A stretch of DNA of 64,000 nucleotides, from assembly GCF_003337425.1 (NCBI RefSeq), contig NZ_QPJU01000010.1, positions 1-64,000 on the forward strand, read 5' to 3'. Under the pieces are notes generated by a model that worked only from the letters and a program-made list of their open reading frames with translations, was not told the origin of the DNA and ran no database searches. Position numbers and translations under genes: made by a program. Positions 1-64,000 of the stretch are shown here, piece by piece (the first letter of the stretch is position 1; each line of letters begins with the position of its first letter). The stretch comes from Extensimonas vulgaris. Lineage in GTDB: Bacteria; Pseudomonadota; Gammaproteobacteria; Burkholderiales; Burkholderiaceae_C.

Positions 1-110
1 GTCGAGTTCGCTCTCCATTTCTTGGGGTTCGTCTCGTTCAGGAGGAAGACTTGAATTATCCGATAGATTGGGATTTTATTGACACAGTCAAACTAATGGA
101 CAATCTGGGT
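1..110. other. Short stretch downstream of fliA, no supported gene
   Basis: This AT-richer leader lies beyond the fliA stop codon. An AGGAGG followed by a TTG codon at 51 opens a reading frame, but after about 20 codons it runs antisense through fliA, so I do not call a gene. It could be the remnant of a neighbouring gene or element outside the window. Confidence 0.4.
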
Positions 111-827
111 TCAATGCTGGCGCATCTTGGAGCGCAGGCGCGCGATGGCCTGGCTGTGCAGCTGGCACACGCGCGACTCGGTCACGCCGAGCACGGCAGC
201 GATCTCTTTGAGGTTCATGTCGTGCTCGTAATACATGCTCATCACGTACTGCTCGCGCTCGGGCAGGTTTTCGATGGCTTGCACCAGCGCTTTGCGCAAG
301 CGCTGGTCGCGCAAAATGTGCTGCGGGTCGGCCGCTTCGTTGGCCACGTGGCGGTCGAGAAAGGCGTCTTCTTCTTCGCTGCCATGGCCCATGTCTTCGA
401 GGTAGATGAGCTGCGTGCCACGCACCTTGCCCAGCAGGCTTTGGTAGTCGGCCAGCGACAAACCCATCTCCGCTGCGATCTCCGACTCCTTGGGGCTGCG
501 CCCGAGCCTTTGCTCCAGCCGGTGCACGGCGTTTTCGATGTCTTTCTGGCTTTTGCGTGCGCTGCGTGACATCCAGTCGGACTCGCGCAGCTCGTCGAGC
601 ATGGCACCGCGAATGCGCTGCGCGGCAAAGGTCTCGAACTGCACGCCTTGCGCCGCTTCGTAGCGCGAGAGCGCATCCGCAAGACCCATCATGCCAACCT
701 GGATCAAGTCGTCGAGCTCGACGTTCGGCGGCAGCTTGGCGATCATGTGGTGCGCAATGCGCCGCACCAGCGGCAGGTGCTGGCGCAGCAAGGCGTCGCG
801 GTCGAGCTGGCCTTTGGCGGTGTACAT
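111..827 (-). CDS. fliA: RNA polymerase sigma factor FliA (sigma-28)
   Basis: Sigma-28 factor that directs RNA polymerase to late flagellar and chemotaxis promoters. The 238-residue protein has the expected length and order: sigma region 2 early (core-binding DDLIQVGMMGLADALSRYE), a region 3 linker, and region 4 at the C-terminus ending in the helix-turn-helix LKEIAAVLGVTESRVCQLH. The start MYTAKGQLDRD is chosen because its ATG shares one base with the stop of the upstream flhG-like gene (TGATG), which implies translational coupling; the frame stays open much further upstream only by chance. It is the last gene of the flhB-flhA-flhF-flhG-like-fliA operon. The usual anti-sigma factor FlgM is not in the window. 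Confidence 0.96.
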   Translation of the reverse strand: MYTAKGQLDRDALLRQHLPLVRRIAHHMIAKLPPNVELDDLIQVGMMGLADALSRYEAAQGVQFETFAAQRIRGAMLDELRESDWMSRSARKSQKDIENAVHRLEQRLGRSPKESEIAAEMGLSLADYQSLLGKVRGTQLIYLEDMGHGSEEEDAFLDRHVANEAADPQHILRDQRLRKALVQAIENLPEREQYVMSMYYEHDMNLKEIAAVLGVTESRVCQLHSQAIARLRSKMRQH

Positions 828-1633
828 CAATTCAATGCCTCCGAACGAAATGCGCCGGTGTATCGCGGGGCGGTCTGAGGCGCGGACGCGCTGCCGTGGA
901 CGGCCTCGATGGTTCCTGCATTTTCGAGCAATTGCAAGGCCAGGCGCTGCACGTCTTGGGGGTTGTGCGGCTCGATGATCGCCGTGCGCACGAGCCCGCC
1001 CAGGTATTGCGCGGCGCAGCGCTGCAGATTGTCCAAAGCCGTCTGCGCCTGGGCGCGCTGTGCCGCAGCGCCGCGCTCGAGCAGCGCCACCACCCGGCTC
1101 GTCAAACCCGCGTGCACAGCGAATTGCTTGGCGCTGTGATAGGCCGCGAGCATGGCCGCCTCGCCGGGCGGCATGAACACCAGCGGCATGGTCACCGTTT
1201 GGGCCAGCAAGACAGCGAGCCACTCGGCCGGCGCAAGCAACACCACGACGCCATAGGCTCTGAAATACGGCAGCAAGCCTTGTAGGGGCGGTGCCCCGGC
1301 CTGCTGTGCCAGACGCAGCAGGCGCGGCAGCCCGCGCGCCGCAGGCAGCACGGCGAGCGCGGCACTGCTGTGCGTGCTCGGCGCCAGGCGGTCTTGCCAC
1401 GGTGCTTGCTGCAGCAAGTGCAGCAGACCTGGCACGTCCTGGGATTCGCCCGCCGTGCCATCGAGTACGAGCACCGGGCCGGCCAGCTTTTGCAAGGCGC
1501 CGCAGACATGCCAAAGCGCTTCCAGCGCCTCGCGTGCACCGTACTCGGGGCTTGCGACACCCAGCACGCGCAATGGGGTCTGCGGCATGAAGCGGTGCAG
1601 GCCGGCGCCTTGGTGGAAACAGGCTTCAAGCAT
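827..1633 (-). CDS. FlhG/MinD-like flagellar number protein lacking a P-loop
   Basis: The 268-residue product sits where FlhG (FleN) is normally found, between flhF and fliA. FlhG is a MinD-type ATPase that limits flagellar number and stimulates FlhF. Here the MinD-like fold is only suggested by fragments such as LRVLGVASPEYGAREALEALWHV at the N-terminus and TMPLVFMPPGEAAM later. The deviant Walker A motif (KGGxGKT) is absent: the corresponding segment reads ASPEYGARE. It overlaps flhF by 8 bp and fliA by 1 bp, so it is clearly part of the operon. It may be a degenerate FlhG that still binds partners without ATP hydrolysis, or an unrelated replacement. Position is certain; function is inferred from context. 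Confidence 0.7.
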   Translation of the reverse strand: MLEACFHQGAGLHRFMPQTPLRVLGVASPEYGAREALEALWHVCGALQKLAGPVLVLDGTAGESQDVPGLLHLLQQAPWQDRLAPSTHSSAALAVLPAARGLPRLLRLAQQAGAPPLQGLLPYFRAYGVVVLLAPAEWLAVLLAQTVTMPLVFMPPGEAAMLAAYHSAKQFAVHAGLTSRVVALLERGAAAQRAQAQTALDNLQRCAAQYLGGLVRTAIIEPHNPQDVQRLALQLLENAGTIEAVHGSASAPQTAPRYTGAFRSEALN

Positions 1634-3131
1634 CGACCAGCCCTCCCTGGAATGCCAGGTGCTCGCGCGCAGGGGTGAAGAAAAAGTTCAACTCCGACTC
1701 TTTGGGGTCGAAGGCCGATTTCACGGGGGCACGCATGGACAAATTGATGAGCTTGTGCGCATCGGCGTTTTCCCAGTCCTCGGGCACACGCTGGCCATTG
1801 GTCACGCCGCGCAGCACCATCTGGTGGCGGATCAGCGCGTCGAGCGCGGGCCCGAGCTTCACGGCCTCATCGACCTTGGAGAGGATGGCCTGCTGCGAGC
1901 CCGTGGTCTTGAAGCCCGTGAGCACGTCGTCGAGCGTGTCGCCATGGCCGCCGGCATTGAGCACCAGCAGCCTTTGCACGTTGGGCAGGTCGAGCACGTC
2001 GAGCATGTCACGCTTGCGCGGATCGCGCGGCGCGATGCCGGTGGTGTCGATCAACACCATCTTCTTGCCGCTCAAGAGCCCGAGCAGATCCTGCAGCGCC
2101 GCGCGGTCGTGCGCGAGGTGGGCGACGATGCCCAGCATGCGGCCGTAAGTGCGCAGCTGCTCGTGGGCGCCGACCCGGTAGGTGTCCAGCGTGATCAACC
2201 CCACGCTCGCGGGGCCGTACAGGCGCGCGCACAGGGCCGCGAGCTTGGCCGTGGTGGTGGTCTTGCCTACGCCCGTCGCCCCCACGAGGGCATAGATGCC
2301 GCCTTCTTCGTACAGCGCCGGCCCCTGTTCGTCGGTTTTGAGGTTGCGTTGCAGCACCTCCATGAGCCAGCGCAAGGCATCGCCAGCGCCATAGTCTTCG
2401 GGCAGGCGTTCGAGCACCGCGCGCGCCAATGCAGCCGAATAGCCGGCGCGGATGAGTTTGAGCATGAGGTTGGACTGGATCGGGTTTTGCCGCGCCTGCC
2501 CCAGCCAGGCCAGGGTGTTGAAGCGGTCTTCGATCAGCGCCTTCATGGACTGCAATTCGCTCATCAGCTGGTGCTGGCTCGCCTCGGCAGCGGCCACCGC
2601 CGGGGCCTCGGTGCGACGGCGCGGCGCGGGCTCGGGCGGTAAGTCCATGGGAATGCTGCGCAGCGGATTGTGCCGGGCCACCGCCGCAGCGGCGGGTGAT
2701 GCTGCCGGCGCAGGCTTCGTGGCCTGGGTGCGCGCGGCTTGCGGTGCGGGGGCCTCGCCGTGCAAGGCTTCATGGCGCCGGCGCAGCATGCGCTCACGCA
2801 CGTAGTCCTGGAACGATAGCGTGCTCATGGCGAGCTGTTCGGTATCTTGCTCGACCTGGGCGCGCACGGACTGCGCGTCGGAGTGCGCGGCCTTGCCGGC
2901 GCTGCGCTGCACGGCTGGGCCGCGCGACGCGGAAGCATTTCCATGCGCGGACTGGTGCGCTGCCGCTGCCGCGCCGTCGAGCGCCGCCAAGGCGTCTTCA
3001 CCGGTGGCGACCACTTCGACGCCATGCTCGGTGGCGCGGTTCGAGAGAATGATGGTTCCTTCGCCGAAAGCCATGCGGGCCTTGGCCAGAGCCTCGCGTG
3101 CCGTGGGGGCCAAAAAGCGTTGGATGTTCAT
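1626..3131 (-). CDS. flhF: Flagellar biosynthesis GTPase FlhF
   Basis: SRP-type GTPase that places the flagellum, usually at a cell pole. The 501-residue protein begins MNIQRF, has a low-complexity Ala/Pro-rich N-terminal B domain (about residues 50-185), then an NG domain with the P-loop GATGVGKT at 284-291 and the downstream GTPase motifs LITLDTYR and VLIDTTG. This B-N-G layout and length match the family. Its start overlaps the flhA stop by 4 bp (ATGA) and its end overlaps the flhG-like gene by 8 bp, which indicates coupled translation. Confidence 0.95.
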   Translation of the reverse strand: MNIQRFLAPTAREALAKARMAFGEGTIILSNRATEHGVEVVATGEDALAALDGAAAAAHQSAHGNASASRGPAVQRSAGKAAHSDAQSVRAQVEQDTEQLAMSTLSFQDYVRERMLRRRHEALHGEAPAPQAARTQATKPAPAASPAAAAVARHNPLRSIPMDLPPEPAPRRRTEAPAVAAAEASQHQLMSELQSMKALIEDRFNTLAWLGQARQNPIQSNLMLKLIRAGYSAALARAVLERLPEDYGAGDALRWLMEVLQRNLKTDEQGPALYEEGGIYALVGATGVGKTTTTAKLAALCARLYGPASVGLITLDTYRVGAHEQLRTYGRMLGIVAHLAHDRAALQDLLGLLSGKKMVLIDTTGIAPRDPRKRDMLDVLDLPNVQRLLVLNAGGHGDTLDDVLTGFKTTGSQQAILSKVDEAVKLGPALDALIRHQMVLRGVTNGQRVPEDWENADAHKLINLSMRAPVKSAFDPKESELNFFFTPAREHLAFQGGLVDA

Positions 3132-5224
3132 GGGTTGGCTCCTTGCAGGATAGGGCCGATGCGAATCGTGTGGGTTTCAGGAATTTCGCTGTGCGCCAGG
3201 ACGTGCAGGCGGGGTGCGGCACGGCGCACGAGGCGTGCCACGGCCATGCGGATCTGGTCGGGCACGAGCAGACACGCGGGCAAGCCCATCTCTTCCTGCT
3301 TTTGCGCGGCCTCGGCGGCCTTTTGCATCAGCAGGTCGGCCACGCCGGGGTCGAGTGCCGGGCCGGACGCACCCCCCAGGGCTTGCACGAGCAGACGCTC
3401 GAGGCCGGGCTCGATGGCGATCACGGGCAGCTCGCGCGTCGGGCCGAAGATCTGCTGCACGATCGCGGGTGCCAGCGCGATGCGCACGCGCCGCGCGAGT
3501 TCCACCGGATCGCTGATGCTGCCCGCGTATTCGGCCAGCGTCTCGATGATGCTGCGGATGTCGCGGATGTGCACCGACTCTTCCAGCAGCAGCTGCAAGA
3601 CCTTCTGGAACGTCGTGATGGAAACCATTTTGGGGACCACTTCCTCGATGAGCTTGGGCGCCAGCTTGGCCACGTGCTCCACGAGCTGCTGCGTCTCGGT
3701 ACGGCTCAGGAGCTTGGCGGCGTGCACTTGCATCAAGTGTGACAAATGCGTGGCGATCACGGTTTCCGAATCAACGACGGTAAAACCGGCCATTTGCGCC
3801 GCTTCCTTCTGGCGCTCGTCGATCCAGTGCGCGGGCAGGCCGAAGGCCGGGTCGGTGGTGGGCGTGCCGATCAGCGGCGTGCTGATGCCACCCGGGTTGA
3901 TCGCCAGGTACATCCCGGGGAAGGCCTCGCCCTCGCCCACCACCACGCCGCGCAGCGTGATGCGGTAGCCGTTGGGCTTGAGCTCGAGGTTGTCGCGCAC
4001 GTGCACCGCAGGCGGCAAAAAGCCCACCTCCTGCGCAAACTTGCGCCGCACGCCCTTGATGCGCGTGAGCAGGTCGCCCTGGCGGTTCTTGTCCACGAGT
4101 GTGATCAGGCGGTAGCCCAGCTCCAGGCCGAGCAGATCGACGGGCTGCAGGTCGTCCCAGGTGGCTTCGCCGTCGCTCACGGGCGCTGGCGGTGCCGGCT
4201 CGGTCGGGGGTGGTTCTTGCTGCTTGCGGTGCATGGCCCAAGCGGCGTAGCCCAGCAGGCTGCCCATGCCAAGGAACACCAGGTTGGGCATGCCCGGGAT
4301 CAGGCCCAGCAGCAGCAAGATCGCCGCCGCCACGGCAAACACGCGCGGCGAGGTGAAGAGTTGCTGCACGATCTGCTGCCCGACCTCATCCTCCTTGCCC
4401 ACGCGCGAGATCACCATGGCCGCGGCCACGGAGATCAAAAGCGCCGGAATCTGCGCGACGAGCGCGTCACCAATGGCCAGCAGGATGTAGCTGTTGGCCG
4501 CCTCGGTGGCCGAAAGGCCATGTTGCAGCACGCCGACCGCAAAGCCGCCCACGATGTTGATGAGCAAAATCAAAATGCCCGCCACCGCGTCGCCGCGCAC
4601 GAACTTCGAGGCACCGTCCATGGAGCCGAAGAAGTTGGCCTCCTCGGCCACCTCGGCGCGGCGGCGCTTGGCCTCTTTTTCGTCGATCAGGCCGGCGCTG
4701 AGGTCGGCGTCCACGGCCATCTGCTTGCCCGGCATGGCGTCGAGCGTGAAGCGCGCCGAAACTTCGGCGATGCGCTCGGCGCCCTTGGTCACGACGATGA
4801 AATTGATCACCACCAGAATCGCAAACACGATCAGGCCCACGGCAAAATTGCCGCCGATCAGAAAGTGCCCAAAGGCCTCGATCACCGCCCCTGCCGCGCC
4901 GGGGCCGGTATGCCCCTGCAGCAGCACCATGCGCGTCGACGCCACGTTGAGCGACAGGCGCATCAGCGTGGTCAGCAACAGCACCGAAGGAAAAGACGCA
5001 AAGTCCAGCGGCCGCACCATGTAGGCCGCGGCCATCATCACCATGAGCGCGACGGCGATGTTGAAGGTAAAGAAGGTGTCGAGCAGCCACGCCGGGATGG
5101 GCAACACCATCAGGCCCAGGATCGCCACCACGAGCAGCGGCGCCACCAAACCCTGCAGCATCGTGCCATTGCCGCCGACCCATTGCTGCAGCGATTGCTG
5201 CCAGGATTTCACGGCGGCGTTCAT
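3128..5224 (-). CDS. flhA: Flagellar type III export gate protein FlhA
   Basis: Major inner-membrane component of the flagellar export apparatus, with a membrane channel and a cytoplasmic ring that docks chaperone-substrate complexes. The 698-residue protein carries about eight hydrophobic segments in the first 330 residues and the family signature around RFTLDAMPGKQMAVDADL (FHIPEP region), followed by a cytoplasmic half. Length is typical. It overlaps flhB upstream and flhF downstream by 4 bp each. Confidence 0.97.
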   Translation of the reverse strand: MNAAVKSWQQSLQQWVGGNGTMLQGLVAPLLVVAILGLMVLPIPAWLLDTFFTFNIAVALMVMMAAAYMVRPLDFASFPSVLLLTTLMRLSLNVASTRMVLLQGHTGPGAAGAVIEAFGHFLIGGNFAVGLIVFAILVVINFIVVTKGAERIAEVSARFTLDAMPGKQMAVDADLSAGLIDEKEAKRRRAEVAEEANFFGSMDGASKFVRGDAVAGILILLINIVGGFAVGVLQHGLSATEAANSYILLAIGDALVAQIPALLISVAAAMVISRVGKEDEVGQQIVQQLFTSPRVFAVAAAILLLLGLIPGMPNLVFLGMGSLLGYAAWAMHRKQQEPPPTEPAPPAPVSDGEATWDDLQPVDLLGLELGYRLITLVDKNRQGDLLTRIKGVRRKFAQEVGFLPPAVHVRDNLELKPNGYRITLRGVVVGEGEAFPGMYLAINPGGISTPLIGTPTTDPAFGLPAHWIDERQKEAAQMAGFTVVDSETVIATHLSHLMQVHAAKLLSRTETQQLVEHVAKLAPKLIEEVVPKMVSITTFQKVLQLLLEESVHIRDIRSIIETLAEYAGSISDPVELARRVRIALAPAIVQQIFGPTRELPVIAIEPGLERLLVQALGGASGPALDPGVADLLMQKAAEAAQKQEEMGLPACLLVPDQIRMAVARLVRRAAPRLHVLAHSEIPETHTIRIGPILQGANP

Positions 5225-6375
5225 GCGCGGTCTCCGGCGGTATGTGCACGCTGCAGCGGATCGAGCTCGGGCGGCACCTCGGGCGGCACGAGCGCGTCGG
5301 GCATCTTGCCTTCACCACGCAGCGCCGCCTTGAGGCGATAGACGTAGGCCAGCACCTGCGCCACGGCGGCATAGAGTGCGGGCGGAATGCCCTGCTCGAG
5401 CTCGGCATGCGCGTACAGCGCGCGCGCCAGCATGGGCGCTTGCAGCACCGGGATGCCGTGGCTCGTGGCGAGGTCGCGGATGCGCATCGCGACCAGGTCG
5501 GTGCCGCGCGCGATCACCTGCGGCGCGTCCATGGCGGCCTCGTCGTAGCGCAGCGCCACGGCGTAGTGGGTGGGGTTCATGAGCACGAAGTCGGCCTTGG
5601 GCACGGCGGCCACGCTGGCGCGGTCGGCAATCTCGCGCTGGCGTTGGCGGATGCGGCCCTTGATCTGCGGGTTGCCGTCGGACTCTTTGTGCTCCTGCTT
5701 GACTTCCTCGTGCGACATGCGGCGCTGCGCCTTGAAGAAGTAGGCCTGCAGCGGCACGTCGATGGCCGCGGCCAAAAACACCACGAGCAAAAGCAAGCCC
5801 ATGCCTTCGGTGAGCCACTGCCCCGCCAAGCCGAGCGCCGCCGGCGCGGGCAGCAACACGAGTTGCGCCACACGGCCCAGGCTGCCGGAAAGGTGCTTCC
5901 AGGCCACGAAGATCAGCACCGTGCTCAGCAGCAGCATCTTCGCGACCTGTGCGAGCTGCTGCTTGGTGAACAGGTTGCCCACGCCCGTCAGGGGGTTGAG
6001 GCGATTGAACTGCGGCGTGATCGGCTTGAAGCTGAACACCCAGCCGCCCGCGCCGATGGCGCTGAGCACCGCCGCCCCGCCGGTGAGCGCGGCAAACAGG
6101 GCGCTCGCGAGCAGCCCGATCCAGGCCATGTCCTGCAGCCGGGTGAACATGCTCGCGGGCGCGAGCACGGTGGCCGCATCGAACGCGAGCTGGCGCTCGA
6201 GGGCGCGCTGCAAATGACCTATCAGCGCGGGCGCGGCGACGAGCAACACCACCGCCCCGGTCCCCAAAATGGCCAGATGCGCCAGATCGCGAGAGCGCGC
6301 TGCCTGACCATCCTCACGCGCTTTTTGCAGCTTGCGCTCGGAGGCCGGCAGGTTTCTTTCTTGACTGGATTCCAT
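5221..6375 (-). CDS. flhB: Flagellar export switch protein FlhB
   Basis: Inner-membrane export component whose autocleavage switches substrate class from rod/hook to filament. The 384 residues show a polar N-terminus, four membrane segments and the cytoplasmic autocleavage motif NPTH in MNPTHYAVALRYDEA. The C-terminus runs past the usual end with a Pro/Glu-rich tail. It is the first gene of the operon; the 178 bp between it and the tRNA gene must contain the promoter, but I could not pick convincing -35/-10 or sigma-28 boxes. Confidence 0.96.
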   Translation of the reverse strand: MESSQERNLPASERKLQKAREDGQAARSRDLAHLAILGTGAVVLLVAAPALIGHLQRALERQLAFDAATVLAPASMFTRLQDMAWIGLLASALFAALTGGAAVLSAIGAGGWVFSFKPITPQFNRLNPLTGVGNLFTKQQLAQVAKMLLLSTVLIFVAWKHLSGSLGRVAQLVLLPAPAALGLAGQWLTEGMGLLLLVVFLAAAIDVPLQAYFFKAQRRMSHEEVKQEHKESDGNPQIKGRIRQRQREIADRASVAAVPKADFVLMNPTHYAVALRYDEAAMDAPQVIARGTDLVAMRIRDLATSHGIPVLQAPMLARALYAHAELEQGIPPALYAAVAQVLAYVYRLKAALRGEGKMPDALVPPEVPPELDPLQRAHTAGDRA

Positions 6376-6500
6376 GGTGGCGACAAAAAACCGACGTGGA
6401 TAGTGATGTGTCGGTCATTGTCTTGTGCCACTCGAAAATCTAAAGCCCGATAAGCGGGCGCTGCGGCCCCCTTTTTGGCGGGCAAAGCACGCGCGATGGC

Positions 6501-6538
6501 AAAGAAAAAGCCCGTACAACGCAATGTTGATACGGGCT
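6501..6538 (-). terminator. Rho-independent terminator after tRNA-Met
   Basis: On the minus strand AGCCCGTA and TACGGGCT form an 8-bp stem whose loop can form a second small stem (CAAC/GTTG). A T-rich run (TTTTTCTTT) follows. It lies directly downstream of the tRNA gene and upstream of flhB, so it ends the tRNA transcript. Confidence 0.85.
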
Positions 6539-6553
6539 GAGTGCTAAAAAAAG

Positions 6554-6630
6554 TGGTGGCGCTTCACGGATTCGAACCGCGGACCTGTGGATTATGATTC
6601 CATCGCTCTAACCGACTGAGCTAAAGCGCC
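6554..6630 (-). tRNA. tRNA-Met (CAT), elongator type
   Basis: A 77-nt cloverleaf with the 3' CCA encoded. The acceptor stem is GGCGCTT/AAGCGCC, the D arm is AGCTCAGTCGGTTAGAGC, the anticodon loop is ATCATAA with anticodon CAT, and the T arm carries GGTTCGAATCC. The paired first base and the AGCTCAG D arm favour elongator rather than initiator Met. A CAT anticodon that is modified to read Ile AUA cannot be fully excluded from sequence alone. Confidence 0.93.
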
Positions 6631-6778
6631 AGAGCCGATAATTATAACGAAACTTCCAGGCAGGAGCAAAAATTCTGCGGCGCAATGCCATTGCGCTTCG
6701 TTGCTACGGGCGGGTTGCTGCCGGGGGCTTGGTTTGGGCTCGCGGCGTCGGGCGTTCATGTCATTGCCCTGCGCTGCA

Positions 6779-6807
6779 TTGCCAGATCGCCTGGAGCAGG
6801 TGATAAT
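6779..6807 (+). promoter_or_regulatory. Sigma-70 promoter for the rpmH operon
   Basis: TTGCCA at 6779-6784 and GATAAT at 6802-6807 are separated by 17 bp, a near-consensus housekeeping promoter. The predicted transcript would carry about 220 nt of leader before rpmH. The rest of the 403-bp gap between the tRNA and rpmH shows no ORF and no DnaA box (TTATCCACA-like), although rpmH often adjoins dnaA/oriC in other bacteria. Confidence 0.7.
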
Positions 6808-7033
6808 CGCGGGTTTTCTCGAGCTTGGATGGGGTTTTTGGCTTGACGCCGGCTTGGCGCTTGCGCGAGATCGGTGCGAAGGTCGTGCACGCTCCTTGCG
6901 CTTTTGTCATGGACAAGCATCGTTTGGGCCATGCACTGCGCACCCGTGGGTGCGACGCCGTGTTCATCGTTGCATCGGCCCGGCCCCGCAGCCTCCATTG
7001 CTTTTTTCATCTATTTTTGTAGGGAACCACACC

Positions 7034-7168
7034 ATGAAGCGTACTTACCAACCGTCCAAAACGCGCCGCGCCCGCACCCACGGGTTTCTGGTGCGCATGA
7101 AAACCCGTAGCGGCCGGGCCATCATCAATGCACGCCGCGCCAAAGGGCGCAAACGCCTGGCGGTCTGA
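7034..7168 (+). CDS. rpmH: 50S ribosomal protein L34
   Basis: The 44-residue, strongly basic product [18 protein letters not shown]... matches L34 over its whole length, including the conserved core [17 protein letters not shown]. The reading frame extends upstream, but the ATG at 7034 is the conserved start. First gene of the rpmH-rnpA-yidD-yidC block. Confidence 0.98.
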
Positions 7169-7222
7169 GGTCGAGGGCCATCGCGGCAGGCATGGGGCTT
7201 GGGCCCGGTGAGCCCAGCGCAT

Positions 7223-7705
7223 ATGCAGCGGCTCCGAACCCGCCCCCAATTCCAAGCCGCTTTGAAAGGGGCCATTGTGGCGCGCACGCCGCATTTTGTG
7301 CTGCATGCCTGGGGCTGTACCGATGATTTTGGTGCGTCGGATGCGGGGCGCACAGAAATGTCGGCACAGGACGATCCACGCGCGGTATTCGACGGCCCCT
7401 TTCCTCCCAGCGGCATTTTGCTTGGCGCGATGGTGCCCAAGCGTTGGGCCCGTCGCGCCGTTACGCGCAATGCCATTCGGCGCCAAATCTATGCAGTGGC
7501 TGCAGCTTATGAAGACCGCATGGCGTCGGCGGCTTATGTCGTGCGCTTGCGCTCCACGTTCGATCGGCAACGATTCGTCAGCGCCACATCCGAGCCCTTG
7601 CGCCGTGCCGTGCGCGCCGAATTGGAGCAACTTTTTGCGCAGGCCGCCCGGCGTTGCCCGACGGGCGCGGGCCAGGTGCGCAAGATGACCGAGGTCGCGC
7701 CATGA
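7223..7705 (+). CDS. rnpA: Ribonuclease P protein component
   Basis: Basic protein that assists the RNase P RNA in 5' tRNA maturation. About 160 residues, beginning MQRLRTRPQFQAAL. The RNR-type signature is present in modified form as KRWARRAVTRNAIRRQIYAV. The ATG at 7223 fits the family start; TTG 7199 and GTG 7208 are in-frame alternatives. The stop overlaps the yidD start as ATGA. Confidence 0.94.
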   Translation: MQRLRTRPQFQAALKGAIVARTPHFVLHAWGCTDDFGASDAGRTEMSAQDDPRAVFDGPFPPSGILLGAMVPKRWARRAVTRNAIRRQIYAVAAAYEDRMASAAYVVRLRSTFDRQRFVSATSEPLRRAVRAELEQLFAQAARRCPTGAGQVRKMTEVAP

Positions 7706-7998
7706 TGCGTCGGTTGCTGATGGCCCTCGTCAAGGCCTATCGATTACTGCTGAGCCCCTGGCTGGGCTCGGCGTGCCGTTTCGAGCCGACCTGTTCGGCT
7801 TATGCGCTGCAGGCGCTCGAGCGTTACGGTGCCCTCGGCGGGAGCTACCTTACACTGCGCCGTCTCGCGCGCTGTCAGCCCTGGTGTGACGGCGGCCATG
7901 ATCCGCTACCGCAAGAACTGCCTCGCGGCATGCGCTGGTTTTCACGGCGGCAGTCGTCCGCTACCCCATCCTCTTCGCCAAAGAAGAAGTCTTCATGA
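7702..7998 (+). CDS. yidD: Membrane protein insertion efficiency factor YidD
   Basis: Small membrane-associated protein of the YidD (UPF0161) family thought to help YidC-dependent insertion. 98 residues from MMRRLLMALVKAYRLLLSPW, with the conserved Cys pattern in GSACRFEPTCSAYALQAL and LARCQPWCDGGHDP. It overlaps rnpA by 4 bp and yidC by 4 bp. A frame extension to 7654 is possible but would lie inside rnpA. Confidence 0.95.
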   Translation: MMRRLLMALVKAYRLLLSPWLGSACRFEPTCSAYALQALERYGALGGSYLTLRRLARCQPWCDGGHDPLPQELPRGMRWFSRRQSSATPSSSPKKKSS

Positions 7999-9698
7999 GT
8001 GATATCCGCCGCACCATCCTTTGGGTCATTTTTGGTTTCTCCTTGGTTTTGCTGTGGGATAAATGGCAAATTCACAACGGTAAACCTGCCACCTTCTTTC
8101 CCTCGGCAACGCCTGTCGCGGCGCCTGCGCCCCAGCATGCCGCGAGCACATCGACGGCCTCCGCGCCGGGTGCGGTGCCTGGCATGGTCACGCCAAATGC
8201 CGCGCCCGTCCCCGGCGCGCAGGACAAGCCGGCGCTGCCGCACGAGCGCGTTGCGGTCGAAACCGATGTCTATCGCTTGCAATTTGATAGTGAAGGTGGC
8301 ACGCTGGTATTCGCCGAATTGCGCAAATATGCCGATTTGGCAGACAAATCCAGGAATTTCGTTCTTTTCGACCAGAGCCCTAGCCGCGTCTATTTGCCGC
8401 AAAGTGGCCTGATCGGTGCGGCGGACCCCAGCGGCTGGCCCACGCACAAAACGCCCATGCGCCTGATGCCCGGCCCGCGCACCCTGCAGGACGGGCAAAA
8501 CACTTTGAGTATTCGCTTCGAATCGCCCGATTTGGGTGGCGTCAAGCTCATCAAGACCTGGACGCTCAAGCGCGGTGCCTACGATATGCAGGTCAGGCAC
8601 GAGGTGGTCAACACCGGAAGCACTGCGGTAGCGCCGCAGCTGTATCTGCAGCTCGTGCGTGACGGCAACAAGCCGCCAGGGGAATCCTCGTTTTATTCGA
8701 CCTTCACGGGCCCGGCGATCTACACCGAGGCCAAGAAATACCAGAAGATCGAATTCAAGAACATCGATGCCGGCAAGGTCGAGATCGAAAAATCGGCCAC
8801 CAATGGCTACGTCGCGATGGTGCAGCACTACTTCGCTTCTGCCTGGCTGTTGCCCGAGGGCACGCCGCGCGAGTTTTTCGTGCGCAAGGTGAGCGACAAC
8901 CTCTATGCGGTCGGCATGCTCACGTCTTTGGGCACCATCGCCCCGGGCGCAAGCCAAGCCGTCGAAGCACGCCTGTTCGCAGGGCCGGAGATCGAGAAAA
9001 TGCTCGAAGCCCTGGCGCCCGGTCTGGAACTGGTCAAGGACTATGGCTGGCTCACCATTCTCGCCAAGCCGCTGTATTGGTTGCTCGACCACCTGCACAA
9101 GCTGCTCGGCAACTGGGGCTGGTCCATCGTGGCGCTGGTGGTGCTGCTCAAGCTCGCGTTTTACTGGCTCAACGCCAAAGCCTACGCGAGCATGGCCAAG
9201 ATGAAGGCCATCAACCCCCGGATCATGGAGATGCGCGAGCGCCTCAAGGACAATCCGCAGCAGATGCAGATGGAGATGATGCGCATCTACCGCGAGGAAA
9301 AGGTCAACCCGCTGGGTGGCTGCCTGCCCATCGTGATCCAGATTCCCGTGTTCATCGCGCTGTATTGGGTGCTGCTGTCGAGTGTGGAGATGCGCAATGC
9401 GCCCTGGATCGGCTGGATCCAGGACCTTTCCTCGCCCGACCCCTACTTCATCCTGCCGCTGCTCATGACGGCGAGCTCGCTGCTGCAGACGGCCCTGAAC
9501 CCCGCGCCGCCCGACCCCATGCAGGCCAAGATGATGTGGTTCATGCCGCTGATCTTCAGCGTGATGTTCTTCTTCTTCCCGTCGGGCCTGGTGCTCTACT
9601 GGCTCACGAACAACCTTCTGTCGATCGCGCAGCAGTGGCTCATCAACCACCGCATGGGTGTGCCCTTGCGCCTGAATCTGCCCAGGTTCAAAGGATGA
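7995..9698 (+). CDS. yidC: Membrane protein insertase YidC
   Basis: Inner-membrane insertase acting with and without Sec. The 567-residue protein has an N-terminal anchor ([15 protein letters not shown]), an Ala/Pro-rich linker, the large periplasmic beta domain (about 70-340) and the conserved five-helix insertase core from about 350, with [20 protein letters not shown] and the C-terminal segment [16 protein letters not shown]. Typical length for Gram-negatives. Confidence 0.98.
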
Positions 9699-9716
9699 AT
9701 TGAGCGTCGCATTGCG

Positions 9717-9742
9717 AAGGCCGCTTTGCGCGGCCTTTTTCT
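9717..9742 (+). terminator. Rho-independent terminator after yidC
   Basis: AAGGCCGC and GCGGCCTT form a GC-rich stem around a short TTTG loop, followed by TTTTTCTT. It lies 18 bp past the yidC stop and ends the rpmH-yidC transcript, so mnmE probably has its own promoter in the next 65 bp. Confidence 0.85.
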
Positions 9743-9807
9743 TCTGCGCTCGCCCCTTCCCGCTCCCTGGCACGCGCTCCTCCAGCTCGCGTCGCTACAC
9801 TGCCTCC

Positions 9808-11232
9808 ATGCTTGCACGCCACGCCGACCCCATCGTCGCCATCGCCACGGCGCCCGGCCGGGGTGCCGTGGGGATCGTGCGCGTCTCTGGCAAGCAGTTG
9901 GAGAGTCTTGTGCAGGCGCTGTGCGGCCGCAGCCTGCGCCCGCGCGAGGCCGCCTACCTGCCTTTTCTGGACGCCCGCGGCGAGCCCATAGACCAAGGGC
10001 TGGCGCTGTTCTTTCCCGCGCCGCGCAGCTACACCGGCGAAGACATTCTGGAATTGCAGGCGCACGGCGGCCCTGTGGTGTTGCAACTGCTGCTTGCGCG
10101 CTGCCTGGAAGCGGCCGCAGAGCCCGATCCCGCGACGGGCGCGCCGCGGCTGCCGGGTCTGCGGGTGGCGCAACCTGGCGAATTCACCGAGCGTGCCTTT
10201 CTCAACGGCAAGATCGACCTGGCGCAAGCCGAGGCAGTGGCCGACCTGATCGATGCGAGCACCGAGGCCGCAGCGCGCAGCGCGGGCCGCTCGTTGAGCG
10301 GGGCGTTTTCGCACGAGGTGCAACTGCTGCGCGACGCGCTGATCCAGCTGCGCATGCTGGTCGAGGCCACGCTCGACTTTCCTGAAGAAGAAATCGACTT
10401 CTTGCGCAGCTCGGATGCGCGTGGACAGCTACAACGATTGCAGCAACGACTGGCGCAAGTGATGCAACGCACGCAGCAGGGCGCGCTGCTGCGCGAGGGC
10501 ATCAAAGTCGTGATCGCAGGGCAGCCCAATGCCGGCAAGAGTTCGCTGCTCAACGCGCTCGCGGGCGCCGAGCTCGCCATCGTCACGCCCATCGCCGGCA
10601 CCACGCGCGACCGCGTGCAGCAGACCATCCAGATCGAAGGCGTGCCGCTGCACGTGATCGACACCGCGGGCCTGCGTGAAAGCAGCGACGAAGTCGAGCG
10701 CATGGGCATCGCGCGCACCTGGGAAGCCATTGCGGACGCCGATGCCGTACTTTTTCTGCACGACCTCACGCGCGCCGCGGAGCGCGAATACCAGGACGGC
10801 GACGCCGCCATAGAAAGTGCCCTGGTGCAACGCTTGCCACCGCAGGTGCCCATCATCGATGTCTGGAACAAAAGCGACTGCGCGCCGCAGACCGAAGGGC
10901 CTCGACAAAGCCCGGCGCGGCCGGCCATCGTGCTTTCGGCCCGCACGGGGCAAGGCCTGGACAGCCTGCGCCAAACCTTGCTGCAAGTCGCAGGTTGGCA
11001 AACGGCGGCCGAAGGCGTTTACCTTGCCCGCACACGGCATATACAAGCGCTGCAGACGGTACAGCACCATTTGCACCAAGCGGCTTTGCTGCTGGACACT
11101 CCGGACCTGCCGCTGGACTTGCTCGCCGAAGAGTTGCGTCTTGCGCAAAACGCCCTGGGCACGCTGACGGGAGAATTCACATCGGAAGATTTGCTCGGGG
11201 TGATTTTTTCGCGCTTTTGCATCGGCAAGTGA
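9808..11232 (+). CDS. mnmE: tRNA uridine-5-carboxymethylaminomethyl GTPase MnmE
   Basis: With MnmG it modifies the wobble uridine of several tRNAs. 474 residues from [19 protein letters not shown]. The N-terminal tetrahydrofolate-binding domain is followed by a helical domain holding an inserted G domain (GQPNAGKSS at 238-246, DTAG at 285-288), and the protein ends with the catalytic CIGK motif (471-474). The frame is open from 9700, but conservation begins at this ATG. Its partner mnmG lies 12 kb downstream. Confidence 0.97.
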
Positions 11233-11320
11233 TACCGTGTGCAGAAAATGCCCGGCTTGTCGTATCGCCCGCCCCGCTCGTTTTGCCGTTCCCCACGTTA
11301 TGCCCCCACTCGACCCCCCC

Positions 11321-11863
11321 ATGACATCTGCAGCGGCTACGCGCCGCCGTCTGCTGTTCGCAGGCATTGCGGTGGCAGCGACGCTCGGCGGCGCGGCCCT
11401 GGCGTGGCGCAAGCTGCGGCTTGCGGAAGTGTCTGCGACGGCCGAAGCCGCCCTCTGGACGCAAGCTTTCGACACGCCCGGCAGTGGTGGCCGGTTGGAG
11501 ATGCGCAGCTTTGCGGGCCGTCCCCTGCTGCTCAACTTCTGGGCCACCTGGTGCCCCCCATGCATCGCCGAATTGCCGCTGCTGGACGCGTTTTACCGCA
11601 CGCACCGCAGCGCCGGCTGGCAAGTGCTCGGGCTGGCGATCGATCAAGCGGCTTCGGTACGCAACTTCTTGCAGCGCCAGCCCGTGGCCTTTCCCATCGG
11701 GTTGGCGTCGCAAGGCGGCATCGAGCTCGCGCGCACCTTGGGCAATACGGCGGGTGGATTGCCCTTTACGGTGGTTTTCGACGCCTCGGGCAAGGTGCGG
11801 CACCGTAAAATCGGGCAAGCGAGCCCTGCTGACTTGCAGCAATGGGCCGCCAGCATCGGCTGA
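11321..11863 (+). CDS. TlpA-like thioredoxin-fold protein
   Basis: Membrane-anchored periplasmic thiol-disulfide protein of the TlpA/ResA group. About 180 residues: an N-terminal signal anchor (RRRLLFAGIAVAATLGGAALAW), then a thioredoxin fold with the redox motif WCPPC in NFWATWCPPCIAEL and a later GLPFTVVFD cis-Pro region. An ATG at 11300 would add seven residues. It could maintain or reduce cysteines of cytochromes or other periplasmic proteins; no client gene is adjacent. It stands between mnmE and accB as a single gene. Confidence 0.85.
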   Translation: MTSAAATRRRLLFAGIAVAATLGGAALAWRKLRLAEVSATAEAALWTQAFDTPGSGGRLEMRSFAGRPLLLNFWATWCPPCIAELPLLDAFYRTHRSAGWQVLGLAIDQAASVRNFLQRQPVAFPIGLASQGGIELARTLGNTAGGLPFTVVFDASGKVRHRKIGQASPADLQQWAASIG

Positions 11864-11977
11864 GACGCGCCATAGCGAACGGAAAGCGCACGAAAGCAGC
11901 GCACAAGCCTCTCACACCAAGCGTTGAGCGCGAAATTTGCGCACGATCACGAAAAATATCTTCCAAACCGTGCAAAA

Positions 11978-12004
11978 GGGCGAAATTGCAGTAAATTCGC
12001 GCCC
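11978..12004. promoter_or_regulatory. Imperfect palindrome upstream of accB
   Basis: GGGCGAAATT and AAATTCGCGCCC flank a short spacer about 30 bp before the accB start. It may be an operator or overlap the promoter; no regulator is identified. Confidence 0.3.
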
Positions 12005-12031
12005 TCTCGTTTTACTGCCGTCGGAGCATTC

Positions 12032-12475
12032 ATGGACTTACGGAAACTCAAAACCTTGATCGATCTCGTGTCTGAATCAAACGTCTCGGAGCTCGAGATC
12101 ACGGAGGCAGAAGGCAAGGTGCGCATCGTCAAAGGTGGTGCAACCATGGTTCAGCAATACGTGCCGGTGGCAGCACCCGCGGCCCCGGCGGCAGCGCCTG
12201 CCGCTGCGGCTGCCGAACTGCCCGCGCCCACGGCCTTGCCGGGCCATGTGGTCAAGTCGCCCATGGTGGGCACGTTCTACCGTGCGCCCAGCCCCGGCGC
12301 CAAGCCCTTCGTCGAGGTGGGCAGCCAAGTCAAAGAAGGCGACACGCTGTGCATCATCGAGGCGATGAAGATCCTCAACGAAATCGAAGCCGACAAAGCC
12401 GGCACCGTTACGCGCATCCTGTGCGAAAACGGGCAGGCCGTGGAATACGGACAGCCGCTGTTCGTGATCGAGTAA
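12032..12475 (+). CDS. accB: Biotin carboxyl carrier protein of acetyl-CoA carboxylase
   Basis: Carrier subunit of acetyl-CoA carboxylase. 147 residues from [16 protein letters not shown]; an Ala/Pro linker (about 45-68) joins to the biotinyl domain, where K113 in [11 protein letters not shown] is the biotinylated lysine. The ATG is preceded by GGAG. It is followed by the duplicated accC start region. Confidence 0.97.
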
Positions 12476-12483
12476 GGCGGCGC

Positions 12484-12576
12484 ATGTTCAAAAAGATACT
12501 GATCGCCAACCGCGGGGGTCATGCCACAGGCATGGCGAAGCAAATTGCCCTGGCACGCGCAGCGTGCGGGCGATGA
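12484..12576 (+). CDS. Decoy mini-ORF 1 with the accC start sequence
   Basis: A 30-residue frame starts with the first eleven AccC residues ([11 protein letters not shown]) and then reads through the inserted palindromic segment to a TGA. It begins 8 bp after the accB stop. The peptide has no known function. It would be translated from the accB-accC mRNA if initiation occurs here, and ends 15 bp before the next copy. Confidence 0.4.
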   Translation: MFKKILIANRGGHATGMAKQIALARAACGR

Positions 12577-12591
12577 GCCGCGGGAGAAACC

Positions 12592-12684
12592 ATGTTCAAA
12601 AAGATACTGATCGCCAACCGCGGGGGTCATGCCACAGGCATGGCGAAGCAAATTGCCCTGGCACGCGCAGCGTGCGGGCGATGA
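12592..12684 (+). CDS. Decoy mini-ORF 2, identical to mini-ORF 1
   Basis: Second identical 30-residue frame, preceded by the strong GGGAGAAACC ribosome-binding sequence and ending 15 bp before the true accC ATG. If translated it could couple ribosomes into accC or compete with it. Confidence 0.4.
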   Translation: MFKKILIANRGGHATGMAKQIALARAACGR

Positions 12685-12699
12685 GCCGCGGGAGAAACC

Positions 12700-14049
12700 A
12701 TGTTCAAAAAGATACTGATCGCCAACCGCGGCGAAATCGCCCTCCGCATCCAGCGCGCCTGCCAGGAGCTCGGCGTCAAAGCCGTGATGGTCTATTCCGA
12801 GGCCGACCGCGAAGCCAAATACGTCAAGCTTGCCGAAGAAGCCGTGTGCATAGGCCCTGCGCCTTCGCCGCTGAGTTACCTCAACATGCCGGCCATCATT
12901 TCGGCCGCTGAAGTGACCGACGCCGAGGCCATCCATCCCGGGTACGGTTTTTTGAGCGAGAACGCCGATTTTGCCGAGCGCGTCGAAAAGAGCGGCTTCG
13001 AATTCATCGGCCCGAGTCCCGAGTCCATCCGCATCATGGGCGACAAGGTTTCGGCCAAACAGGCCATGATCAAGGCCGGCGTGCCTTGCGTGCCGGGCTC
13101 GGAAGGGGCATTGCCAGATGACCCCGTGCAGATCCGTCGCATTGCGCGCGCCGTGGGGTACCCGGTGATCATCAAGGCGGCCGGCGGTGGTGGCGGGCGG
13201 GGGATGCGCGTGGTGCACACCGAGGCGGCGTTGATCAACGCCGTGCAAACCACCAAGTCCGAAGCGGCAGCGGCCTTTGGCAACCCTTCGGTTTACCTGG
13301 AAAAATTCCTGCAAAACCCGCGCCATATCGAAATCCAGGTGCTTGCCGACAAGCACCGCAATGCCGTCTATCTGGGCGAGCGCGACTGCTCCATGCAGCG
13401 GCGCCACCAAAAGGTGATCGAAGAGGCCCCCGCGCCCGACATTCCGCGCCGGCTCATCGAGCGCATCGGCGAGCGCTGCGTGGCCGCGTGCAAGAAAATC
13501 GGCTACCGCGGCGCGGGTACGTTCGAGTTCCTGTACGAAAACGGCGAGTTCTACTTCATCGAGATGAACACGCGCGTGCAGGTCGAGCACCCCGTCACCG
13601 AATGGATCACCGGCATAGACATCGTGCGCACGCAAATCCTCGTTGCGGCGGGCGAAAAGCTGCCGTTCACACAGCGCCAGATCCAGTTGCGCGGCCATGC
13701 GATCGAGTGCCGCATCAATGCCGAAGACGCGTACAAATTCACCCCCTCGCCGGGCCGCGTCACGATGTGGCATCCGCCCGGCGGGCCGGGCGTGCGTGTC
13801 GATTCGCACGTCTATACCAACTACTACGTGCCGCCGAACTACGACTCGATGATCGGCAAAATCATCACGCACGGCGATACTCGCGAACAGGCGCTCGCGC
13901 GCATGCGCACGGCGCTTGCCGAAACGGTGGTCGAGGGCATACAGACCAACATCCCGCTGCACCGCGAGATGCTCGTGGATGCCAAATTCGTCGCCGGTGG
14001 CACGAGCATCCATTACCTCGAGGAATGGCTCGAGCAGCACAAGCGCTGA
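12700..14049 (+). CDS. accC: Biotin carboxylase subunit of acetyl-CoA carboxylase
   Basis: ATP-dependent carboxylation of the biotin on AccB. 449 residues, full length: N-terminal [20 protein letters not shown]-grasp glycine loop [14 protein letters not shown], the conserved [18 protein letters not shown] and [14 protein letters not shown], and a C-terminal biotin carboxylase domain. The start at 12700 is the only copy of the duplicated ATG that leads into the full protein. Confidence 0.97.
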
Positions 14050-14086
14050 AACGCTTTCCCTCTTCTTTCTATCGCGTTTTCCTCTT

Positions 14087-15004
14087 ATGTTTGAGCTGCA
14101 CCTGCTGTGTCCTGAAGACCGTGTCGAAGCCGTGAGTGAAGCCCTGGAGGCGCTCGGGGCGCAGAGCGTGGCGGTGGAAGATGCGGATGCGCAAACCGAG
14201 GCCGAGCAGGCGCTCTTTGGCGAGCCGGGCATGCCGCCGCCGCGCGAAGGCTGGCAGCACAGCCGCCTGCATGCCTTGTTTGCTACCGAAGAAGAAGCGC
14301 AAAGGGCACGCCAGATCTTGCCTATGCAGGATTTCTTTGCCAATTGCGCGGTGCTCGAACTGACCCCTGTGCCGGACCAGGACTGGGTGCGCCTGACGCA
14401 AACGCAATTCGCCCCCGTGGAGATCACGCCCGACTTTTGGATCGTGCCAAGCTGGCACGACTTGCCGCCGCAGGCGCGGCGCAGCATCCGGCTCGATCCG
14501 GGGCTGGCCTTCGGCACCGGCACGCACCCCACCACGCGCATGTGCCTGCGCTGGATGGCGCGACAAGGAGCCCGCCCGAACGCAGCAGCCTCGCCCTTCG
14601 GGCGTGTGCTCGACTATGGCTGCGGCTCGGGCATCCTGGCGCTGGGCGCGGCAAAGCTCGGCGCCACCGAGATCGACGCCGTCGATATCGACCCTGCCGC
14701 CGTCCAGGCCACGCTGGAGAATGCGCGCGCCAACGACATCCAAGCCATGGGCGTGCAGCTGCGCGTGGGCTTGCCGGAGCTCGCGCAGGGCCCATACCAG
14801 ACCGTGTTGGCCAACATCCTTGCGAGCCCGCTCAAGGTCTTGGCGCCTTTGCTGAGCGCTCACGTCGCGCCGGGCGGCGCGCTCGTGCTCGCCGGCATCC
14901 TCGAGCGCCAGGCGCAAGAGCTGCAAGAAGCCTACGCGCCCTGGATACGCCTCGAAGTCGCCGACAACGAGGACGGTTGGATTTTGATGACCGGCACGCG
15001 CTGA
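14087..15004 (+). CDS. prmA: Ribosomal protein L11 methyltransferase
   Basis: SAM-dependent trimethylation of ribosomal protein L11. 305 residues from MFELHLLCPEDRVEAV. The N-terminal substrate-recognition domain is followed by a Rossmann methyltransferase with VLDYGCGSGILALGAAKLGA and the NPPY-like VLANILASPL. It follows accC by 37 bp, the usual order in Burkholderiales. The frame is open further upstream inside accC, but the conserved N-terminus begins at 14087. Confidence 0.95.
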   Translation: MFELHLLCPEDRVEAVSEALEALGAQSVAVEDADAQTEAEQALFGEPGMPPPREGWQHSRLHALFATEEEAQRARQILPMQDFFANCAVLELTPVPDQDWVRLTQTQFAPVEITPDFWIVPSWHDLPPQARRSIRLDPGLAFGTGTHPTTRMCLRWMARQGARPNAAASPFGRVLDYGCGSGILALGAAKLGATEIDAVDIDPAAVQATLENARANDIQAMGVQLRVGLPELAQGPYQTVLANILASPLKVLAPLLSAHVAPGGALVLAGILERQAQELQEAYAPWIRLEVADNEDGWILMTGTR

Positions 15005-15069
15005 CCCGCTCGCCAGCCTTCGGCGGTCGGGGATGGGCCCGCAAAGAGGGCGCCTACAATGGGCCGCTG

Positions 15070-16332
15070 ATGAGCCAGATCACACGCTGCCCCTTTTGCG
15101 GAACCCGCTTCAGGGTCGTCGCCGACCAGCTGCGGGTTTCCGACGGCTGGGTGCGTTGTGGACGCTGCCATGAGATTTTCGACGCTGCCTCGCAACTCCT
15201 GACAGCGCAACCCCCGCCGCCACAAGCCCCCACCGCATCGCAGCGCGATGTGGGTGCAGCAAACCCGCCTGTGGGTGCCCCCGCTCCTGAGGGCTTGCTG
15301 CCCGGTGCCGCGGCGCCTGCGCTGGCGCAGGCGCCTTCAGCACCGCGAGACGAGGGGGGCGTGCCAGCGTTCTTGCTGCGCACCGAGGCAAAGCCGCATC
15401 AGGCACCCCCGCAGGCGGCATCCCCTCCCGGGGCTGCGGTATCGGCTGCTATGTCCGAGGCCTCGCACGTACCAGCGCAGAGGGTACAGGAGGAGCAGGA
15501 GGAGCAGGAGGGCTATGAGCTTCCATTCGCCGAGCTGCGCGATTCTGGCTGGCCCGAGGAGTTGGAGGGTGGTGATGCGGCGCTCGAGGTGCAACCCGCG
15601 GGGTCAGGGACGGGCAAGCAACACGCCCTTGGCGACGCACCCCCACCCGAAACGGCGGCCAGAAGGCATGCCGCGCCCACCAGTGAGGCCACACCACAGG
15701 TCGAAGCGGCTGCGCTTTTCGACGCCTCTGCCGAAGAATTGCTCGTGCCAGCGCAAACCCTGCCACCCCCGCACCTGGAGGAGGCTTGGCCCGCGGCCAA
15801 AGAACGGCCGGCGGACCATGAGCCGGGCTTCGTGCGCGCCGCGCGGCGCAAAGCATTTTGGCGGCGGCCGTGGGTGCGTGCGGTGTTGGCGCTGCTCTCT
15901 TTGGTTTTGCTGGGTACGCTCGCGCTGCAGATCATCGTGCAGCAGCGCGACACCATTGCTGCCACGGCGCCGGCCGCGCGGCCGCTGCTGCAAGGTTTGT
16001 GTGCTGCGTTGGACTGCAGTGTGGCGCCTTTGCGCAGCATCACCGACGTGGTGATCGAAAGTTCATCTTTCATCAAAGGGCGGGGCGACAGTTATCGGCT
16101 CGCCGTGACCCTGCAAAATCGTGCGGCCCATCCTTTGGCGATGCCGGCTTTGGAGCTCACCGTGACCGATGCACAGGATCAGCCCGTCGCGCGCCGTGTG
16201 CTGTTGCCGCAAGACCTGGGCGCACCCGCAGAATTGCCCGCACATGGCGAGTGGCAGACCTCGGTCACGGTCGTCGTCACCACGGGTGGAGCGCGCGTGG
16301 TCGGCTATCGTCTTTTGGCTTTTTATCCCTGA
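15070..16332 (+). CDS. Zinc-ribbon, DUF3426-type membrane protein
   Basis: 420 residues with an N-terminal MJ0042-type zinc ribbon (CPFCGTRFRV...VRCGRCHEIFDA, four Cys), a long Pro/Ala/Glu-rich disordered middle (about 45-260), one transmembrane helix (VRAVLALLSLVLLGTLALQI) and a C-terminal DUF3426 beta domain. The family is common in betaproteobacteria between prmA and a PfkB kinase and its role is unknown. The topology suggests a cytoplasmic metal or nucleic-acid binding head tethered to a periplasmic domain. Confidence 0.85.
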   Translation: MSQITRCPFCGTRFRVVADQLRVSDGWVRCGRCHEIFDAASQLLTAQPPPPQAPTASQRDVGAANPPVGAPAPEGLLPGAAAPALAQAPSAPRDEGGVPAFLLRTEAKPHQAPPQAASPPGAAVSAAMSEASHVPAQRVQEEQEEQEGYELPFAELRDSGWPEELEGGDAALEVQPAGSGTGKQHALGDAPPPETAARRHAAPTSEATPQVEAAALFDASAEELLVPAQTLPPPHLEEAWPAAKERPADHEPGFVRAARRKAFWRRPWVRAVLALLSLVLLGTLALQIIVQQRDTIAATAPAARPLLQGLCAALDCSVAPLRSITDVVIESSSFIKGRGDSYRLAVTLQNRAAHPLAMPALELTVTDAQDQPVARRVLLPQDLGAPAELPAHGEWQTSVTVVVTTGGARVVGYRLLAFYP

Positions 16333-16355
16333 CTTTTTCAACCTCCTTTTCAACC

Positions 16356-17252
16356 ATGGCCGCCCTCATTTGTGGTTCTCTCGCGTTCGACACCATCATG
16401 ACGTTCGCGGGGCGTTTTGCCGAGCAGATCCTGCCCGACCAATTGCACATTCTCAATGTTTCGTTTCTGGTGCCGACCCTGCGGCGCGACTTCGGCGGCT
16501 GCGCGGGCAACATTGCCTATGGCCTGCGCTTGCTGGGCGGCACCCCATGGCCCATGGCGATGCTCGGCAGCGACGGCGGTGGCTATTTGCAGCGTTTGCA
16601 AGCGCTGGGCATTCCAACCGATCATGTCGGCGTGGCCGAAGATACCTACACGGCGCAGGCCATGATCATGACCGACCTCGACAACAACCAGATCACTGCG
16701 TTCCACCCTGGCGCAATGCAGCAAGCGCACGCCATGCGCGTCACGCCGCACCCGGATATGGCGCTGGCCATCATTGCGCCTGACGGCCGCGAGGCCATGC
16801 TGGAGCATGCCGAACAGCTCGCTGCGGCGCAGATTCCTTTCGTTTTCGATCCAGGGCAGGGCTTGCCGATGTTCGACGGGCGCGAGCTCGCGCGTTTCAT
16901 CGAGCAAGCCAGCTGGGTCACGGTGAACGATTACGAGGGCAAGATGCTGTGCGAGCGCACAGGCTGGTCGCTTCGAGAAATCTCGCGCAAAGTGCGCGGT
17001 CTGGTCGTGACACTGGGCGCGCAAGGCTGTGAGGTCTGGGCGGAAGGGGCCAAGACGCATGTGCCGGCCGTCCAGCCCACGCAGGTCGTCGATCCCACGG
17101 GCTGCGGCGACGCCTGGCGCAGCGCCCTGCTGTATGGGCTCGAGCGCGGCTGGTCGCTGGCGCGCTGCGCAGCGCTGGGCAACCGCGTCGGTGCCATCAA
17201 GGTCGCCCAGCGCGGCCCGCAGAATTACACGCTCGATTTCCGCCCTGAATGA
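16356..17252 (+). CDS. PfkB-family carbohydrate/nucleoside kinase
   Basis: 298 residues of the ribokinase/PfkB fold, beginning MAALICGSLAFDTIM. The substrate-side motif GGCAGNIAYGLRLLGG is near residue 50 and the C-terminal PfkB signature is DPTGCGDAWRSALLYGL, with the catalytic Asp of the G-GD motif. Subfamily resembles adenosine-kinase-like sugar kinases; substrate is not clear. It starts 23 bp after the zinc-ribbon gene, so the two are likely cotranscribed. Confidence 0.85.
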   Translation: MAALICGSLAFDTIMTFAGRFAEQILPDQLHILNVSFLVPTLRRDFGGCAGNIAYGLRLLGGTPWPMAMLGSDGGGYLQRLQALGIPTDHVGVAEDTYTAQAMIMTDLDNNQITAFHPGAMQQAHAMRVTPHPDMALAIIAPDGREAMLEHAEQLAAAQIPFVFDPGQGLPMFDGRELARFIEQASWVTVNDYEGKMLCERTGWSLREISRKVRGLVVTLGAQGCEVWAEGAKTHVPAVQPTQVVDPTGCGDAWRSALLYGLERGWSLARCAALGNRVGAIKVAQRGPQNYTLDFRPE

Positions 17253-17280
17253 GCGCAGAAAGTGGCGCGCGGCCTGCGGC

Positions 17281-19384
<2,104 letters not shown>

Positions 19385-19450
19385 GCCTGCGTTCACAGCG
19401 TGGGGGCGCGACGCCAAGGGCCGCGGCTGCAGGCGCGCGCGATTTTGCGC

Positions 19451-20764
19451 ATGATGGCGCCCATGCAGACCGAAAATTCTGATCGTCTTTCGTTTCGCAG
19501 CGCGCTGTGGCTGGCCGTGGCCTTGTCGCTGGGCGCGGCGGTGTCGCTGGGCATCACGCGCTTTGCCTATGCGCTGATCTTGCCGCCCATGCGCGCCGAC
19601 CTCGGCTGGTCTTACACCCTCGCCGGGGCCATGAACACCGCGAATGCGCTGGGTTACCTGCTGGGCGCGCTGGCCACGCCGCTTTTGCTGCGACGCCTGG
19701 CGCCGGGGGCGCTGCTGCTCGCCGGCAGCGTTCTGGGCACGCTGTTCATGGCGCTCAGCGGTTTTTTCGTAGCGCCAGCGCCTTTGCTCGCGCAGCGCCT
19801 GCTCGCGGGCGTGGCGAGTGCGCTGGTGTTCGTGACGGGCGGGCTGCTTGCGGCGCGGCTGGGCAGCGTGCAGGCGCGGCGCAGCGGTTTGCTGCTCGGG
19901 CTTTACTACGGCGGCGCGGGCTGGGGTATCAGCGCGTCGGCCTTGCTCGTGCCTGCGGTGCTGGCGCGCGCGCCCGGGCCGCATGCGTGGGCCTGGGCCT
20001 GGTGGGCGCTCGCGGGAGTTTGCGCGCTTGCCACGGCGGTACTGCGCTGGCCCGTGCGCGTGTTGCGCGGCCTGGACGCAGCGCCTGCCGCATCTGCAAC
20101 GGCGGCTGCGGCCAGCGGCGCGCAGCCTCATGAGACGTCCGCCAACATGCAAGATGCGGCGTCCGCCAAGGCAGCCGGCACCGCGTCGGCCGCGCCGCCG
20201 CTGCGCTGGCGGGCATTGGCGCCGGCGCTCGCGGGTTATACCTTGTTCGGCGTGGGCTACATCGGCTACATGACCTTCGTCGTCGCGCTGCTGCGCGAGC
20301 AGGGGGCGAGCGGCGCGGCGGTGACGGTGTTCTACGCTTTGCTCGGGCTCGCGGTGCTGCTGTCTTCGCGCATCTGGGCGGGCCTGCTCGATCGTGCCAA
20401 GGGCGGCGGGGCGCTCGCGCTGCTCAACGCGCTGCTGGGCGTGGCCACGGTGCTGCCTGCGCTCACGGCCTGGTGGCCCGTGGTGCTGGCTTCGGGCCTG
20501 CTGTTTGGGGGGGTGTTCCTGTCGGTGGTGGCTTCGACCACCGCGCTGGTGCGCCACAACCTGCCGCCGGCGCGCTGGGCGCTGGGTATCAGCGCCTTCA
20601 CGATCGTGTTTGCGGTGGGGCAGATCGTCGGGCCCACGGTGGTCGGCTGGATTGCCGACGGGCCCGGCGGCCTGGCGCGCGGCCTGGTGTTTTCGGCCTG
20701 TGCGCTGTGGCTCGGCGCGCTGCTCGCGGCGCGCCAGAAGCCACTCGGGCAAGTGATGACCTGA
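19451..20764 (+). CDS. MFS transporter, YbfB/YjiJ-like
   Basis: About 437 residues with twelve predicted membrane segments split by a cytoplasmic loop rich in Ala/Ser near residues 200-240. The N-terminal SLGITRFAYALILPPMRADLGW and YTLAGAMNTANALGYLLGAL match the YbfB/YjiJ group of major facilitators. Substrate unknown. The start is uncertain among ATGs at 19451, 19454 and 19463. Confidence 0.85.
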   Translation: MMAPMQTENSDRLSFRSALWLAVALSLGAAVSLGITRFAYALILPPMRADLGWSYTLAGAMNTANALGYLLGALATPLLLRRLAPGALLLAGSVLGTLFMALSGFFVAPAPLLAQRLLAGVASALVFVTGGLLAARLGSVQARRSGLLLGLYYGGAGWGISASALLVPAVLARAPGPHAWAWAWWALAGVCALATAVLRWPVRVLRGLDAAPAASATAAAASGAQPHETSANMQDAASAKAAGTASAAPPLRWRALAPALAGYTLFGVGYIGYMTFVVALLREQGASGAAVTVFYALLGLAVLLSSRIWAGLLDRAKGGGALALLNALLGVATVLPALTAWWPVVLASGLLFGGVFLSVVASTTALVRHNLPPARWALGISAFTIVFAVGQIVGPTVVGWIADGPGGLARGLVFSACALWLGALLAARQKPLGQVMT

Positions 20765-20770
20765 AGCGGC

Positions 20771-21379
20771 TTACTTCAGCAGCCCTTCGGCCTTGAGTGC
20801 AGCCTGCACGGCGGGACGAGCGCCCACGCGGGCCTGGTAGGCCTGCAGGTTGGCGAAGCCCGAAATATCGAGCTTGACATAACCCGTCCAGCTCAGCACG
20901 GTGAACAGGTAGCAATCGGCCACGCTGAACTGCGCGCCGAGCAGGTAGTCCTTGCCCGCGAGCTCGCCGTTGACCCAGGCCAGGCGCTTTTGCAGGTGCT
21001 CGCGCACCTGCGCGCGGTATTCGTCGGGCACACCGGGTTTGAACAGCGGGCCGAAGCTCTTGTGCAGCTCGCTCGAGATGAAGGACAGCCACTCCTGCAG
21101 GTGGTAGCGCGCCATGGTGCCGTTGGCCGGCGCGAGGTTTTTGCCGGGCACCTGGTCGGCGATGTATTGCACGATGACGCCGACTTCACGCAGACGCTCG
21201 CCGTTGTCGAGCTCGAGCACGGGCACGTAGCCCAGCGGGTTGATGGTGTAGAAATCGGTGCCGTCCTGCAGTTTGTGGCTTTGCAGGCTGGTGAGCACGG
21301 GCGTGAACGGCAGGCCGGCCTCTTGCAGCGCGATGTGCGGACACAGCGAGCAGGCGCCGGGGCTGTAGTAAAGCTTCAT
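20771..21379 (-). CDS. Beta-class glutathione S-transferase
   Basis: 202 residues. MKLYYSPGACSLCPHIALQEAG carries the beta-class Cys10, the residue that forms a mixed disulfide with glutathione, and NPLGYVPVLELDNG is the glutathione-binding cis-Pro region. Detoxification or redox role. It converges with the MFS gene. Confidence 0.92.
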   Translation of the reverse strand: MKLYYSPGACSLCPHIALQEAGLPFTPVLTSLQSHKLQDGTDFYTINPLGYVPVLELDNGERLREVGVIVQYIADQVPGKNLAPANGTMARYHLQEWLSFISSELHKSFGPLFKPGVPDEYRAQVREHLQKRLAWVNGELAGKDYLLGAQFSVADCYLFTVLSWTGYVKLDISGFANLQAYQARVGARPAVQAALKAEGLLK

Positions 21380-21483
21380 GAAGGGACTCCTTGGTTGTGT
21401 GGTTGAGGGCCTTGGATGTTATGCGGTTGGGCGAATTTTTGCTGGCGGGCGTGGTGCCCACACGCGCAGCAAGCAGGCTTGAA

Positions 21484-21550
21484 TTTATAGTATTTTTGGC
21501 CTTTGGTGCTGGTATATCAAGCGTCAGCAGCTACCATTATGATAGTTTTT
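21484..21550. repeat. Dispersed short repeat, Comamonadaceae type
   Basis: The AT-rich stretch with the core TATATCAAGCGTCAGCAGCTA resembles the copies near 26790, 48396 and 59410. It occupies the space between the GST promoter and the 3' end of the FAD oxidase. Family name and mobility are not established from the sequence. Confidence 0.5.
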
Positions 21551-21562
21551 CGGGCCTTGGCA

Positions 21563-22990
21563 TCACAAGCTGAAGATCTTGCCCGGGTTCATGATGTTCT
21601 TCGGGTCGAGCGCGCGCTTGATGCTGCGCATGACCTCGACCGCGCTGGTGCCGGTTTCTTCGAGCAAAAAGCCCATTTTGTGCAAGCCCACCCCGTGTTC
21701 GCCCGAGCAGGTGCCACCCATGCGCAGGGTGCGCGCCACGAGCTTGTGGTTCAGATCTTCGGCGAGCACGCGCTCCTGCGGCACGTTGGGGTCGATCAGA
21801 AAGCCGACGTGGAAGTTGCCGTCGCCCACGTGGCCGACCAAAAAGTAGGGGATGCCACTGGCTTCGACCTCGGCGATGGTTTCGAGGATGCAGTCCGCAA
21901 GCCGGCTGATGGGCACGCAGGTGTCGGTGCTGATCGGGCGCGCGCCGGGGCGCGACTGCAGGCCGGCGAACAAGGCGTTGTGCCGCGCCGACCACAGGCG
22001 TGTGCGCTCCTCGGGCGTGACCGCCCATTCGAAGTCCTGACCGCCGAATTCGCGCGCGATGCCTTGCACGGTCTGCGCCTGCTCTTCGACGCTCGCGGGC
22101 GTGCCGTGGAATTCCATGAGCAGCAAGGGCTCTTCGCGCAACGTGAGCTTGCTGTAGCGATTCAAGCAGGCGACCGTGCCCGCGTCGATCAACTCCACGC
22201 GCGCGATCGGCACGCCCAGCTGGATGGTCTGGATCACCGTGCGCACGGCGGCTTCCACGCTGGGGAACGAGCAGATCGCGGCCGAAATCGCCTCGGGCAA
22301 GGGGTACAGGCGCAGCGTGACTTCGGTGATCACGCCCAGCGTGCCTTCGCTGCCCACGTACAGGCGCGTGAGGTCGTAGCCGGCGCTGCTTTTTTTGGCG
22401 CGCGTGCCGGTGCGTATGACTTCGCCACTTGGCGTGACGACCTGCAGCGCAAGCACGTTTTCGCGCATGGTGCCGTAGCGCACGGCATTCGTGCCGCTGG
22501 CACGCGTGGAGCACATGCCGCCTATGCTCGCATCGGCGCCCGGGTCTATGGGAAAGAACAGGCCTGTGTGCTTGACGGCTTCGTTGAGCGTCTTGCGCGA
22601 GATACCCGGCTGCACCGTCACGGTGAGGTCGTCGGCATCGATCGAAAGCACCTGGTTCATGCGGCTCACGTCCAGGCTGATGCCGCCTTGCACGGCCAGC
22701 AGGTGTCCTTCGAGCGAGGAGCCGGCGCCGTAAGGGATCACGGGCACCTCGTACTCGCTCGCGAGGCGCACGGTGTCGGCCACGTCCTGCGTGCTTTGCG
22801 CAAAGACCACGGCGGTGGGCGGTGGGACGTCGAAGGGAGATTCATCACGCCCGTGCTGCTCGCGCACGGCGAGCGCGGTGGAGAGCTGCTCGGGGCCGAA
22901 GCGTGCGGCGAGCGCTTCGAGAAAGGCCTCAGGCACGGGGCGCTGGCGTACGTCGGGCAAGAGGTGGGCGATGGAGTTCGGGGCGTTCAT
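21563..22990 (-). CDS. FAD-binding oxidase, D-lactate/glycolate dehydrogenase type
   Basis: 475 residues from MNAPNSIAHLLPDV. An FAD_binding_4 (PCMH) domain carries VIPYGAGSSLEGH and DPGADASIGGMCSTRASGTNAVRYG, followed by an FAD-linked oxidase C-terminal domain with GHVGDGNFHVGFL and GGTCSGEHGVGLHKMGFL. The family contains D-lactate dehydrogenase (cytochrome) and the GlcD subunit of glycolate oxidase. No glcE/glcF neighbours are present, which favours a single-subunit D-lactate-type enzyme. Confidence 0.88.
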   Translation of the reverse strand: MNAPNSIAHLLPDVRQRPVPEAFLEALAARFGPEQLSTALAVREQHGRDESPFDVPPPTAVVFAQSTQDVADTVRLASEYEVPVIPYGAGSSLEGHLLAVQGGISLDVSRMNQVLSIDADDLTVTVQPGISRKTLNEAVKHTGLFFPIDPGADASIGGMCSTRASGTNAVRYGTMRENVLALQVVTPSGEVIRTGTRAKKSSAGYDLTRLYVGSEGTLGVITEVTLRLYPLPEAISAAICSFPSVEAAVRTVIQTIQLGVPIARVELIDAGTVACLNRYSKLTLREEPLLLMEFHGTPASVEEQAQTVQGIAREFGGQDFEWAVTPEERTRLWSARHNALFAGLQSRPGARPISTDTCVPISRLADCILETIAEVEASGIPYFLVGHVGDGNFHVGFLIDPNVPQERVLAEDLNHKLVARTLRMGGTCSGEHGVGLHKMGFLLEETGTSAVEVMRSIKRALDPKNIMNPGKIFSL

Positions 22991-23085
22991 GGCGTGTCTC
23001 CTCGAGGTGGGATTGGGTGCAAACGTGCAGATTACACCAATGCCGCAGTGTGCGTGGGGCAGGCTTTGGGGGCGCACGCACCCGC

Positions 23086-23099
23086 GTTTCACGTGAAAC
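23086..23099. promoter_or_regulatory. parS centromere site, perfect
   Basis: GTTTCACGTGAAAC is the exact palindromic core of the chromosomal ParB-binding parS site. It lies in the 262-bp gap upstream of mnmG, about 4 kb from parAB. Confidence 0.92.
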
Positions 23100-23252
23100 C
23101 AAGGCCCCTCCCCATGCTGCGCACGCCACGCAAAGGTGGGAAAATCGCGGCCCGGTTGCGCAAGCGGCACCTGAAGCCATTGACTGCCGCCGTACCGTCT
23201 TTCCCACATTGCGGGCCGTTCTTCTTTCTGCTTTGGCCCCGGAGTTGTTTGC

Positions 23253-25253
23253 ATGTTGTACCCCCAGGAATTTGATGTGATCGTCGTCGGCGGCGGCCAC
23301 GCGGGCACAGAGGCCGCGTTGGCTGCGGCGCGCATGGGCTGCCAGACGCTGCTGCTCACCCACAACATCGAGACGCTCGGGCAGATGAGCTGCAACCCCA
23401 GCATTGGCGGCATAGGCAAAGGCCACCTCGTGAAAGAGATCGATGCGCTCGGCGGCGCGATGGCCCTGGCCACCGACGAGGCGGGCATACAGTTTCGCAT
23501 CCTCAATGCGAGCAAGGGCCCGGCCGTGCGTGCCACGCGCGCGCAGGCTGACCGCGTGCTCTACAAGGCCGCGATACGCCACCGGCTCGAAAACCAGCCG
23601 AATCTGTGGCTGTTCCAGCAGGCCGTGGATGACCTGATGCTCGAGGGCGATCGCGTGGTCGGCGCAGTGACGCAGGTGGGCATACGCTTTCGCGGCCGCA
23701 CGGTGGTGCTCACGGCGGGCACGTTTCTCGACGGGCGTATCCACGTGGGGCTGGACAACTACCCCGCGGGCCGTGCGGGCGACCCGCCCGCCGTGCGGCT
23801 GTCGGCGCGCCTCAAGGAGCTGCAGCTGCCGCAAGGGCGCCTCAAAACCGGCACGCCGCCGCGCATCGACGGGCGCACCATAGACTTTTCGCAGTGCGAG
23901 GAGCAGCCCGGCGACGGCATGCCGGGTGGCGCCAACGAGGGCAAGCCGGTGCCCGTGTTCAGCTTCATGGGCCGGCCCGAGATGCACCCGCGCCAGCTGC
24001 CCTGCTGGATCACGCGCACCACGGCGCGCACGCACGAGATCATCCGCAGCGGCTTCGACCGCAGCCCCATGTTCACGGGCAAGATCGAGGGTGTGGGCCC
24101 GCGCTACTGCCCGAGTGTGGAAGACAAGATCAACCGCTTTGCCGACAAGGAAAGCCACCAGATCTTCCTCGAGCCAGAGGGGCTGAGCACGCACGAGTTT
24201 TACCCCAACGGCATCAGCACCAGCCTGCCGTTCGATATCCAGCTCGCGATGGTGCGCAGCATGCCGGGGCTGGAAAACGCGCACATCTTGCGCCCCGGCT
24301 ACGCGATCGAGTACGACTACTTCGACCCGCGCGCGCTGCAAAGCAACTTCGAGACGCGCCAGATCCGCGGCCTGTTTTTCGCGGGGCAGATCAACGGCAC
24401 CACGGGCTACGAAGAAGCGGCCGCGCAAGGGCTTTTCGCGGGCATCAACGCGGCCTTGCAGGTCAAGGGCGAGGCGCCTTGGCTGCCAGGGCGCGACGAG
24501 GCTTACCTGGGCGTGCTCGTCGATGACCTCATCACCAAGGGCGTGACCGAGCCCTACCGCATGTTCACGAGCCGCGCGGAGTTCCGCCTGCAGCTGCGCG
24601 AAGACAACGCCGACATGCGCCTGACCGAGGTGGGGCGGCGCATGGGTTTGGTCGATGATGCGCGCTGGGATGCGTTTTGCCGCAAGCGTGATGCCGTTGC
24701 CCGTGAAACCGAGCGCCTGAAGTCCACCTGGGTGAGTCCGCGCGTGCTGGCGGCCGAAGAATCCGAGCGCGTGCTTGGCAAGGCGATAGAGCGCGAATAC
24801 AACTTGTTCGAGCTGCTGCGCCGCCCGGGCGTGGGCTACGAGGCCCTGATGTCGCTGGATGGCGGCAAGTACGCGAGCAGCGAGGTTTCACGTGAAACGC
24901 TCGGCGAATTGAGCGCACCTGTGATTGAGCAGGTCGAAATCGCCGCCAAGTACGCAGGCTACATAGACCGGCAAAAAACCGAGGTCGAACGCGCCGCGTA
25001 CTTCGAGAAGCTGCGCCTGCCCGCCGACATCGACTACATGCAGGTCACCGCGCTGAGCTTCGAGGCGCGCCAGGCGCTGATGCGCCATCGGCCCGAGACT
25101 CTGGGCATGGCATCGCGCATCACGGGCATCACGCCCGCGGCGATTTCGCTGCTGCTCGTGCACCTCAAAAAAGGCGGCTTCAAAGGCTTTGGCGCCGAGC
25201 CGCGCGCGGCCGAGGAAGGTGTGGCGACCGTACCGAGCGGGCAGGCCGCATGA
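23253..25253 (+). CDS. mnmG: tRNA uridine-5-carboxymethylaminomethyl modification enzyme MnmG
   Basis: FAD-dependent partner of MnmE in wobble-uridine modification. 666 residues from [21 protein letters not shown]-binding GGGHAG at 14-19, the conserved [23 protein letters not shown] and a C-terminal helical domain ending near [16 protein letters not shown]. Slightly long because of a short C-terminal tail. It overlaps rsmG by 4 bp. A parS site is embedded in its codons for VSRET. Confidence 0.97.
24885..24898. promoter_or_regulatory. parS centromere site inside mnmG
   Basis: A second perfect GTTTCACGTGAAAC, used in frame near residue 545 of MnmG. Its retention inside codons supports selection for ParB binding. 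Confidence 0.9.
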
Positions 25254-25954
25254 GCGCCCCGGCACGCGCGCGCCTGCGCGAAGAGCTGCTGGCGGGCGCG
25301 GCAGCCTTGCAACTCGAACTCGATGCAGGGCAAGCCGATCAGCTGCTGGACTACCTTGAGCTGCTGCAAAAGTGGAACAAGGTCTATAACCTCACCGCGG
25401 TGCGCGACCCTGCAGAAATGCTCACGCACCACCTGCTCGACAGCTTGGCCGTGATCGCGCCGCTGCGCCGGCACACGCAAGGCCGCGCCCTGCGCCTGCT
25501 CGACGTGGGCTCGGGTGGCGGCCTGCCGGGCGTGGTCGTGGCGATCTGCTGCCCCGAAATCAACGTGACCTGCGTCGATACCGTGGCCAAAAAAGCCGCG
25601 TTCGTCCAGCAGGTGGCGGTGAGCTTGCGGCTTGCGAACCTGCATGGCTTGCACGCGCGCGTGGAAACCTTGCGCGCAGAGCAGGGCGGCGGCTACGACG
25701 TGGTGTGTGCACGCGCTTTTGCGCGCCTGGCAGACTTCGTGCAATGGTCGCGCGCGGCGCTGCGGCCGGACGGCGTGTGGCTGGCCATGAAGGGCAAGCA
25801 CCCGGCCGACGAAATCGCCGCGCTGCCGCCCTGGGCGGAGGTGTTTCACGTGGAACCGCTGCAGGTGCCGGGGCTGCATGCCGAGCGCTGCATCGTCTGG
25901 CTGCGCGAGCGTGCGCAGGCGGTGCAAGCCGGCGCCCCAGGCGTGGCTTGCTAG
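25250..25954 (+). CDS. rsmG: 16S rRNA m7G527 methyltransferase RsmG
   Basis: SAM-dependent methylation of 16S rRNA G527. 234 residues, with [21 protein letters not shown], the SAM-binding [17 protein letters not shown] (84-100) and the VCARAFARL segment. Overlaps mnmG by 4 bp. It carries a degenerate parS near its 3' end. Confidence 0.96.
25843..25856. promoter_or_regulatory. parS-like site inside rsmG
   Basis: GTTTCACGTGGAAC differs from perfect parS at one base. It is spaced about 1 kb from the mnmG copy. Weaker ParB binding is plausible. Confidence 0.6.
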
Positions 25955-26002
25955 ACTTCAGCCCCCGCACGCATTTCTTCTCAGCAGCCGCAGATCGACC
26001 CC

Positions 26003-26773
26003 ATGGCCAACATTTTTTGCATCGCGAACCAGAAGGGCGGGGTGGGCAAGACCACCACCACCGTGAACCTGGCCGCCGGCCTGACTCAGATCGGCCAGCG
26101 CGTGCTCCTGGTCGATCTGGACCCGCAGGGCAACGCCACCATGGGTTCGGGCGTGGACAAGCGCGGCCTCACGCTGTCGGTCTATGACGTGCTGCTCGAA
26201 TCCGCAGGCGTGCGCGAAGCGGCGCAGCGCGCCCCTGCGGGCGGCTACGACGTGCTCGGCGCGAACCGCGAGCTTGCCGGCGCCGAGGTCGAGCTCGTCG
26301 CGCTCGCGCAGCGTGAACGCCGCCTCAAGGCCGCGCTTGCGCAGGTGGCGCCAGACTACGACTTCGTGCTCATAGACTGCCCACCGTCACTGGGCCTGCT
26401 CACGCTCAACGGCCTGTGCGCGGCGCACGGCGTGATCGTGCCCATGCAGTGCGAATACTTCGCGCTCGAAGGGCTCAGCGACCTGGTCAACACCATCAAA
26501 CAGGTGCACGCCAAACTCAACCCCGACTTGCAGATCATCGGCCTGCTGCGCGTGATGTTCGACCCGCGCATCACCTTGCAGCAGCAGGTCAGCGAGCAGC
26601 TCAAGGGGCATTTCGGCGACAAGGTGTTCGACACCGTGATCCCGCGCAACGTGCGCCTGGCCGAGGCGCCGAGCTACGGCCAGCCCGGCGTGGTGTTCGA
26701 CCCCGCGGCCAAGGGTAGCCAGGCGTTCGTAGAATTTGCGCGCGAAATGGTCACGCGCGTGCAGCGCCTGTGA
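26003..26773 (+). CDS. parA: Chromosome partitioning ATPase ParA
   Basis: Walker-type ATPase that moves ParB-parS complexes. 256 residues from MANIFCIANQKGGVGKTTTTVNLAAG, with the deviant Walker A KGGVGKT, Walker A' VLLVDLDPQGNATMGSG and Walker B FVLIDCPPSLGLLTLN. Length is that of chromosomal Soj/ParA without an N-terminal HTH. It follows rsmG by 48 bp and precedes parB with one gene between. Confidence 0.96.
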   Translation: MANIFCIANQKGGVGKTTTTVNLAAGLTQIGQRVLLVDLDPQGNATMGSGVDKRGLTLSVYDVLLESAGVREAAQRAPAGGYDVLGANRELAGAEVELVALAQRERRLKAALAQVAPDYDFVLIDCPPSLGLLTLNGLCAAHGVIVPMQCEYFALEGLSDLVNTIKQVHAKLNPDLQIIGLLRVMFDPRITLQQQVSEQLKGHFGDKVFDTVIPRNVRLAEAPSYGQPGVVFDPAAKGSQAFVEFAREMVTRVQRL

Positions 26774-26789
26774 CCCTGCGGGCTTACCA

Positions 26790-26843
26790 AAATAAGAACG
26801 AAATTGGCCTCCAGCCCTTATCCATCAAGCGCAAGCAGCTACT
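26790..26843. repeat. Dispersed short repeat, Comamonadaceae type
   Basis: The gap between parA and the hydrolase contains GCCCTTATCCATCAAGCGCA followed by AGCAGCTACTG, the clearest copy of the family. It lies directly before the hydrolase ATG. Confidence 0.6.
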
Positions 26844-26847
26844 GAAG

Positions 26848-27390
26848 ATGAAGCAATCTCCGCACGTCCTGCTGCTGCCGGGCTGGCAAGGCTCGGGGGC
26901 CGATCATTGGCAAAGCCACTGGGAGCGGCGCTATGGCTTCGTGCGCGTGCAGCAGCATGACTGGCAGCGCCCCTTGCGCGGCGACTGGACGGCGCGGCTC
27001 GAAGAATGCGTGCTCGATGCGTCTGCGCCGGTGGTGCTCGTGGCGCACAGTCTGGGCTGCATCCTCACGACCTGGTGGGCCGCGCATTCGCGCCACACGG
27101 CGCGCGTGCAGGCGGCGCTGCTCGTTGCGCCGCCCGACATGGAGCAGCCCGAGTTGGCCGCGCAGCTGCCGGGTTGGGTGCCGATGGCGCGCAATCCCTT
27201 GCCCTTTACCACCTGGCTCGTGGCCAGCCGCGACGACCCGTATTGCAGCTTTGCGCGCGCGCAGGCGCTCGCGGCCGACTGGGGCGCGCGCCTGATCGAC
27301 CACGGCGCCTGCGGCCACATCAACGCTGAATCCGGGCTGGGAGCCTGGCCCGCGGGCAAGGCCTTGCTCGATTCTTTACTGGCAGTCTGA
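26848..27390 (+). CDS. RBBP9/YdeN-family serine hydrolase
   Basis: 180 residues from MKQSPHVLLLPGWQGSGADHWQ, a compact alpha/beta hydrolase. The nucleophile elbow is VAHSLGC, the acid is likely in SRDDPYCSFARA and the His in GHINAESGLGAWPAG, all matching the RBBP9/YdeN family. Substrate is unknown. The open frame reaches back to 26770 through the repeat, but the conserved domain starts here. It is inserted between parA and parB and ends 15 bp before parB. Confidence 0.85.
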   Translation: MKQSPHVLLLPGWQGSGADHWQSHWERRYGFVRVQQHDWQRPLRGDWTARLEECVLDASAPVVLVAHSLGCILTTWWAAHSRHTARVQAALLVAPPDMEQPELAAQLPGWVPMARNPLPFTTWLVASRDDPYCSFARAQALAADWGARLIDHGACGHINAESGLGAWPAGKALLDSLLAV

Positions 27391-27405
27391 AGAACTATTT
27401 CCACC

Positions 27406-28422
27406 ATGGTCACGAAAAAACCCAAAGGACTGGGCCGCGGCCTCGAGGCGCTGCTCGGCCCCGCGCTCGGGGAAGCGCCCCAAGAAGCCGCCGGCCAGCC
27501 CGCGAGCCTGCCGCTGGCCGCGCTGCTGCCCGGCGCCTACCAGCCGCGCACGCGCATGGACGAAGGCGCGCTCTACGAGCTGGCCGAGAGCATCCGCGCG
27601 CAGGGCGTGATGCAGCCGGTGCTCGTGCGCCCGCTGGCCGATGCACGCGCGCAAGAGCGCCTTGCCGCGCAGCGCAGCGCCGCCGGCGCGATGGCGGCTA
27701 CCAATGTTGGTATGGCTGACGGCGCAGGGCAGGGCGCCGCCGCGCCGCAGGCCGAGGTGACGGGCTCTTACAGCGGCCCCTGGTACGAAATCATCGCGGG
27801 CGAGCGGCGCGTGCGCGCGGCGCGCATCGCGGGGCTGGACGCCGTGCCCGTGCTCGTGCGCGACGTGCCCGACGAGGCCGCGGCGGTGATGGCGCTGATC
27901 GAAAACATCCAGCGCGAAGACCTGAACCCGCTCGAAGAGGCGCAGGGCCTCGCGCGCCTGGTGAGCGAATTCGGCCTCACGCACGAGCAGGCCGCGCAGG
28001 CCGTGGGGCGCTCGCGCAGCGCCGCGAGCAACCTGCTGCGCCTGCTCAACCTCGCCGAGCCCGTGCAAACCCTGCTCATGGCGGGCGACATCGACATGGG
28101 CCACGCGCGCGCGCTGCTCGCGCTCGACCGCGCCACGCAAATCACCGCGGGCCACCAGATCGCCGCGAAAAAACTCTCGGTGCGCGAAGCCGAGGCGCTC
28201 GTGAAAAAGCTGGCCACGGCCGCCGACGCCACCCCGGCCGCGACGCGCGCGCCGCAAAAATCGGGCGACTGGTTGCACGTGGAACAAGAGCTGTCCGACC
28301 TGCTCATGGCCACGGTGACGATACGCCTCAAAAAGCGTTCCGCGGGCGAACTCGCGATCTCCTTCGGCTCGCTCGACGCGCTCGACGGCTTGCTAGAGCG
28401 CCTGCGCGGCGGGCAGGGCTGA
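27406..28422 (+). CDS. parB: Chromosome partitioning protein ParB
   Basis: CTP-dependent DNA clamp that loads at parS. 338 residues: N-terminal KPKGLGRGLEALLG (ParA-interacting), the ParB/Srx domain with YEIIAGERRVRAARIAGL and ALIENIQREDLNPLEEA, an HTH in THEQAAQAVGRSRSAASNLLRLL, and a C-terminal dimer domain. About 47 extra residues, rich in Ala/Gly/Gln, lie between VLVRPLA and YEIIAGERR (about residues 78-124), where other ParBs have only a few. Part of this stretch (ATNVGMADG) resembles the dispersed repeat. Confidence 0.95.
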   Translation: MVTKKPKGLGRGLEALLGPALGEAPQEAAGQPASLPLAALLPGAYQPRTRMDEGALYELAESIRAQGVMQPVLVRPLADARAQERLAAQRSAAGAMAATNVGMADGAGQGAAAPQAEVTGSYSGPWYEIIAGERRVRAARIAGLDAVPVLVRDVPDEAAAVMALIENIQREDLNPLEEAQGLARLVSEFGLTHEQAAQAVGRSRSAASNLLRLLNLAEPVQTLLMAGDIDMGHARALLALDRATQITAGHQIAAKKLSVREAEALVKKLATAADATPAATRAPQKSGDWLHVEQELSDLLMATVTIRLKKRSAGELAISFGSLDALDGLLERLRGGQG

Positions 28423-28522
28423 GAGGCGGAGCAACGCGAGCCCCAGGCGTTCCGCCCCGCGCCTCAACCTTCCGCTGCTAGCTGCCGCCGCGCATCCGCG
28501 TTTCGCCACCGCAACCCCCACC

Positions 28523-29488
28523 ATGCTGTCGCGCCTGCTCCCCTGGCCCCTGCCGGCACTCCTCAGCTGGCTTGGCGCATGGATTCTGTTCACGCAGCTG
28601 CAGCGCTGGATGGCGCCCACGCCCGCGCTGCTTGCAGCGTGTGCGTTCGGCGTGCTGGCCAGCGTGCTCGGCAACAACTGGTGGCGGCGCGCGCTCATCG
28701 CTGTGGGCTTTCCGCTCGCGCTCGCACTCAGTGGAGCATTGGCATTCGCCCCCTGGGCCTGGCTGCTGCCGTTGGGTGCGTTGCTGCTCGTCTATCCGCT
28801 GCACGCCTGGCGCGACGCACCCCTGTTTCCCACGTCGGAAGGGGCGCTGCTGCACCTGCCCGCGCACGCGCCGCTCGAACCCGGTGCTGCGGTGCTCGAC
28901 GCCGGCTGCGGCCTGGGCCACGGCCTGTGGGCGCTCGCGCAAGCCTACCCTTTGGCGCGCATTCATGGTATCGAGCGCAGCCGATTGCTGCACGCGCTGT
29001 GCGCGCGCCGCTGCCCCTGGGCGAGCGTGCAGCGCGGCGACATGTGGCAAGCCCATTGGGGCGCGTACCAGCTCGTTTATCTGTTTCAGCGCCCCGAATC
29101 CATGGCCCGCGCCGCCGCCAAAGCGCAGGCCGAGATGGCACCCGGCAGCTGGCTCGTGAGCCTGGACTTCGCCATTCCCGCAGTTCAGCCCAGCGCGCGT
29201 TTGCGCACGGCAGGTGGGCGTATGCTGTGGATTTACCGCTTGCCGCTGCGTGCCGATGTGAGCGCGGAGTCCATGAAAAGCGTTTGTGAGAATGAGGTCA
29301 TCGTCCCCTCGAACGAGCGGTTGGATCCTCAGGAAGCTCTGCGGTCATTGCGGCCACTAAGCGCCAGCCGCATCTGCTTTTCCACTTCGACGAGGGCGAA
29401 GAACACCGCCCCGACCGCGACGATCAGCACGCCGTCCCAGAAGGGGATCGCGGTGGTGCCGAACACACCCTGCAACGGCGCCAGGTAG
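28523..29488 (+). CDS. Membrane-anchored class I methyltransferase with replaced C-terminus
   Basis: 321 residues as read. The first ~95 form several hydrophobic helices (LLPWPLPALLSWLGAWILF and later segments), followed by a SAM-dependent methyltransferase with VLDAGCGLGHGLWALA and LARIHGIERS. Native-looking sequence ends near GGRMLWIYRLPLRADV. The last ~65 residues are Ser/Thr/Arg-rich and antisense to the end of the P-type ATPase gene, so the original stop was probably lost when the ATPase segment arrived. Substrate unknown; the residual domain looks complete. Confidence 0.65.
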   Translation: MLSRLLPWPLPALLSWLGAWILFTQLQRWMAPTPALLAACAFGVLASVLGNNWWRRALIAVGFPLALALSGALAFAPWAWLLPLGALLLVYPLHAWRDAPLFPTSEGALLHLPAHAPLEPGAAVLDAGCGLGHGLWALAQAYPLARIHGIERSRLLHALCARRCPWASVQRGDMWQAHWGAYQLVYLFQRPESMARAAAKAQAEMAPGSWLVSLDFAIPAVQPSARLRTAGGRMLWIYRLPLRADVSAESMKSVCENEVIVPSNERLDPQEALRSLRPLSASRICFSTSTRAKNTAPTATISTPSQKGIAVVPNTPCNGAR

Positions 29489-32046
29489 GTGATGGCGAAC
29501 TGCGCCGCGGTCACCGCGAGCAGGCAGCCCCACATCACCGGCGTGGCGCGCACCGCCGCCCAGGTCAGCGAAGTGCTGTGCATGCGGCGGATGAAGAACA
29601 GGTAAAAGATTTCCAGCACCACCAGGGTGTTGAGGGCCATGGTCTGGGCCAGAGCCTCGGAATGGCCGCGGTCGGTGGCGTAGCTGTAGATGCCAAACAC
29701 CGCGGCCACGACCAGCGCCGTGGTCAGCACGATCTGCCAGACCAGCTGCCCGGTCAGCAGGGGCTCGTGGCGCGGTCGCGGCGGACGGCGCATGGTGCCG
29801 GGTTCGGTGGGTTCGAAGGCCAGCGCCAAGCCCAGGGTGACCGCCGTGATCAGGTTGACCCACAGAATCTGCAGCGGTGTGATCGGCAGCGCCAAGCCGG
29901 CGAGCAGCGCCAGCAGCAGCGTGCCCGCCTCGCCGCCGTTGGTGGGCAGCGTCCAGCTGATCACCTTTTTGATGTTGTCGTAGACGGTGCGGCCTTCGCG
30001 CACGGCGGCGGCGATGGAAGCGAAGTTGTCGTCGGCCAGCACCAGATCGGCGGCTTCCTTGGCCGCCTCGCTGCCCCTCTGCCCCATGGCAATGCCGGCG
30101 TCGGCGCGCTTGAGCGCCGGGGCGTCGTTGACGCCGTCGCCGGTCATGGCCACCGTCAGTCCGCGCGCCTGCAGCGCGGTGACCAGGCGCAGCTTGTGTT
30201 CCGGCGAGGTGCGGGCAAACACGTCGGTCTCGACGGCGGCGTCGGCGAGCGCGGCGTCGTCCAGGGTTTCGAGGTCGTTGCCGGTGAGCACCCGCTCGCT
30301 GTTGCGCAAGCCGATCTGGGCGGCGATGGCGCGCGCCGTGGCGGCGTGGTCGCCGGTGATCATCTTGACGCGGATGCCGGCGGCGTGGCACTCGGCCACC
30401 GCCTCGATGGCCTCCGGCCGCGGCGGGTCGATCAGCCCGACCAGGCCGATCAGCGTCAGCCGGCCGTCGAGGTCGGCGGTGTTGAGCACGGTGTGTTCCT
30501 GCGGCACGGCGCGCATCGCCAGCGCCAGCACCCGCTGGCCGGCGCCGGCCAGCTGCTCGACCTGCGCGTGCCAATGGCCGGGATCGAGCGGCACCGGCTC
30601 AGCGCCGGCACCGAGCTGGTCGGCGCACAGCGCCAGCACCGCCTCCGGAGCGCCCTTGACGTAGATGCGGGCATGGCCTTCATGGTCGTGCACCAGCACC
30701 GCCATGTAGCGGTGCGCGCTGTCGAAGGGAATGGCGTCGGTGCGGGTCCATTCGGCGCACGGCTGAGGGCCCTCGCCGGTCAGTTTGCCGGCCAGGGCCA
30801 GCAGCGCGGCCTCCATTGGGTCGCCCTCGGCGCGCCAGCCGTCACCGGCCTGATACAGCGCCGCGTCATTGCACAGCGCCGTGGCGCGGGCGGCCTCGAT
30901 CAGTACGGGATCTTCAATTGCCCGCACCGGGGCTTGTCCCAGCCACACCGTGCCTTCAGGCGCATAGCCGTCGCCCTCCACCGCATAGACCTCGCCGGCA
31001 GCGGCCAGCGCGGTGGCGACCATCTCGTTGCGGGTCAGGGTGCCGGTCTTGTCCGAACAGATCACCGACACCGAGCCGAGCGTCTCGATGGCCGGCAGCC
31101 GGCGCACGATGGCGTTGCGCCGCGCCATCGCCTGCACCCCCACGGCGAGCGTGATGGTGAGCACCGCCGGCAGACCCTCGGGGATGGCCGCCACCGACAG
31201 GCCGACCGCCACCATGAACAGCTCGCCGAACGGCAGGTGCCGGATGAAATAGCCGTACAGCAGCAGACTGGCCGCCACCAGCAGGATGAACGCGCTCAGC
31301 CAGCGGGCGAAGCTATCCATCTGCTGCACCAGCGGCGTGGTCAGCGTCTCGACGCGGGACAGCATGCCGCTGATGCGACCGATCTCGGTATTGGCGCCGG
31401 TGGCCACCACCACCGCGCGACCGGTGCCGGCCACGACCAGGGTGCCGCTGAACAGCATCGCGCTGCGGTCGCCGAGCGCGGCATCTTCCGGACAGGGCGC
31501 GACGCTCTTGTCCACCGGCACGGACTCGCCGGTGAGGATGGCCTCCTCCACCTTGAGGCCGCGTGCTTCGAGCAGGCGCAGGTCGGCGGGCACGCGGTCG
31601 CCGGCCTCCACCAGCACGATGTCGCCCGGCACCAGCTCAGCGGCGTCGAGGCTCTGGCGGTGGCCATCGCGCAGCACCGCCGCGCGCGGCGCCAGCATGT
31701 CGCGGATCGCCGCCATGGCTTGCTCGGCGCGGCCTTCCTGGATGAAGCCGATGACGGCGTTGATCACCACCACGGCCAGGATCACCCCGGTATCCACCCA
31801 GTGCGCGAGCAGCGCCGTGACCACCGCCGCGCCCAGCAGCACATAGATCAGCACATTGTGGAAATGCGCCAGGAAGCGCAACAGCGGATGGCGCTGCGGC
31901 GGCTCCGGCAGCCGATTGGGGCCGTACTGCTGGCGCCGCCGTGCCGCTTCGGCGGCGTCGAGACCCGCCGCGGTCGTCTGCAGCCGCTCGAGCACCTGCT
32001 CGGCGGTCAGGGCGTGGAAGGGCGTCTCATTGCGAACGCTACTCAT
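29329..32046 (-). CDS. P2-type cation-transporting ATPase
   Basis: 905 residues. Actuator TGES at 172-175, M4 PEGLP at 289-293 (typical of P2 Ca/Na/H pumps), phosphorylation motif DKTGTLT with D332, nucleotide domain KGAPEAVL, hinge [21 protein letters not shown], and C-terminal transmembrane helices with [16 protein letters not shown]. Ion is not certain: Ca2+, Mg2+ or Na+ are possible. The base composition favours GGC/GGT-type codons over the GCGCGC style of its neighbours, and its 3' end overlaps the methyltransferase by 160 bp. Both suggest recent acquisition. Confidence 0.9.
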
Positions 32047-32350
32047 AGGCTACTCCTCGGGCGCGGATTGATCGGTTCAGGGAGTCTTTCGAAGCCAAGC
32101 CCTTCGAGGGCGCGCACTGCGGCAAGGCCTGAAAGGCGTGGCAACTTGGGCATTCTCAGCCACGCTGAAGGTGGTGGTCAGGGGATGGCCTTCGAGATCC
32201 GGGGGGAACTCCGGAAATAGAGCGCCGTGGCCTTGCGCAAGTTGGCACTGATTGCCGCCGCCCGGCACCACTGGCCGGTGCGGTGAACGAACCCTCGCAC
32301 AGACGCCAAGCGAGCGTCAAGCGAGCGCCCCGACTGCTTGTAGCCTGCCC
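32047..32350. other. 304-bp gap with no gene, right edge of the ATPase segment
   Basis: Composition shifts from the ATPase style to host style across this gap. A direct repeat CAAGCGAGCG occurs twice near 32308 and 32319. I see no ORF with credible coding content, no transposase and no terminal repeats matching the left edge near 29300. Confidence 0.5.
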
Positions 32351-33487
32351 TCAGCGATACTGCCGCAAATACATCCACTCGAACGCGCGCTTGGCCCAGT
32401 GCATGAGGCGCAGCGGCGGTAGCACGATGTTGCGCTCGGGCGTGCGCCAGACCAGCGTGCCGTGGTTCAGCGCGTCGATGATGCACGCGAGCTCGACCTT
32501 GAAGGTGGCGGTCTGCGGCGCGCCGCGCAGGCCCGCGAGCAGGTTTTGCGCGGCGGCTGCCGCCTGCAGGTCGGCCATGTGCGCCTGCTTGGGCATCCAG
32601 TCGGGGCCGGGAAAGCTGCCCGAGTCGCCCACCACGTAGCAGTGCTCCCAGCCGGGCACGCGGCACTGCGCGTCGGCCTGGATCAGCCCGCCGGGCGAGC
32701 GCGGCAGCGTGGTCTGGTCGAACCAGGCGTTGCCTGTCATGCCGGGCATGAACAGGATCAAATCGGCGGCGATCGCGCCACCCTCGGTCAGCACCTGCTG
32801 CGGCTCGAAGCCGCGCAGCTTGTGGCCCAGGTGCGTGCGTATGCCGCGCGCAGCCATCAGCGCGAGCAGGCGCGGTACGGCCTTGCCACCCAGGCGGGCG
32901 CCCGGCTCGGTCGAGGGGTTGAAGAACACGAGCTCGAACTGCCCGCGCCGGCCCTCGCGCCGCAGCAGCGTGTCGAGGCCGAACAGGTACTCGAACATCG
33001 GCCCGCCGCGCATCGCGCTGGGCTCGTTCGGGTTGCCGGCAAAGCCGATGGCGATGGTGCCGCCGCGCATCGCACGCAGGCGCTCGCGCACCTGCTCGGC
33101 CGCGGCCATGCCCTCGCAAGGGACGATCGCGTGCTCTATGCCGGGCAGCTTTTTGATGAAGCGCCCGCCCGTCGCGATCACGAGCGCATCGTTGGCCACG
33201 TCGCCCGCGCTCGTGTGTACCACGCGCCCGCCGTCCTGCAGCCCAGTCACCTCGGCGGCCATGTGCTGCACGCCCATGCGCGCAAAAAAGCCCTGCAGCG
33301 GCACCACCAGCTGCTCGCGCCGGCGCAGCCCGCTCGGAATCCAGATGCTGCCCGGCAGGTAATGCAGCTCGGCGCGTGGCGCCACCAGCGTAATGCGGGC
33401 CTGTGGCGCGAGCCGGCGCAGCGCGCGCACCGTGGAGAGCGCGCCAAAGCCCGCGCCAAGAATGCAGATCGAAGGAGGCTGGGTCAT
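32351..33487 (-). CDS. SQR-like FAD/NAD(P)-binding oxidoreductase
   Basis: 378 residues: N-terminal FAD-binding SICILGAGFGALSTVRAL, middle NAD-type fold with DALVIATGGRFIKKLPG, and the C-terminal YVVGDSGSFPGPDWMPKQAHMA. The overall plan and the LHYLPGSIWI region resemble sulfide:quinone oxidoreductases. C124 (VPCEG) and C335 could match two catalytic cysteines, but the segment expected to hold the second active Cys reads AGNPNEPSAMRGGP without one. It is therefore an SQR-family flavoprotein of uncertain substrate. It is co-oriented with, and downstream of, the cytochrome bd operon, from which a MITE now separates it. Confidence 0.75.
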   Translation of the reverse strand: MTQPPSICILGAGFGALSTVRALRRLAPQARITLVAPRAELHYLPGSIWIPSGLRRREQLVVPLQGFFARMGVQHMAAEVTGLQDGGRVVHTSAGDVANDALVIATGGRFIKKLPGIEHAIVPCEGMAAAEQVRERLRAMRGGTIAIGFAGNPNEPSAMRGGPMFEYLFGLDTLLRREGRRGQFELVFFNPSTEPGARLGGKAVPRLLALMAARGIRTHLGHKLRGFEPQQVLTEGGAIAADLILFMPGMTGNAWFDQTTLPRSPGGLIQADAQCRVPGWEHCYVVGDSGSFPGPDWMPKQAHMADLQAAAAAQNLLAGLRGAPQTATFKVELACIIDALNHGTLVWRTPERNIVLPPLRLMHWAKRAFEWMYLRQYR

Positions 33488-33518
33488 GGTATCGAGGCGG
33501 TAGAAAAATTGGAGCTAG

Positions 33519-33679
33519 GAGCCTGTCGGGCTTTGGGCGTCGAAAGCGAGAATGTGCCCCAGCGAGACCAGTTTTTGCCGGATTCGCCGCCCCATAGCGG
33601 GACTATGGGGCAAGAAGACGGTAAAAAATGGGCCGCTGCGGCGCATTCGCAGCCGACGATTCCAAAGTCCGACAGGCTC
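33519..33679 (-). mobile_element. 161-bp MITE, copy 1
   Basis: Non-autonomous element with terminal inverted repeats GAGCCTGTCGG(G/A)CTTT, a central hairpin CCCCATAG/CTATGGGG, and CTAG at both edges (33515-33518, 33680-33683). It differs at about three of 161 positions from copy 2 (40172-40332), in the opposite orientation. It has no coding capacity of its own and shares its tips with the IS1182-like element. Confidence 0.9.
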
Positions 33680-34036
33680 CTAGAGCATAAAACGAAGCGC
33701 CGCGGCCAGCCCCAAGGCCAGCGTACAGGCCGGCCCCGAAAACAGCACGCGCCACGGCCAGGCGCGCGGCACGAAGCCCACGCCGCGCACCAGGCCCGCA
33801 CTCATGGCCCACAGCAGCAGCATGGCCAGGCCATGGTCGGCGCGGCCCGCGGCGTCGGTGAACAGCAACGGGTAAGCGCTGCCCACGAGCATGATGGCCA
33901 GCCCCACGAGCAGGCAGGGCCAGTGCAGGCGCGTGCCGGCAGGCTCGGGCTGGAGAGGGCGCTTTTGCGCATCCCCCTTCGCACCCGTATGTGCATCCGT
34001 CGGTGCGCCGTCGGCTTTCAGAGAATTTTCAGTCAT
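33680..34036 (-). CDS. ybgE: Cytochrome bd operon protein YbgE
   Basis: 118 residues with three hydrophobic segments; the part ADHGLAMLLLWAMSAGLVRGVGF matches the YbgE family signature (HGLLLMWA.CAG.IHGVGF). It probably aids assembly or stability of cytochrome bd. It starts 31 bp after cydX. Its TAG stop codon is part of the CTAG target site of MITE copy 1, so the element landed at the very end of the gene without harming it. Confidence 0.8.
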   Translation of the reverse strand: MTENSLKADGAPTDAHTGAKGDAQKRPLQPEPAGTRLHWPCLLVGLAIMLVGSAYPLLFTDAAGRADHGLAMLLLWAMSAGLVRGVGFVPRAWPWRVLFSGPACTLALGLAAALRFML

Positions 34037-34067
34037 TTAGGCATCTAACGCAGCTGGGGCAAGCGCT

Positions 34068-34190
34068 TCAAGCTTCTGAATCAGGAGCATGCGAGGCGTT
34101 GCGTGCCTCTTCGTTTTCGCCCCACATGGCGTTCAAAATGGCCAGCAGCACGGCAAAGCCGACGCCCAGCATCCAGGCAAAGTACCACAT
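34068..34190 (-). CDS. cydX: Cytochrome bd small subunit CydX (YbgT)
   Basis: A 40-residue protein, MWYFAWMLGVGFAVLLAILN and then AMWGENEEARN, with the single transmembrane helix and conserved W-F-W start of CydX/YbgT. CydX stabilises the haem d site of cytochrome bd. It starts 34 bp after cydB. RBS GGAAAGAAAC precedes the ATG. Confidence 0.93.
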   Translation of the reverse strand: MWYFAWMLGVGFAVLLAILNAMWGENEEARNASHAPDSEA

Positions 34191-34224
34191 GTTTCTTTCC
34201 TTCCTTGGGTGGAGATGGCGGGGC

Positions 34225-35361
34225 TCAATAGGCGCCGTGTTCGTTTTCGCGAATGTACGCAGCGGTGACCTTGCCGCGCATGACGCTGTAGGCCCAGCCG
34301 GTGTAGAGCACGATCAGCGGCATGAAGATCACGGTGGCCCAGAACATGATGCCCAGCGTGAGGTGGCTCGAGACGCTGTCCCACACCGTGAGGCTCGCGG
34401 CGGGCATGCTGCTCGAGGGCATCACGAAGGGGAACATGCTCGCGCCTGCGGTGCCGATCACGCCCAGCAGCGCGAGCGCTGAGGTGACGAAGGCGCACAG
34501 CGTGCGGCGCGCGCGCAGCAGCATGGCGGTGAGCAGTGCGCCGCCCACGCCCAGCGCGGGCAGCAGCCACAAAAGCGGCTGGCGCGCGTAGTTGGCCATC
34601 CACGCGCCGGCCTCGCGCACCACGGTTTTGGTCAGCGGGTCGGGCATGGCGCCGGGGTCTATGGGCGAGGTGATTTTGTAGCCCGCGATCGACTGCAGCC
34701 AGAACCCTGCCGCAATGAAGGCCAGCACCATGACGATGGCCGCGCCCGTGGCGCCGCGGATGGCGCGCGCCTGGATGTCGCCTTCGGTGCGGTGCGCGAG
34801 GTAGGTGCCGCCGTGCATGGTGATCATGGCGCTCGAGACCACGCCCGCGAGCAGCGCGAACGGGTTGAGCAGCTGCCAGAAGCTGCCGCTGTAGCTCGGC
34901 ACCATTTGCGCGTCGAACTGGAACGGCACGCCTTGCAGCAAGTTGCCAAAGGCCACGCCGAAGATCAGCGGCGGCACGGCGCCGCCGACGAACAGGCCCC
35001 AGTCCCAGGTTTTGCGCCAGGTCGGGTGGTCGATCTTGCTGCGGTAGTCGAAGCCCACGGGGCGGAAAAACAGCGCCCACAGCACGGCGAGCATGGCCCA
35101 GTAAAAGCCGCTGAACGCCGTGGCGTACACGAGCGGCCAGGCGGCAAAGATCGCGCCGCCCGCGGTGATGAACCAGACCTGGTTGCCGTCCCAGTGCGGG
35201 CCTATGGTGTTGATGACCACGCGCCGCTCCAGGTCGTTCTTGCCGACGAAGGGCAGCAGCGTGCCCACGCCCATGTCGTGGCCGTCCATGATGGCAAAAC
35301 CCAGCAGCAGCACGCCCACGAGCAGCCACCAGATGATTTTGAGGGTTGGATAGTCGATCAT
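34225..35361 (-). CDS. cydB: Cytochrome bd ubiquinol oxidase subunit II
   Basis: 378 residues, beginning MIDYPTLKIIWWLLVGVLLLG then the conserved FAIMDGHDMGVGTLLPFVG. Eight to nine transmembrane helices. Forms the structural partner of CydA in the high-affinity quinol oxidase. Confidence 0.97.
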   Translation of the reverse strand: MIDYPTLKIIWWLLVGVLLLGFAIMDGHDMGVGTLLPFVGKNDLERRVVINTIGPHWDGNQVWFITAGGAIFAAWPLVYATAFSGFYWAMLAVLWALFFRPVGFDYRSKIDHPTWRKTWDWGLFVGGAVPPLIFGVAFGNLLQGVPFQFDAQMVPSYSGSFWQLLNPFALLAGVVSSAMITMHGGTYLAHRTEGDIQARAIRGATGAAIVMVLAFIAAGFWLQSIAGYKITSPIDPGAMPDPLTKTVVREAGAWMANYARQPLLWLLPALGVGGALLTAMLLRARRTLCAFVTSALALLGVIGTAGASMFPFVMPSSSMPAASLTVWDSVSSHLTLGIMFWATVIFMPLIVLYTGWAYSVMRGKVTAAYIRENEHGAY

Positions 35362-35397
35362 GTTTTTTCTCCTCGGTTCGTCAGGGTCATCTGCGGC

Positions 35398-36954
35398 TCA
35401 GGCATGGACGGGCTCGTTGGCGTAGCGGCCCGTGCCCAGGCTGCCCGGCCCCAGGCGCGCGTACTTGACCATCAGGAACATCTCGACCACAAGCAGCACG
35501 GTGTAAAAACCCACGAAGCCGGCGAGCGAGCCCCACAGGCTTTGCACGCTGAGCGTGGACACGCTCAAGTGCGTGGGCAGCACGCCGTAAATCGTCCACG
35601 GCTGGCGCCCGTACTCGGCCACGAACCAGCCGAGTTCACACGCGATCCAGGGCGCGGGCAGCATGAACAGGGCCCATTTGAGCAGCCAGCGCTTGCGCAT
35701 GCACTCACCTTTGAGCGTGCTCCAGAAGGCCGCGGCAAACAGCGCGAGCATCAAAAAGCCCAGCCCGACCATGATGCGGAAGGTCCAGAACATGGGCGTG
35801 ACGCGCGGAATGGTGTCGTTCACCGCGCGTTCGATGATCTCGGGCGTGGCCTGGTTCACGTCGCTGACGTATTTGCGCAGCAGCAGGCCAAAGCCCAGGT
35901 CAGCCTTGTGCGCCTCGAACACCTTGAGCGCCACGGTGTCGTGCGCATTTTTGCGCAGCGCTTCGAGCGCGTTCACGGCGACGATGCCTTGCGTGATGCG
36001 CGCGCGGTTGCGCTCCTTGATCTCGGCGATGCCGGGAATCTGCTTGCTCACCGAGCGCGTGCCGATCAGGCCCATGAGCCAGGGGATTTCGATTTCCCAG
36101 TCGTTCTTCGCCTCGGCCTCGTTGATGCCAGCGATCACCTTCAGGCCCGCGGGTGCGGGCTCGGTGTGCCACATCGCTTCGAGCGCAGCCATTTTGGTCT
36201 GCTGCGCTTCGCCCACGGTGTAGCCCGACTCGTCGCCGAGCACGATCACGCTGAGCACCGAGGCCAGGCCAAACGCCGCCGCCACGCGAAAGCTGCGCTT
36301 GGCAAACTCCACGTCGCGCCCGCGCAGCAAGTACCAGGCCGAGATCGACAGCACGAACATCGCGCCCGTGACGTAGCCCGCCGACACCGTGTGCACGAAC
36401 TTGGCCTGTGCGTCGGGGTTGAACACCACGTCCCAGAAGCTCGTCATCTCCATGCGCATGGTCTGGAAGCTGAACTCGGCGCCCACGGGGTTCTGCATCC
36501 AGCCGTTGGCTATCAAAATCCAGAGCGCCGAAAGGTTGGTGCCCACGGCCATGAGCACCGTCACGAGCAAGTGCTGCGTGCGCGAGAGGCGATCCCAACC
36601 GAAGAAGAACAGGCCGATGAAGGTCGATTCGAGGAAGAATGCCATCAGCCCCTCGATCGCCAGCGGCGCGCCGAAGATGTCGCCCACGTAGTGCGAGTAA
36701 TACGCCCAGTTGGTGCCGAACTGGAACTCCAGCGTGATGCCCGTGGTCACGCCCAGCGCAAAGTTGATGCCAAACAGCTTGCCCCAGTAGCGCGTCATGT
36801 CCTTCCACACCACCTTGCCGGTCATCACATAGACGCTCTCCATGATGACCAGCAGCCACACCATGCCCAGCGTGAGCGGCACGAAAAGAAAGTGATACAT
36901 CGCGGTGGCAGCAAACTGCAGCCGCGATAAATCCACGAGTTGTTCGGAAACCAT
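35398..36954 (-). CDS. cydA: Cytochrome bd ubiquinol oxidase subunit I
   Basis: Haem-bearing catalytic subunit that reduces oxygen with quinol electrons without proton pumping. 518 residues from MVSEQLVDLSRLQFAATAMYHF, with the high-spin haem ligand His in AMYHFLFVPLTLG. The quinol-binding Q loop follows about residues 250-330. The start lies 4 bp after the cydP stop. Confidence 0.97.
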   Translation of the reverse strand: MVSEQLVDLSRLQFAATAMYHFLFVPLTLGMVWLLVIMESVYVMTGKVVWKDMTRYWGKLFGINFALGVTTGITLEFQFGTNWAYYSHYVGDIFGAPLAIEGLMAFFLESTFIGLFFFGWDRLSRTQHLLVTVLMAVGTNLSALWILIANGWMQNPVGAEFSFQTMRMEMTSFWDVVFNPDAQAKFVHTVSAGYVTGAMFVLSISAWYLLRGRDVEFAKRSFRVAAAFGLASVLSVIVLGDESGYTVGEAQQTKMAALEAMWHTEPAPAGLKVIAGINEAEAKNDWEIEIPWLMGLIGTRSVSKQIPGIAEIKERNRARITQGIVAVNALEALRKNAHDTVALKVFEAHKADLGFGLLLRKYVSDVNQATPEIIERAVNDTIPRVTPMFWTFRIMVGLGFLMLALFAAAFWSTLKGECMRKRWLLKWALFMLPAPWIACELGWFVAEYGRQPWTIYGVLPTHLSVSTLSVQSLWGSLAGFVGFYTVLLVVEMFLMVKYARLGPGSLGTGRYANEPVHA

Positions 36955-36958
36955 AGAG

Positions 36959-37207
36959 TCACTCCTTGGAAGGCTTTGAAAGCATCGTGCCCGCTGCGCT
37001 GGGGGCGGCATCGGTGGCCGCATCGGTGGCCACACCAGGCGGCACTTGCTGCGCGGCCACGGCAGCGGCATCTACCGCCACGCGCTGCTCGCGCACGAAA
37101 AACCACCACAGCGCGATGAGCACCAGCAGCTTGAGCAGCACCGCCACGGTCAACTGGCGCAGCAGCCGGCGGTCGGCAGCGCGGGAAGATGGTAGTGCAC
37201 GGGTCAT
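36959..37207 (-). CDS. cydP: Cytochrome bd accessory protein CydP
   Basis: 82 residues, one transmembrane helix (LTVAVLLKLLVLIALWWFFV) preceded by RAADRRLLRQL, the CydP small-subunit pattern. An Ala/Val/Thr-rich C-terminal tail follows. First gene of the cyd operon. Its ATG lies at or within 2 nt of the start predicted from the sigma-54 promoter, so translation may be nearly leaderless. Confidence 0.82.
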   Translation of the reverse strand: MTRALPSSRAADRRLLRQLTVAVLLKLLVLIALWWFFVREQRVAVDAAAVAAQQVPPGVATDAATDAAPSAAGTMLSKPSKE

Positions 37208-37219
37208 GTAATTTGTATG

Positions 37220-37234
37220 GCAATTGCCATGCCA
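37220..37234 (-). promoter_or_regulatory. Candidate sigma-54 promoter of the cyd operon
   Basis: On the minus strand TGGCATGGCAATTGC matches the -24/-12 consensus TGGCAC-G-N4-TTGC with one mismatch and exact spacing. The predicted start lies about 12 nt downstream, right at the cydP ATG. The same bases overlap a perfect palindrome (ATGGCAATTGCCAT), so an operator is an alternative reading. Confidence 0.6.
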
Positions 37235-37267
37235 GCGGCAAGGCAGGGCCTATCTCTCGAGAATTCA

Positions 37268-37281
37268 ATGACTTACATCAA
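37268..37281 (-). promoter_or_regulatory. Weak FNR/ANR-like box upstream of cydP
   Basis: TTGATGTAAGTCAT on the minus strand has a perfect left half-site TTGAT and a weaker right half (GTCAT for ATCAA). An oxygen-responsive site would fit a cytochrome bd operon. Confidence 0.35.
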
Positions 37282-37326
37282 GCCATGCCACCCATGCCCT
37301 GCCAATCACAGAACTTTGGCGGCACA

Positions 37327-37377
37327 TTGGCAGACATTGACCGCCATTTGACAGAGAACTGGCAGAAAATTGGCAGA
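37327..37377. promoter_or_regulatory. Three TGGCAGA repeats, candidate activator sites
   Basis: TTGGCAGA (37327), CTGGCAGA (37359) and TTGGCAGA (37370) lie about 120-170 bp upstream of the predicted cyd start, the usual distance for a sigma-54 activator. An inverted pair TGGCGG/CCGCCA also brackets the first. They are between cydP and the divergent regulator. Confidence 0.45.
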
Positions 37378-37545
37378 CCATGGGCTCCTGCGGCTGCGTC
37401 TTGACAGCCGCCGCGGTACCGCCCGCCTGTTTGCGCCCATTGTGCACACGGCTTACGCACATCGGGGTGAGGCAAGGCGTTCGCCCCATGGCAAAGCACC
37501 TCGCTGCACCCTTGTTTGCGTAAGTCCAGATCCAGAAAGCCCGCC

Positions 37546-38943
<1,398 letters not shown>

Positions 38944-40171
38944 GCGGCTTTTCAGCCAGCGGTTGCAAGCCAGCGCGCGTGTAGGGTTCCGGCACTCTCC
39001 CTGCACCCAATAATCTCCCCAATCATTGGCCTTGCTCGTCGGCAAAAGCACACGATGACCCCCGCGCTCACCCATTGGCCTGCTCCCCCCGCCGCCGAAA
39101 CTCCGCGGGCGATTGGCCCGTCCAGGCGCGGAAGGCGCGGATGAAGCTTTTTTCGTTCGCAAAGCCCGCCGCGGCGGCGATTTGCTTGATCGGGCGGCGG
39201 CTGCGGTGCAGCAGTTCCAGCGCGCGGGCGCGGCGTACTTCGTCTTTGAGGGCTTGCAGCGTCGCGCCTTCTTCCTTGAGCTGGCGGTGCAGCGTGCGTG
39301 GCGAGATGTGCAGCAGCTCGGCGAGTGATTCGGCGCTGTGCATGGGCAGCGGCGCGGGCATGGGTGCTGCCGGCTGGCCCGCGGGTGCGGCGCTGCTAGC
39401 GCCCGGCAAAGGGGCGAGCGCGCCAAGCAACTGGCGCACGCGCTGCACCAGCAGGCGGTCGCGCCGGTATTGCCGCACGGTGAGCGGCAGCGCGTGCTGC
39501 AGCATCTGGCACAGCGCGGCCTCGTCGCGGCGCAGCGGCAAGGCGAGGTAGCGCGCGTCGAAGTGCAGCGCGGTGCGCTCGGCGTCGAACGCCACGGGGC
39601 CCGGAAAGAGCACGGCGTAGGCGTCGGCGTGCGGCGGTGCGGCATAGGCAAACTGCGCACCCAGCAGCGGAATGCGCGAATCGATGTACCAGCAGGCAAG
39701 GCCGTGGATGTTGCGCAGCACCGAGACCAGGCAGAACTCGCGCAGCGCGGCGGGGATGCCGCGGCCACTTTCGCGGCCGTTTTCGGTGATGCCGAGCGTG
39801 GCCACGGCGCCGTCCGTGTGCAGCGCCAGCGTGATGTCGTCGGTCAACAGGCCGTGGTGGCGGCACCAGCGGCGCAGCGCCACGTCCAGGCTCGCGGCGC
39901 TGTTGCTCGCGCGCGCGAGCATGCCGTAGCTGCCCCAAGGCAGGCGCCGGCTGAACCAGCCAAGCGCCTCGTCGTCGAGCTCGCGCATCGCGGCTTCGGA
40001 GATGCGCTCCATCTGCCAGGCGGTGATGCGCGCGCCGTCGCACTCCAGCAGTTCAGGCGCGATCTGTGCCTGCGCGAGCGCTTTGGCGGGGCTCAGGCCG
40101 CGCTGCGCGTAGGCCAGCGCGATCGCGCGCACGAAGGCGATGGGCGTGGCAGCGACGGGGGCTTGGGCTAG

Positions 40172-40332
40172 CAGCCTGTCGGACTTTGGAATCGTCGGCT
40201 GCGAATGCGCCGCAGCGGCCCATTTTTTACCGTCTTCTTGCCCCATAGTCCCGCTATGGGGCGGCGAATCCGGCAAAAACTGGTCTCGCTGGGGCACCTT
40301 CTCGCTTTCGACGCCCAAAGTCCGACAGGCTC
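40172..40332 (+). mobile_element. 161-bp MITE, copy 2
   Basis: Same element as copy 1 (33519-33679), opposite orientation, about 98% identical. Tips are CAGCCTGTCGGACTTTGG and its complement-like right end; CTAG lies at 40168-40171 and 40333-40336. It abuts the IS, sharing the CTAG between them. With the duplicated CTAG it adds 165 bp, a multiple of three, and contains no stop in the AraC frame. Confidence 0.9.
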
Positions 40333-40336
40333 CTAG

Positions 40337-41862
40337 CAGCCTGTCGGACTTGAGCCGACGAACGGGGTGAATCCGAGCTGAAATCGGCTGAAATGGCTGT
40401 TTTTGAGCGAAAAACGCACTTTTCCCCTTGTTTTTCCCTACGCAAGACGCAATACGGCCAGGCGCTTCAAATTCCACGCCAGGCAAACCAGCGTCCACTC
40501 GCCCGCGACTTGCTCCAAACCGCGCAGTGAGAACTGGCGAAAGCCCAGCACTGACTTGATGATGCCAAACACCGGCTCAACGGTTTGCTTGCGCAGCGCG
40601 TACAGCGCCCGACCGGCTTTTGTCTTGAGCTTGTGCGCCATCACCTGCGCGGGCGTTGCGTCCTCGGGCAGGGCTGCAGGCTCGCTAAAACGCGCCAGCG
40701 GCGTTGGATGGTGTTCGTCCCGTTTGACGGCAATGAAGGGGTCGATGTTTTTCGCTTGGCAGGCTTGCACGTTCTTGGCGCTGTAGTAGCCCGTATCGGC
40801 CAGCAGTTGCTTGGCCTGACCGAGCGCTGGCGCCAGCGCTGCGATGCGCTCGAGCATGGGCTGCACTTGCTCTTTGTCGTTGCAGGCCTGCGTGACGCTG
40901 GGTGCGACGATGAGCATGCTGGCGGTATCGACGCCAGCCTGGGCGTTGTAGGCTTGCTCGAATCCGCCGCCGGCCACCGGCATGATGCGCGATTGCTCAT
41001 CGGTGAGGTTGATCTGGTCTTGGGCCCGGGGCTCAGCACTGGGCGCCTTGGGCAGTTTGCCCCGGGGTTTCTTGCCGGTTTCCTTGGCCTTTTGTTCACG
41101 CTGCGCCAGCTTGGCTTGGTATTCGGCCTGTTCTTTGTCCAAGCGCTTCTTGGCGCGCTCTTGGATCTTGGCTTTTGCCGCTTCCATGGCCTGGAGCCGA
41201 TCCTGGCGCCGGGCGATTTCCTCTGGCAGGCTCATGCCATCGGGGAGTGCAGATTGATCGGCTTGCTCGGCCATTTGCAGCAGCGAGTCGACTTCTGCCC
41301 TGAGCTGGATTTCCAGCTGTTCGATGCGCCCCAGGGATAGGGCGCTGTGGCGCGAGGCGTTGGCTTTGATCTTGGTGCCGTCCAGGCTGATCGTGCCCAG
41401 CTTGAGCAGTTTCATCTCTTGCGCCAGCTCCAGCACTTGCACGAAGAGGCCCGCCAACTCGCCAAGAAAGCGCCGGCGAAAGTTCGCCAGGGTGTCGTGG
41501 TCTGGGTGGGCGCCAGCCGCAATGAAACGAAACGCCACCGAGTCATAGGTGGCTCGCTCGATCTTGCGGCTCGAAAACACGCCGGTGGCATACCCATAGA
41601 CCAGCAGGGACAGCAGCATGCAGGGGTGATAGGCTGCACTGCCTCGCCCGCCATAGGCTTTTTCCAGCGCGCTTACATCCAGGCGGTCGACCACTTCGAC
41701 GATGAATCTGGCCAGGTGGTCTTGCGGGAGCCATTCGTCCAGCGAGGGTGGCAGCAGGTACCCAGTCTGGCGGTCAATACTTTGAAAGCGGCTCATCTGT
41801 CGGCAGGGTTGGGTGGCAATGCCCAGATTATCCCAGCTGGGCTGCTTAAGTCCGACAGGCTG
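40337..41862 (-). mobile_element. IS1182-family insertion sequence
   Basis: 1,526-bp element with terminal inverted repeats CAGCCTGTCGGACTT(G/A)AGC, flanked by CTAG at 40333-40336 and 41863-41866. One transposase gene on the minus strand. The tips match the MITE tips for about 15 bp, so this transposase is a likely mobiliser of the MITE. Confidence 0.88.
40438..41796 (-). CDS. IS1182-family DDE transposase
   Basis: 452 residues, full length. N-terminal DUF772-type domain (MSRFQSIDRQTGYLLPPSLDEWLP..., HPCMLLSLLVYGYATGVFSSRKIE), DDE catalytic residues D139 (SLDGTKIKANAS), D334 (LADTGYYSAKN) and E408 (VEPVFGIIKSVLGFRQF), and a charged coiled-coil insert between. No frameshift, so the element may be active. 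Confidence 0.92.
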   Translation of the reverse strand: MSRFQSIDRQTGYLLPPSLDEWLPQDHLARFIVEVVDRLDVSALEKAYGGRGSAAYHPCMLLSLLVYGYATGVFSSRKIERATYDSVAFRFIAAGAHPDHDTLANFRRRFLGELAGLFVQVLELAQEMKLLKLGTISLDGTKIKANASRHSALSLGRIEQLEIQLRAEVDSLLQMAEQADQSALPDGMSLPEEIARRQDRLQAMEAAKAKIQERAKKRLDKEQAEYQAKLAQREQKAKETGKKPRGKLPKAPSAEPRAQDQINLTDEQSRIMPVAGGGFEQAYNAQAGVDTASMLIVAPSVTQACNDKEQVQPMLERIAALAPALGQAKQLLADTGYYSAKNVQACQAKNIDPFIAVKRDEHHPTPLARFSEPAALPEDATPAQVMAHKLKTKAGRALYALRKQTVEPVFGIIKSVLGFRQFSLRGLEQVAGEWTLVCLAWNLKRLAVLRLA

Positions 41863-42101
41863 CTAGACCGCGGGCGCGCGGGGAGGGCTCGGCGGCGGTG
41901 GAAACCGAGGTCGCAGCGGGGGCGTGGGGCTGGCCGGAGTGGGGCGGGCGCATGGCGTGGCTGGCATGGCACGATTTGCAACCATTGTGGCACATGGGGT
42001 GCGCGCGGGCGTTCTATGCTCGCCTTGCCTGTTCGGGCCGGTTGGTCGTTCGTTTTGGTCTTTTGGTGTTTGCGGCCCGCGCGTTTTTTCGGAGACATTC
42101 C

Positions 42102-43832
<1,731 letters not shown>

Positions 43833-43846
43833 TAAAGAAAGCAGCC

Positions 43847-45454
43847 ATGAGCATCCTCTCCACCCAACTCAACCCGCGCTCGGCCGAATTTCAGGCCAAC
43901 GCCGCGGCCATGCGCCAGCTGGTGCAGGACTTGCAGGCGCAAGTCGCCAAAGTCGCCGAGGGCGGCGGCGAGGCCGCGCGTGCCAAGCACGTGGCGCGCG
44001 GCAAGCTGCTGCCGCGCGAGCGCGTGCAGATGCTGCTCGATGCGGGCACGCCGTTTCTGGAGCTCTCGCCGCTCGCGGCGCTCAATGTCTACAACAACGA
44101 AGCGCCCGGCGCCGGCCTGATCGCGGGCATCGGGCGCGTGAGCGGCATCGACTGCATGATCGTGTGCAACGACGCCACCGTCAAAGGCGGGACCTACTAC
44201 CCGCTCACCGTGAAAAAGCACCTGCGCGCGCAAGAAATCGCGCAGCAAAACCGCCTGCCCTGTATCTACCTGGTCGATTCGGGCGGCGCCAACCTGCCCA
44301 ACCAGGACGAGGTCTTCCCCGACCGCGACCACTTCGGCCGCATCTTCTACAACCAGGCGAACATGAGCGCGCAGGGCATCGCGCAGATCGCCGTGGTCAT
44401 GGGCTCGTGCACCGCGGGCGGCGCCTACATGCCCGCGATGAGCGACGAATCCATCATCGTGAAGAACCAGGGCACCATCTTCCTGGGCGGCCCGCCTCTC
44501 GTGAAGGCGGCCACGGGCGAGGTGGTGAGCGCCGAAGACTTAGGGGGCGGCGACGTGCACACGCGCCTGTCGGGCGTGGCCGACCACCTCGCGCAAAACG
44601 ACCTGCACGCGCTGCAACTGGCGCGCAACGCGGTGCGCAATTTGAACCAAAAAAAGGCCCCATGGCCCGCCGACATTGCGCCGCAAGCTCCTAAATTCGA
44701 TGCACAAGAACTCTACGGCGTGATCCCCACCGACACGCGCAAACCCTTCGACGTGCGCGAGATCATCGCGCGCATCGTCGACGGCAGCGTGTTCGACGAG
44801 TTCAAGGCGCGTTTCGGCACCACGCTGGTGTGCGGCTTTGCGCACATCGAGGGCATGGCCGTGGGCATCGTCGCGAACAACGGCATTTTGTTTTCCGAGT
44901 CCGCGGTGAAGGGCGCGCACTTCATCGAGCTGTGCTGCCAGCGCAAGATTCCGCTCATCTTTTTGCAGAACATCACGGGCTTCATGGTCGGGCGCAAGTA
45001 CGAAAACGAAGGCATCGCGCGCCACGGCGCCAAGCTCGTCACGGCGGTGGCCACGGCGGCCGTGCCCAAGTTCACGATCATCATCGGCGGCTCTTTCGGC
45101 GCGGGCAACTATGGCATGTGCGGCCGCGCGTACAGCCCACGCTTTTTGTGGATGTGGCCGAACGCGCGCATCAGCGTGATGGGCGGCGAGCAGGCCGCGA
45201 GCGTGCTAGCCACCGTCAAGCGCGACGGCATCGAGGCCAAGGGCGGCAGCTGGAGCAAAGATGAAGAAGAAGCCTTCAAAGCCCCGATCCGCCAGCAGTA
45301 CGAAGTGCAGGGCCACCCCTACTACGCCACCGCGCGCCTGTGGGACGACGGCATCATCGACCCGGCCGACACGCGCCGCGTGCTCGCCCTGGGGCTCGCC
45401 GCGACGCGCAATGCGCCGATTGGTGAAACGAAGTTTGGCGTGTTTCGCATGTGA
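43847..45454 (+). CDS. liuB: Methylcrotonyl-CoA carboxylase carboxyltransferase subunit
   Basis: Transfers CO2 from biotin to 3-methylcrotonyl-CoA in leucine degradation. 535 residues from [22 protein letters not shown]. Acyl-CoA-side motifs [19 protein letters not shown] and [23 protein letters not shown] are those of methylcrotonyl rather than propionyl carboxylase. Partner of the alpha subunit 800 bp downstream. Confidence 0.93.
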
Positions 45455-45482
45455 TGTGTATGATTTGAATAATTTATACACA
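45455..45482 (+). promoter_or_regulatory. Inverted repeat operator/promoter of vapBC
   Basis: TGTGTAT and ATACACA are inverted copies separated by 14 AT-rich bp that can hold the -10, just before vapB and its GGAG ribosome-binding site. This is the usual place for autorepression by a VapBC complex. Confidence 0.6.
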
Positions 45483-45496
45483 CAGGAGCGATAACC

Positions 45497-45838
45497 ATGC
45501 GCACCAACATCGACATCGACGACGAACTCATGGCGCGTGCCATGGAGGCGGGCGGCTTCAAGACCAAGCGTGAGGCCGTGGAAGAAGGGCTGCGCCTGAT
45601 CGCGCGGCGCAAGGTGTATGAGGGTTTGCTGGCTTTGCGCGGGCAGTTGCATTGGGACGACTCCGATGAGGGCTGGGCGCAATACCGCAAAGAACTCGAG
45701 GCCGCTGGGGCACTCGGAACGCTCGAAGGCGCACCAGGCCACAGCGTGCAGGAGCCGCCAGGGCCTTGGAGCTCGACCTCTGCCGACAGCCAGTCGGATG
45801 TGAAAAAAGACGAGCAGAAGCAAGGCGGTGCCACGTGA
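45497..45838 (+). CDS. vapB: Type II antitoxin, VapB family
   Basis: 113 residues; N-terminal ribbon-helix-helix pattern MRTNIDIDDELMARAMEA and KTKREAVEEGLRLIARRK, followed by an extended acidic/polar C-terminus that would thread into the toxin. It overlaps vapC by 4 bp (GTGA). The TA pair sits inside the liu operon, between liuB and liuD. Confidence 0.85.
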   Translation: MRTNIDIDDELMARAMEAGGFKTKREAVEEGLRLIARRKVYEGLLALRGQLHWDDSDEGWAQYRKELEAAGALGTLEGAPGHSVQEPPGPWSSTSADSQSDVKKDEQKQGGAT

Positions 45839-46236
45839 TCCTGGTCGATTCGAGCGTCTGGATCGACTTTTTCATGGGCGCCCAGAATCCGGCCACGCGC
45901 CAGCTCGTGCGCCTGCTTTCGGACAGGGCTTTTACGCTGGGCAGTGCCGACCTGGTGATCTACGAGGTGATGCGTGGATTTCGCCCGGGCAAGCTCATGC
46001 GCGAAGCCCAGTCGCTGCTGACGGCCTTGCCGCAGGTGAGTCTCGGCGGCCTGGACAACGCGCTCGAGGCTGCGACGCACTACCGCGCCTTGCGCGCCCT
46101 GGGCCACACCATCCGCAGCCCCATCGACGTGCTGCTCGCAAGCTACTGCATCACCCACGGCCATTTGCTGCTGCACCGCGACGGCGACTTCGATGTGCTC
46201 GAAACCTTGCGCGGCCTGCGCGTGTGGCGGCACTGA
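45835..46236 (+). CDS. vapC: Type II toxin, VapC family PIN-domain ribonuclease
   Basis: 133 residues from a GTG start in VILVDSSVWIDFF. PIN-domain acidic residues D5, E44 (IYEVMRG), D98 (SPIDVLLAS) and D117/D119 are all present, so the nuclease should be active. The GTG overlaps the antitoxin stop. Confidence 0.88.
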   Translation: MILVDSSVWIDFFMGAQNPATRQLVRLLSDRAFTLGSADLVIYEVMRGFRPGKLMREAQSLLTALPQVSLGGLDNALEAATHYRALRALGHTIRSPIDVLLASYCITHGHLLLHRDGDFDVLETLRGLRVWRH

Positions 46237-46266
46237 AGCTTTGAGAACTATTTTGGAAGTGACACC

Positions 46267-48375
46267 ATGTTTGAAAAAATCCTGATCGCCAACCGCGGAG
46301 AGATCGCTTGCCGCGTCGCCGCCACGGCGCGCCGCATGGGCGTGAAGACCGTCGCCGTGTATTCGGACGCCGACGCGCGCGCGCGGCACGTGGCTGTGTG
46401 CGATGAAGCCGTGCACATCGGCGCCAGCGCACCCAAAGACAGCTACCTGCGCTGGGAGCGCATCATCGAGGCGGCCAAGGCCACGGGCGCGCAGGCCATC
46501 CACCCGGGCTACGGCTTTTTGAGCGAGAACGAGGCCTTCGCGCAGGCCTGCGCCGATGCGGGGCTGGTGTTCATCGGCCCCTCGCCTGCGGCGATCAAGG
46601 CCATGGGGCTCAAGGCCGGCTCCAAGCAGCTCATGGAAAAGGCCGGCGTGCCGCTCGTGCCCGGCTACCACGGCGCCGACCAGGACCCGGCGCTGCTGCG
46701 CGCCGAGGCCGAGCGCATCGGCTACCCCGTGCTCATCAAGGCGAGCGCGGGCGGAGGCGGCAAGGGCATGCGCGTGGTGCAAAAGGCCGAGGACTTTGCC
46801 GCGGCGCTCGCCTCGTGCCAGCGCGAGGCGCGCAGCAGCTTCGGCGACGACGCGGTGCTGATCGAAAAATACGTGCAGCGCCCGCGCCACATCGAAATCC
46901 AGGTGTTTGGCGACACGCTGGGCAACTATGTCTATCTGTTCGAGCGCGACTGCTCGGTGCAGCGCCGCCACCAGAAGGTGCTCGAAGAAGCGCCCGCACC
47001 CGGCATGACGCCCGAGCTGCGCGCGCGCATGGGCCTGGCTGCCGTGGCCGCGGCGCGCGCCGTGCAGTACGTGGGCGCGGGCACGGTGGAGTTCATCGTC
47101 GAGCAGCCCGGCGGCTACGCGCACCCCGAGCAGATGCAGTTCTACTTCATGGAAATGAACACGCGCCTGCAGGTCGAGCACCCGGTGACCGAGGCCATCA
47201 CGGGGCAAGATTTGGTCGAGTGGCAGCTGCGCGTGGCCGCGGGCGAGCCGCTGCCCTGCCGCCAGGAAGACCTGCGCATCCAGGGCCACGCGATCGAGGC
47301 GCGCATCTGCGCCGAAAACCCCGACAACGACTTCCTGCCCGCCACGGGCGCGCTGCAGGTGCTGCGCCTGCCTGCGTGCACGCAGTTCGAGCCGGCGCCC
47401 GCGCGCGGCCCCGCGGCCGGCGTGCGCGTGGACGCGGGCGTGCGCGAGGGCGACGCGATCAGCCCGTTTTACGACTCCATGGTCGCCAAGCTCATCGTGC
47501 ACGGCGAAACGCGCGCGCAGGCGCTGGCACGGCTCGATGCGGCGCTTGCGCAGACGCACATCGTGGGTCTGACGACGAACGTGCAGTTTTTGCGCCGTGT
47601 GGTGCGCAGCACGGCGTTTGCCAAGGCGCAGCTCGACACCGCGCTGATCGAGCGCGAGCGCGCCGCGCTGTTCGGGCAAGAGCCGCTGGGCCTGCCGCTG
47701 GCCGTGGCCGCGGCCGTGGCAAACACCTTGCACAGCGAGCGTGCGCATGAAGACGCCGACCCCTTCAGCCGCCGCGACGGCTGGTGCACGCACGGGCTTT
47801 ACGAGCGGCGCTTTGCGTTCGAGTTCGGCGGCAGACCCGCACGCGCGCAGCTGCGCTATCTGCACGATGGCGCCTTGCACCTGCGCGTGCAGGGTGCGCA
47901 GGTGGGCAGCGACGCGGACGCGGATGCTGCAGGCGGGGGCGGCAACCCCGCCGCCGAGCTGCCCGAAGTCGCGGCCGGTACGCTGGCATTTGCGCCCTTC
48001 GAGAATGCGTCCGGCACGCTGGAGCTGCAGTTCGCGGGCGAGCGCGTGCGCGTGAACGTGTATCTGCGCGGCGAAGTCGCGCACATCTTCAGCGCACGCG
48101 GCGCAACGCAGATCACCGCGCTCGATTTGCTCGCGCACGCCGGCGAGGACGCGAGCGAAGGCGGGCGCCTGAGCGCGCCCATGCCGGGCAAGGTGGTGTC
48201 GTTTGCAGTGCAGCCCGGCGAGCGCGTGCGCAAGGGCCAGCCGCTCGCGGTGATGGAAGCCATGAAGATGGAGCACACCATCGCCGCACCCATGGACGGC
48301 GTGGTGCAGGAGCTGCTCTACGCCCCCGGCGACCAGGTGGCCGAGGGCGACGAGCTGCTCAAGCTCGGCGCCTGA
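46267..48375 (+). CDS. liuD: Methylcrotonyl-CoA carboxylase biotin-containing subunit
   Basis: 702 residues with biotin carboxylase at about 1-450 ([63 protein letters not shown]), a BT-type linker, and a C-terminal biotinyl domain with VMEAMKMEHTIAAPMDG. Full-length alpha subunit for LiuB. It begins 30 bp after vapC. Confidence 0.94.
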   Translation: MFEKILIANRGEIACRVAATARRMGVKTVAVYSDADARARHVAVCDEAVHIGASAPKDSYLRWERIIEAAKATGAQAIHPGYGFLSENEAFAQACADAGLVFIGPSPAAIKAMGLKAGSKQLMEKAGVPLVPGYHGADQDPALLRAEAERIGYPVLIKASAGGGGKGMRVVQKAEDFAAALASCQREARSSFGDDAVLIEKYVQRPRHIEIQVFGDTLGNYVYLFERDCSVQRRHQKVLEEAPAPGMTPELRARMGLAAVAAARAVQYVGAGTVEFIVEQPGGYAHPEQMQFYFMEMNTRLQVEHPVTEAITGQDLVEWQLRVAAGEPLPCRQEDLRIQGHAIEARICAENPDNDFLPATGALQVLRLPACTQFEPAPARGPAAGVRVDAGVREGDAISPFYDSMVAKLIVHGETRAQALARLDAALAQTHIVGLTTNVQFLRRVVRSTAFAKAQLDTALIERERAALFGQEPLGLPLAVAAAVANTLHSERAHEDADPFSRRDGWCTHGLYERRFAFEFGGRPARAQLRYLHDGALHLRVQGAQVGSDADADAAGGGGNPAAELPEVAAGTLAFAPFENASGTLELQFAGERVRVNVYLRGEVAHIFSARGATQITALDLLAHAGEDASEGGRLSAPMPGKVVSFAVQPGERVRKGQPLAVMEAMKMEHTIAAPMDGVVQELLYAPGDQVAEGDELLKLGA

Positions 48376-48395
48376 ACCCACTCGAAAGTTCGCAA

Positions 48396-48470
48396 AATTT
48401 GCCATCGAAACAGGAGCTGCCAGCGCTTGATTATTGAGCGCTGGAAGCACATTCGACTACATAAAAATCG
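48396..48470. repeat. Dispersed short repeat, Comamonadaceae type
   Basis: The liuD-thioesterase gap contains GAGCTGCCAGCGCTTGATTA followed by TTGAGCGCTGGAAGC, which fold as an inverted repeat around CAGCGCTT/GAGCGCTG. It is another copy of the family seen near 21484 and 26790. Confidence 0.55.
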
Positions 48471-48512
48471 GTATCAAAACAAGAGCAAACCCTGACCCCA
48501 AGGAGACCCCCC

Positions 48513-48974
48513 ATGAGCACCCCCGAGTTCCAACCGCAAATTCCCCACTTCGTCGAGCGCGTGCGCAGCAACTTCGCGCGCCAGGGCGCGATGCGCACGC
48601 TGGGCGCGCGCCTCACGCACATCGCGCCGGGCGCGGTGGACATGGAGTTCGACTGGGCCGAGGGGCTCACGCAGCAGCACGGCTTCATCCATGCGGGCAT
48701 GGTGTCGGCGGCGCTCGACTCGGCTTGCGGCTACGCGGGCTACACGCTGATGCCCGAAGAAGCCGCCGTGCTCACCGTCGAATTCAAGATCAACCTGCTC
48801 GCGCCCGCGCGCGGCGAGCGCTTTCGCATGCAGGGGCGCGTGCTCAAGCCCGGCCGCACCATCACCGTCTGCGAAGGCCGCGCGTATGCCAGCGCGAACG
48901 GGCACGAAAAGCTCTTTGCCACCATGAGCTGCACGCTGATGGCGCTGATCGGGCGCGAAGGCGTGCGCGACTGA
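48513..48974 (+). CDS. PaaI-like hotdog thioesterase
   Basis: 153 residues from [20 protein letters not shown]. Hotdog-fold motif [21 protein letters not shown], then [16 protein letters not shown], typical of the PaaI/DUF4442 group. Probably releases stalled acyl-CoA intermediates; substrate unknown. Lies between liuD and liuA in the same orientation. Confidence 0.85.
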
Positions 48975-49026
48975 TCCTCATCCCTCGTTTCCCTTTTTGC
49001 CTTTGATTTTTGCAAGGACTTTTGCC

Positions 49027-50214
49027 ATGAGCACCACCCACCTCCCCGGCCTCGACTTCCAGCTCGGCGCAGACATCGACGCGCTGCGCCACGCCGTGCG
49101 CAGCTTTGCGCAGGCCGAGATCGCGCCGCGCGCCGCGCAGATCGACCGCAGCGACCAGTTCCCCATGGACTTGTGGCCCAAGCTCGGCGCGCTGGGTGTG
49201 CTCGGCATCACCGTGGCCGAGGAATACGGCGGCACGCAGATGGGCTACCTCGCGCACATGGTGGCCATGGAGGAAATCTCGCGCGCGAGCGCCTCGGTAG
49301 GCCTGAGCTATGGCGCGCACAGCAACCTGTGCGTGAACCAGATCCACCGCAACGGCACCGCGGAGCAAAAGCAGAAATACCTGCCCAAGCTGGTCTCGGG
49401 CGAGCACGTGGGTGCGCTCGCCATGAGCGAGCCCGGCGCGGGCTCGGACGTCATGGGCATGAAGCTGCGCGCCGAAGACAAGGGCGGCTACTACCTGCTC
49501 AACGGCAGCAAGATGTGGATCACCAACGGCCCCGACGCCGACACGCTCGTGGTCTATGCCAAGACCGCGCCCGAACTCGGGCCGCGCGGCGTCACGGCAT
49601 TCCTGATCGAAAAGGGCATGAAGGGCTTTTCCGTGGCGCAAAAGCTCGACAAGCTCGGCATGCGCGGCAGCCACACGGGCGAGCTCGTGTTCGAAAACGT
49701 CGAAGTGCCCGCGGCCAACGTGCTCGGCGGCGTGAACAACGGCGCCAAGGTGCTCATGAGCGGCCTGGACTACGAGCGCGCCGTGCTCACGGGCGGCCCG
49801 CTCGGCATCATGCAGGCGGTGATGGACAACGTGATCCCCTACATCCACGAGCGCAAGCAGTTCGGCCAGAGCATCGGCGAATTCCAGCTCATCCAGGGCA
49901 AGGTGGCCGACATGTACACCGTGCTGCAGGCCGCGCGCTCGTTCGCCTACACCGTGGCCAAGAACCTCGACCTGCTGGGCACAGACCACGTGCGCCAGGT
50001 GCGCAAGGACTGCGCGAGCGTGATCCTCTGGTGCGCCGAAAAAGCCACCTGGATGGCCGGCGAGGGCGTGCAGATCTTCGGCGGTAACGGCTACATCAAC
50101 GACTACCCGCTCGGCCGCCTGTGGCGCGATGCCAAGCTCTACGAGATCGGCGCGGGCACGAGCGAAATCCGCCGCATGCTGATCGGGCGCGAGCTGTTTG
50201 CCGAAACCTGCTGA
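49027..50214 (+). CDS. liuA: Isovaleryl-CoA dehydrogenase
   Basis: FAD enzyme oxidising isovaleryl-CoA to 3-methylcrotonyl-CoA. 395 residues from [20 protein letters not shown]. Flavin motifs [17 protein letters not shown] and [17 protein letters not shown]; catalytic Glu is E250 in LDYERAVL, the isovaleryl-type position rather than the C-terminal Glu of other acyl-CoA dehydrogenases. Context with liuB and liuD agrees. Confidence 0.94.
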
Positions 50215-50228
50215 TCCCAAAACCGCGG

Positions 50229-50268
50229 CGGGCAGTGTTCAATCTGCCCGGAATCCACATCCGGGCAG
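50229..50268 (+). other. Two mutually exclusive hairpins after liuA
   Basis: CGGGCAG, CTGCCCG and a second CGGGCAG occur in order, so the middle segment can pair with either side (7 and 9 bp). No T-run follows, so it is not a classic terminator. Confidence 0.45.
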
Positions 50269-50348
50269 TTGTTGGCCCTCATATCGGGGGGTGAGGCGCG
50301 CCAGCCATTACCGCGCTGCCGCGCGGCACACAATGCAGCGCGCGCCCA

Positions 50349-51242
50349 TCAGGGCGTGGTCGTGGCGCGCGCCAATAGGTCTTCAAGCACGTCGATGCGG
50401 TGCTTTTGCGGCGTGGTGATGGCGTAAAAGCGCTCTTGCAGCGCGTCCGAATGACCCACGACGACCAGTTGCCTGGCACGCAACTCGTCTTGTACGACCA
50501 CTTCCGGCAGTACGGTCAACCAGCCGCTGTCGCGGGCGATCAGCCGCAGCATCGCCATGTCGTCCACTTCTGCGCGTAGTTTGGGGCTTACTGCTGCCGC
50601 GGTGCATAGCGCATCGAATTGCCCGCGCAACGCATGGCGCGGGCCCGGCAGAGCGATGTCCAGGCCATCGAGGTCTTGGGGAATGCGCAGACTCTGCGGC
50701 GCCCACCGATCGGCGGGCCCCACCAGCGAAATCGCCTGGCTGCCCAGGAAGCGGCAGTGCAGCAGACGGTCGGGCTCCGAGGGCACGGTTTCATTGGCCA
50801 AAACCACGTCGAGTTGATGATGCAGCAACCGCTGCAGCAGGTTTTCGAGCAAGCCGGACTCCAGTGTGAGCATCACGCTCGGGTTTGCCAACACGGGTCG
50901 TAACCAGTTTTCCTGGTAATTGCGCGACATCGTCGCCACGCTGCCCACCCTCAGGCGCGCGACTCCCGCCGAACGACCTTGCAGACGTCCGAGCATTTCC
51001 TGCCCAAGACCGAAGATGCCGTCGGCATACGCCAGCACCAGCCGACCGGCGTCCGTCAGGGTCAAGCGACGCCCCACCCGCGCGAAAAGAGGTTCTCCCA
51101 GCCGTTCCTCGAGCAAGCGAATCTGGGTTGAAACCGCGGATTGCGAAGTGTGCAGTTCCTCGGCAGCTCGGGTCAGGTGTTCGAGCTTGGCGACGCGCCA
51201 AAAGTAATAAAGGTGATGAAAGTTGAGTTGCCCGAGTTCCAT
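50349..51242 (-). CDS. LysR-family regulator divergent from dabBA
   Basis: 297 residues. N-terminal winged HTH (LNFHHLYYFWRVAKLEHLTRAAEEL and SQSAVSTQIRLLEERLG) and a periplasmic-binding-like effector domain. Its NhaR-like start is seen in several LysR subgroups. It is divergent from dabB over a 98-bp gap with two palindromes, so it likely controls the DAB genes, perhaps in response to CO2 or a metabolite. Confidence 0.88.
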   Translation of the reverse strand: MELGQLNFHHLYYFWRVAKLEHLTRAAEELHTSQSAVSTQIRLLEERLGEPLFARVGRRLTLTDAGRLVLAYADGIFGLGQEMLGRLQGRSAGVARLRVGSVATMSRNYQENWLRPVLANPSVMLTLESGLLENLLQRLLHHQLDVVLANETVPSEPDRLLHCRFLGSQAISLVGPADRWAPQSLRIPQDLDGLDIALPGPRHALRGQFDALCTAAAVSPKLRAEVDDMAMLRLIARDSGWLTVLPEVVVQDELRARQLVVVGHSDALQERFYAITTPQKHRIDVLEDLLARATTTP

Positions 51243-51249
51243 TGTTCTT

Positions 51250-51288
51250 TTTTGAGTATCAAAAGGTATGAATCAATGTAATTTACAT
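51250..51288. promoter_or_regulatory. Two palindromes in the lysR-dabB gap
   Basis: TTTTGAGTATCAAAA (51250-51264) and ATGTAATTTACAT (51276-51288) are perfect palindromes around single or triple central bases. The second fits a T-N11-A LysR box. They lie between the divergent starts. Confidence 0.5.
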
Positions 51289-51340
51289 AATTTTTGAACG
51301 CTGGGAACATCGCTCCTCATCGATTTTTGAGGACGTACAA

Positions 51341-52891
51341 GTGCCGGTTCCTGAAATTTCTCATCATGCTTTTGCTCTCGTGCCCATGGCTTCGATGGCC
51401 GTCATGGCTGCCTTGACGCGTGTGGGTGCGTGGTCTGCGCCGCGCTTGTGGCGGGTGTTTCAAGTTTTGTCGTTGATGGGGCTGGCCGCCGCCGGCGTGG
51501 CCCTGATCGAGGCGGGCCCGCCGATGCACTGGGTGGGTGTGCTGCATGCGACCCCCCTGGGCCTGTTGCTGGCGTTGTTGGTGCAGCTTTTGGGGACGGT
51601 GATTGGCGCCTTTTCTTCACGCTATTTGCAGGGGGAAGGCAATCAGCGCCATTACATGGGTGCGTTGAGTGCGGTGTTGGCCAGTGTGCAATTGCTCCTC
51701 GTGGCCGATCACTGGTTGTTGCTCATCGGGGTGTGGGCGATGGTTGGTGCCGCCCTGGAGCAGCTTTTGTGTTTTTACAGGGACCGACCTTTCGCCCTGC
51801 TCGCTGCGCACAAAAAGCGTTTTGCCGATCGGATCGCTGACGTCCTGCTCCTAGGCGCGGCCGCGCTCGCCTGGGCGCAGGTCGGCAGCGGTTCTCTCTC
51901 GGCACTGTGGACGCATGTGCAGCTGCATGGGCACTCCTTGTCCTTGCAAACCAGCGCCGTGTTACTGGCGCTGGCAGTGATGTTGCGTACCGCCTCGTTG
52001 CCGGTGCATGGCTGGTTGATTCAGGTGATGGAGGCCCCCACACCCGTCTCTGCATTACTGCATGCCGGTGTGGTCAATCTGGGTGGCTTTGTGCTGATCC
52101 GCTTCGCGCCGTTGTTGCAGCAAGCCAGCGCAGCGCGTGCAGTGCTGCTGGCGGTCGGTCTGGCAACGGCCCTGCTCGCAGGCATGGTGATGCTCACGCG
52201 CATCAGCATCAAGGTGCGTCTGGCCTGGTCCACCGTTGCGCAGATGGGCTTCATGCTGGTCGAATGTGCGCTGGGTCTGTACACATTGGCGGCGCTGCAT
52301 TTGATCGGCCATTCGCTCTACAAGGCGCACGCTTTCCTGTCGGCATCCTCGGTCGTGCGCGAAACACGTTGGCAAGACATGCGCCCAACCTTGGCATGGA
52401 GTGGCGCAAGTTTGGTGTTGGCTCCGCTGCTGTCCACAGCGATGGTCTTGTCGGTACGGTATTTGACGGGCTCTGCCAGTTGGCCGTGGTGGTGGAGTTG
52501 GGTGCTGGGGCTGGCTTGGGCGCCGTTGCTTTGGTTGCCCGCCAACGGGTTCGAGCGCAGCGCGCACTTGTGGTTCGGACTTGTGGCCATCGTGGGGCTG
52601 GCCGCAGCGGCCATGCTCGCGCATTCCCTGCCTTTAGGCCTGCACGATTTTCCAGACCCTTTGCTGGGCAGGATCGCGCTGGTGGGGATGGCGACGCTCT
52701 ACGTGATGCAGGCGCTGCTGCAAAGGCGGCCGCGCTGGCTCGCAGCTTGGCGCCGCTGGAGCTATGCGGGCTTTTATCTGGACGAAACCTACACCCGCTT
52801 GACCTTGCTGGTATGGCCTACGCGCTGGACGCCGGCGAAGGATGCCGGCGCACAACCGGTTGATTTGTTCGCACCTGGGAGAAATTCATGA
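51341..52891 (+). CDS. dabB: DAB inorganic-carbon transporter subunit DabB
   Basis: 516 residues, GTG start with GAGG 8 bp upstream. A proton-conducting membrane protein of the NuoL/MrpA family with about 13 hydrophobic helices, including AVMLRTASLPVHGWLIQVMEAPTPVSALLHAGVVNLGG, the conserved proton-channel helix. In characterised DAB systems DabB couples a cation gradient to DabA. It overlaps dabA by 4 bp, so they are coexpressed. Without dabA next to it, a stand-alone NuoL-like reading would be possible. Confidence 0.9.
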   Translation: MPVPEISHHAFALVPMASMAVMAALTRVGAWSAPRLWRVFQVLSLMGLAAAGVALIEAGPPMHWVGVLHATPLGLLLALLVQLLGTVIGAFSSRYLQGEGNQRHYMGALSAVLASVQLLLVADHWLLLIGVWAMVGAALEQLLCFYRDRPFALLAAHKKRFADRIADVLLLGAAALAWAQVGSGSLSALWTHVQLHGHSLSLQTSAVLLALAVMLRTASLPVHGWLIQVMEAPTPVSALLHAGVVNLGGFVLIRFAPLLQQASAARAVLLAVGLATALLAGMVMLTRISIKVRLAWSTVAQMGFMLVECALGLYTLAALHLIGHSLYKAHAFLSASSVVRETRWQDMRPTLAWSGASLVLAPLLSTAMVLSVRYLTGSASWPWWWSWVLGLAWAPLLWLPANGFERSAHLWFGLVAIVGLAAAAMLAHSLPLGLHDFPDPLLGRIALVGMATLYVMQALLQRRPRWLAAWRRWSYAGFYLDETYTRLTLLVWPTRWTPAKDAGAQPVDLFAPGRNS

Positions 52892-55422
52892 GCGATACCT
52901 TGACCATACATGCGCAGCCAAAGGCGGCCCATGCAACGTGCACCGTCTCTGAGCGGGAGGCGCGGAATGCCGAAATCGAGCGGGCGTGCGATGACGCCTG
53001 TCGGAGGATTGCCCCGGCATGGCCGCTGGATCGCGCCATAGCGGTCAATCCGCACTGGGGACGCATAGGCATGCCGTTGCGCCGGGTCGCAGCGCGTATG
53101 GCCGTGCTCGGTGGAATACACGTTTTTCCCCCGCGGCACTACCAACTGCACGCTTGGCGCAGCGGCCGCATTTCACCCCACGATCTGAATGAGACGCTGC
53201 AGCGACTTCCCGCAGCGCAGAGCGAAGGCCTCACGGTCGAGCAATGTGTCTATGCCCTGCAGTCGCAGGGCCTGCCGGCGCAGCTGCCGCTGTTGATCGA
53301 TGTGCTCGACAACGACCCTCATCGCCACATGCGGCTGTCCTGGAGGCAAGCCATCACGCACCAGGTGAGCCAGACTTGCGCAGCCTATTTTGACCGGCAT
53401 CTGGCCAACTGGCAGCCCGAGCGCGAACAGGGTCTGTATGCCTTTTGGCGCGACAACATGCGGCACGACCATGGCATCGGTCTGCTCATGGGCTTGCCGC
53501 ACCTAGTGCAAGCGATCAATGCGTTGCCGGCTGTGGCGCAAGATGCCGAACGTTGGGTGATAGAGCGTTTGGGGCTGCCGCCCGCCGTGTGGGCTGACTA
53601 CTTGGAAGCGGTGTTGCTGACCGTCAACGGTTGGGCCTCGTGGTGCGCCTACCTCGGGTGGCAGGCAGGTTTGGCTGGCCGCAAGGATGCGCACTTGCGC
53701 GAGTTGCTGGCGATCCGTCTGGCCTGGGGCGTATTGCTTCTGGAGTGCAAAGACGATGACGCAACCCAAGGCGCATTTACGGCTTTGCAGCAGGCATGGC
53801 GCCAGGCTCCGGCCGTATTGCAGGAGGCGGAGCGCGCCTTGCTGATCGATGAGGTCTGGCAACTGGCCCTGGAGCATGGCTATCAGCAAAAACTGGCGCA
53901 GCGTCTGGCCTGGGCGAGTGTGCGTGGCGTGCCACCTTCAGAAGTAGAAGTTCAAGCGGTTTTCTGCATCGATGTTCGCAGCGAACCCCTGCGCCGGACC
54001 TTGGAAGCCGTCTGGCCTGGGATTCAAACTTTCGGCTTTGCGGGCTTTTTTGGCTTGCCCGTGGCATATACCCCTTTGGGTACCGAAGCCCGTCGCCCAC
54101 AACTGCCAGGTCTGCTCGAACCGAGTATGGAGGTGACGGACTGCATCGTGAGCGCGGATGCGCCCGGTGGCCCCGCACAAGAAGCGCTACAGAGCGCAGC
54201 CGCCCGTTCCAGGCAAACGCGACTGGCGCTGGAAGACCAGTGGCTTGCGGCCAGTCGATGGCCGGGCGCGGCTTTTTTGTCCGTGGAGGCGGTGGGGTTG
54301 GGCTATCTCGGCAAACTTGGGAATTGGCTGCTGCCGAGCACTCGACAACGCCCCAGAGACGATCTCCACGGTCTGCCCGGACGTTACCGTCCGGTTTGCC
54401 GCCCCCAGTTGCTCGGGTTGGACCTCGATGCGAAAGTCGCAACCGCGGCCCGGGTATTGCGTGCGATGGGCTTGACGCAGCACTGGGCGGCGCTGGTACT
54501 CCTCGTCGGGCACGGCAGCCAGTCTGTCAACAATGCCCATGCGGCAGCATTGGACTGCGGCGCCTGCTGCGGTCAGAGCGGAGAGGTTAACGCGCGCATT
54601 CTGGCGCAGATGCTCAACGATGCTGAAGTCCGGCAGGGGCTGCAATCGCACGGGCTGAATATCCCTGCGGCTACCGTGTTCGTCGCGGCATTGCACAACA
54701 CCACGACGGATGAAGTCGAATGGTTCGATCTAGACCTATTGCCGCCGATTGCGGCGGCACGGTGGCAACGGCTGCAAACGGCGTTTGCCCAGGCATGCGA
54801 TCAGGTGCGCCGCGAACGCGCGCCTGCGCTTGAGTTGAATCCGCGGCAAGGCTACGAAGCTTTACTGCGGCAACTGCGCCGCCGGGCCAACGACGGCGCG
54901 CAGACACGGCCCGAATGGGGGCTTGCAGGGAACGCCGCGTTTGTGATCGCACCGCGGTGGCGCAGCCGTGGCGTGGTATTGGGCGGGCGCTGCTTTTTGC
55001 ACGAATACGATGCCAGCCAGGACGCAGACGGCAGCATCTTGGAGCAATTGATGACGGCACCCATGCTGGTGACGCATTGGATCAACTGGCAATACCATGC
55101 TTCCACCTGTGATCCCCTGCGGATGGGCAGCGGGAACAAGCTGCTGCATAACGTAGTGGGTGGTCATCTCGGGGTTTTCGAGGGCAACGGCGGCGATCTG
55201 CGAATCGGCCTTGCGCACCAGTCCATACACGACGGCAAGGACTACAGACACGAGCCTTTGCGACTGACAGTGATCATCGACGCGCCGCGCACCACCATCG
55301 CGGCGGTGATCCACAAGCACACGGTGGTCCGGCAACTCGTGGACAACGGCTGGCTGCACCTCTGGCGCTTCGCACAAACGGGCCTGGAGCGCTACCAGCA
55401 GGAAGAATGGGCCTCGGTGTAA
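52888..55422 (+). CDS. dabA: DAB inorganic-carbon transporter subunit DabA (DUF2309)
   Basis: 844 residues, the YbcC/UPF0753 family renamed DabA. It is a beta-carbonic-anhydrase-like zinc protein that captures CO2 as bicarbonate with energy from DabB. Candidate zinc site: C360 and D362 (AVFCIDVRSEPLRR), H542 (LVGHGSQ) and C557 (AALDCGACCGQSG); the C-x-D...H-x14-C spacing matches the family. Full length. Overlaps dabB by 4 bp and is followed by a carbonic anhydrase gene. Confidence 0.92.
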   Translation: MSDTLTIHAQPKAAHATCTVSEREARNAEIERACDDACRRIAPAWPLDRAIAVNPHWGRIGMPLRRVAARMAVLGGIHVFPPRHYQLHAWRSGRISPHDLNETLQRLPAAQSEGLTVEQCVYALQSQGLPAQLPLLIDVLDNDPHRHMRLSWRQAITHQVSQTCAAYFDRHLANWQPEREQGLYAFWRDNMRHDHGIGLLMGLPHLVQAINALPAVAQDAERWVIERLGLPPAVWADYLEAVLLTVNGWASWCAYLGWQAGLAGRKDAHLRELLAIRLAWGVLLLECKDDDATQGAFTALQQAWRQAPAVLQEAERALLIDEVWQLALEHGYQQKLAQRLAWASVRGVPPSEVEVQAVFCIDVRSEPLRRTLEAVWPGIQTFGFAGFFGLPVAYTPLGTEARRPQLPGLLEPSMEVTDCIVSADAPGGPAQEALQSAAARSRQTRLALEDQWLAASRWPGAAFLSVEAVGLGYLGKLGNWLLPSTRQRPRDDLHGLPGRYRPVCRPQLLGLDLDAKVATAARVLRAMGLTQHWAALVLLVGHGSQSVNNAHAAALDCGACCGQSGEVNARILAQMLNDAEVRQGLQSHGLNIPAATVFVAALHNTTTDEVEWFDLDLLPPIAAARWQRLQTAFAQACDQVRRERAPALELNPRQGYEALLRQLRRRANDGAQTRPEWGLAGNAAFVIAPRWRSRGVVLGGRCFLHEYDASQDADGSILEQLMTAPMLVTHWINWQYHASTCDPLRMGSGNKLLHNVVGGHLGVFEGNGGDLRIGLAHQSIHDGKDYRHEPLRLTVIIDAPRTTIAAVIHKHTVVRQLVDNGWLHLWRFAQTGLERYQQEEWASV

Positions 55423-55565
55423 TGCTGCGCGGTGCGTGCCCCGAGGTTCTGGCAGCGCTGCGCATTTGGGCCATGCCAAATTTCTGACGCGCCTTCTTGG
55501 CGTCAGACGGGTCTCTTTCGAAACCTGCTAACTTCGCGGGCTTTGCCACCACGACGGAACCCTTC

Positions 55566-56228
55566 ATGACCACTGCCTCGATCGAAGAGCTTTTCGCCAA
55601 CAACCGCGCCTGGGCGGCGCGCATGGAGCACGAGCGGCCGGGCTTTTTCACGCGCCTGCTCGCGCAGCAGCAGCCCAGGTTCATGTGGATAGGCTGCTCC
55701 GACAGCCGCGTGCCCGCGAACCAGATCGCGGGGCTGGAGCCAGGCGAGGTGTTCGTGCACCGCAACGTCGCCAACGTGGTGGTGCACACCGACCTGAACT
55801 GCCTCTCGACCGTGCAGTACGCGGTCGATCAGCTGCGCGTGGAGCACCTCATGGTGGTGGGGCACTACGGCTGCGGCGGCGTGCGCGCGGCGCTCGACAG
55901 CACGCGCGTGGGACTGGCCGACAACTGGCTGCGCCACGTGCAGGACGTGCGCGACCGCCACCGCGACATGCTCGAAATGCTCCCCGCCGAGTGGCGCTAC
56001 GACGCGCTGTGCGAGCTCAACGCGATCACCCAGGTGCTGCACCTCGCGCAGACCACGGTGCTGCTCGACGCCTGGGCGCGCGGCCAGAAAGTCACGTTGC
56101 ACGGCTGGTGCTATGGCCTCAAGGACGGCCTGATCCACAACCTGCACATGACCGTCGATGGCCCCCAAGGGCTGGATACGAGCTACCGCGCCGCCGTCAC
56201 GCGCGTGGCCGCCAAGCGGCGCACCTGA
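55566..56228 (+). CDS. can: Beta-class carbonic anhydrase
   Basis: 220 residues from [20 protein letters not shown]. Zinc ligands C44, H100, C103 with D46 ([19 protein letters not shown]). Interconverts CO2 and bicarbonate. It starts 143 bp after dabA and in the same direction, and together they form a bicarbonate-supply set. Confidence 0.95.
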
Positions 56229-56340
56229 ACGCGCGCCGCCGCAGCAGCGCCGCGCATGCGGCTGCGGCACAGGCTGGGTACGCAAGCCTTGCGGGGCAAG
56301 CCGCTATGCTTGCAGGTCAGCACTTCCCACCACGCACGCC

Positions 56341-58152
56341 ATGTTTCCGCAGCGTCTCGACTCCCCGCAGGCCTATGGCATCGCCAAGGCCATGATGGAC
56401 GGCTTCAACCGCCACTACCGCCTCTTTCGCGCCGAATCGGCGCGCGCCAAGCACCGCTTCGAGACGGCCGACTGGCACGCGCAGCAGCGCGCGCAGCGTG
56501 AACGCATCGAGTTTTACGACCTGCGCGTGCGCGAATGCGTGCACCGGCTCGAAAAAGAGTTTCACGCGAGCCGCCAGCCCATGGACGTGTGGCAGCAGGT
56601 CAAGCTGCACTACATCGGCCTGCTCGTGAACCACCACCAGCCCGAGCTGGCCGAGACCTTTTTCAATTCAGTCACGTGCAAGATCCTGCACCGCACGCAT
56701 TTCCACAACGACTTCATCTTCGTGCGCCCGGCCGTCAGCACCGAATACATAGAAAACGACGAGCCCGAGGCGCTGCCGACCTACCGCGCCTACTACCCCG
56801 CGCCGGGCCAGCTGCACGACACCTTGCTGCGCATCATCGAGGACTTCGGCCTGCAGCGCCCTTTCGTCGATCTGCGCCGCGACACGGGCTACGTTCTTGC
56901 GGCCATGCAGCAGCGCCTGGCCAACGTCACGCTGCGCGCCAACTTCCAGCTGCAGGTGCTCAGCGGCCTTTTTTACCGCAACAAGGGCGCCTACGTGGTC
57001 GGCAAGATCATCAACGGCTACCTCGAGATTCCGTTCGCGCTGCCGCTGTTGCACGACGAGCGCGATGCCGCCGGACGGCTCGTGATCGACACGGTGCTGT
57101 TCGGCGAGGACGACTTGCAGATGCTGTTCAGCTTTGCGCGCGCCTACTTCATGGTCGATATGGAAGTGCCCAGCGCCTACGTGCAGTTTCTGCGCAGCCT
57201 TATGCCGCGCAAGCCGCGCGCCGAGATCTACAACGCGCTGGGCCTGGCCAAGCAGGGCAAGACGCTTTTCTACCGCGACTTTCTCTACCACCTCAAGCAT
57301 TCGAGCGACAAGTTCCGCATCGCGCCCGGCATCAAGGGCATGGTCATGCTGGTGTTCGACCTGCCGAGCTTTCCCTACGTGTTCAAAGTCATCAAGGACT
57401 ATTACCCGCCGCAGAAAGACACCACGCGCGAGCAGATCAAGGCCAAGTACCAGCTCGTCAAGCAGCACGACCGCGTGGGCCGCATGGCCGACACGCTCGA
57501 ATACAGCGAGGTCGCGTTCCCGCGCGAGCGCTTCACCGACGAGCTCATCGCCGAGATCGAGCGCTTCGCCCCGAGCCAGCTCGAGATCAGCGACCGCGAC
57601 GGCGACGGCCGCCAGGAAGTCATCATCAAGCACCTGTATATCGAGCGACGCATGATCCCGCTCAACATCTACCTGCAGGAAGCCTTCGACACGGGCTTGC
57701 AAGACGCGCGCGTGCGCCAGCAGATGGAGCACGCGGTGATCGACTACGGCAACGCCATCAAAGACCTCGTGGCCGCCAACATCTTTCCCGGCGACATGCT
57801 GTGGAAAAATTTTGGTGTCACACGCAACGGCAAAGTCGTGTTCTACGATTACGACGAGATCGAATACCTCACCGACTGCAACTTCCGCCGCGTGCCCACG
57901 CCGCGCAACGAAGAGGAGGAGATGAGTGGCGAAGTCTGGTACAGCGTCGGCCCGCACGACGTGTTCCCCGAGACCTTCGGGCCTTTTTTGCTCGGCAACG
58001 ACGCGGTGCGCGAAGTCTTCTTGCGCCACCACGCAGATTTGCTCGACGTGGCGTTCTGGCAGTCGCACAAAGAGCGCATCCAGGCCGGGCACGTCTATGA
58101 TGTTTTCCCCTACGACCCCGAGCGGCGCTTTTGCCACTTGCACGCGGCCTAA
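56341..58152 (+). CDS. aceK: Isocitrate dehydrogenase kinase/phosphatase
   Basis: Controls isocitrate dehydrogenase by reversible phosphorylation and so directs flux to the glyoxylate shunt. 603 residues from [21 protein letters not shown], including the ATP loop [26 protein letters not shown], and the kinase-like catalytic region [24 protein letters not shown]. Length matches the family. Glyoxylate enzymes themselves are not in the window. Confidence 0.96.
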
Positions 58153-58211
58153 ATAGCCTGTGCGCGGCGCTTCGCCCCGCATCACCGCTTTTTCATCCAC
58201 AGGAGCTTTCC

Positions 58212-59405
58212 ATGACTGCATCCCTTCAAGACCCCGTCGTCATCGTCGGCGCCGCGCGCACGCCCATGGGCGCGCTGCAGGGCGACTTTGCCAGCCTCGC
58301 CGCGCACGACCTGGGCGGCGCCGCGATCCGCGCCGCCGTCGAGCGCGCGGGCGTGGCGCCGAGCGCCGTCGGCGAAGTGCTGTTCGGCAACTGCCTCATG
58401 GCCGGCCAGGGCCAGGCCCCGGCGCGCCAGGCCGCGTTCAAGGGCGGCCTGCCCAAAGAAACCGGCGCCGTCACGCTGTCCAAGATGTGCGGCTCGGGCA
58501 TGAAGGCCGTGATGTTCGCGCACGACATGCTGCTCGCGGGCACGCACGAGGTCATGGTCGCCGGTGGCATGGAGAGCATGACCGGCGCGCCCTACCTGCT
58601 GCAAAAGGCGCGCAGCGGCTACCGCATCGGCCACGACCGCATCTTCGACCACATGATGCTCGACGGCCTCGAAGACGCTTACGAGCCTGGCCGCGCCATG
58701 GGCACCTTTGGTGAGGACTGCGCGGCCAAGTACCAGTTCACGCGCGCCCAGCAGGACGCCTACGCCACCGAGAGCGTGCAACGCGCCAAGGCCGCGACCG
58801 CATCGGGCGCTTTTGCGGCCGAGATCGTGCCCGTCACCGTGAAAGACCGCAGCGGCGAGCGCGTGGTCAGCACCGACGAGGGCCCGGGCAAAATCAAGCT
58901 CGAAAAAATCCCCACGCTCAAGCCCGCGTTCAAGAAAGACGGCACCATCACCGCGGCTTCGAGCTCCAGCATCAACGACGGCGCGGCCGCGCTCGTGCTG
59001 ATGCGCCAATCGACGGCGCAAAAGCTCGGTTGCAAGCCGCTCGCGCGCATCGTGAGCCACGCCACGCACGCGCAGGCGCCCGAGTGGTTCACCACCGCCC
59101 CCGTCGATGCCTCGCGCAAGGCGCTCGCCAAGGCCGGCTGGAGCGTGCAGGACGTGGAGCTGTGGGAGGTCAACGAGGCCTTTGCCGTCGTGCCCATGGC
59201 GCTCATGAAGGAGCTCGGCGTGGCGCACGACATCCTCAACGTCAACGGCGGCGCCTGCGCGCTCGGCCACCCTATCGGCGCGAGCGGTGCGCGCATCATG
59301 GTCACGCTGCTGTACGCGCTGCAGGCGCGCGGCAAGAAGCGCGGCCTCGCCACGCTGTGCATAGGCGGCGGCGAAGCCACGGCCGTGACGCTCGAGCTGG
59401 TCTGA
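58212..59405 (+). CDS. Acetyl-CoA acetyltransferase (thiolase)
   Basis: Condenses or cleaves acetoacetyl-CoA. 397 residues from MTASLQDPVVIVGAARTPMG. Active-site Cys C93 (LSKMCGSGMKAV), the C-terminal His/Cys motif NVNGGACALGHPIGASGAR, and the FAVVPMALMKELG region. It could feed PHB synthesis or leucine-derived acetoacetate use. Same strand as aceK, 59 bp downstream. Confidence 0.93.
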   Translation: MTASLQDPVVIVGAARTPMGALQGDFASLAAHDLGGAAIRAAVERAGVAPSAVGEVLFGNCLMAGQGQAPARQAAFKGGLPKETGAVTLSKMCGSGMKAVMFAHDMLLAGTHEVMVAGGMESMTGAPYLLQKARSGYRIGHDRIFDHMMLDGLEDAYEPGRAMGTFGEDCAAKYQFTRAQQDAYATESVQRAKAATASGAFAAEIVPVTVKDRSGERVVSTDEGPGKIKLEKIPTLKPAFKKDGTITAASSSSINDGAAALVLMRQSTAQKLGCKPLARIVSHATHAQAPEWFTTAPVDASRKALAKAGWSVQDVELWEVNEAFAVVPMALMKELGVAHDILNVNGGACALGHPIGASGARIMVTLLYALQARGKKRGLATLCIGGGEATAVTLELV

Positions 59406-59409
59406 CGAA

Positions 59410-59467
59410 GCGCTCCTTGATGAATAGCTGCTTGCGCCCATGCAGCGGGCGCAAGTGGCTCTTTTGC
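59410..59467. repeat. Dispersed short repeat, Comamonadaceae type
   Basis: CGCTCCTTGATGAATAGCTG then CTTGCGCC, with the inverted pair CTTGCGCCC/GGGCGCAAG, is a further copy in the thiolase-erpA gap. Confidence 0.5.
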
Positions 59468-59478
59468 CTTGGGTTTTC

Positions 59479-59519
59479 AGCCTATTTCCGTAGGGGCATG
59501 CTCGCTGCGGAAATAGGCT
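59479..59519. other. 12-bp stem-loop between thiolase and erpA
   Basis: AGCCTATTTCCG and CGGAAATAGGCT are perfect inverted copies with a 17-nt loop. No T-run follows on the plus strand. It may mark the end of the thiolase transcript or a processed RNA. Confidence 0.45.
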
Positions 59520-59623
59520 CTTGCACAAAGCCCCCACTGCGCAGCACGGCAAACACCCGCGGGCCTGAATTCCCGACAAATTTGAAGTAGTATTTCGCGC
59601 AAACCCTGACATTGGAGAGTTTC

Positions 59624-59989
59624 ATGAGCGCCGTAGCCGAAAACATCAGCACCGAAATGCCCGCCCCCATCAACTTCACCGACAGCGCAGCGGCCAAGGT
59701 CGCAGAACTGATCGCCGAAGAAGGCAACCCTGATCTGAAATTGCGCGTGTTCGTGCAAGGCGGGGGCTGCTCGGGCTTCCAATACGGATTCACCTTCGAC
59801 GAGGTCGTGAACGAGGACGACACCACCATGGTCAAGAACGGCGTCACCTTGCTGATCGACGCCATGAGCTACCAGTACCTGGTCGGCGCCGAAATCGACT
59901 ACAAAGAAGACCTGCAGGGCGCGCAGTTCGTGATCCGCAACCCCAACGCCACGTCCACCTGCGGCTGCGGGTCGAGCTTTTCCGTTTGA
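59624..59989 (+). CDS. erpA: Iron-sulfur cluster insertion protein ErpA
   Basis: A-type carrier that delivers [2Fe-2S]/[4Fe-4S] clusters to apoproteins. 121 residues from [20 protein letters not shown]. Cluster-ligand cysteines C49 ([10 protein letters not shown]), C113 and C115 ([10 protein letters not shown]). A TTGGAG ribosome-binding site precedes the ATG. Confidence 0.96.
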
Positions 59990-60028
59990 ACTTTGCGGTC
60001 GGATGGTGACCGGCCCAGGCCCGATCCT

Positions 60029-61150
60029 TCAGGCCGGGTAGATCGCACCGAGCACACGGGCGCCGCGGGCGCCCGTGACGCTTGGCAGACTGCCCGGCTC
60101 GCCGCGCAGTGCCTGGCGCGCGAGCCAGGCAAAGGCCGCGGCCTCGACCTGCTGCGCCGGCAGGCCGAGCGCGTCGGTGGGCTGCACCGCGTGCTGCGGC
60201 AGCCGGCGCTGCAGGCGTTGCAAAAGGTCGGCGTTGTACGCGCCGCCGCCGCACACGGCGAGCAGTTTGCTATTTCTACCATAGCGCAAAGCGCTTTCTG
60301 CACAAGCGCTGGCGGTCAATTCAGCCAAGGTTGCCTGCACGTCTTCGGGCGCGGGCGGCGCATGTTCGGCCAGGTAGGCGCGCAGCCGCTCGGCCAGCCA
60401 CGCGGCGTTGAACAGGTCGCGTCCAGTGCTCTTGGGCGGCGAAGCATGGAAAAACGGCTCCTGTTGCAGCGTCGCGAGCAATGCGGGCAGCACCTGACCG
60501 CGCGCGGCCCAGGCGCCCTGCGCGTCGTAGGGCTGGCCGGTGTGCTGCTGGCACCAGTGGTCGAGCAGCATGTTGCCGGGGCCGCAGTCGAAGCCCAGCA
60601 CGCTGCCGTCGGCGCGCAGCACGCTAAGGTTGGCGATGCCGCCGAGGTTGAGCACGAGCACGGTCTCGCCCGCGCGCCCGAACACCTGCCGGTGGAACGC
60701 GGGCACCAGCGGCGCACCCTGCCCGCCCGCGGCGAGGTCGCGGCTGCGAAAGTCCGCCACCACGGTGATGCCGCAAAGCTCGGCGAGCAGCGCCGGGTTG
60801 CCGAGTTGCAGCGTGTAGCCCGTGCCGTCGAATGCGAGCGGGCGGTGGCGCACGGTCTGCCCATGCGCGCCGAGCGCACGCACCGCCGCGGGGCGCGCGC
60901 CGCTCGCGGCCAGCAACTGCTGCACCACCTGTGCATAGCTGCGCGCGATGGCGTTGCCGGCGAGCGCGGCCTGGTGCAGCTCATCGTGCGCGGGGTGGTG
61001 CAGCGCGAGCAACTGCGCTTTCAATTCAGGAGCTAGTGGCGCAGACGCGGCGGCCACTACAGCCATTTTTTGCTCTGAAAAATCGACGAGCACGCCGTCC
61101 ACGCCGTCGAGCGAGGTGCCCGACATCAGGCCGATGTAAAGCTCGGACAT
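60029..61150 (-). CDS. anmK: Anhydro-N-acetylmuramic acid kinase
   Basis: Phosphorylates recycled anhydroMurNAc for cell-wall reuse. 373 residues from MSELYIGLMSGTSLDGVDGVLV, with FDCGPGNMLLD and VCGGGAYNADLL. Two segments, TASACAESALRYGRNSK (about 60262-60318) and KMAVVAAASAPLAPELK (about 61021-61077), have DNA resembling the dispersed repeat and seem to have been absorbed in frame. The core motifs are intact. Confidence 0.93.
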   Translation of the reverse strand: MSELYIGLMSGTSLDGVDGVLVDFSEQKMAVVAAASAPLAPELKAQLLALHHPAHDELHQAALAGNAIARSYAQVVQQLLAASGARPAAVRALGAHGQTVRHRPLAFDGTGYTLQLGNPALLAELCGITVVADFRSRDLAAGGQGAPLVPAFHRQVFGRAGETVLVLNLGGIANLSVLRADGSVLGFDCGPGNMLLDHWCQQHTGQPYDAQGAWAARGQVLPALLATLQQEPFFHASPPKSTGRDLFNAAWLAERLRAYLAEHAPPAPEDVQATLAELTASACAESALRYGRNSKLLAVCGGGAYNADLLQRLQRRLPQHAVQPTDALGLPAQQVEAAAFAWLARQALRGEPGSLPSVTGARGARVLGAIYPA

Positions 61151-61222
61151 GGGCGATGGGCGATGGGCGGAAGGCGGCTTGGCGGCGCAGCTGCCGGCGG
61201 TGCGCCGGCGCATGGCGCGGGA

Positions 61223-62581
61223 TTATTCCGCGCGCGCCTGCTGCACGCGCGCGGCGGCGTCGAGCTCGACGCGCATGTTGCGGGCGAGGCGCTCGAACGC
61301 GGGGCGCGCGGCGGCGGACACCGGCGCGGCAGCGGCGCTCGCCTGCGCCATGATCTGCGGGTCTTGCTGCTTGCCATCGACGCGGAATTCGAAATGCAGG
61401 TGCGGCCCCGTGGCCCAGCCCGTCGCGCCCACCGCGCCTATGGTCTGGCCCTGCTCCACGCTCTGGCCCTTGCGCACGTCGATGCGGCTCAGGTGCGCAT
61501 AGACCGTGACATGGGCCTTGTCGTGCTGTACGAAGATGACGTTGCCGTAGCCGTTTTGCACACCTGCGAATGCGACCACGCCGTTGCCCACGGTGCGCAC
61601 CGGCGTGCCCGTGGGCGCGGCGAAGTCGGTGCCCAGGTGCGCGCGCCATTGCTGCAGGATGGGGTGAAAGCGCATCGCAAAACCGCTAGAGACGCGCGAA
61701 AACGCCACGGGCGCGGCGAGGAAGGCCTTGCGCAGGCTCTGGCCGTCGAGCGTGTAGTAGGCGCCTTTGCTCGCGCCCGGCTCTTGGAACCAGACGGCCT
61801 GGTGCGTCTTGCCGTTGTTGAGGAACTCGGCGCTGAGCACGCGGCCGCTGCGCAGCGGCTCGCCGTCGGCTTCGAGCACTTCATAGACCAGAGAAAAGCG
61901 GTCGCCACGGCGCAGCGCGCGGCGAAAATCGATGTTGGCACCGAAGATTTCGGCCAGCTGCACAGCCACGGCGTCCGGGATGCCCGCGGCGTCGGTGGCC
62001 GCGAACAGCGAGCTCTGGATGATGCCGCCCGCAAGGCGCGTTTGCGCGACCAGCGGTGCGCTTTCGACGCGCGCCGTGAAGCGCTCGGCCTCACGCTCGA
62101 CCACCAGGCGCTGGAAGGTGTTGCTGTCGTCGGGCGCCCAGCGCACGGTGAGTTTGCGCAAGCGGTGGTCGTCGGTGGTTTCGACCGACACCAGGCGCCC
62201 GGCACGCCCGAGCAGGTGCTGGCGCGCCGCATCGTTGCTGCGCAAGAACGCCGCCGCACCCGGGTCGGCAACGCCCAGGCGCTGCAGCAGCGACTCGGCG
62301 GTGTCGCTGCTGCGCGTGAGCTCGGAGCGATAGAGCGAAAAGCCCGGCGCTTCGAGCGCATCAAGAGGCGCGCCGTCGGCCAGCGAGGCGACGGGGTAGC
62401 TGATCTGCCGCACGGGCAGGTCGGCCGCATCGGGCCCGAAAGCCGCCACGGCAAACGCGCCGCCAGCACCCGTGAGCAGCAGGGCTGCGACGGCGGCGGT
62501 GATGCGGCGGGGGTGTTTTTGTGCGCTGCGTGACAGTTGCGCTATCAATGCCTTGCTGGCAGTGGTCAAACCGTGAATCAA
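61223..62581 (-). CDS. M23-family murein peptidase
   Basis: 452 residues. N-terminal signal anchor (RRITAAVAALLLTGAGGAFAV), a middle LysM/OapA-like region and a C-terminal LytM/M23 metallopeptidase domain with zinc ligands H315 and D319 (HLGTDFAAP), H363 and H396 (GPHLHFEF), all present, so it is probably an active endopeptidase or an EnvC/NlpD-like cell-wall hydrolase. Start read as TTG at 62581 behind GGGGATA; another start is possible. Confidence 0.9.
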   Translation of the reverse strand: MIHGLTTASKALIAQLSRSAQKHPRRITAAVAALLLTGAGGAFAVAAFGPDAADLPVRQISYPVASLADGAPLDALEAPGFSLYRSELTRSSDTAESLLQRLGVADPGAAAFLRSNDAARQHLLGRAGRLVSVETTDDHRLRKLTVRWAPDDSNTFQRLVVEREAERFTARVESAPLVAQTRLAGGIIQSSLFAATDAAGIPDAVAVQLAEIFGANIDFRRALRRGDRFSLVYEVLEADGEPLRSGRVLSAEFLNNGKTHQAVWFQEPGASKGAYYTLDGQSLRKAFLAAPVAFSRVSSGFAMRFHPILQQWRAHLGTDFAAPTGTPVRTVGNGVVAFAGVQNGYGNVIFVQHDKAHVTVYAHLSRIDVRKGQSVEQGQTIGAVGATGWATGPHLHFEFRVDGKQQDPQIMAQASAAAAPVSAAARPAFERLARNMRVELDAAARVQQARAE

Positions 62582-62822
62582 GATCTATCCCCAAACTGCA
62601 AGGGCTGCCGGGCCCGGGCGCCGGCGCCATGCCAGCGCTGCGAGGGCAGCCATCCAAGCGCGCAGCCGAGAGGGCCGCGCAAGCAAAACACCATGAACCC
62701 CCGCGCCGCGCGGCCGAGGCTTCGTCGAAAAGGGTAGGCGGGGCAGCACTAAAATCCACCGCCACCCCCAAAGTGGGCCGGAGTATAGCGACGCCTGTCG
62801 CGCCGGCATCCCTGAAAACCCT

Positions 62823-64000
62823 ATGAATCCTTCCGCCGTTACAAAATACCCCGTGACCGATGCCGTGCGGCACGCGCTCGAAGTCACTTTGCGCGGGGCC
62901 GAAGAGCTGCTGCCGCAGGACGCCTGGGTGCAAAAATTGGCGCGCTCTGAAGCCACGGGCAAGCCGCTGCGCATCAAGTTGGGGCTGGATCCGACCGCGC
63001 CCGACATTCACATCGGCCACACCGTGGTGCTCAACAAGATGCGCCAGTTGCAGGATCTGGGCCACCAGGTGATCTTTCTGATCGGCGACTTCACGAGCCT
63101 GATCGGCGACCCTTCGGGGCGCAACAGCACGCGCCCGCCGCTCACGCCCGAGCAGATCAAGACCAACGCCGAAACCTATTACCGCCAGGCCAGCCTGGTG
63201 CTGGACCCCGCGCGCACCGAGATCCGCTACAACAGCGAGTGGAGCGAGCCGCTGGGCGCGCGCGGCATGATCGAGCTCGCGGCCAAATACACCGTGGCGC
63301 GCATGATGGAGCGCGACGACTTCCATAAGCGCTTCACCACGGGCCAGCCCATCAGCGTGCACGAATTCCTCTACCCGCTGATGCAGGGCTATGACTCGGT
63401 CGCGCTCAGGAGCGACCTCGAACTCGGCGGCACCGACCAGAAGTTCAACCTGCTCATGGGCCGGCACCTGCAGCAGGAATACGGCCAGGAGCCGCAGTGC
63501 ATCCTGACCATGCCGCTGCTCGAAGGGCTGGACGGCGTCGAGAAGATGTCCAAGTCCAAGAACAACTACATTGGCATCACCGAAGACGCCAACACCATGT
63601 TCGCCAAGGTCATGAGCATCTCGGACACGCTGATGTGGCGCTGGTTCACGCTGCTGTCGTTCCGCTCGCTCGCCGAGATCGAGCAGCTCCAGCAGGAAGT
63701 CGCTGCCGGGCGCAATCCGCGCGACGTGAAGGTGCTGCTGGCCAAGGAGATCACGGCACGCTTTCATTCGCCGCAGGCGGCCGATGCGGCCGAGCAGGAT
63801 TTCGTGCTGCGCAGCAAGGGCGGCGTGCCCGAGCACATCCCCGAGGTGCTGCTCACGGGCGCGCCGCTGGGCATAGGCGCGCTGCTCAAGCAGGCGCAGC
63901 TCGCGCCCTCGACGAGCGAGGCGAACCGCCTCATCGATGGCGGCGGCGTGCGCGTCGATGGCCAGGTGGTCAGCGACAAGGGCCTCAAGCTCCCGGCGGG
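62823..64000 (+). CDS. tyrS: Tyrosyl-tRNA synthetase (cut by window end)
   Basis: Charges tRNA-Tyr. About 392 residues visible from [19 protein letters not shown]. Class I motifs HIGH (63-66) and KMSKS (241-245) are present; the S4 RNA-binding domain begins near [21 protein letters not shown] and is cut at the window end, so only the last few residues are missing. Divergent from the M23 gene. Confidence 0.96.

Follow-up and report, generated by a model that had tools for sequence, protein, structure and literature searches.

Two tandem units of a probable translated leader of biotin-carboxylase genes in front of accC in Extensimonas vulgaris

Leader-peptide attenuators and riboswitch-type leaders combine a short leader ORF with structured RNA and mutually exclusive pairings, and occur in tandem copies. 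REP/BIME repeats and the Rickettsia palindromic elements are palindromic repeats. Acetyl-CoA carboxylase is the entry to fatty-acid synthesis, and its control is poorly understood outside E. coli. According to one paper, regulators specific to the transcription of acetyl-CoA carboxylase genes remain elusive (PMC11602165). Termination–reinitiation with Shine–Dalgarno motifs inside the upstream frame was tested in E. coli and H. volcanii, as reported in a study of overlapping genes (PMC6728339).

The window analyzed here is a stretch of 64,000 nucleotides of Extensimonas vulgaris (positions 1 to 64,000 of contig NZ_QPJU01000010.1, assembly GCF_003337425.1, forward strand). The 108-bp tandem repeat in front of accC is confirmed: positions 12483–12590 are identical over 108 bp to positions 12591–12698 by sequence comparison, the first 33 bp of both repeats recur a third time at 12699–12731 as the accC start, and Tandem Repeats Finder reports a period of 108, 2.3 copies, and 100% matches. 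The original prediction, made from this sequence alone, of a duplicated accC start with two decoy ORFs therefore stands, with identical 108-bp copies and 30-residue frames. The features of the region, together with a second carboxylase gene of the window, are as follows.

12032–12475, + strand: accB, biotin carboxyl carrier protein, the upstream gene (ORF with an EAMK biotinylation motif in the translation; the start ATG at 12032 is a reading of the sequence; ends in TAA, then the spacer GGCGGCGC)
12484–12591, + strand: leader unit 1, with decoy start, hairpins, and ribosome-binding sequence (match to covariance model R1 at 12508–12591, 99.9 bits)
12484–12515, + strand: decoy start 1, a copy of accC codons 1–10 plus 2 nt (repeat family D2)
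12484–12576, + strand: leader ORF 1, 30 aa, closed by a TGA 15 nt short of the next ATG
12518–12536, + strand: hairpin P2 of unit 1 (predicted fold; repeated at 12626–12644)
12544–12574, + strand: hairpin P3 of unit 1 (predicted fold and alignment pair counts, helix 3; repeated at 12652–12682)
12592–12699, + strand: leader unit 2, identical to unit 1 and adjoining accC (R1 match at 12616–12699, 99.9 bits; this unit is a member of the R1 training alignment)
12592–12623, + strand: decoy start 2 (repeat family D2)
12592–12684, + strand: leader ORF 2, 30 aa, closed by a TGA 15 nt short of the accC ATG
12676–12691, + strand: anti-start segment GGGCGATGAGCCGCGG (also at 12568–12583 in unit 1; predicted pairing)
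12690–12694, + strand: Shine–Dalgarno-like GGGAG of accC, contributed by the unit
12700–14049, + strand: accC, biotin carboxylase, 449 aa (NCBIfam accC TIGR00514, 733.1 bits against a cut-off of 626.5)
46267–48375, + strand: second biotin-carboxylase gene of the window, without a unit (its counterpart in the related genome G001 has one unit)

Each 108-bp unit opens with a copy of accC nucleotides 1–32, followed by a 76-nt segment that contains two hairpins and terminates in GGGAGAAACC, directly 5' of the next ATG. The 76-nt segment folds at −35.5 kcal/mol compared with a shuffled mean of −27.7 (z −2.62; 1 of 200 shuffles is equally good). Both decoy ATGs start 30-residue frames that run through the hairpins and end 15 nt 5' of the next ATG. 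The predicted ribosome-binding sequence GGGAGAAACC, at 12582–12591 and 12690–12699, does precede the second copy and accC; the first copy is without it and is separated from accB by the spacer GGCGGCGC.

We posit that the two copies of the repeat are probably units, in tandem, of a translated leader that is conserved, specific to biotin-carboxylase genes, and coupled to accC. Like attenuators and riboswitches, this leader has tandem copies of a structured RNA with a short ORF, and two pairings that exclude each other are predicted for it; unlike them, its alternative pairing partner is the gene's own coding start, and we know of no regulatory-codon run or ligand for it. The unit resembles REP/BIME repeats and Rickettsia palindromic elements in being a palindromic element of about 100 bp with hairpins in a translated context, but differs from them in not being dispersed in the searched genomes, in its position at the start of one gene family, and in carrying a duplicated start and ribosome-binding site. 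With overlapping-gene coupling as described in PMC6728339 it shares an upstream frame that ends on or within a few nucleotides of the downstream start and a Shine–Dalgarno sequence inside or beside that frame, whereas the upstream frame of the leader is a short copy of the downstream gene's start and not a gene.

A DNA search with an 81-bp segment against 299 sampled genomes of the family gave strong matches 5' of carboxylase genes. Eleven of 20 regions examined from the DNA matches have no carboxylase start within about 1.1 kb, and the tally at E ≤ 0.01 (116 of 299 genomes), which contains many chance matches of the GC-rich hairpin, was not used. A MAFFT alignment (A1) of 32 units of all types placed the arms of the hairpins wrongly, and its consensus fold was poor; the types were therefore split for alignment, and two covariance models, R1 and R2, were built from 13 accC-type and 14 other units, respectively. 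These alignments begin after the decoy ATG and end before the real ATG, so both ATGs are omitted, and the 27 training units were picked by eye from 43, the 16 omitted being long-hairpin or divergent variants and second copies. At E ≤ 0.001, R1 and R2 together returned 130 rows corresponding to 108 distinct places in 76 of the 299 sampled family genomes; this and the order and class counts below are lower bounds given the strict filters used above 40 genomes. A start codon whose product has the biotin-carboxylase N-terminal motif lies within −12 to +45 nt of the match end at all 108 places, 97 of which precede the gene itself and 11 the next tandem unit; 27 places are in the training sets, and the other 81 agree without exception.

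The element was found in 53 genera of the family. Searches of the order and class sets used R2 only: 250 genomes of the order yielded 14 further places in 12 genomes of seven other Burkholderiales families, all 14 preceding biotin-carboxylase-motif starts (one of them before the next unit), and the sole match among 185 genomes of the class was the E. vulgaris genome. A pattern scan of named genomes found 21 contigs, every one with a biotin-carboxylase motif downstream, in genera that include Variovorax, Pseudacidovorax, Pseudorhodoferax, Ramlibacter, Rivibacter, Azohydromonas, and Extensimonas. The original prediction had suggested a REP-like dispersed segment. This is not supported by the genome-wide DNA and covariance-model searches, in which all 108 model matches among the sampled family genomes lie at biotin-carboxylase-motif starts; in the E. 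vulgaris genome itself, the segment has no match at E ≤ 0.001 (R1 and R2, strict filters) other than the two accC units, and a weak relative (24.4 bits) lies before another carboxylase gene.

On this comparative basis, each copy of the 108-bp repeat is a unit of an apparently undescribed leader family. Narrow searches of the open-access literature found no description of the element in print. A gathering-score scan of the window with Rfam 15 returned one tRNA only and no match in the leader region; a sensitive scan of 12300–12900 returned DnaX at 16.8 bits (cut-off 35) and sR42 at 10.2 bits (cut-off 38), and the four Rfam matches at E ≤ 0.1 in eight loci of relatives are all under the cut-off. 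Full-length scans of nine carboxylase proteins, eight of whose genes follow a unit, gave a match to biotin-carboxylase models in every case; beyond these nine, carboxylase identity rests on the N-terminal motif. Only accC and L231, a large carboxylase gene on contig C7 of the E. vulgaris genome (G000), pass the NCBIfam cut-offs, which do not separate most of the paralogues. The 97 genes form six classes by the residues after ANRG, and in 19 of the 76 genomes more than one carboxylase gene is preceded by a unit.

The reading frame of the leader is preserved. The decoy frame is open to −20 in all 97 final units, compared with 19/97 and 60/97 for the other frames; because the +2 frame is also open in 60/97, openness is weaker evidence than stop placement. 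Of the 97 final units, 93 have the first stop of the leader frame ending in the interval from −20 to +9 relative to the gene start, and four miss this interval; the other frames stop there in 8/97 and 10/97. When each genus is represented by a single unit, the counts are 51 of 53 for the leader frame and 4 and 5 for the other frames. The spacing of the units is 1 mod 3 in 64, 2 mod 3 in 22, and 0 mod 3 in 11 of the final units, so the period divisible by three that was remarked on at accC holds for its 108 bp but is not general (11/97). Stop positions differ from one spacing class to the next: in the 1 mod 3 class, 56 of 64 units stop at +8, inside ATGTTTAA (including TGA and TAG forms), that is, within the second and third codons of the downstream gene. 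This commonest stop gives an 8-nt overlap, longer than the ATGA/TGATG overlaps named in the abstract of PMC6728339. Eleven units lie upstream of another unit in a tandem array; 10 of these have their decoy on the contig, and all 10 stop between −19 and +8 of the next start; the tandem unit of G087 C135 is cut by the contig end.

In G004, as read from the sequence, the decoy is no longer like accC but an ATG-started frame still ends in ATGTTTAA. Seven of the 97 mapped decoys have no ATG, GTG, or TTG at the mapped position; decoys were placed by best match to the gene start, and a few may be out of register. Given that the peptide end differs between spacing classes, stop placement and not the peptide tail appears to be kept. 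Frame and stop placement together look like the signature of translation coupled by termination–reinitiation. For the original suggestion that the decoys may lower or couple AccC synthesis, the layout fits coupling; the amount of AccC is no part of this support.

The codon used for the second residue of the gene is consistent with this placement. A stop at +8 requires that Phe2 be TTT, and Phe2 is TTT in 57/64 and TTC in 7/64 genes of the 1 mod 3 class but TTT in 8 and TTC in 14 of the other classes (p 3.7e-6, a value that ignores relatedness); counting one per genus and class, the TTT/TTC numbers are 46/5 and 5/13, respectively. The 22 accC genes scored as without a unit have TTT in 3 and TTC in 19; this control set was split by hand into 22 loci without a unit and 8 with a unit or a long gap, and two of the 22 (L029 and L036) likewise show long gaps. 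Three genomes of another family have a gene with an MFTK start in which ACT stands where the decoy has ACC, and the ACT creates a TAA with which the leader frame ends at +11.

Mismatches between decoy and gene fall at codon positions 1, 2, and 3 in the numbers 58, 43, and 246 (90 units), a skew that exceeds the 1:1:2 expected for free drift (chi-square p 1e-17, ignoring relatedness). A Shine–Dalgarno-like sequence precedes the real start in 94/97 and the decoy in 71/97 units. The original prediction had counted conserved 30-codon frames in relatives, if unrelated to accC, as evidence against it; conserved leader frames do exist, but they are copies of whichever carboxylase follows. Decoys have a mean identity of 0.87 to their own gene start and of 0.79 to the starts of other genomes, with their own higher in 90/97. 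This closeness would also be expected if the decoy were an extra copy of a binding site for the enzyme or an sRNA, making the leader an autoregulatory feedback target, and in E. coli a carboxylase subunit reportedly represses translation of carboxylase genes; however, the differences between decoy and gene lie mostly at third codon positions, which indicates that the RNA sequence is not strictly kept, and we regard this alternative as quite unlikely.

Conserved helices are suggested by the alignments. In the accC-type alignment, 88.7% of cells pair, and double-change cells number 19 compared with 7.4 in shuffles; in the other alignment they number 6 compared with 1.6, and none of 500 shuffles reaches the observed value in either case. 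The excess of pairs changed on both sides is less decisive, with 5 against 3.1 in shuffles for the accC-type alignment (reached by 41/500) and 3 against 1.4 for the other (reached by 59/500). Compensatory changes are present at two pairs of P2 (helix 2 of the alignment). Four loci (L060, L062, L066, and L068) have extra long hairpins in the P2 region, and the element therefore tolerates added hairpins.

The 3' part of each accC unit, GGGCGATGAGCCGCGG, is approximately the reverse complement of accC codons 9–15, the target being CCGCGGCGAAATCGCCC at 12726–12742. In 77/91 comparisons across units, this anti-start segment pairs better with its own gene start than with same-class starts of other genomes; its own start is also the better partner in 92/97 when set against more distal windows of that gene. 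When the 11-nt partners are compared, the real start is better in 36, the decoy in 19, and the two are equal in 42. For accC, the segment has 13.4 expected pairs with the decoy side when the gene start is absent and 13.6 with the real start (12726–12742) when it is present. Both alternative pairings are predicted in 83/96 units, a count made without a shuffled control, and the copying of the sequence by itself accounts for part of this dual pairing. Simple sequestration of the ribosome-binding site is not supported: the predicted openness of the Shine–Dalgarno sequence is 0.44 with the element and 0.44 with only 25 nt upstream, and it is lower with the element in 47/96 units.

Comparison across genomes shows an element family, its restriction to carboxylase genes in the searched genomes, a kept frame and stop, and conserved helices. 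Translation of the leader, reinitiation, any effect on the amount of AccC, and any sensed signal are inferred. In the coupled-leader reading, the decoy start would hold the position of the original accC start, such that ribosomes arriving from accB would initiate there, translate the short ORF through the hairpins, and stop beside or on the following start codon, where reinitiation would use the unit's own Shine–Dalgarno sequence; with two units, this stop–restart cycle would take place twice before accC. The segment just 5' of the real start, an inverted copy of gene codons 9–15, could form pairs with either the decoy/hairpin side or the real start in the manner of an RNA switch, and translation of the leader would probably pick the pairing and thereby set AccC output. 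We are more tentative about a broader proposal, which we hold to be possible but somewhat doubtful, that the element represents a new cis-regulatory RNA class, a switch of biotin-dependent carboxylases that mimics the gene's own start: the translated decoy and the inverted codons would compete for pairing, leader translation would thereby set carboxylase output, and copy number would be an evolvable dial.

Three genomes of the genus were compared, the E. vulgaris window genome (G000), G001, and G002, with gene correspondence judged by start peptide and flanks. The numbers of units in G000, G001, and G002, in this order, are 2, 0, and 1 at accC, in agreement with the predicted variation in copy number; 0, 1, and 0 at the carboxylase gene at 46267 of the window; 0, 1, and 1 at a carboxylase gene with an MFDT start; and 1, 0, and 1 at the large carboxylase gene L231, where both units are weak (24.4 bits in G000 and 18.0 bits in G002) and the G001 counterpart has a different upstream sequence. 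The L231 unit (G000:C7, about 114–243) is degenerate, with a rearranged 3' hairpin. Presence and absence between close relatives is, by such comparison, taken as established, and since it differs at four carboxylase loci in the genus, no unit is essential at a locus. Filled and empty sites at accC and the 46267 gene have a common left flank and differ by one start-hairpin unit plus point differences; at accC, the left spacer TAAGGCGGCGC is identical in all three genomes, and G001, with its empty site, and G002, with its single unit, also have the accB-side spacer GGCGGCGC. The difference amounts to 76 nt inserted between copies of roughly 32 nt, and a unit of this size leaves no room for a transposase gene.

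These sites bring in a second alternative, namely that the repeat is selfish or neutral and tied to carboxylase starts, the coupled leader ORF merely rendering it harmless. Such a repeat would persist and spread by recombining through the start homology of about 32 bp: units would be lost when direct repeats recombine and gained through conversion or the integration of an excised copy. It is favored by presence and absence next to an unchanged left spacer in three genomes, by a decoy identical to the gene over 32 nt in G001, by units at six carboxylase sequence classes that must have been reached by copying, and by tandem arrays in 9 of the 76 unit-bearing genomes. However, no model match lies away from carboxylase starts, the anti-start segment tracks its own gene, and hairpin type, assigned by crude patterns, largely follows gene class, with type A in 16/24 accC-class units and type D in 7/7 AVR/AIR-class units, which looks like long residence and not hopping. 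Because of this last association, long residence at a locus with clean loss and homogenization of decoy and gene seems to fit better than frequent hopping, and we judge a selfish or neutral repeat to be unlikely, if the strongest of the alternatives.

A chance tandem duplication or an assembly artefact without function, which the original prediction had wished to exclude, would account for two units that are 100% identical in one draft assembly, and the count of exactly two units at accC does rest on that single assembly of 28 contigs. Tandem arrays are nevertheless found in 9/76 unit-bearing family genomes, E. vulgaris included, so the arrangement is not peculiar to one assembly, and the element recurs with frame and stop preserved across the 53 genera and the seven other families. 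Copy number at accC aside, this explanation is already refuted for the element itself, and we give it hardly any credence. A further array is present at L071 (G112:C12, 491–898), where a carboxylase gene is preceded by three 136-nt units in tandem; their 3' part is divergent, and the leader frames stop at −19.

If the coupled-leader reading is correct, a leader common to several carboxylase classes in Burkholderiales would make a shared control point testable. The copying of a gene start, by which the old start becomes part of a coupled leader, would be an unusual way to insert sequence while leaving the gene unbroken, and a repeat that copies starts could mislead the annotation of start sites. 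Finally, the carboxylase locus L236 (G085:C59, ORF 234–2519 on the minus strand) has about ten tandem copies of a 10-residue GARGGVGTME-like repeat, which sits inside the biotin-carboxylase domain.
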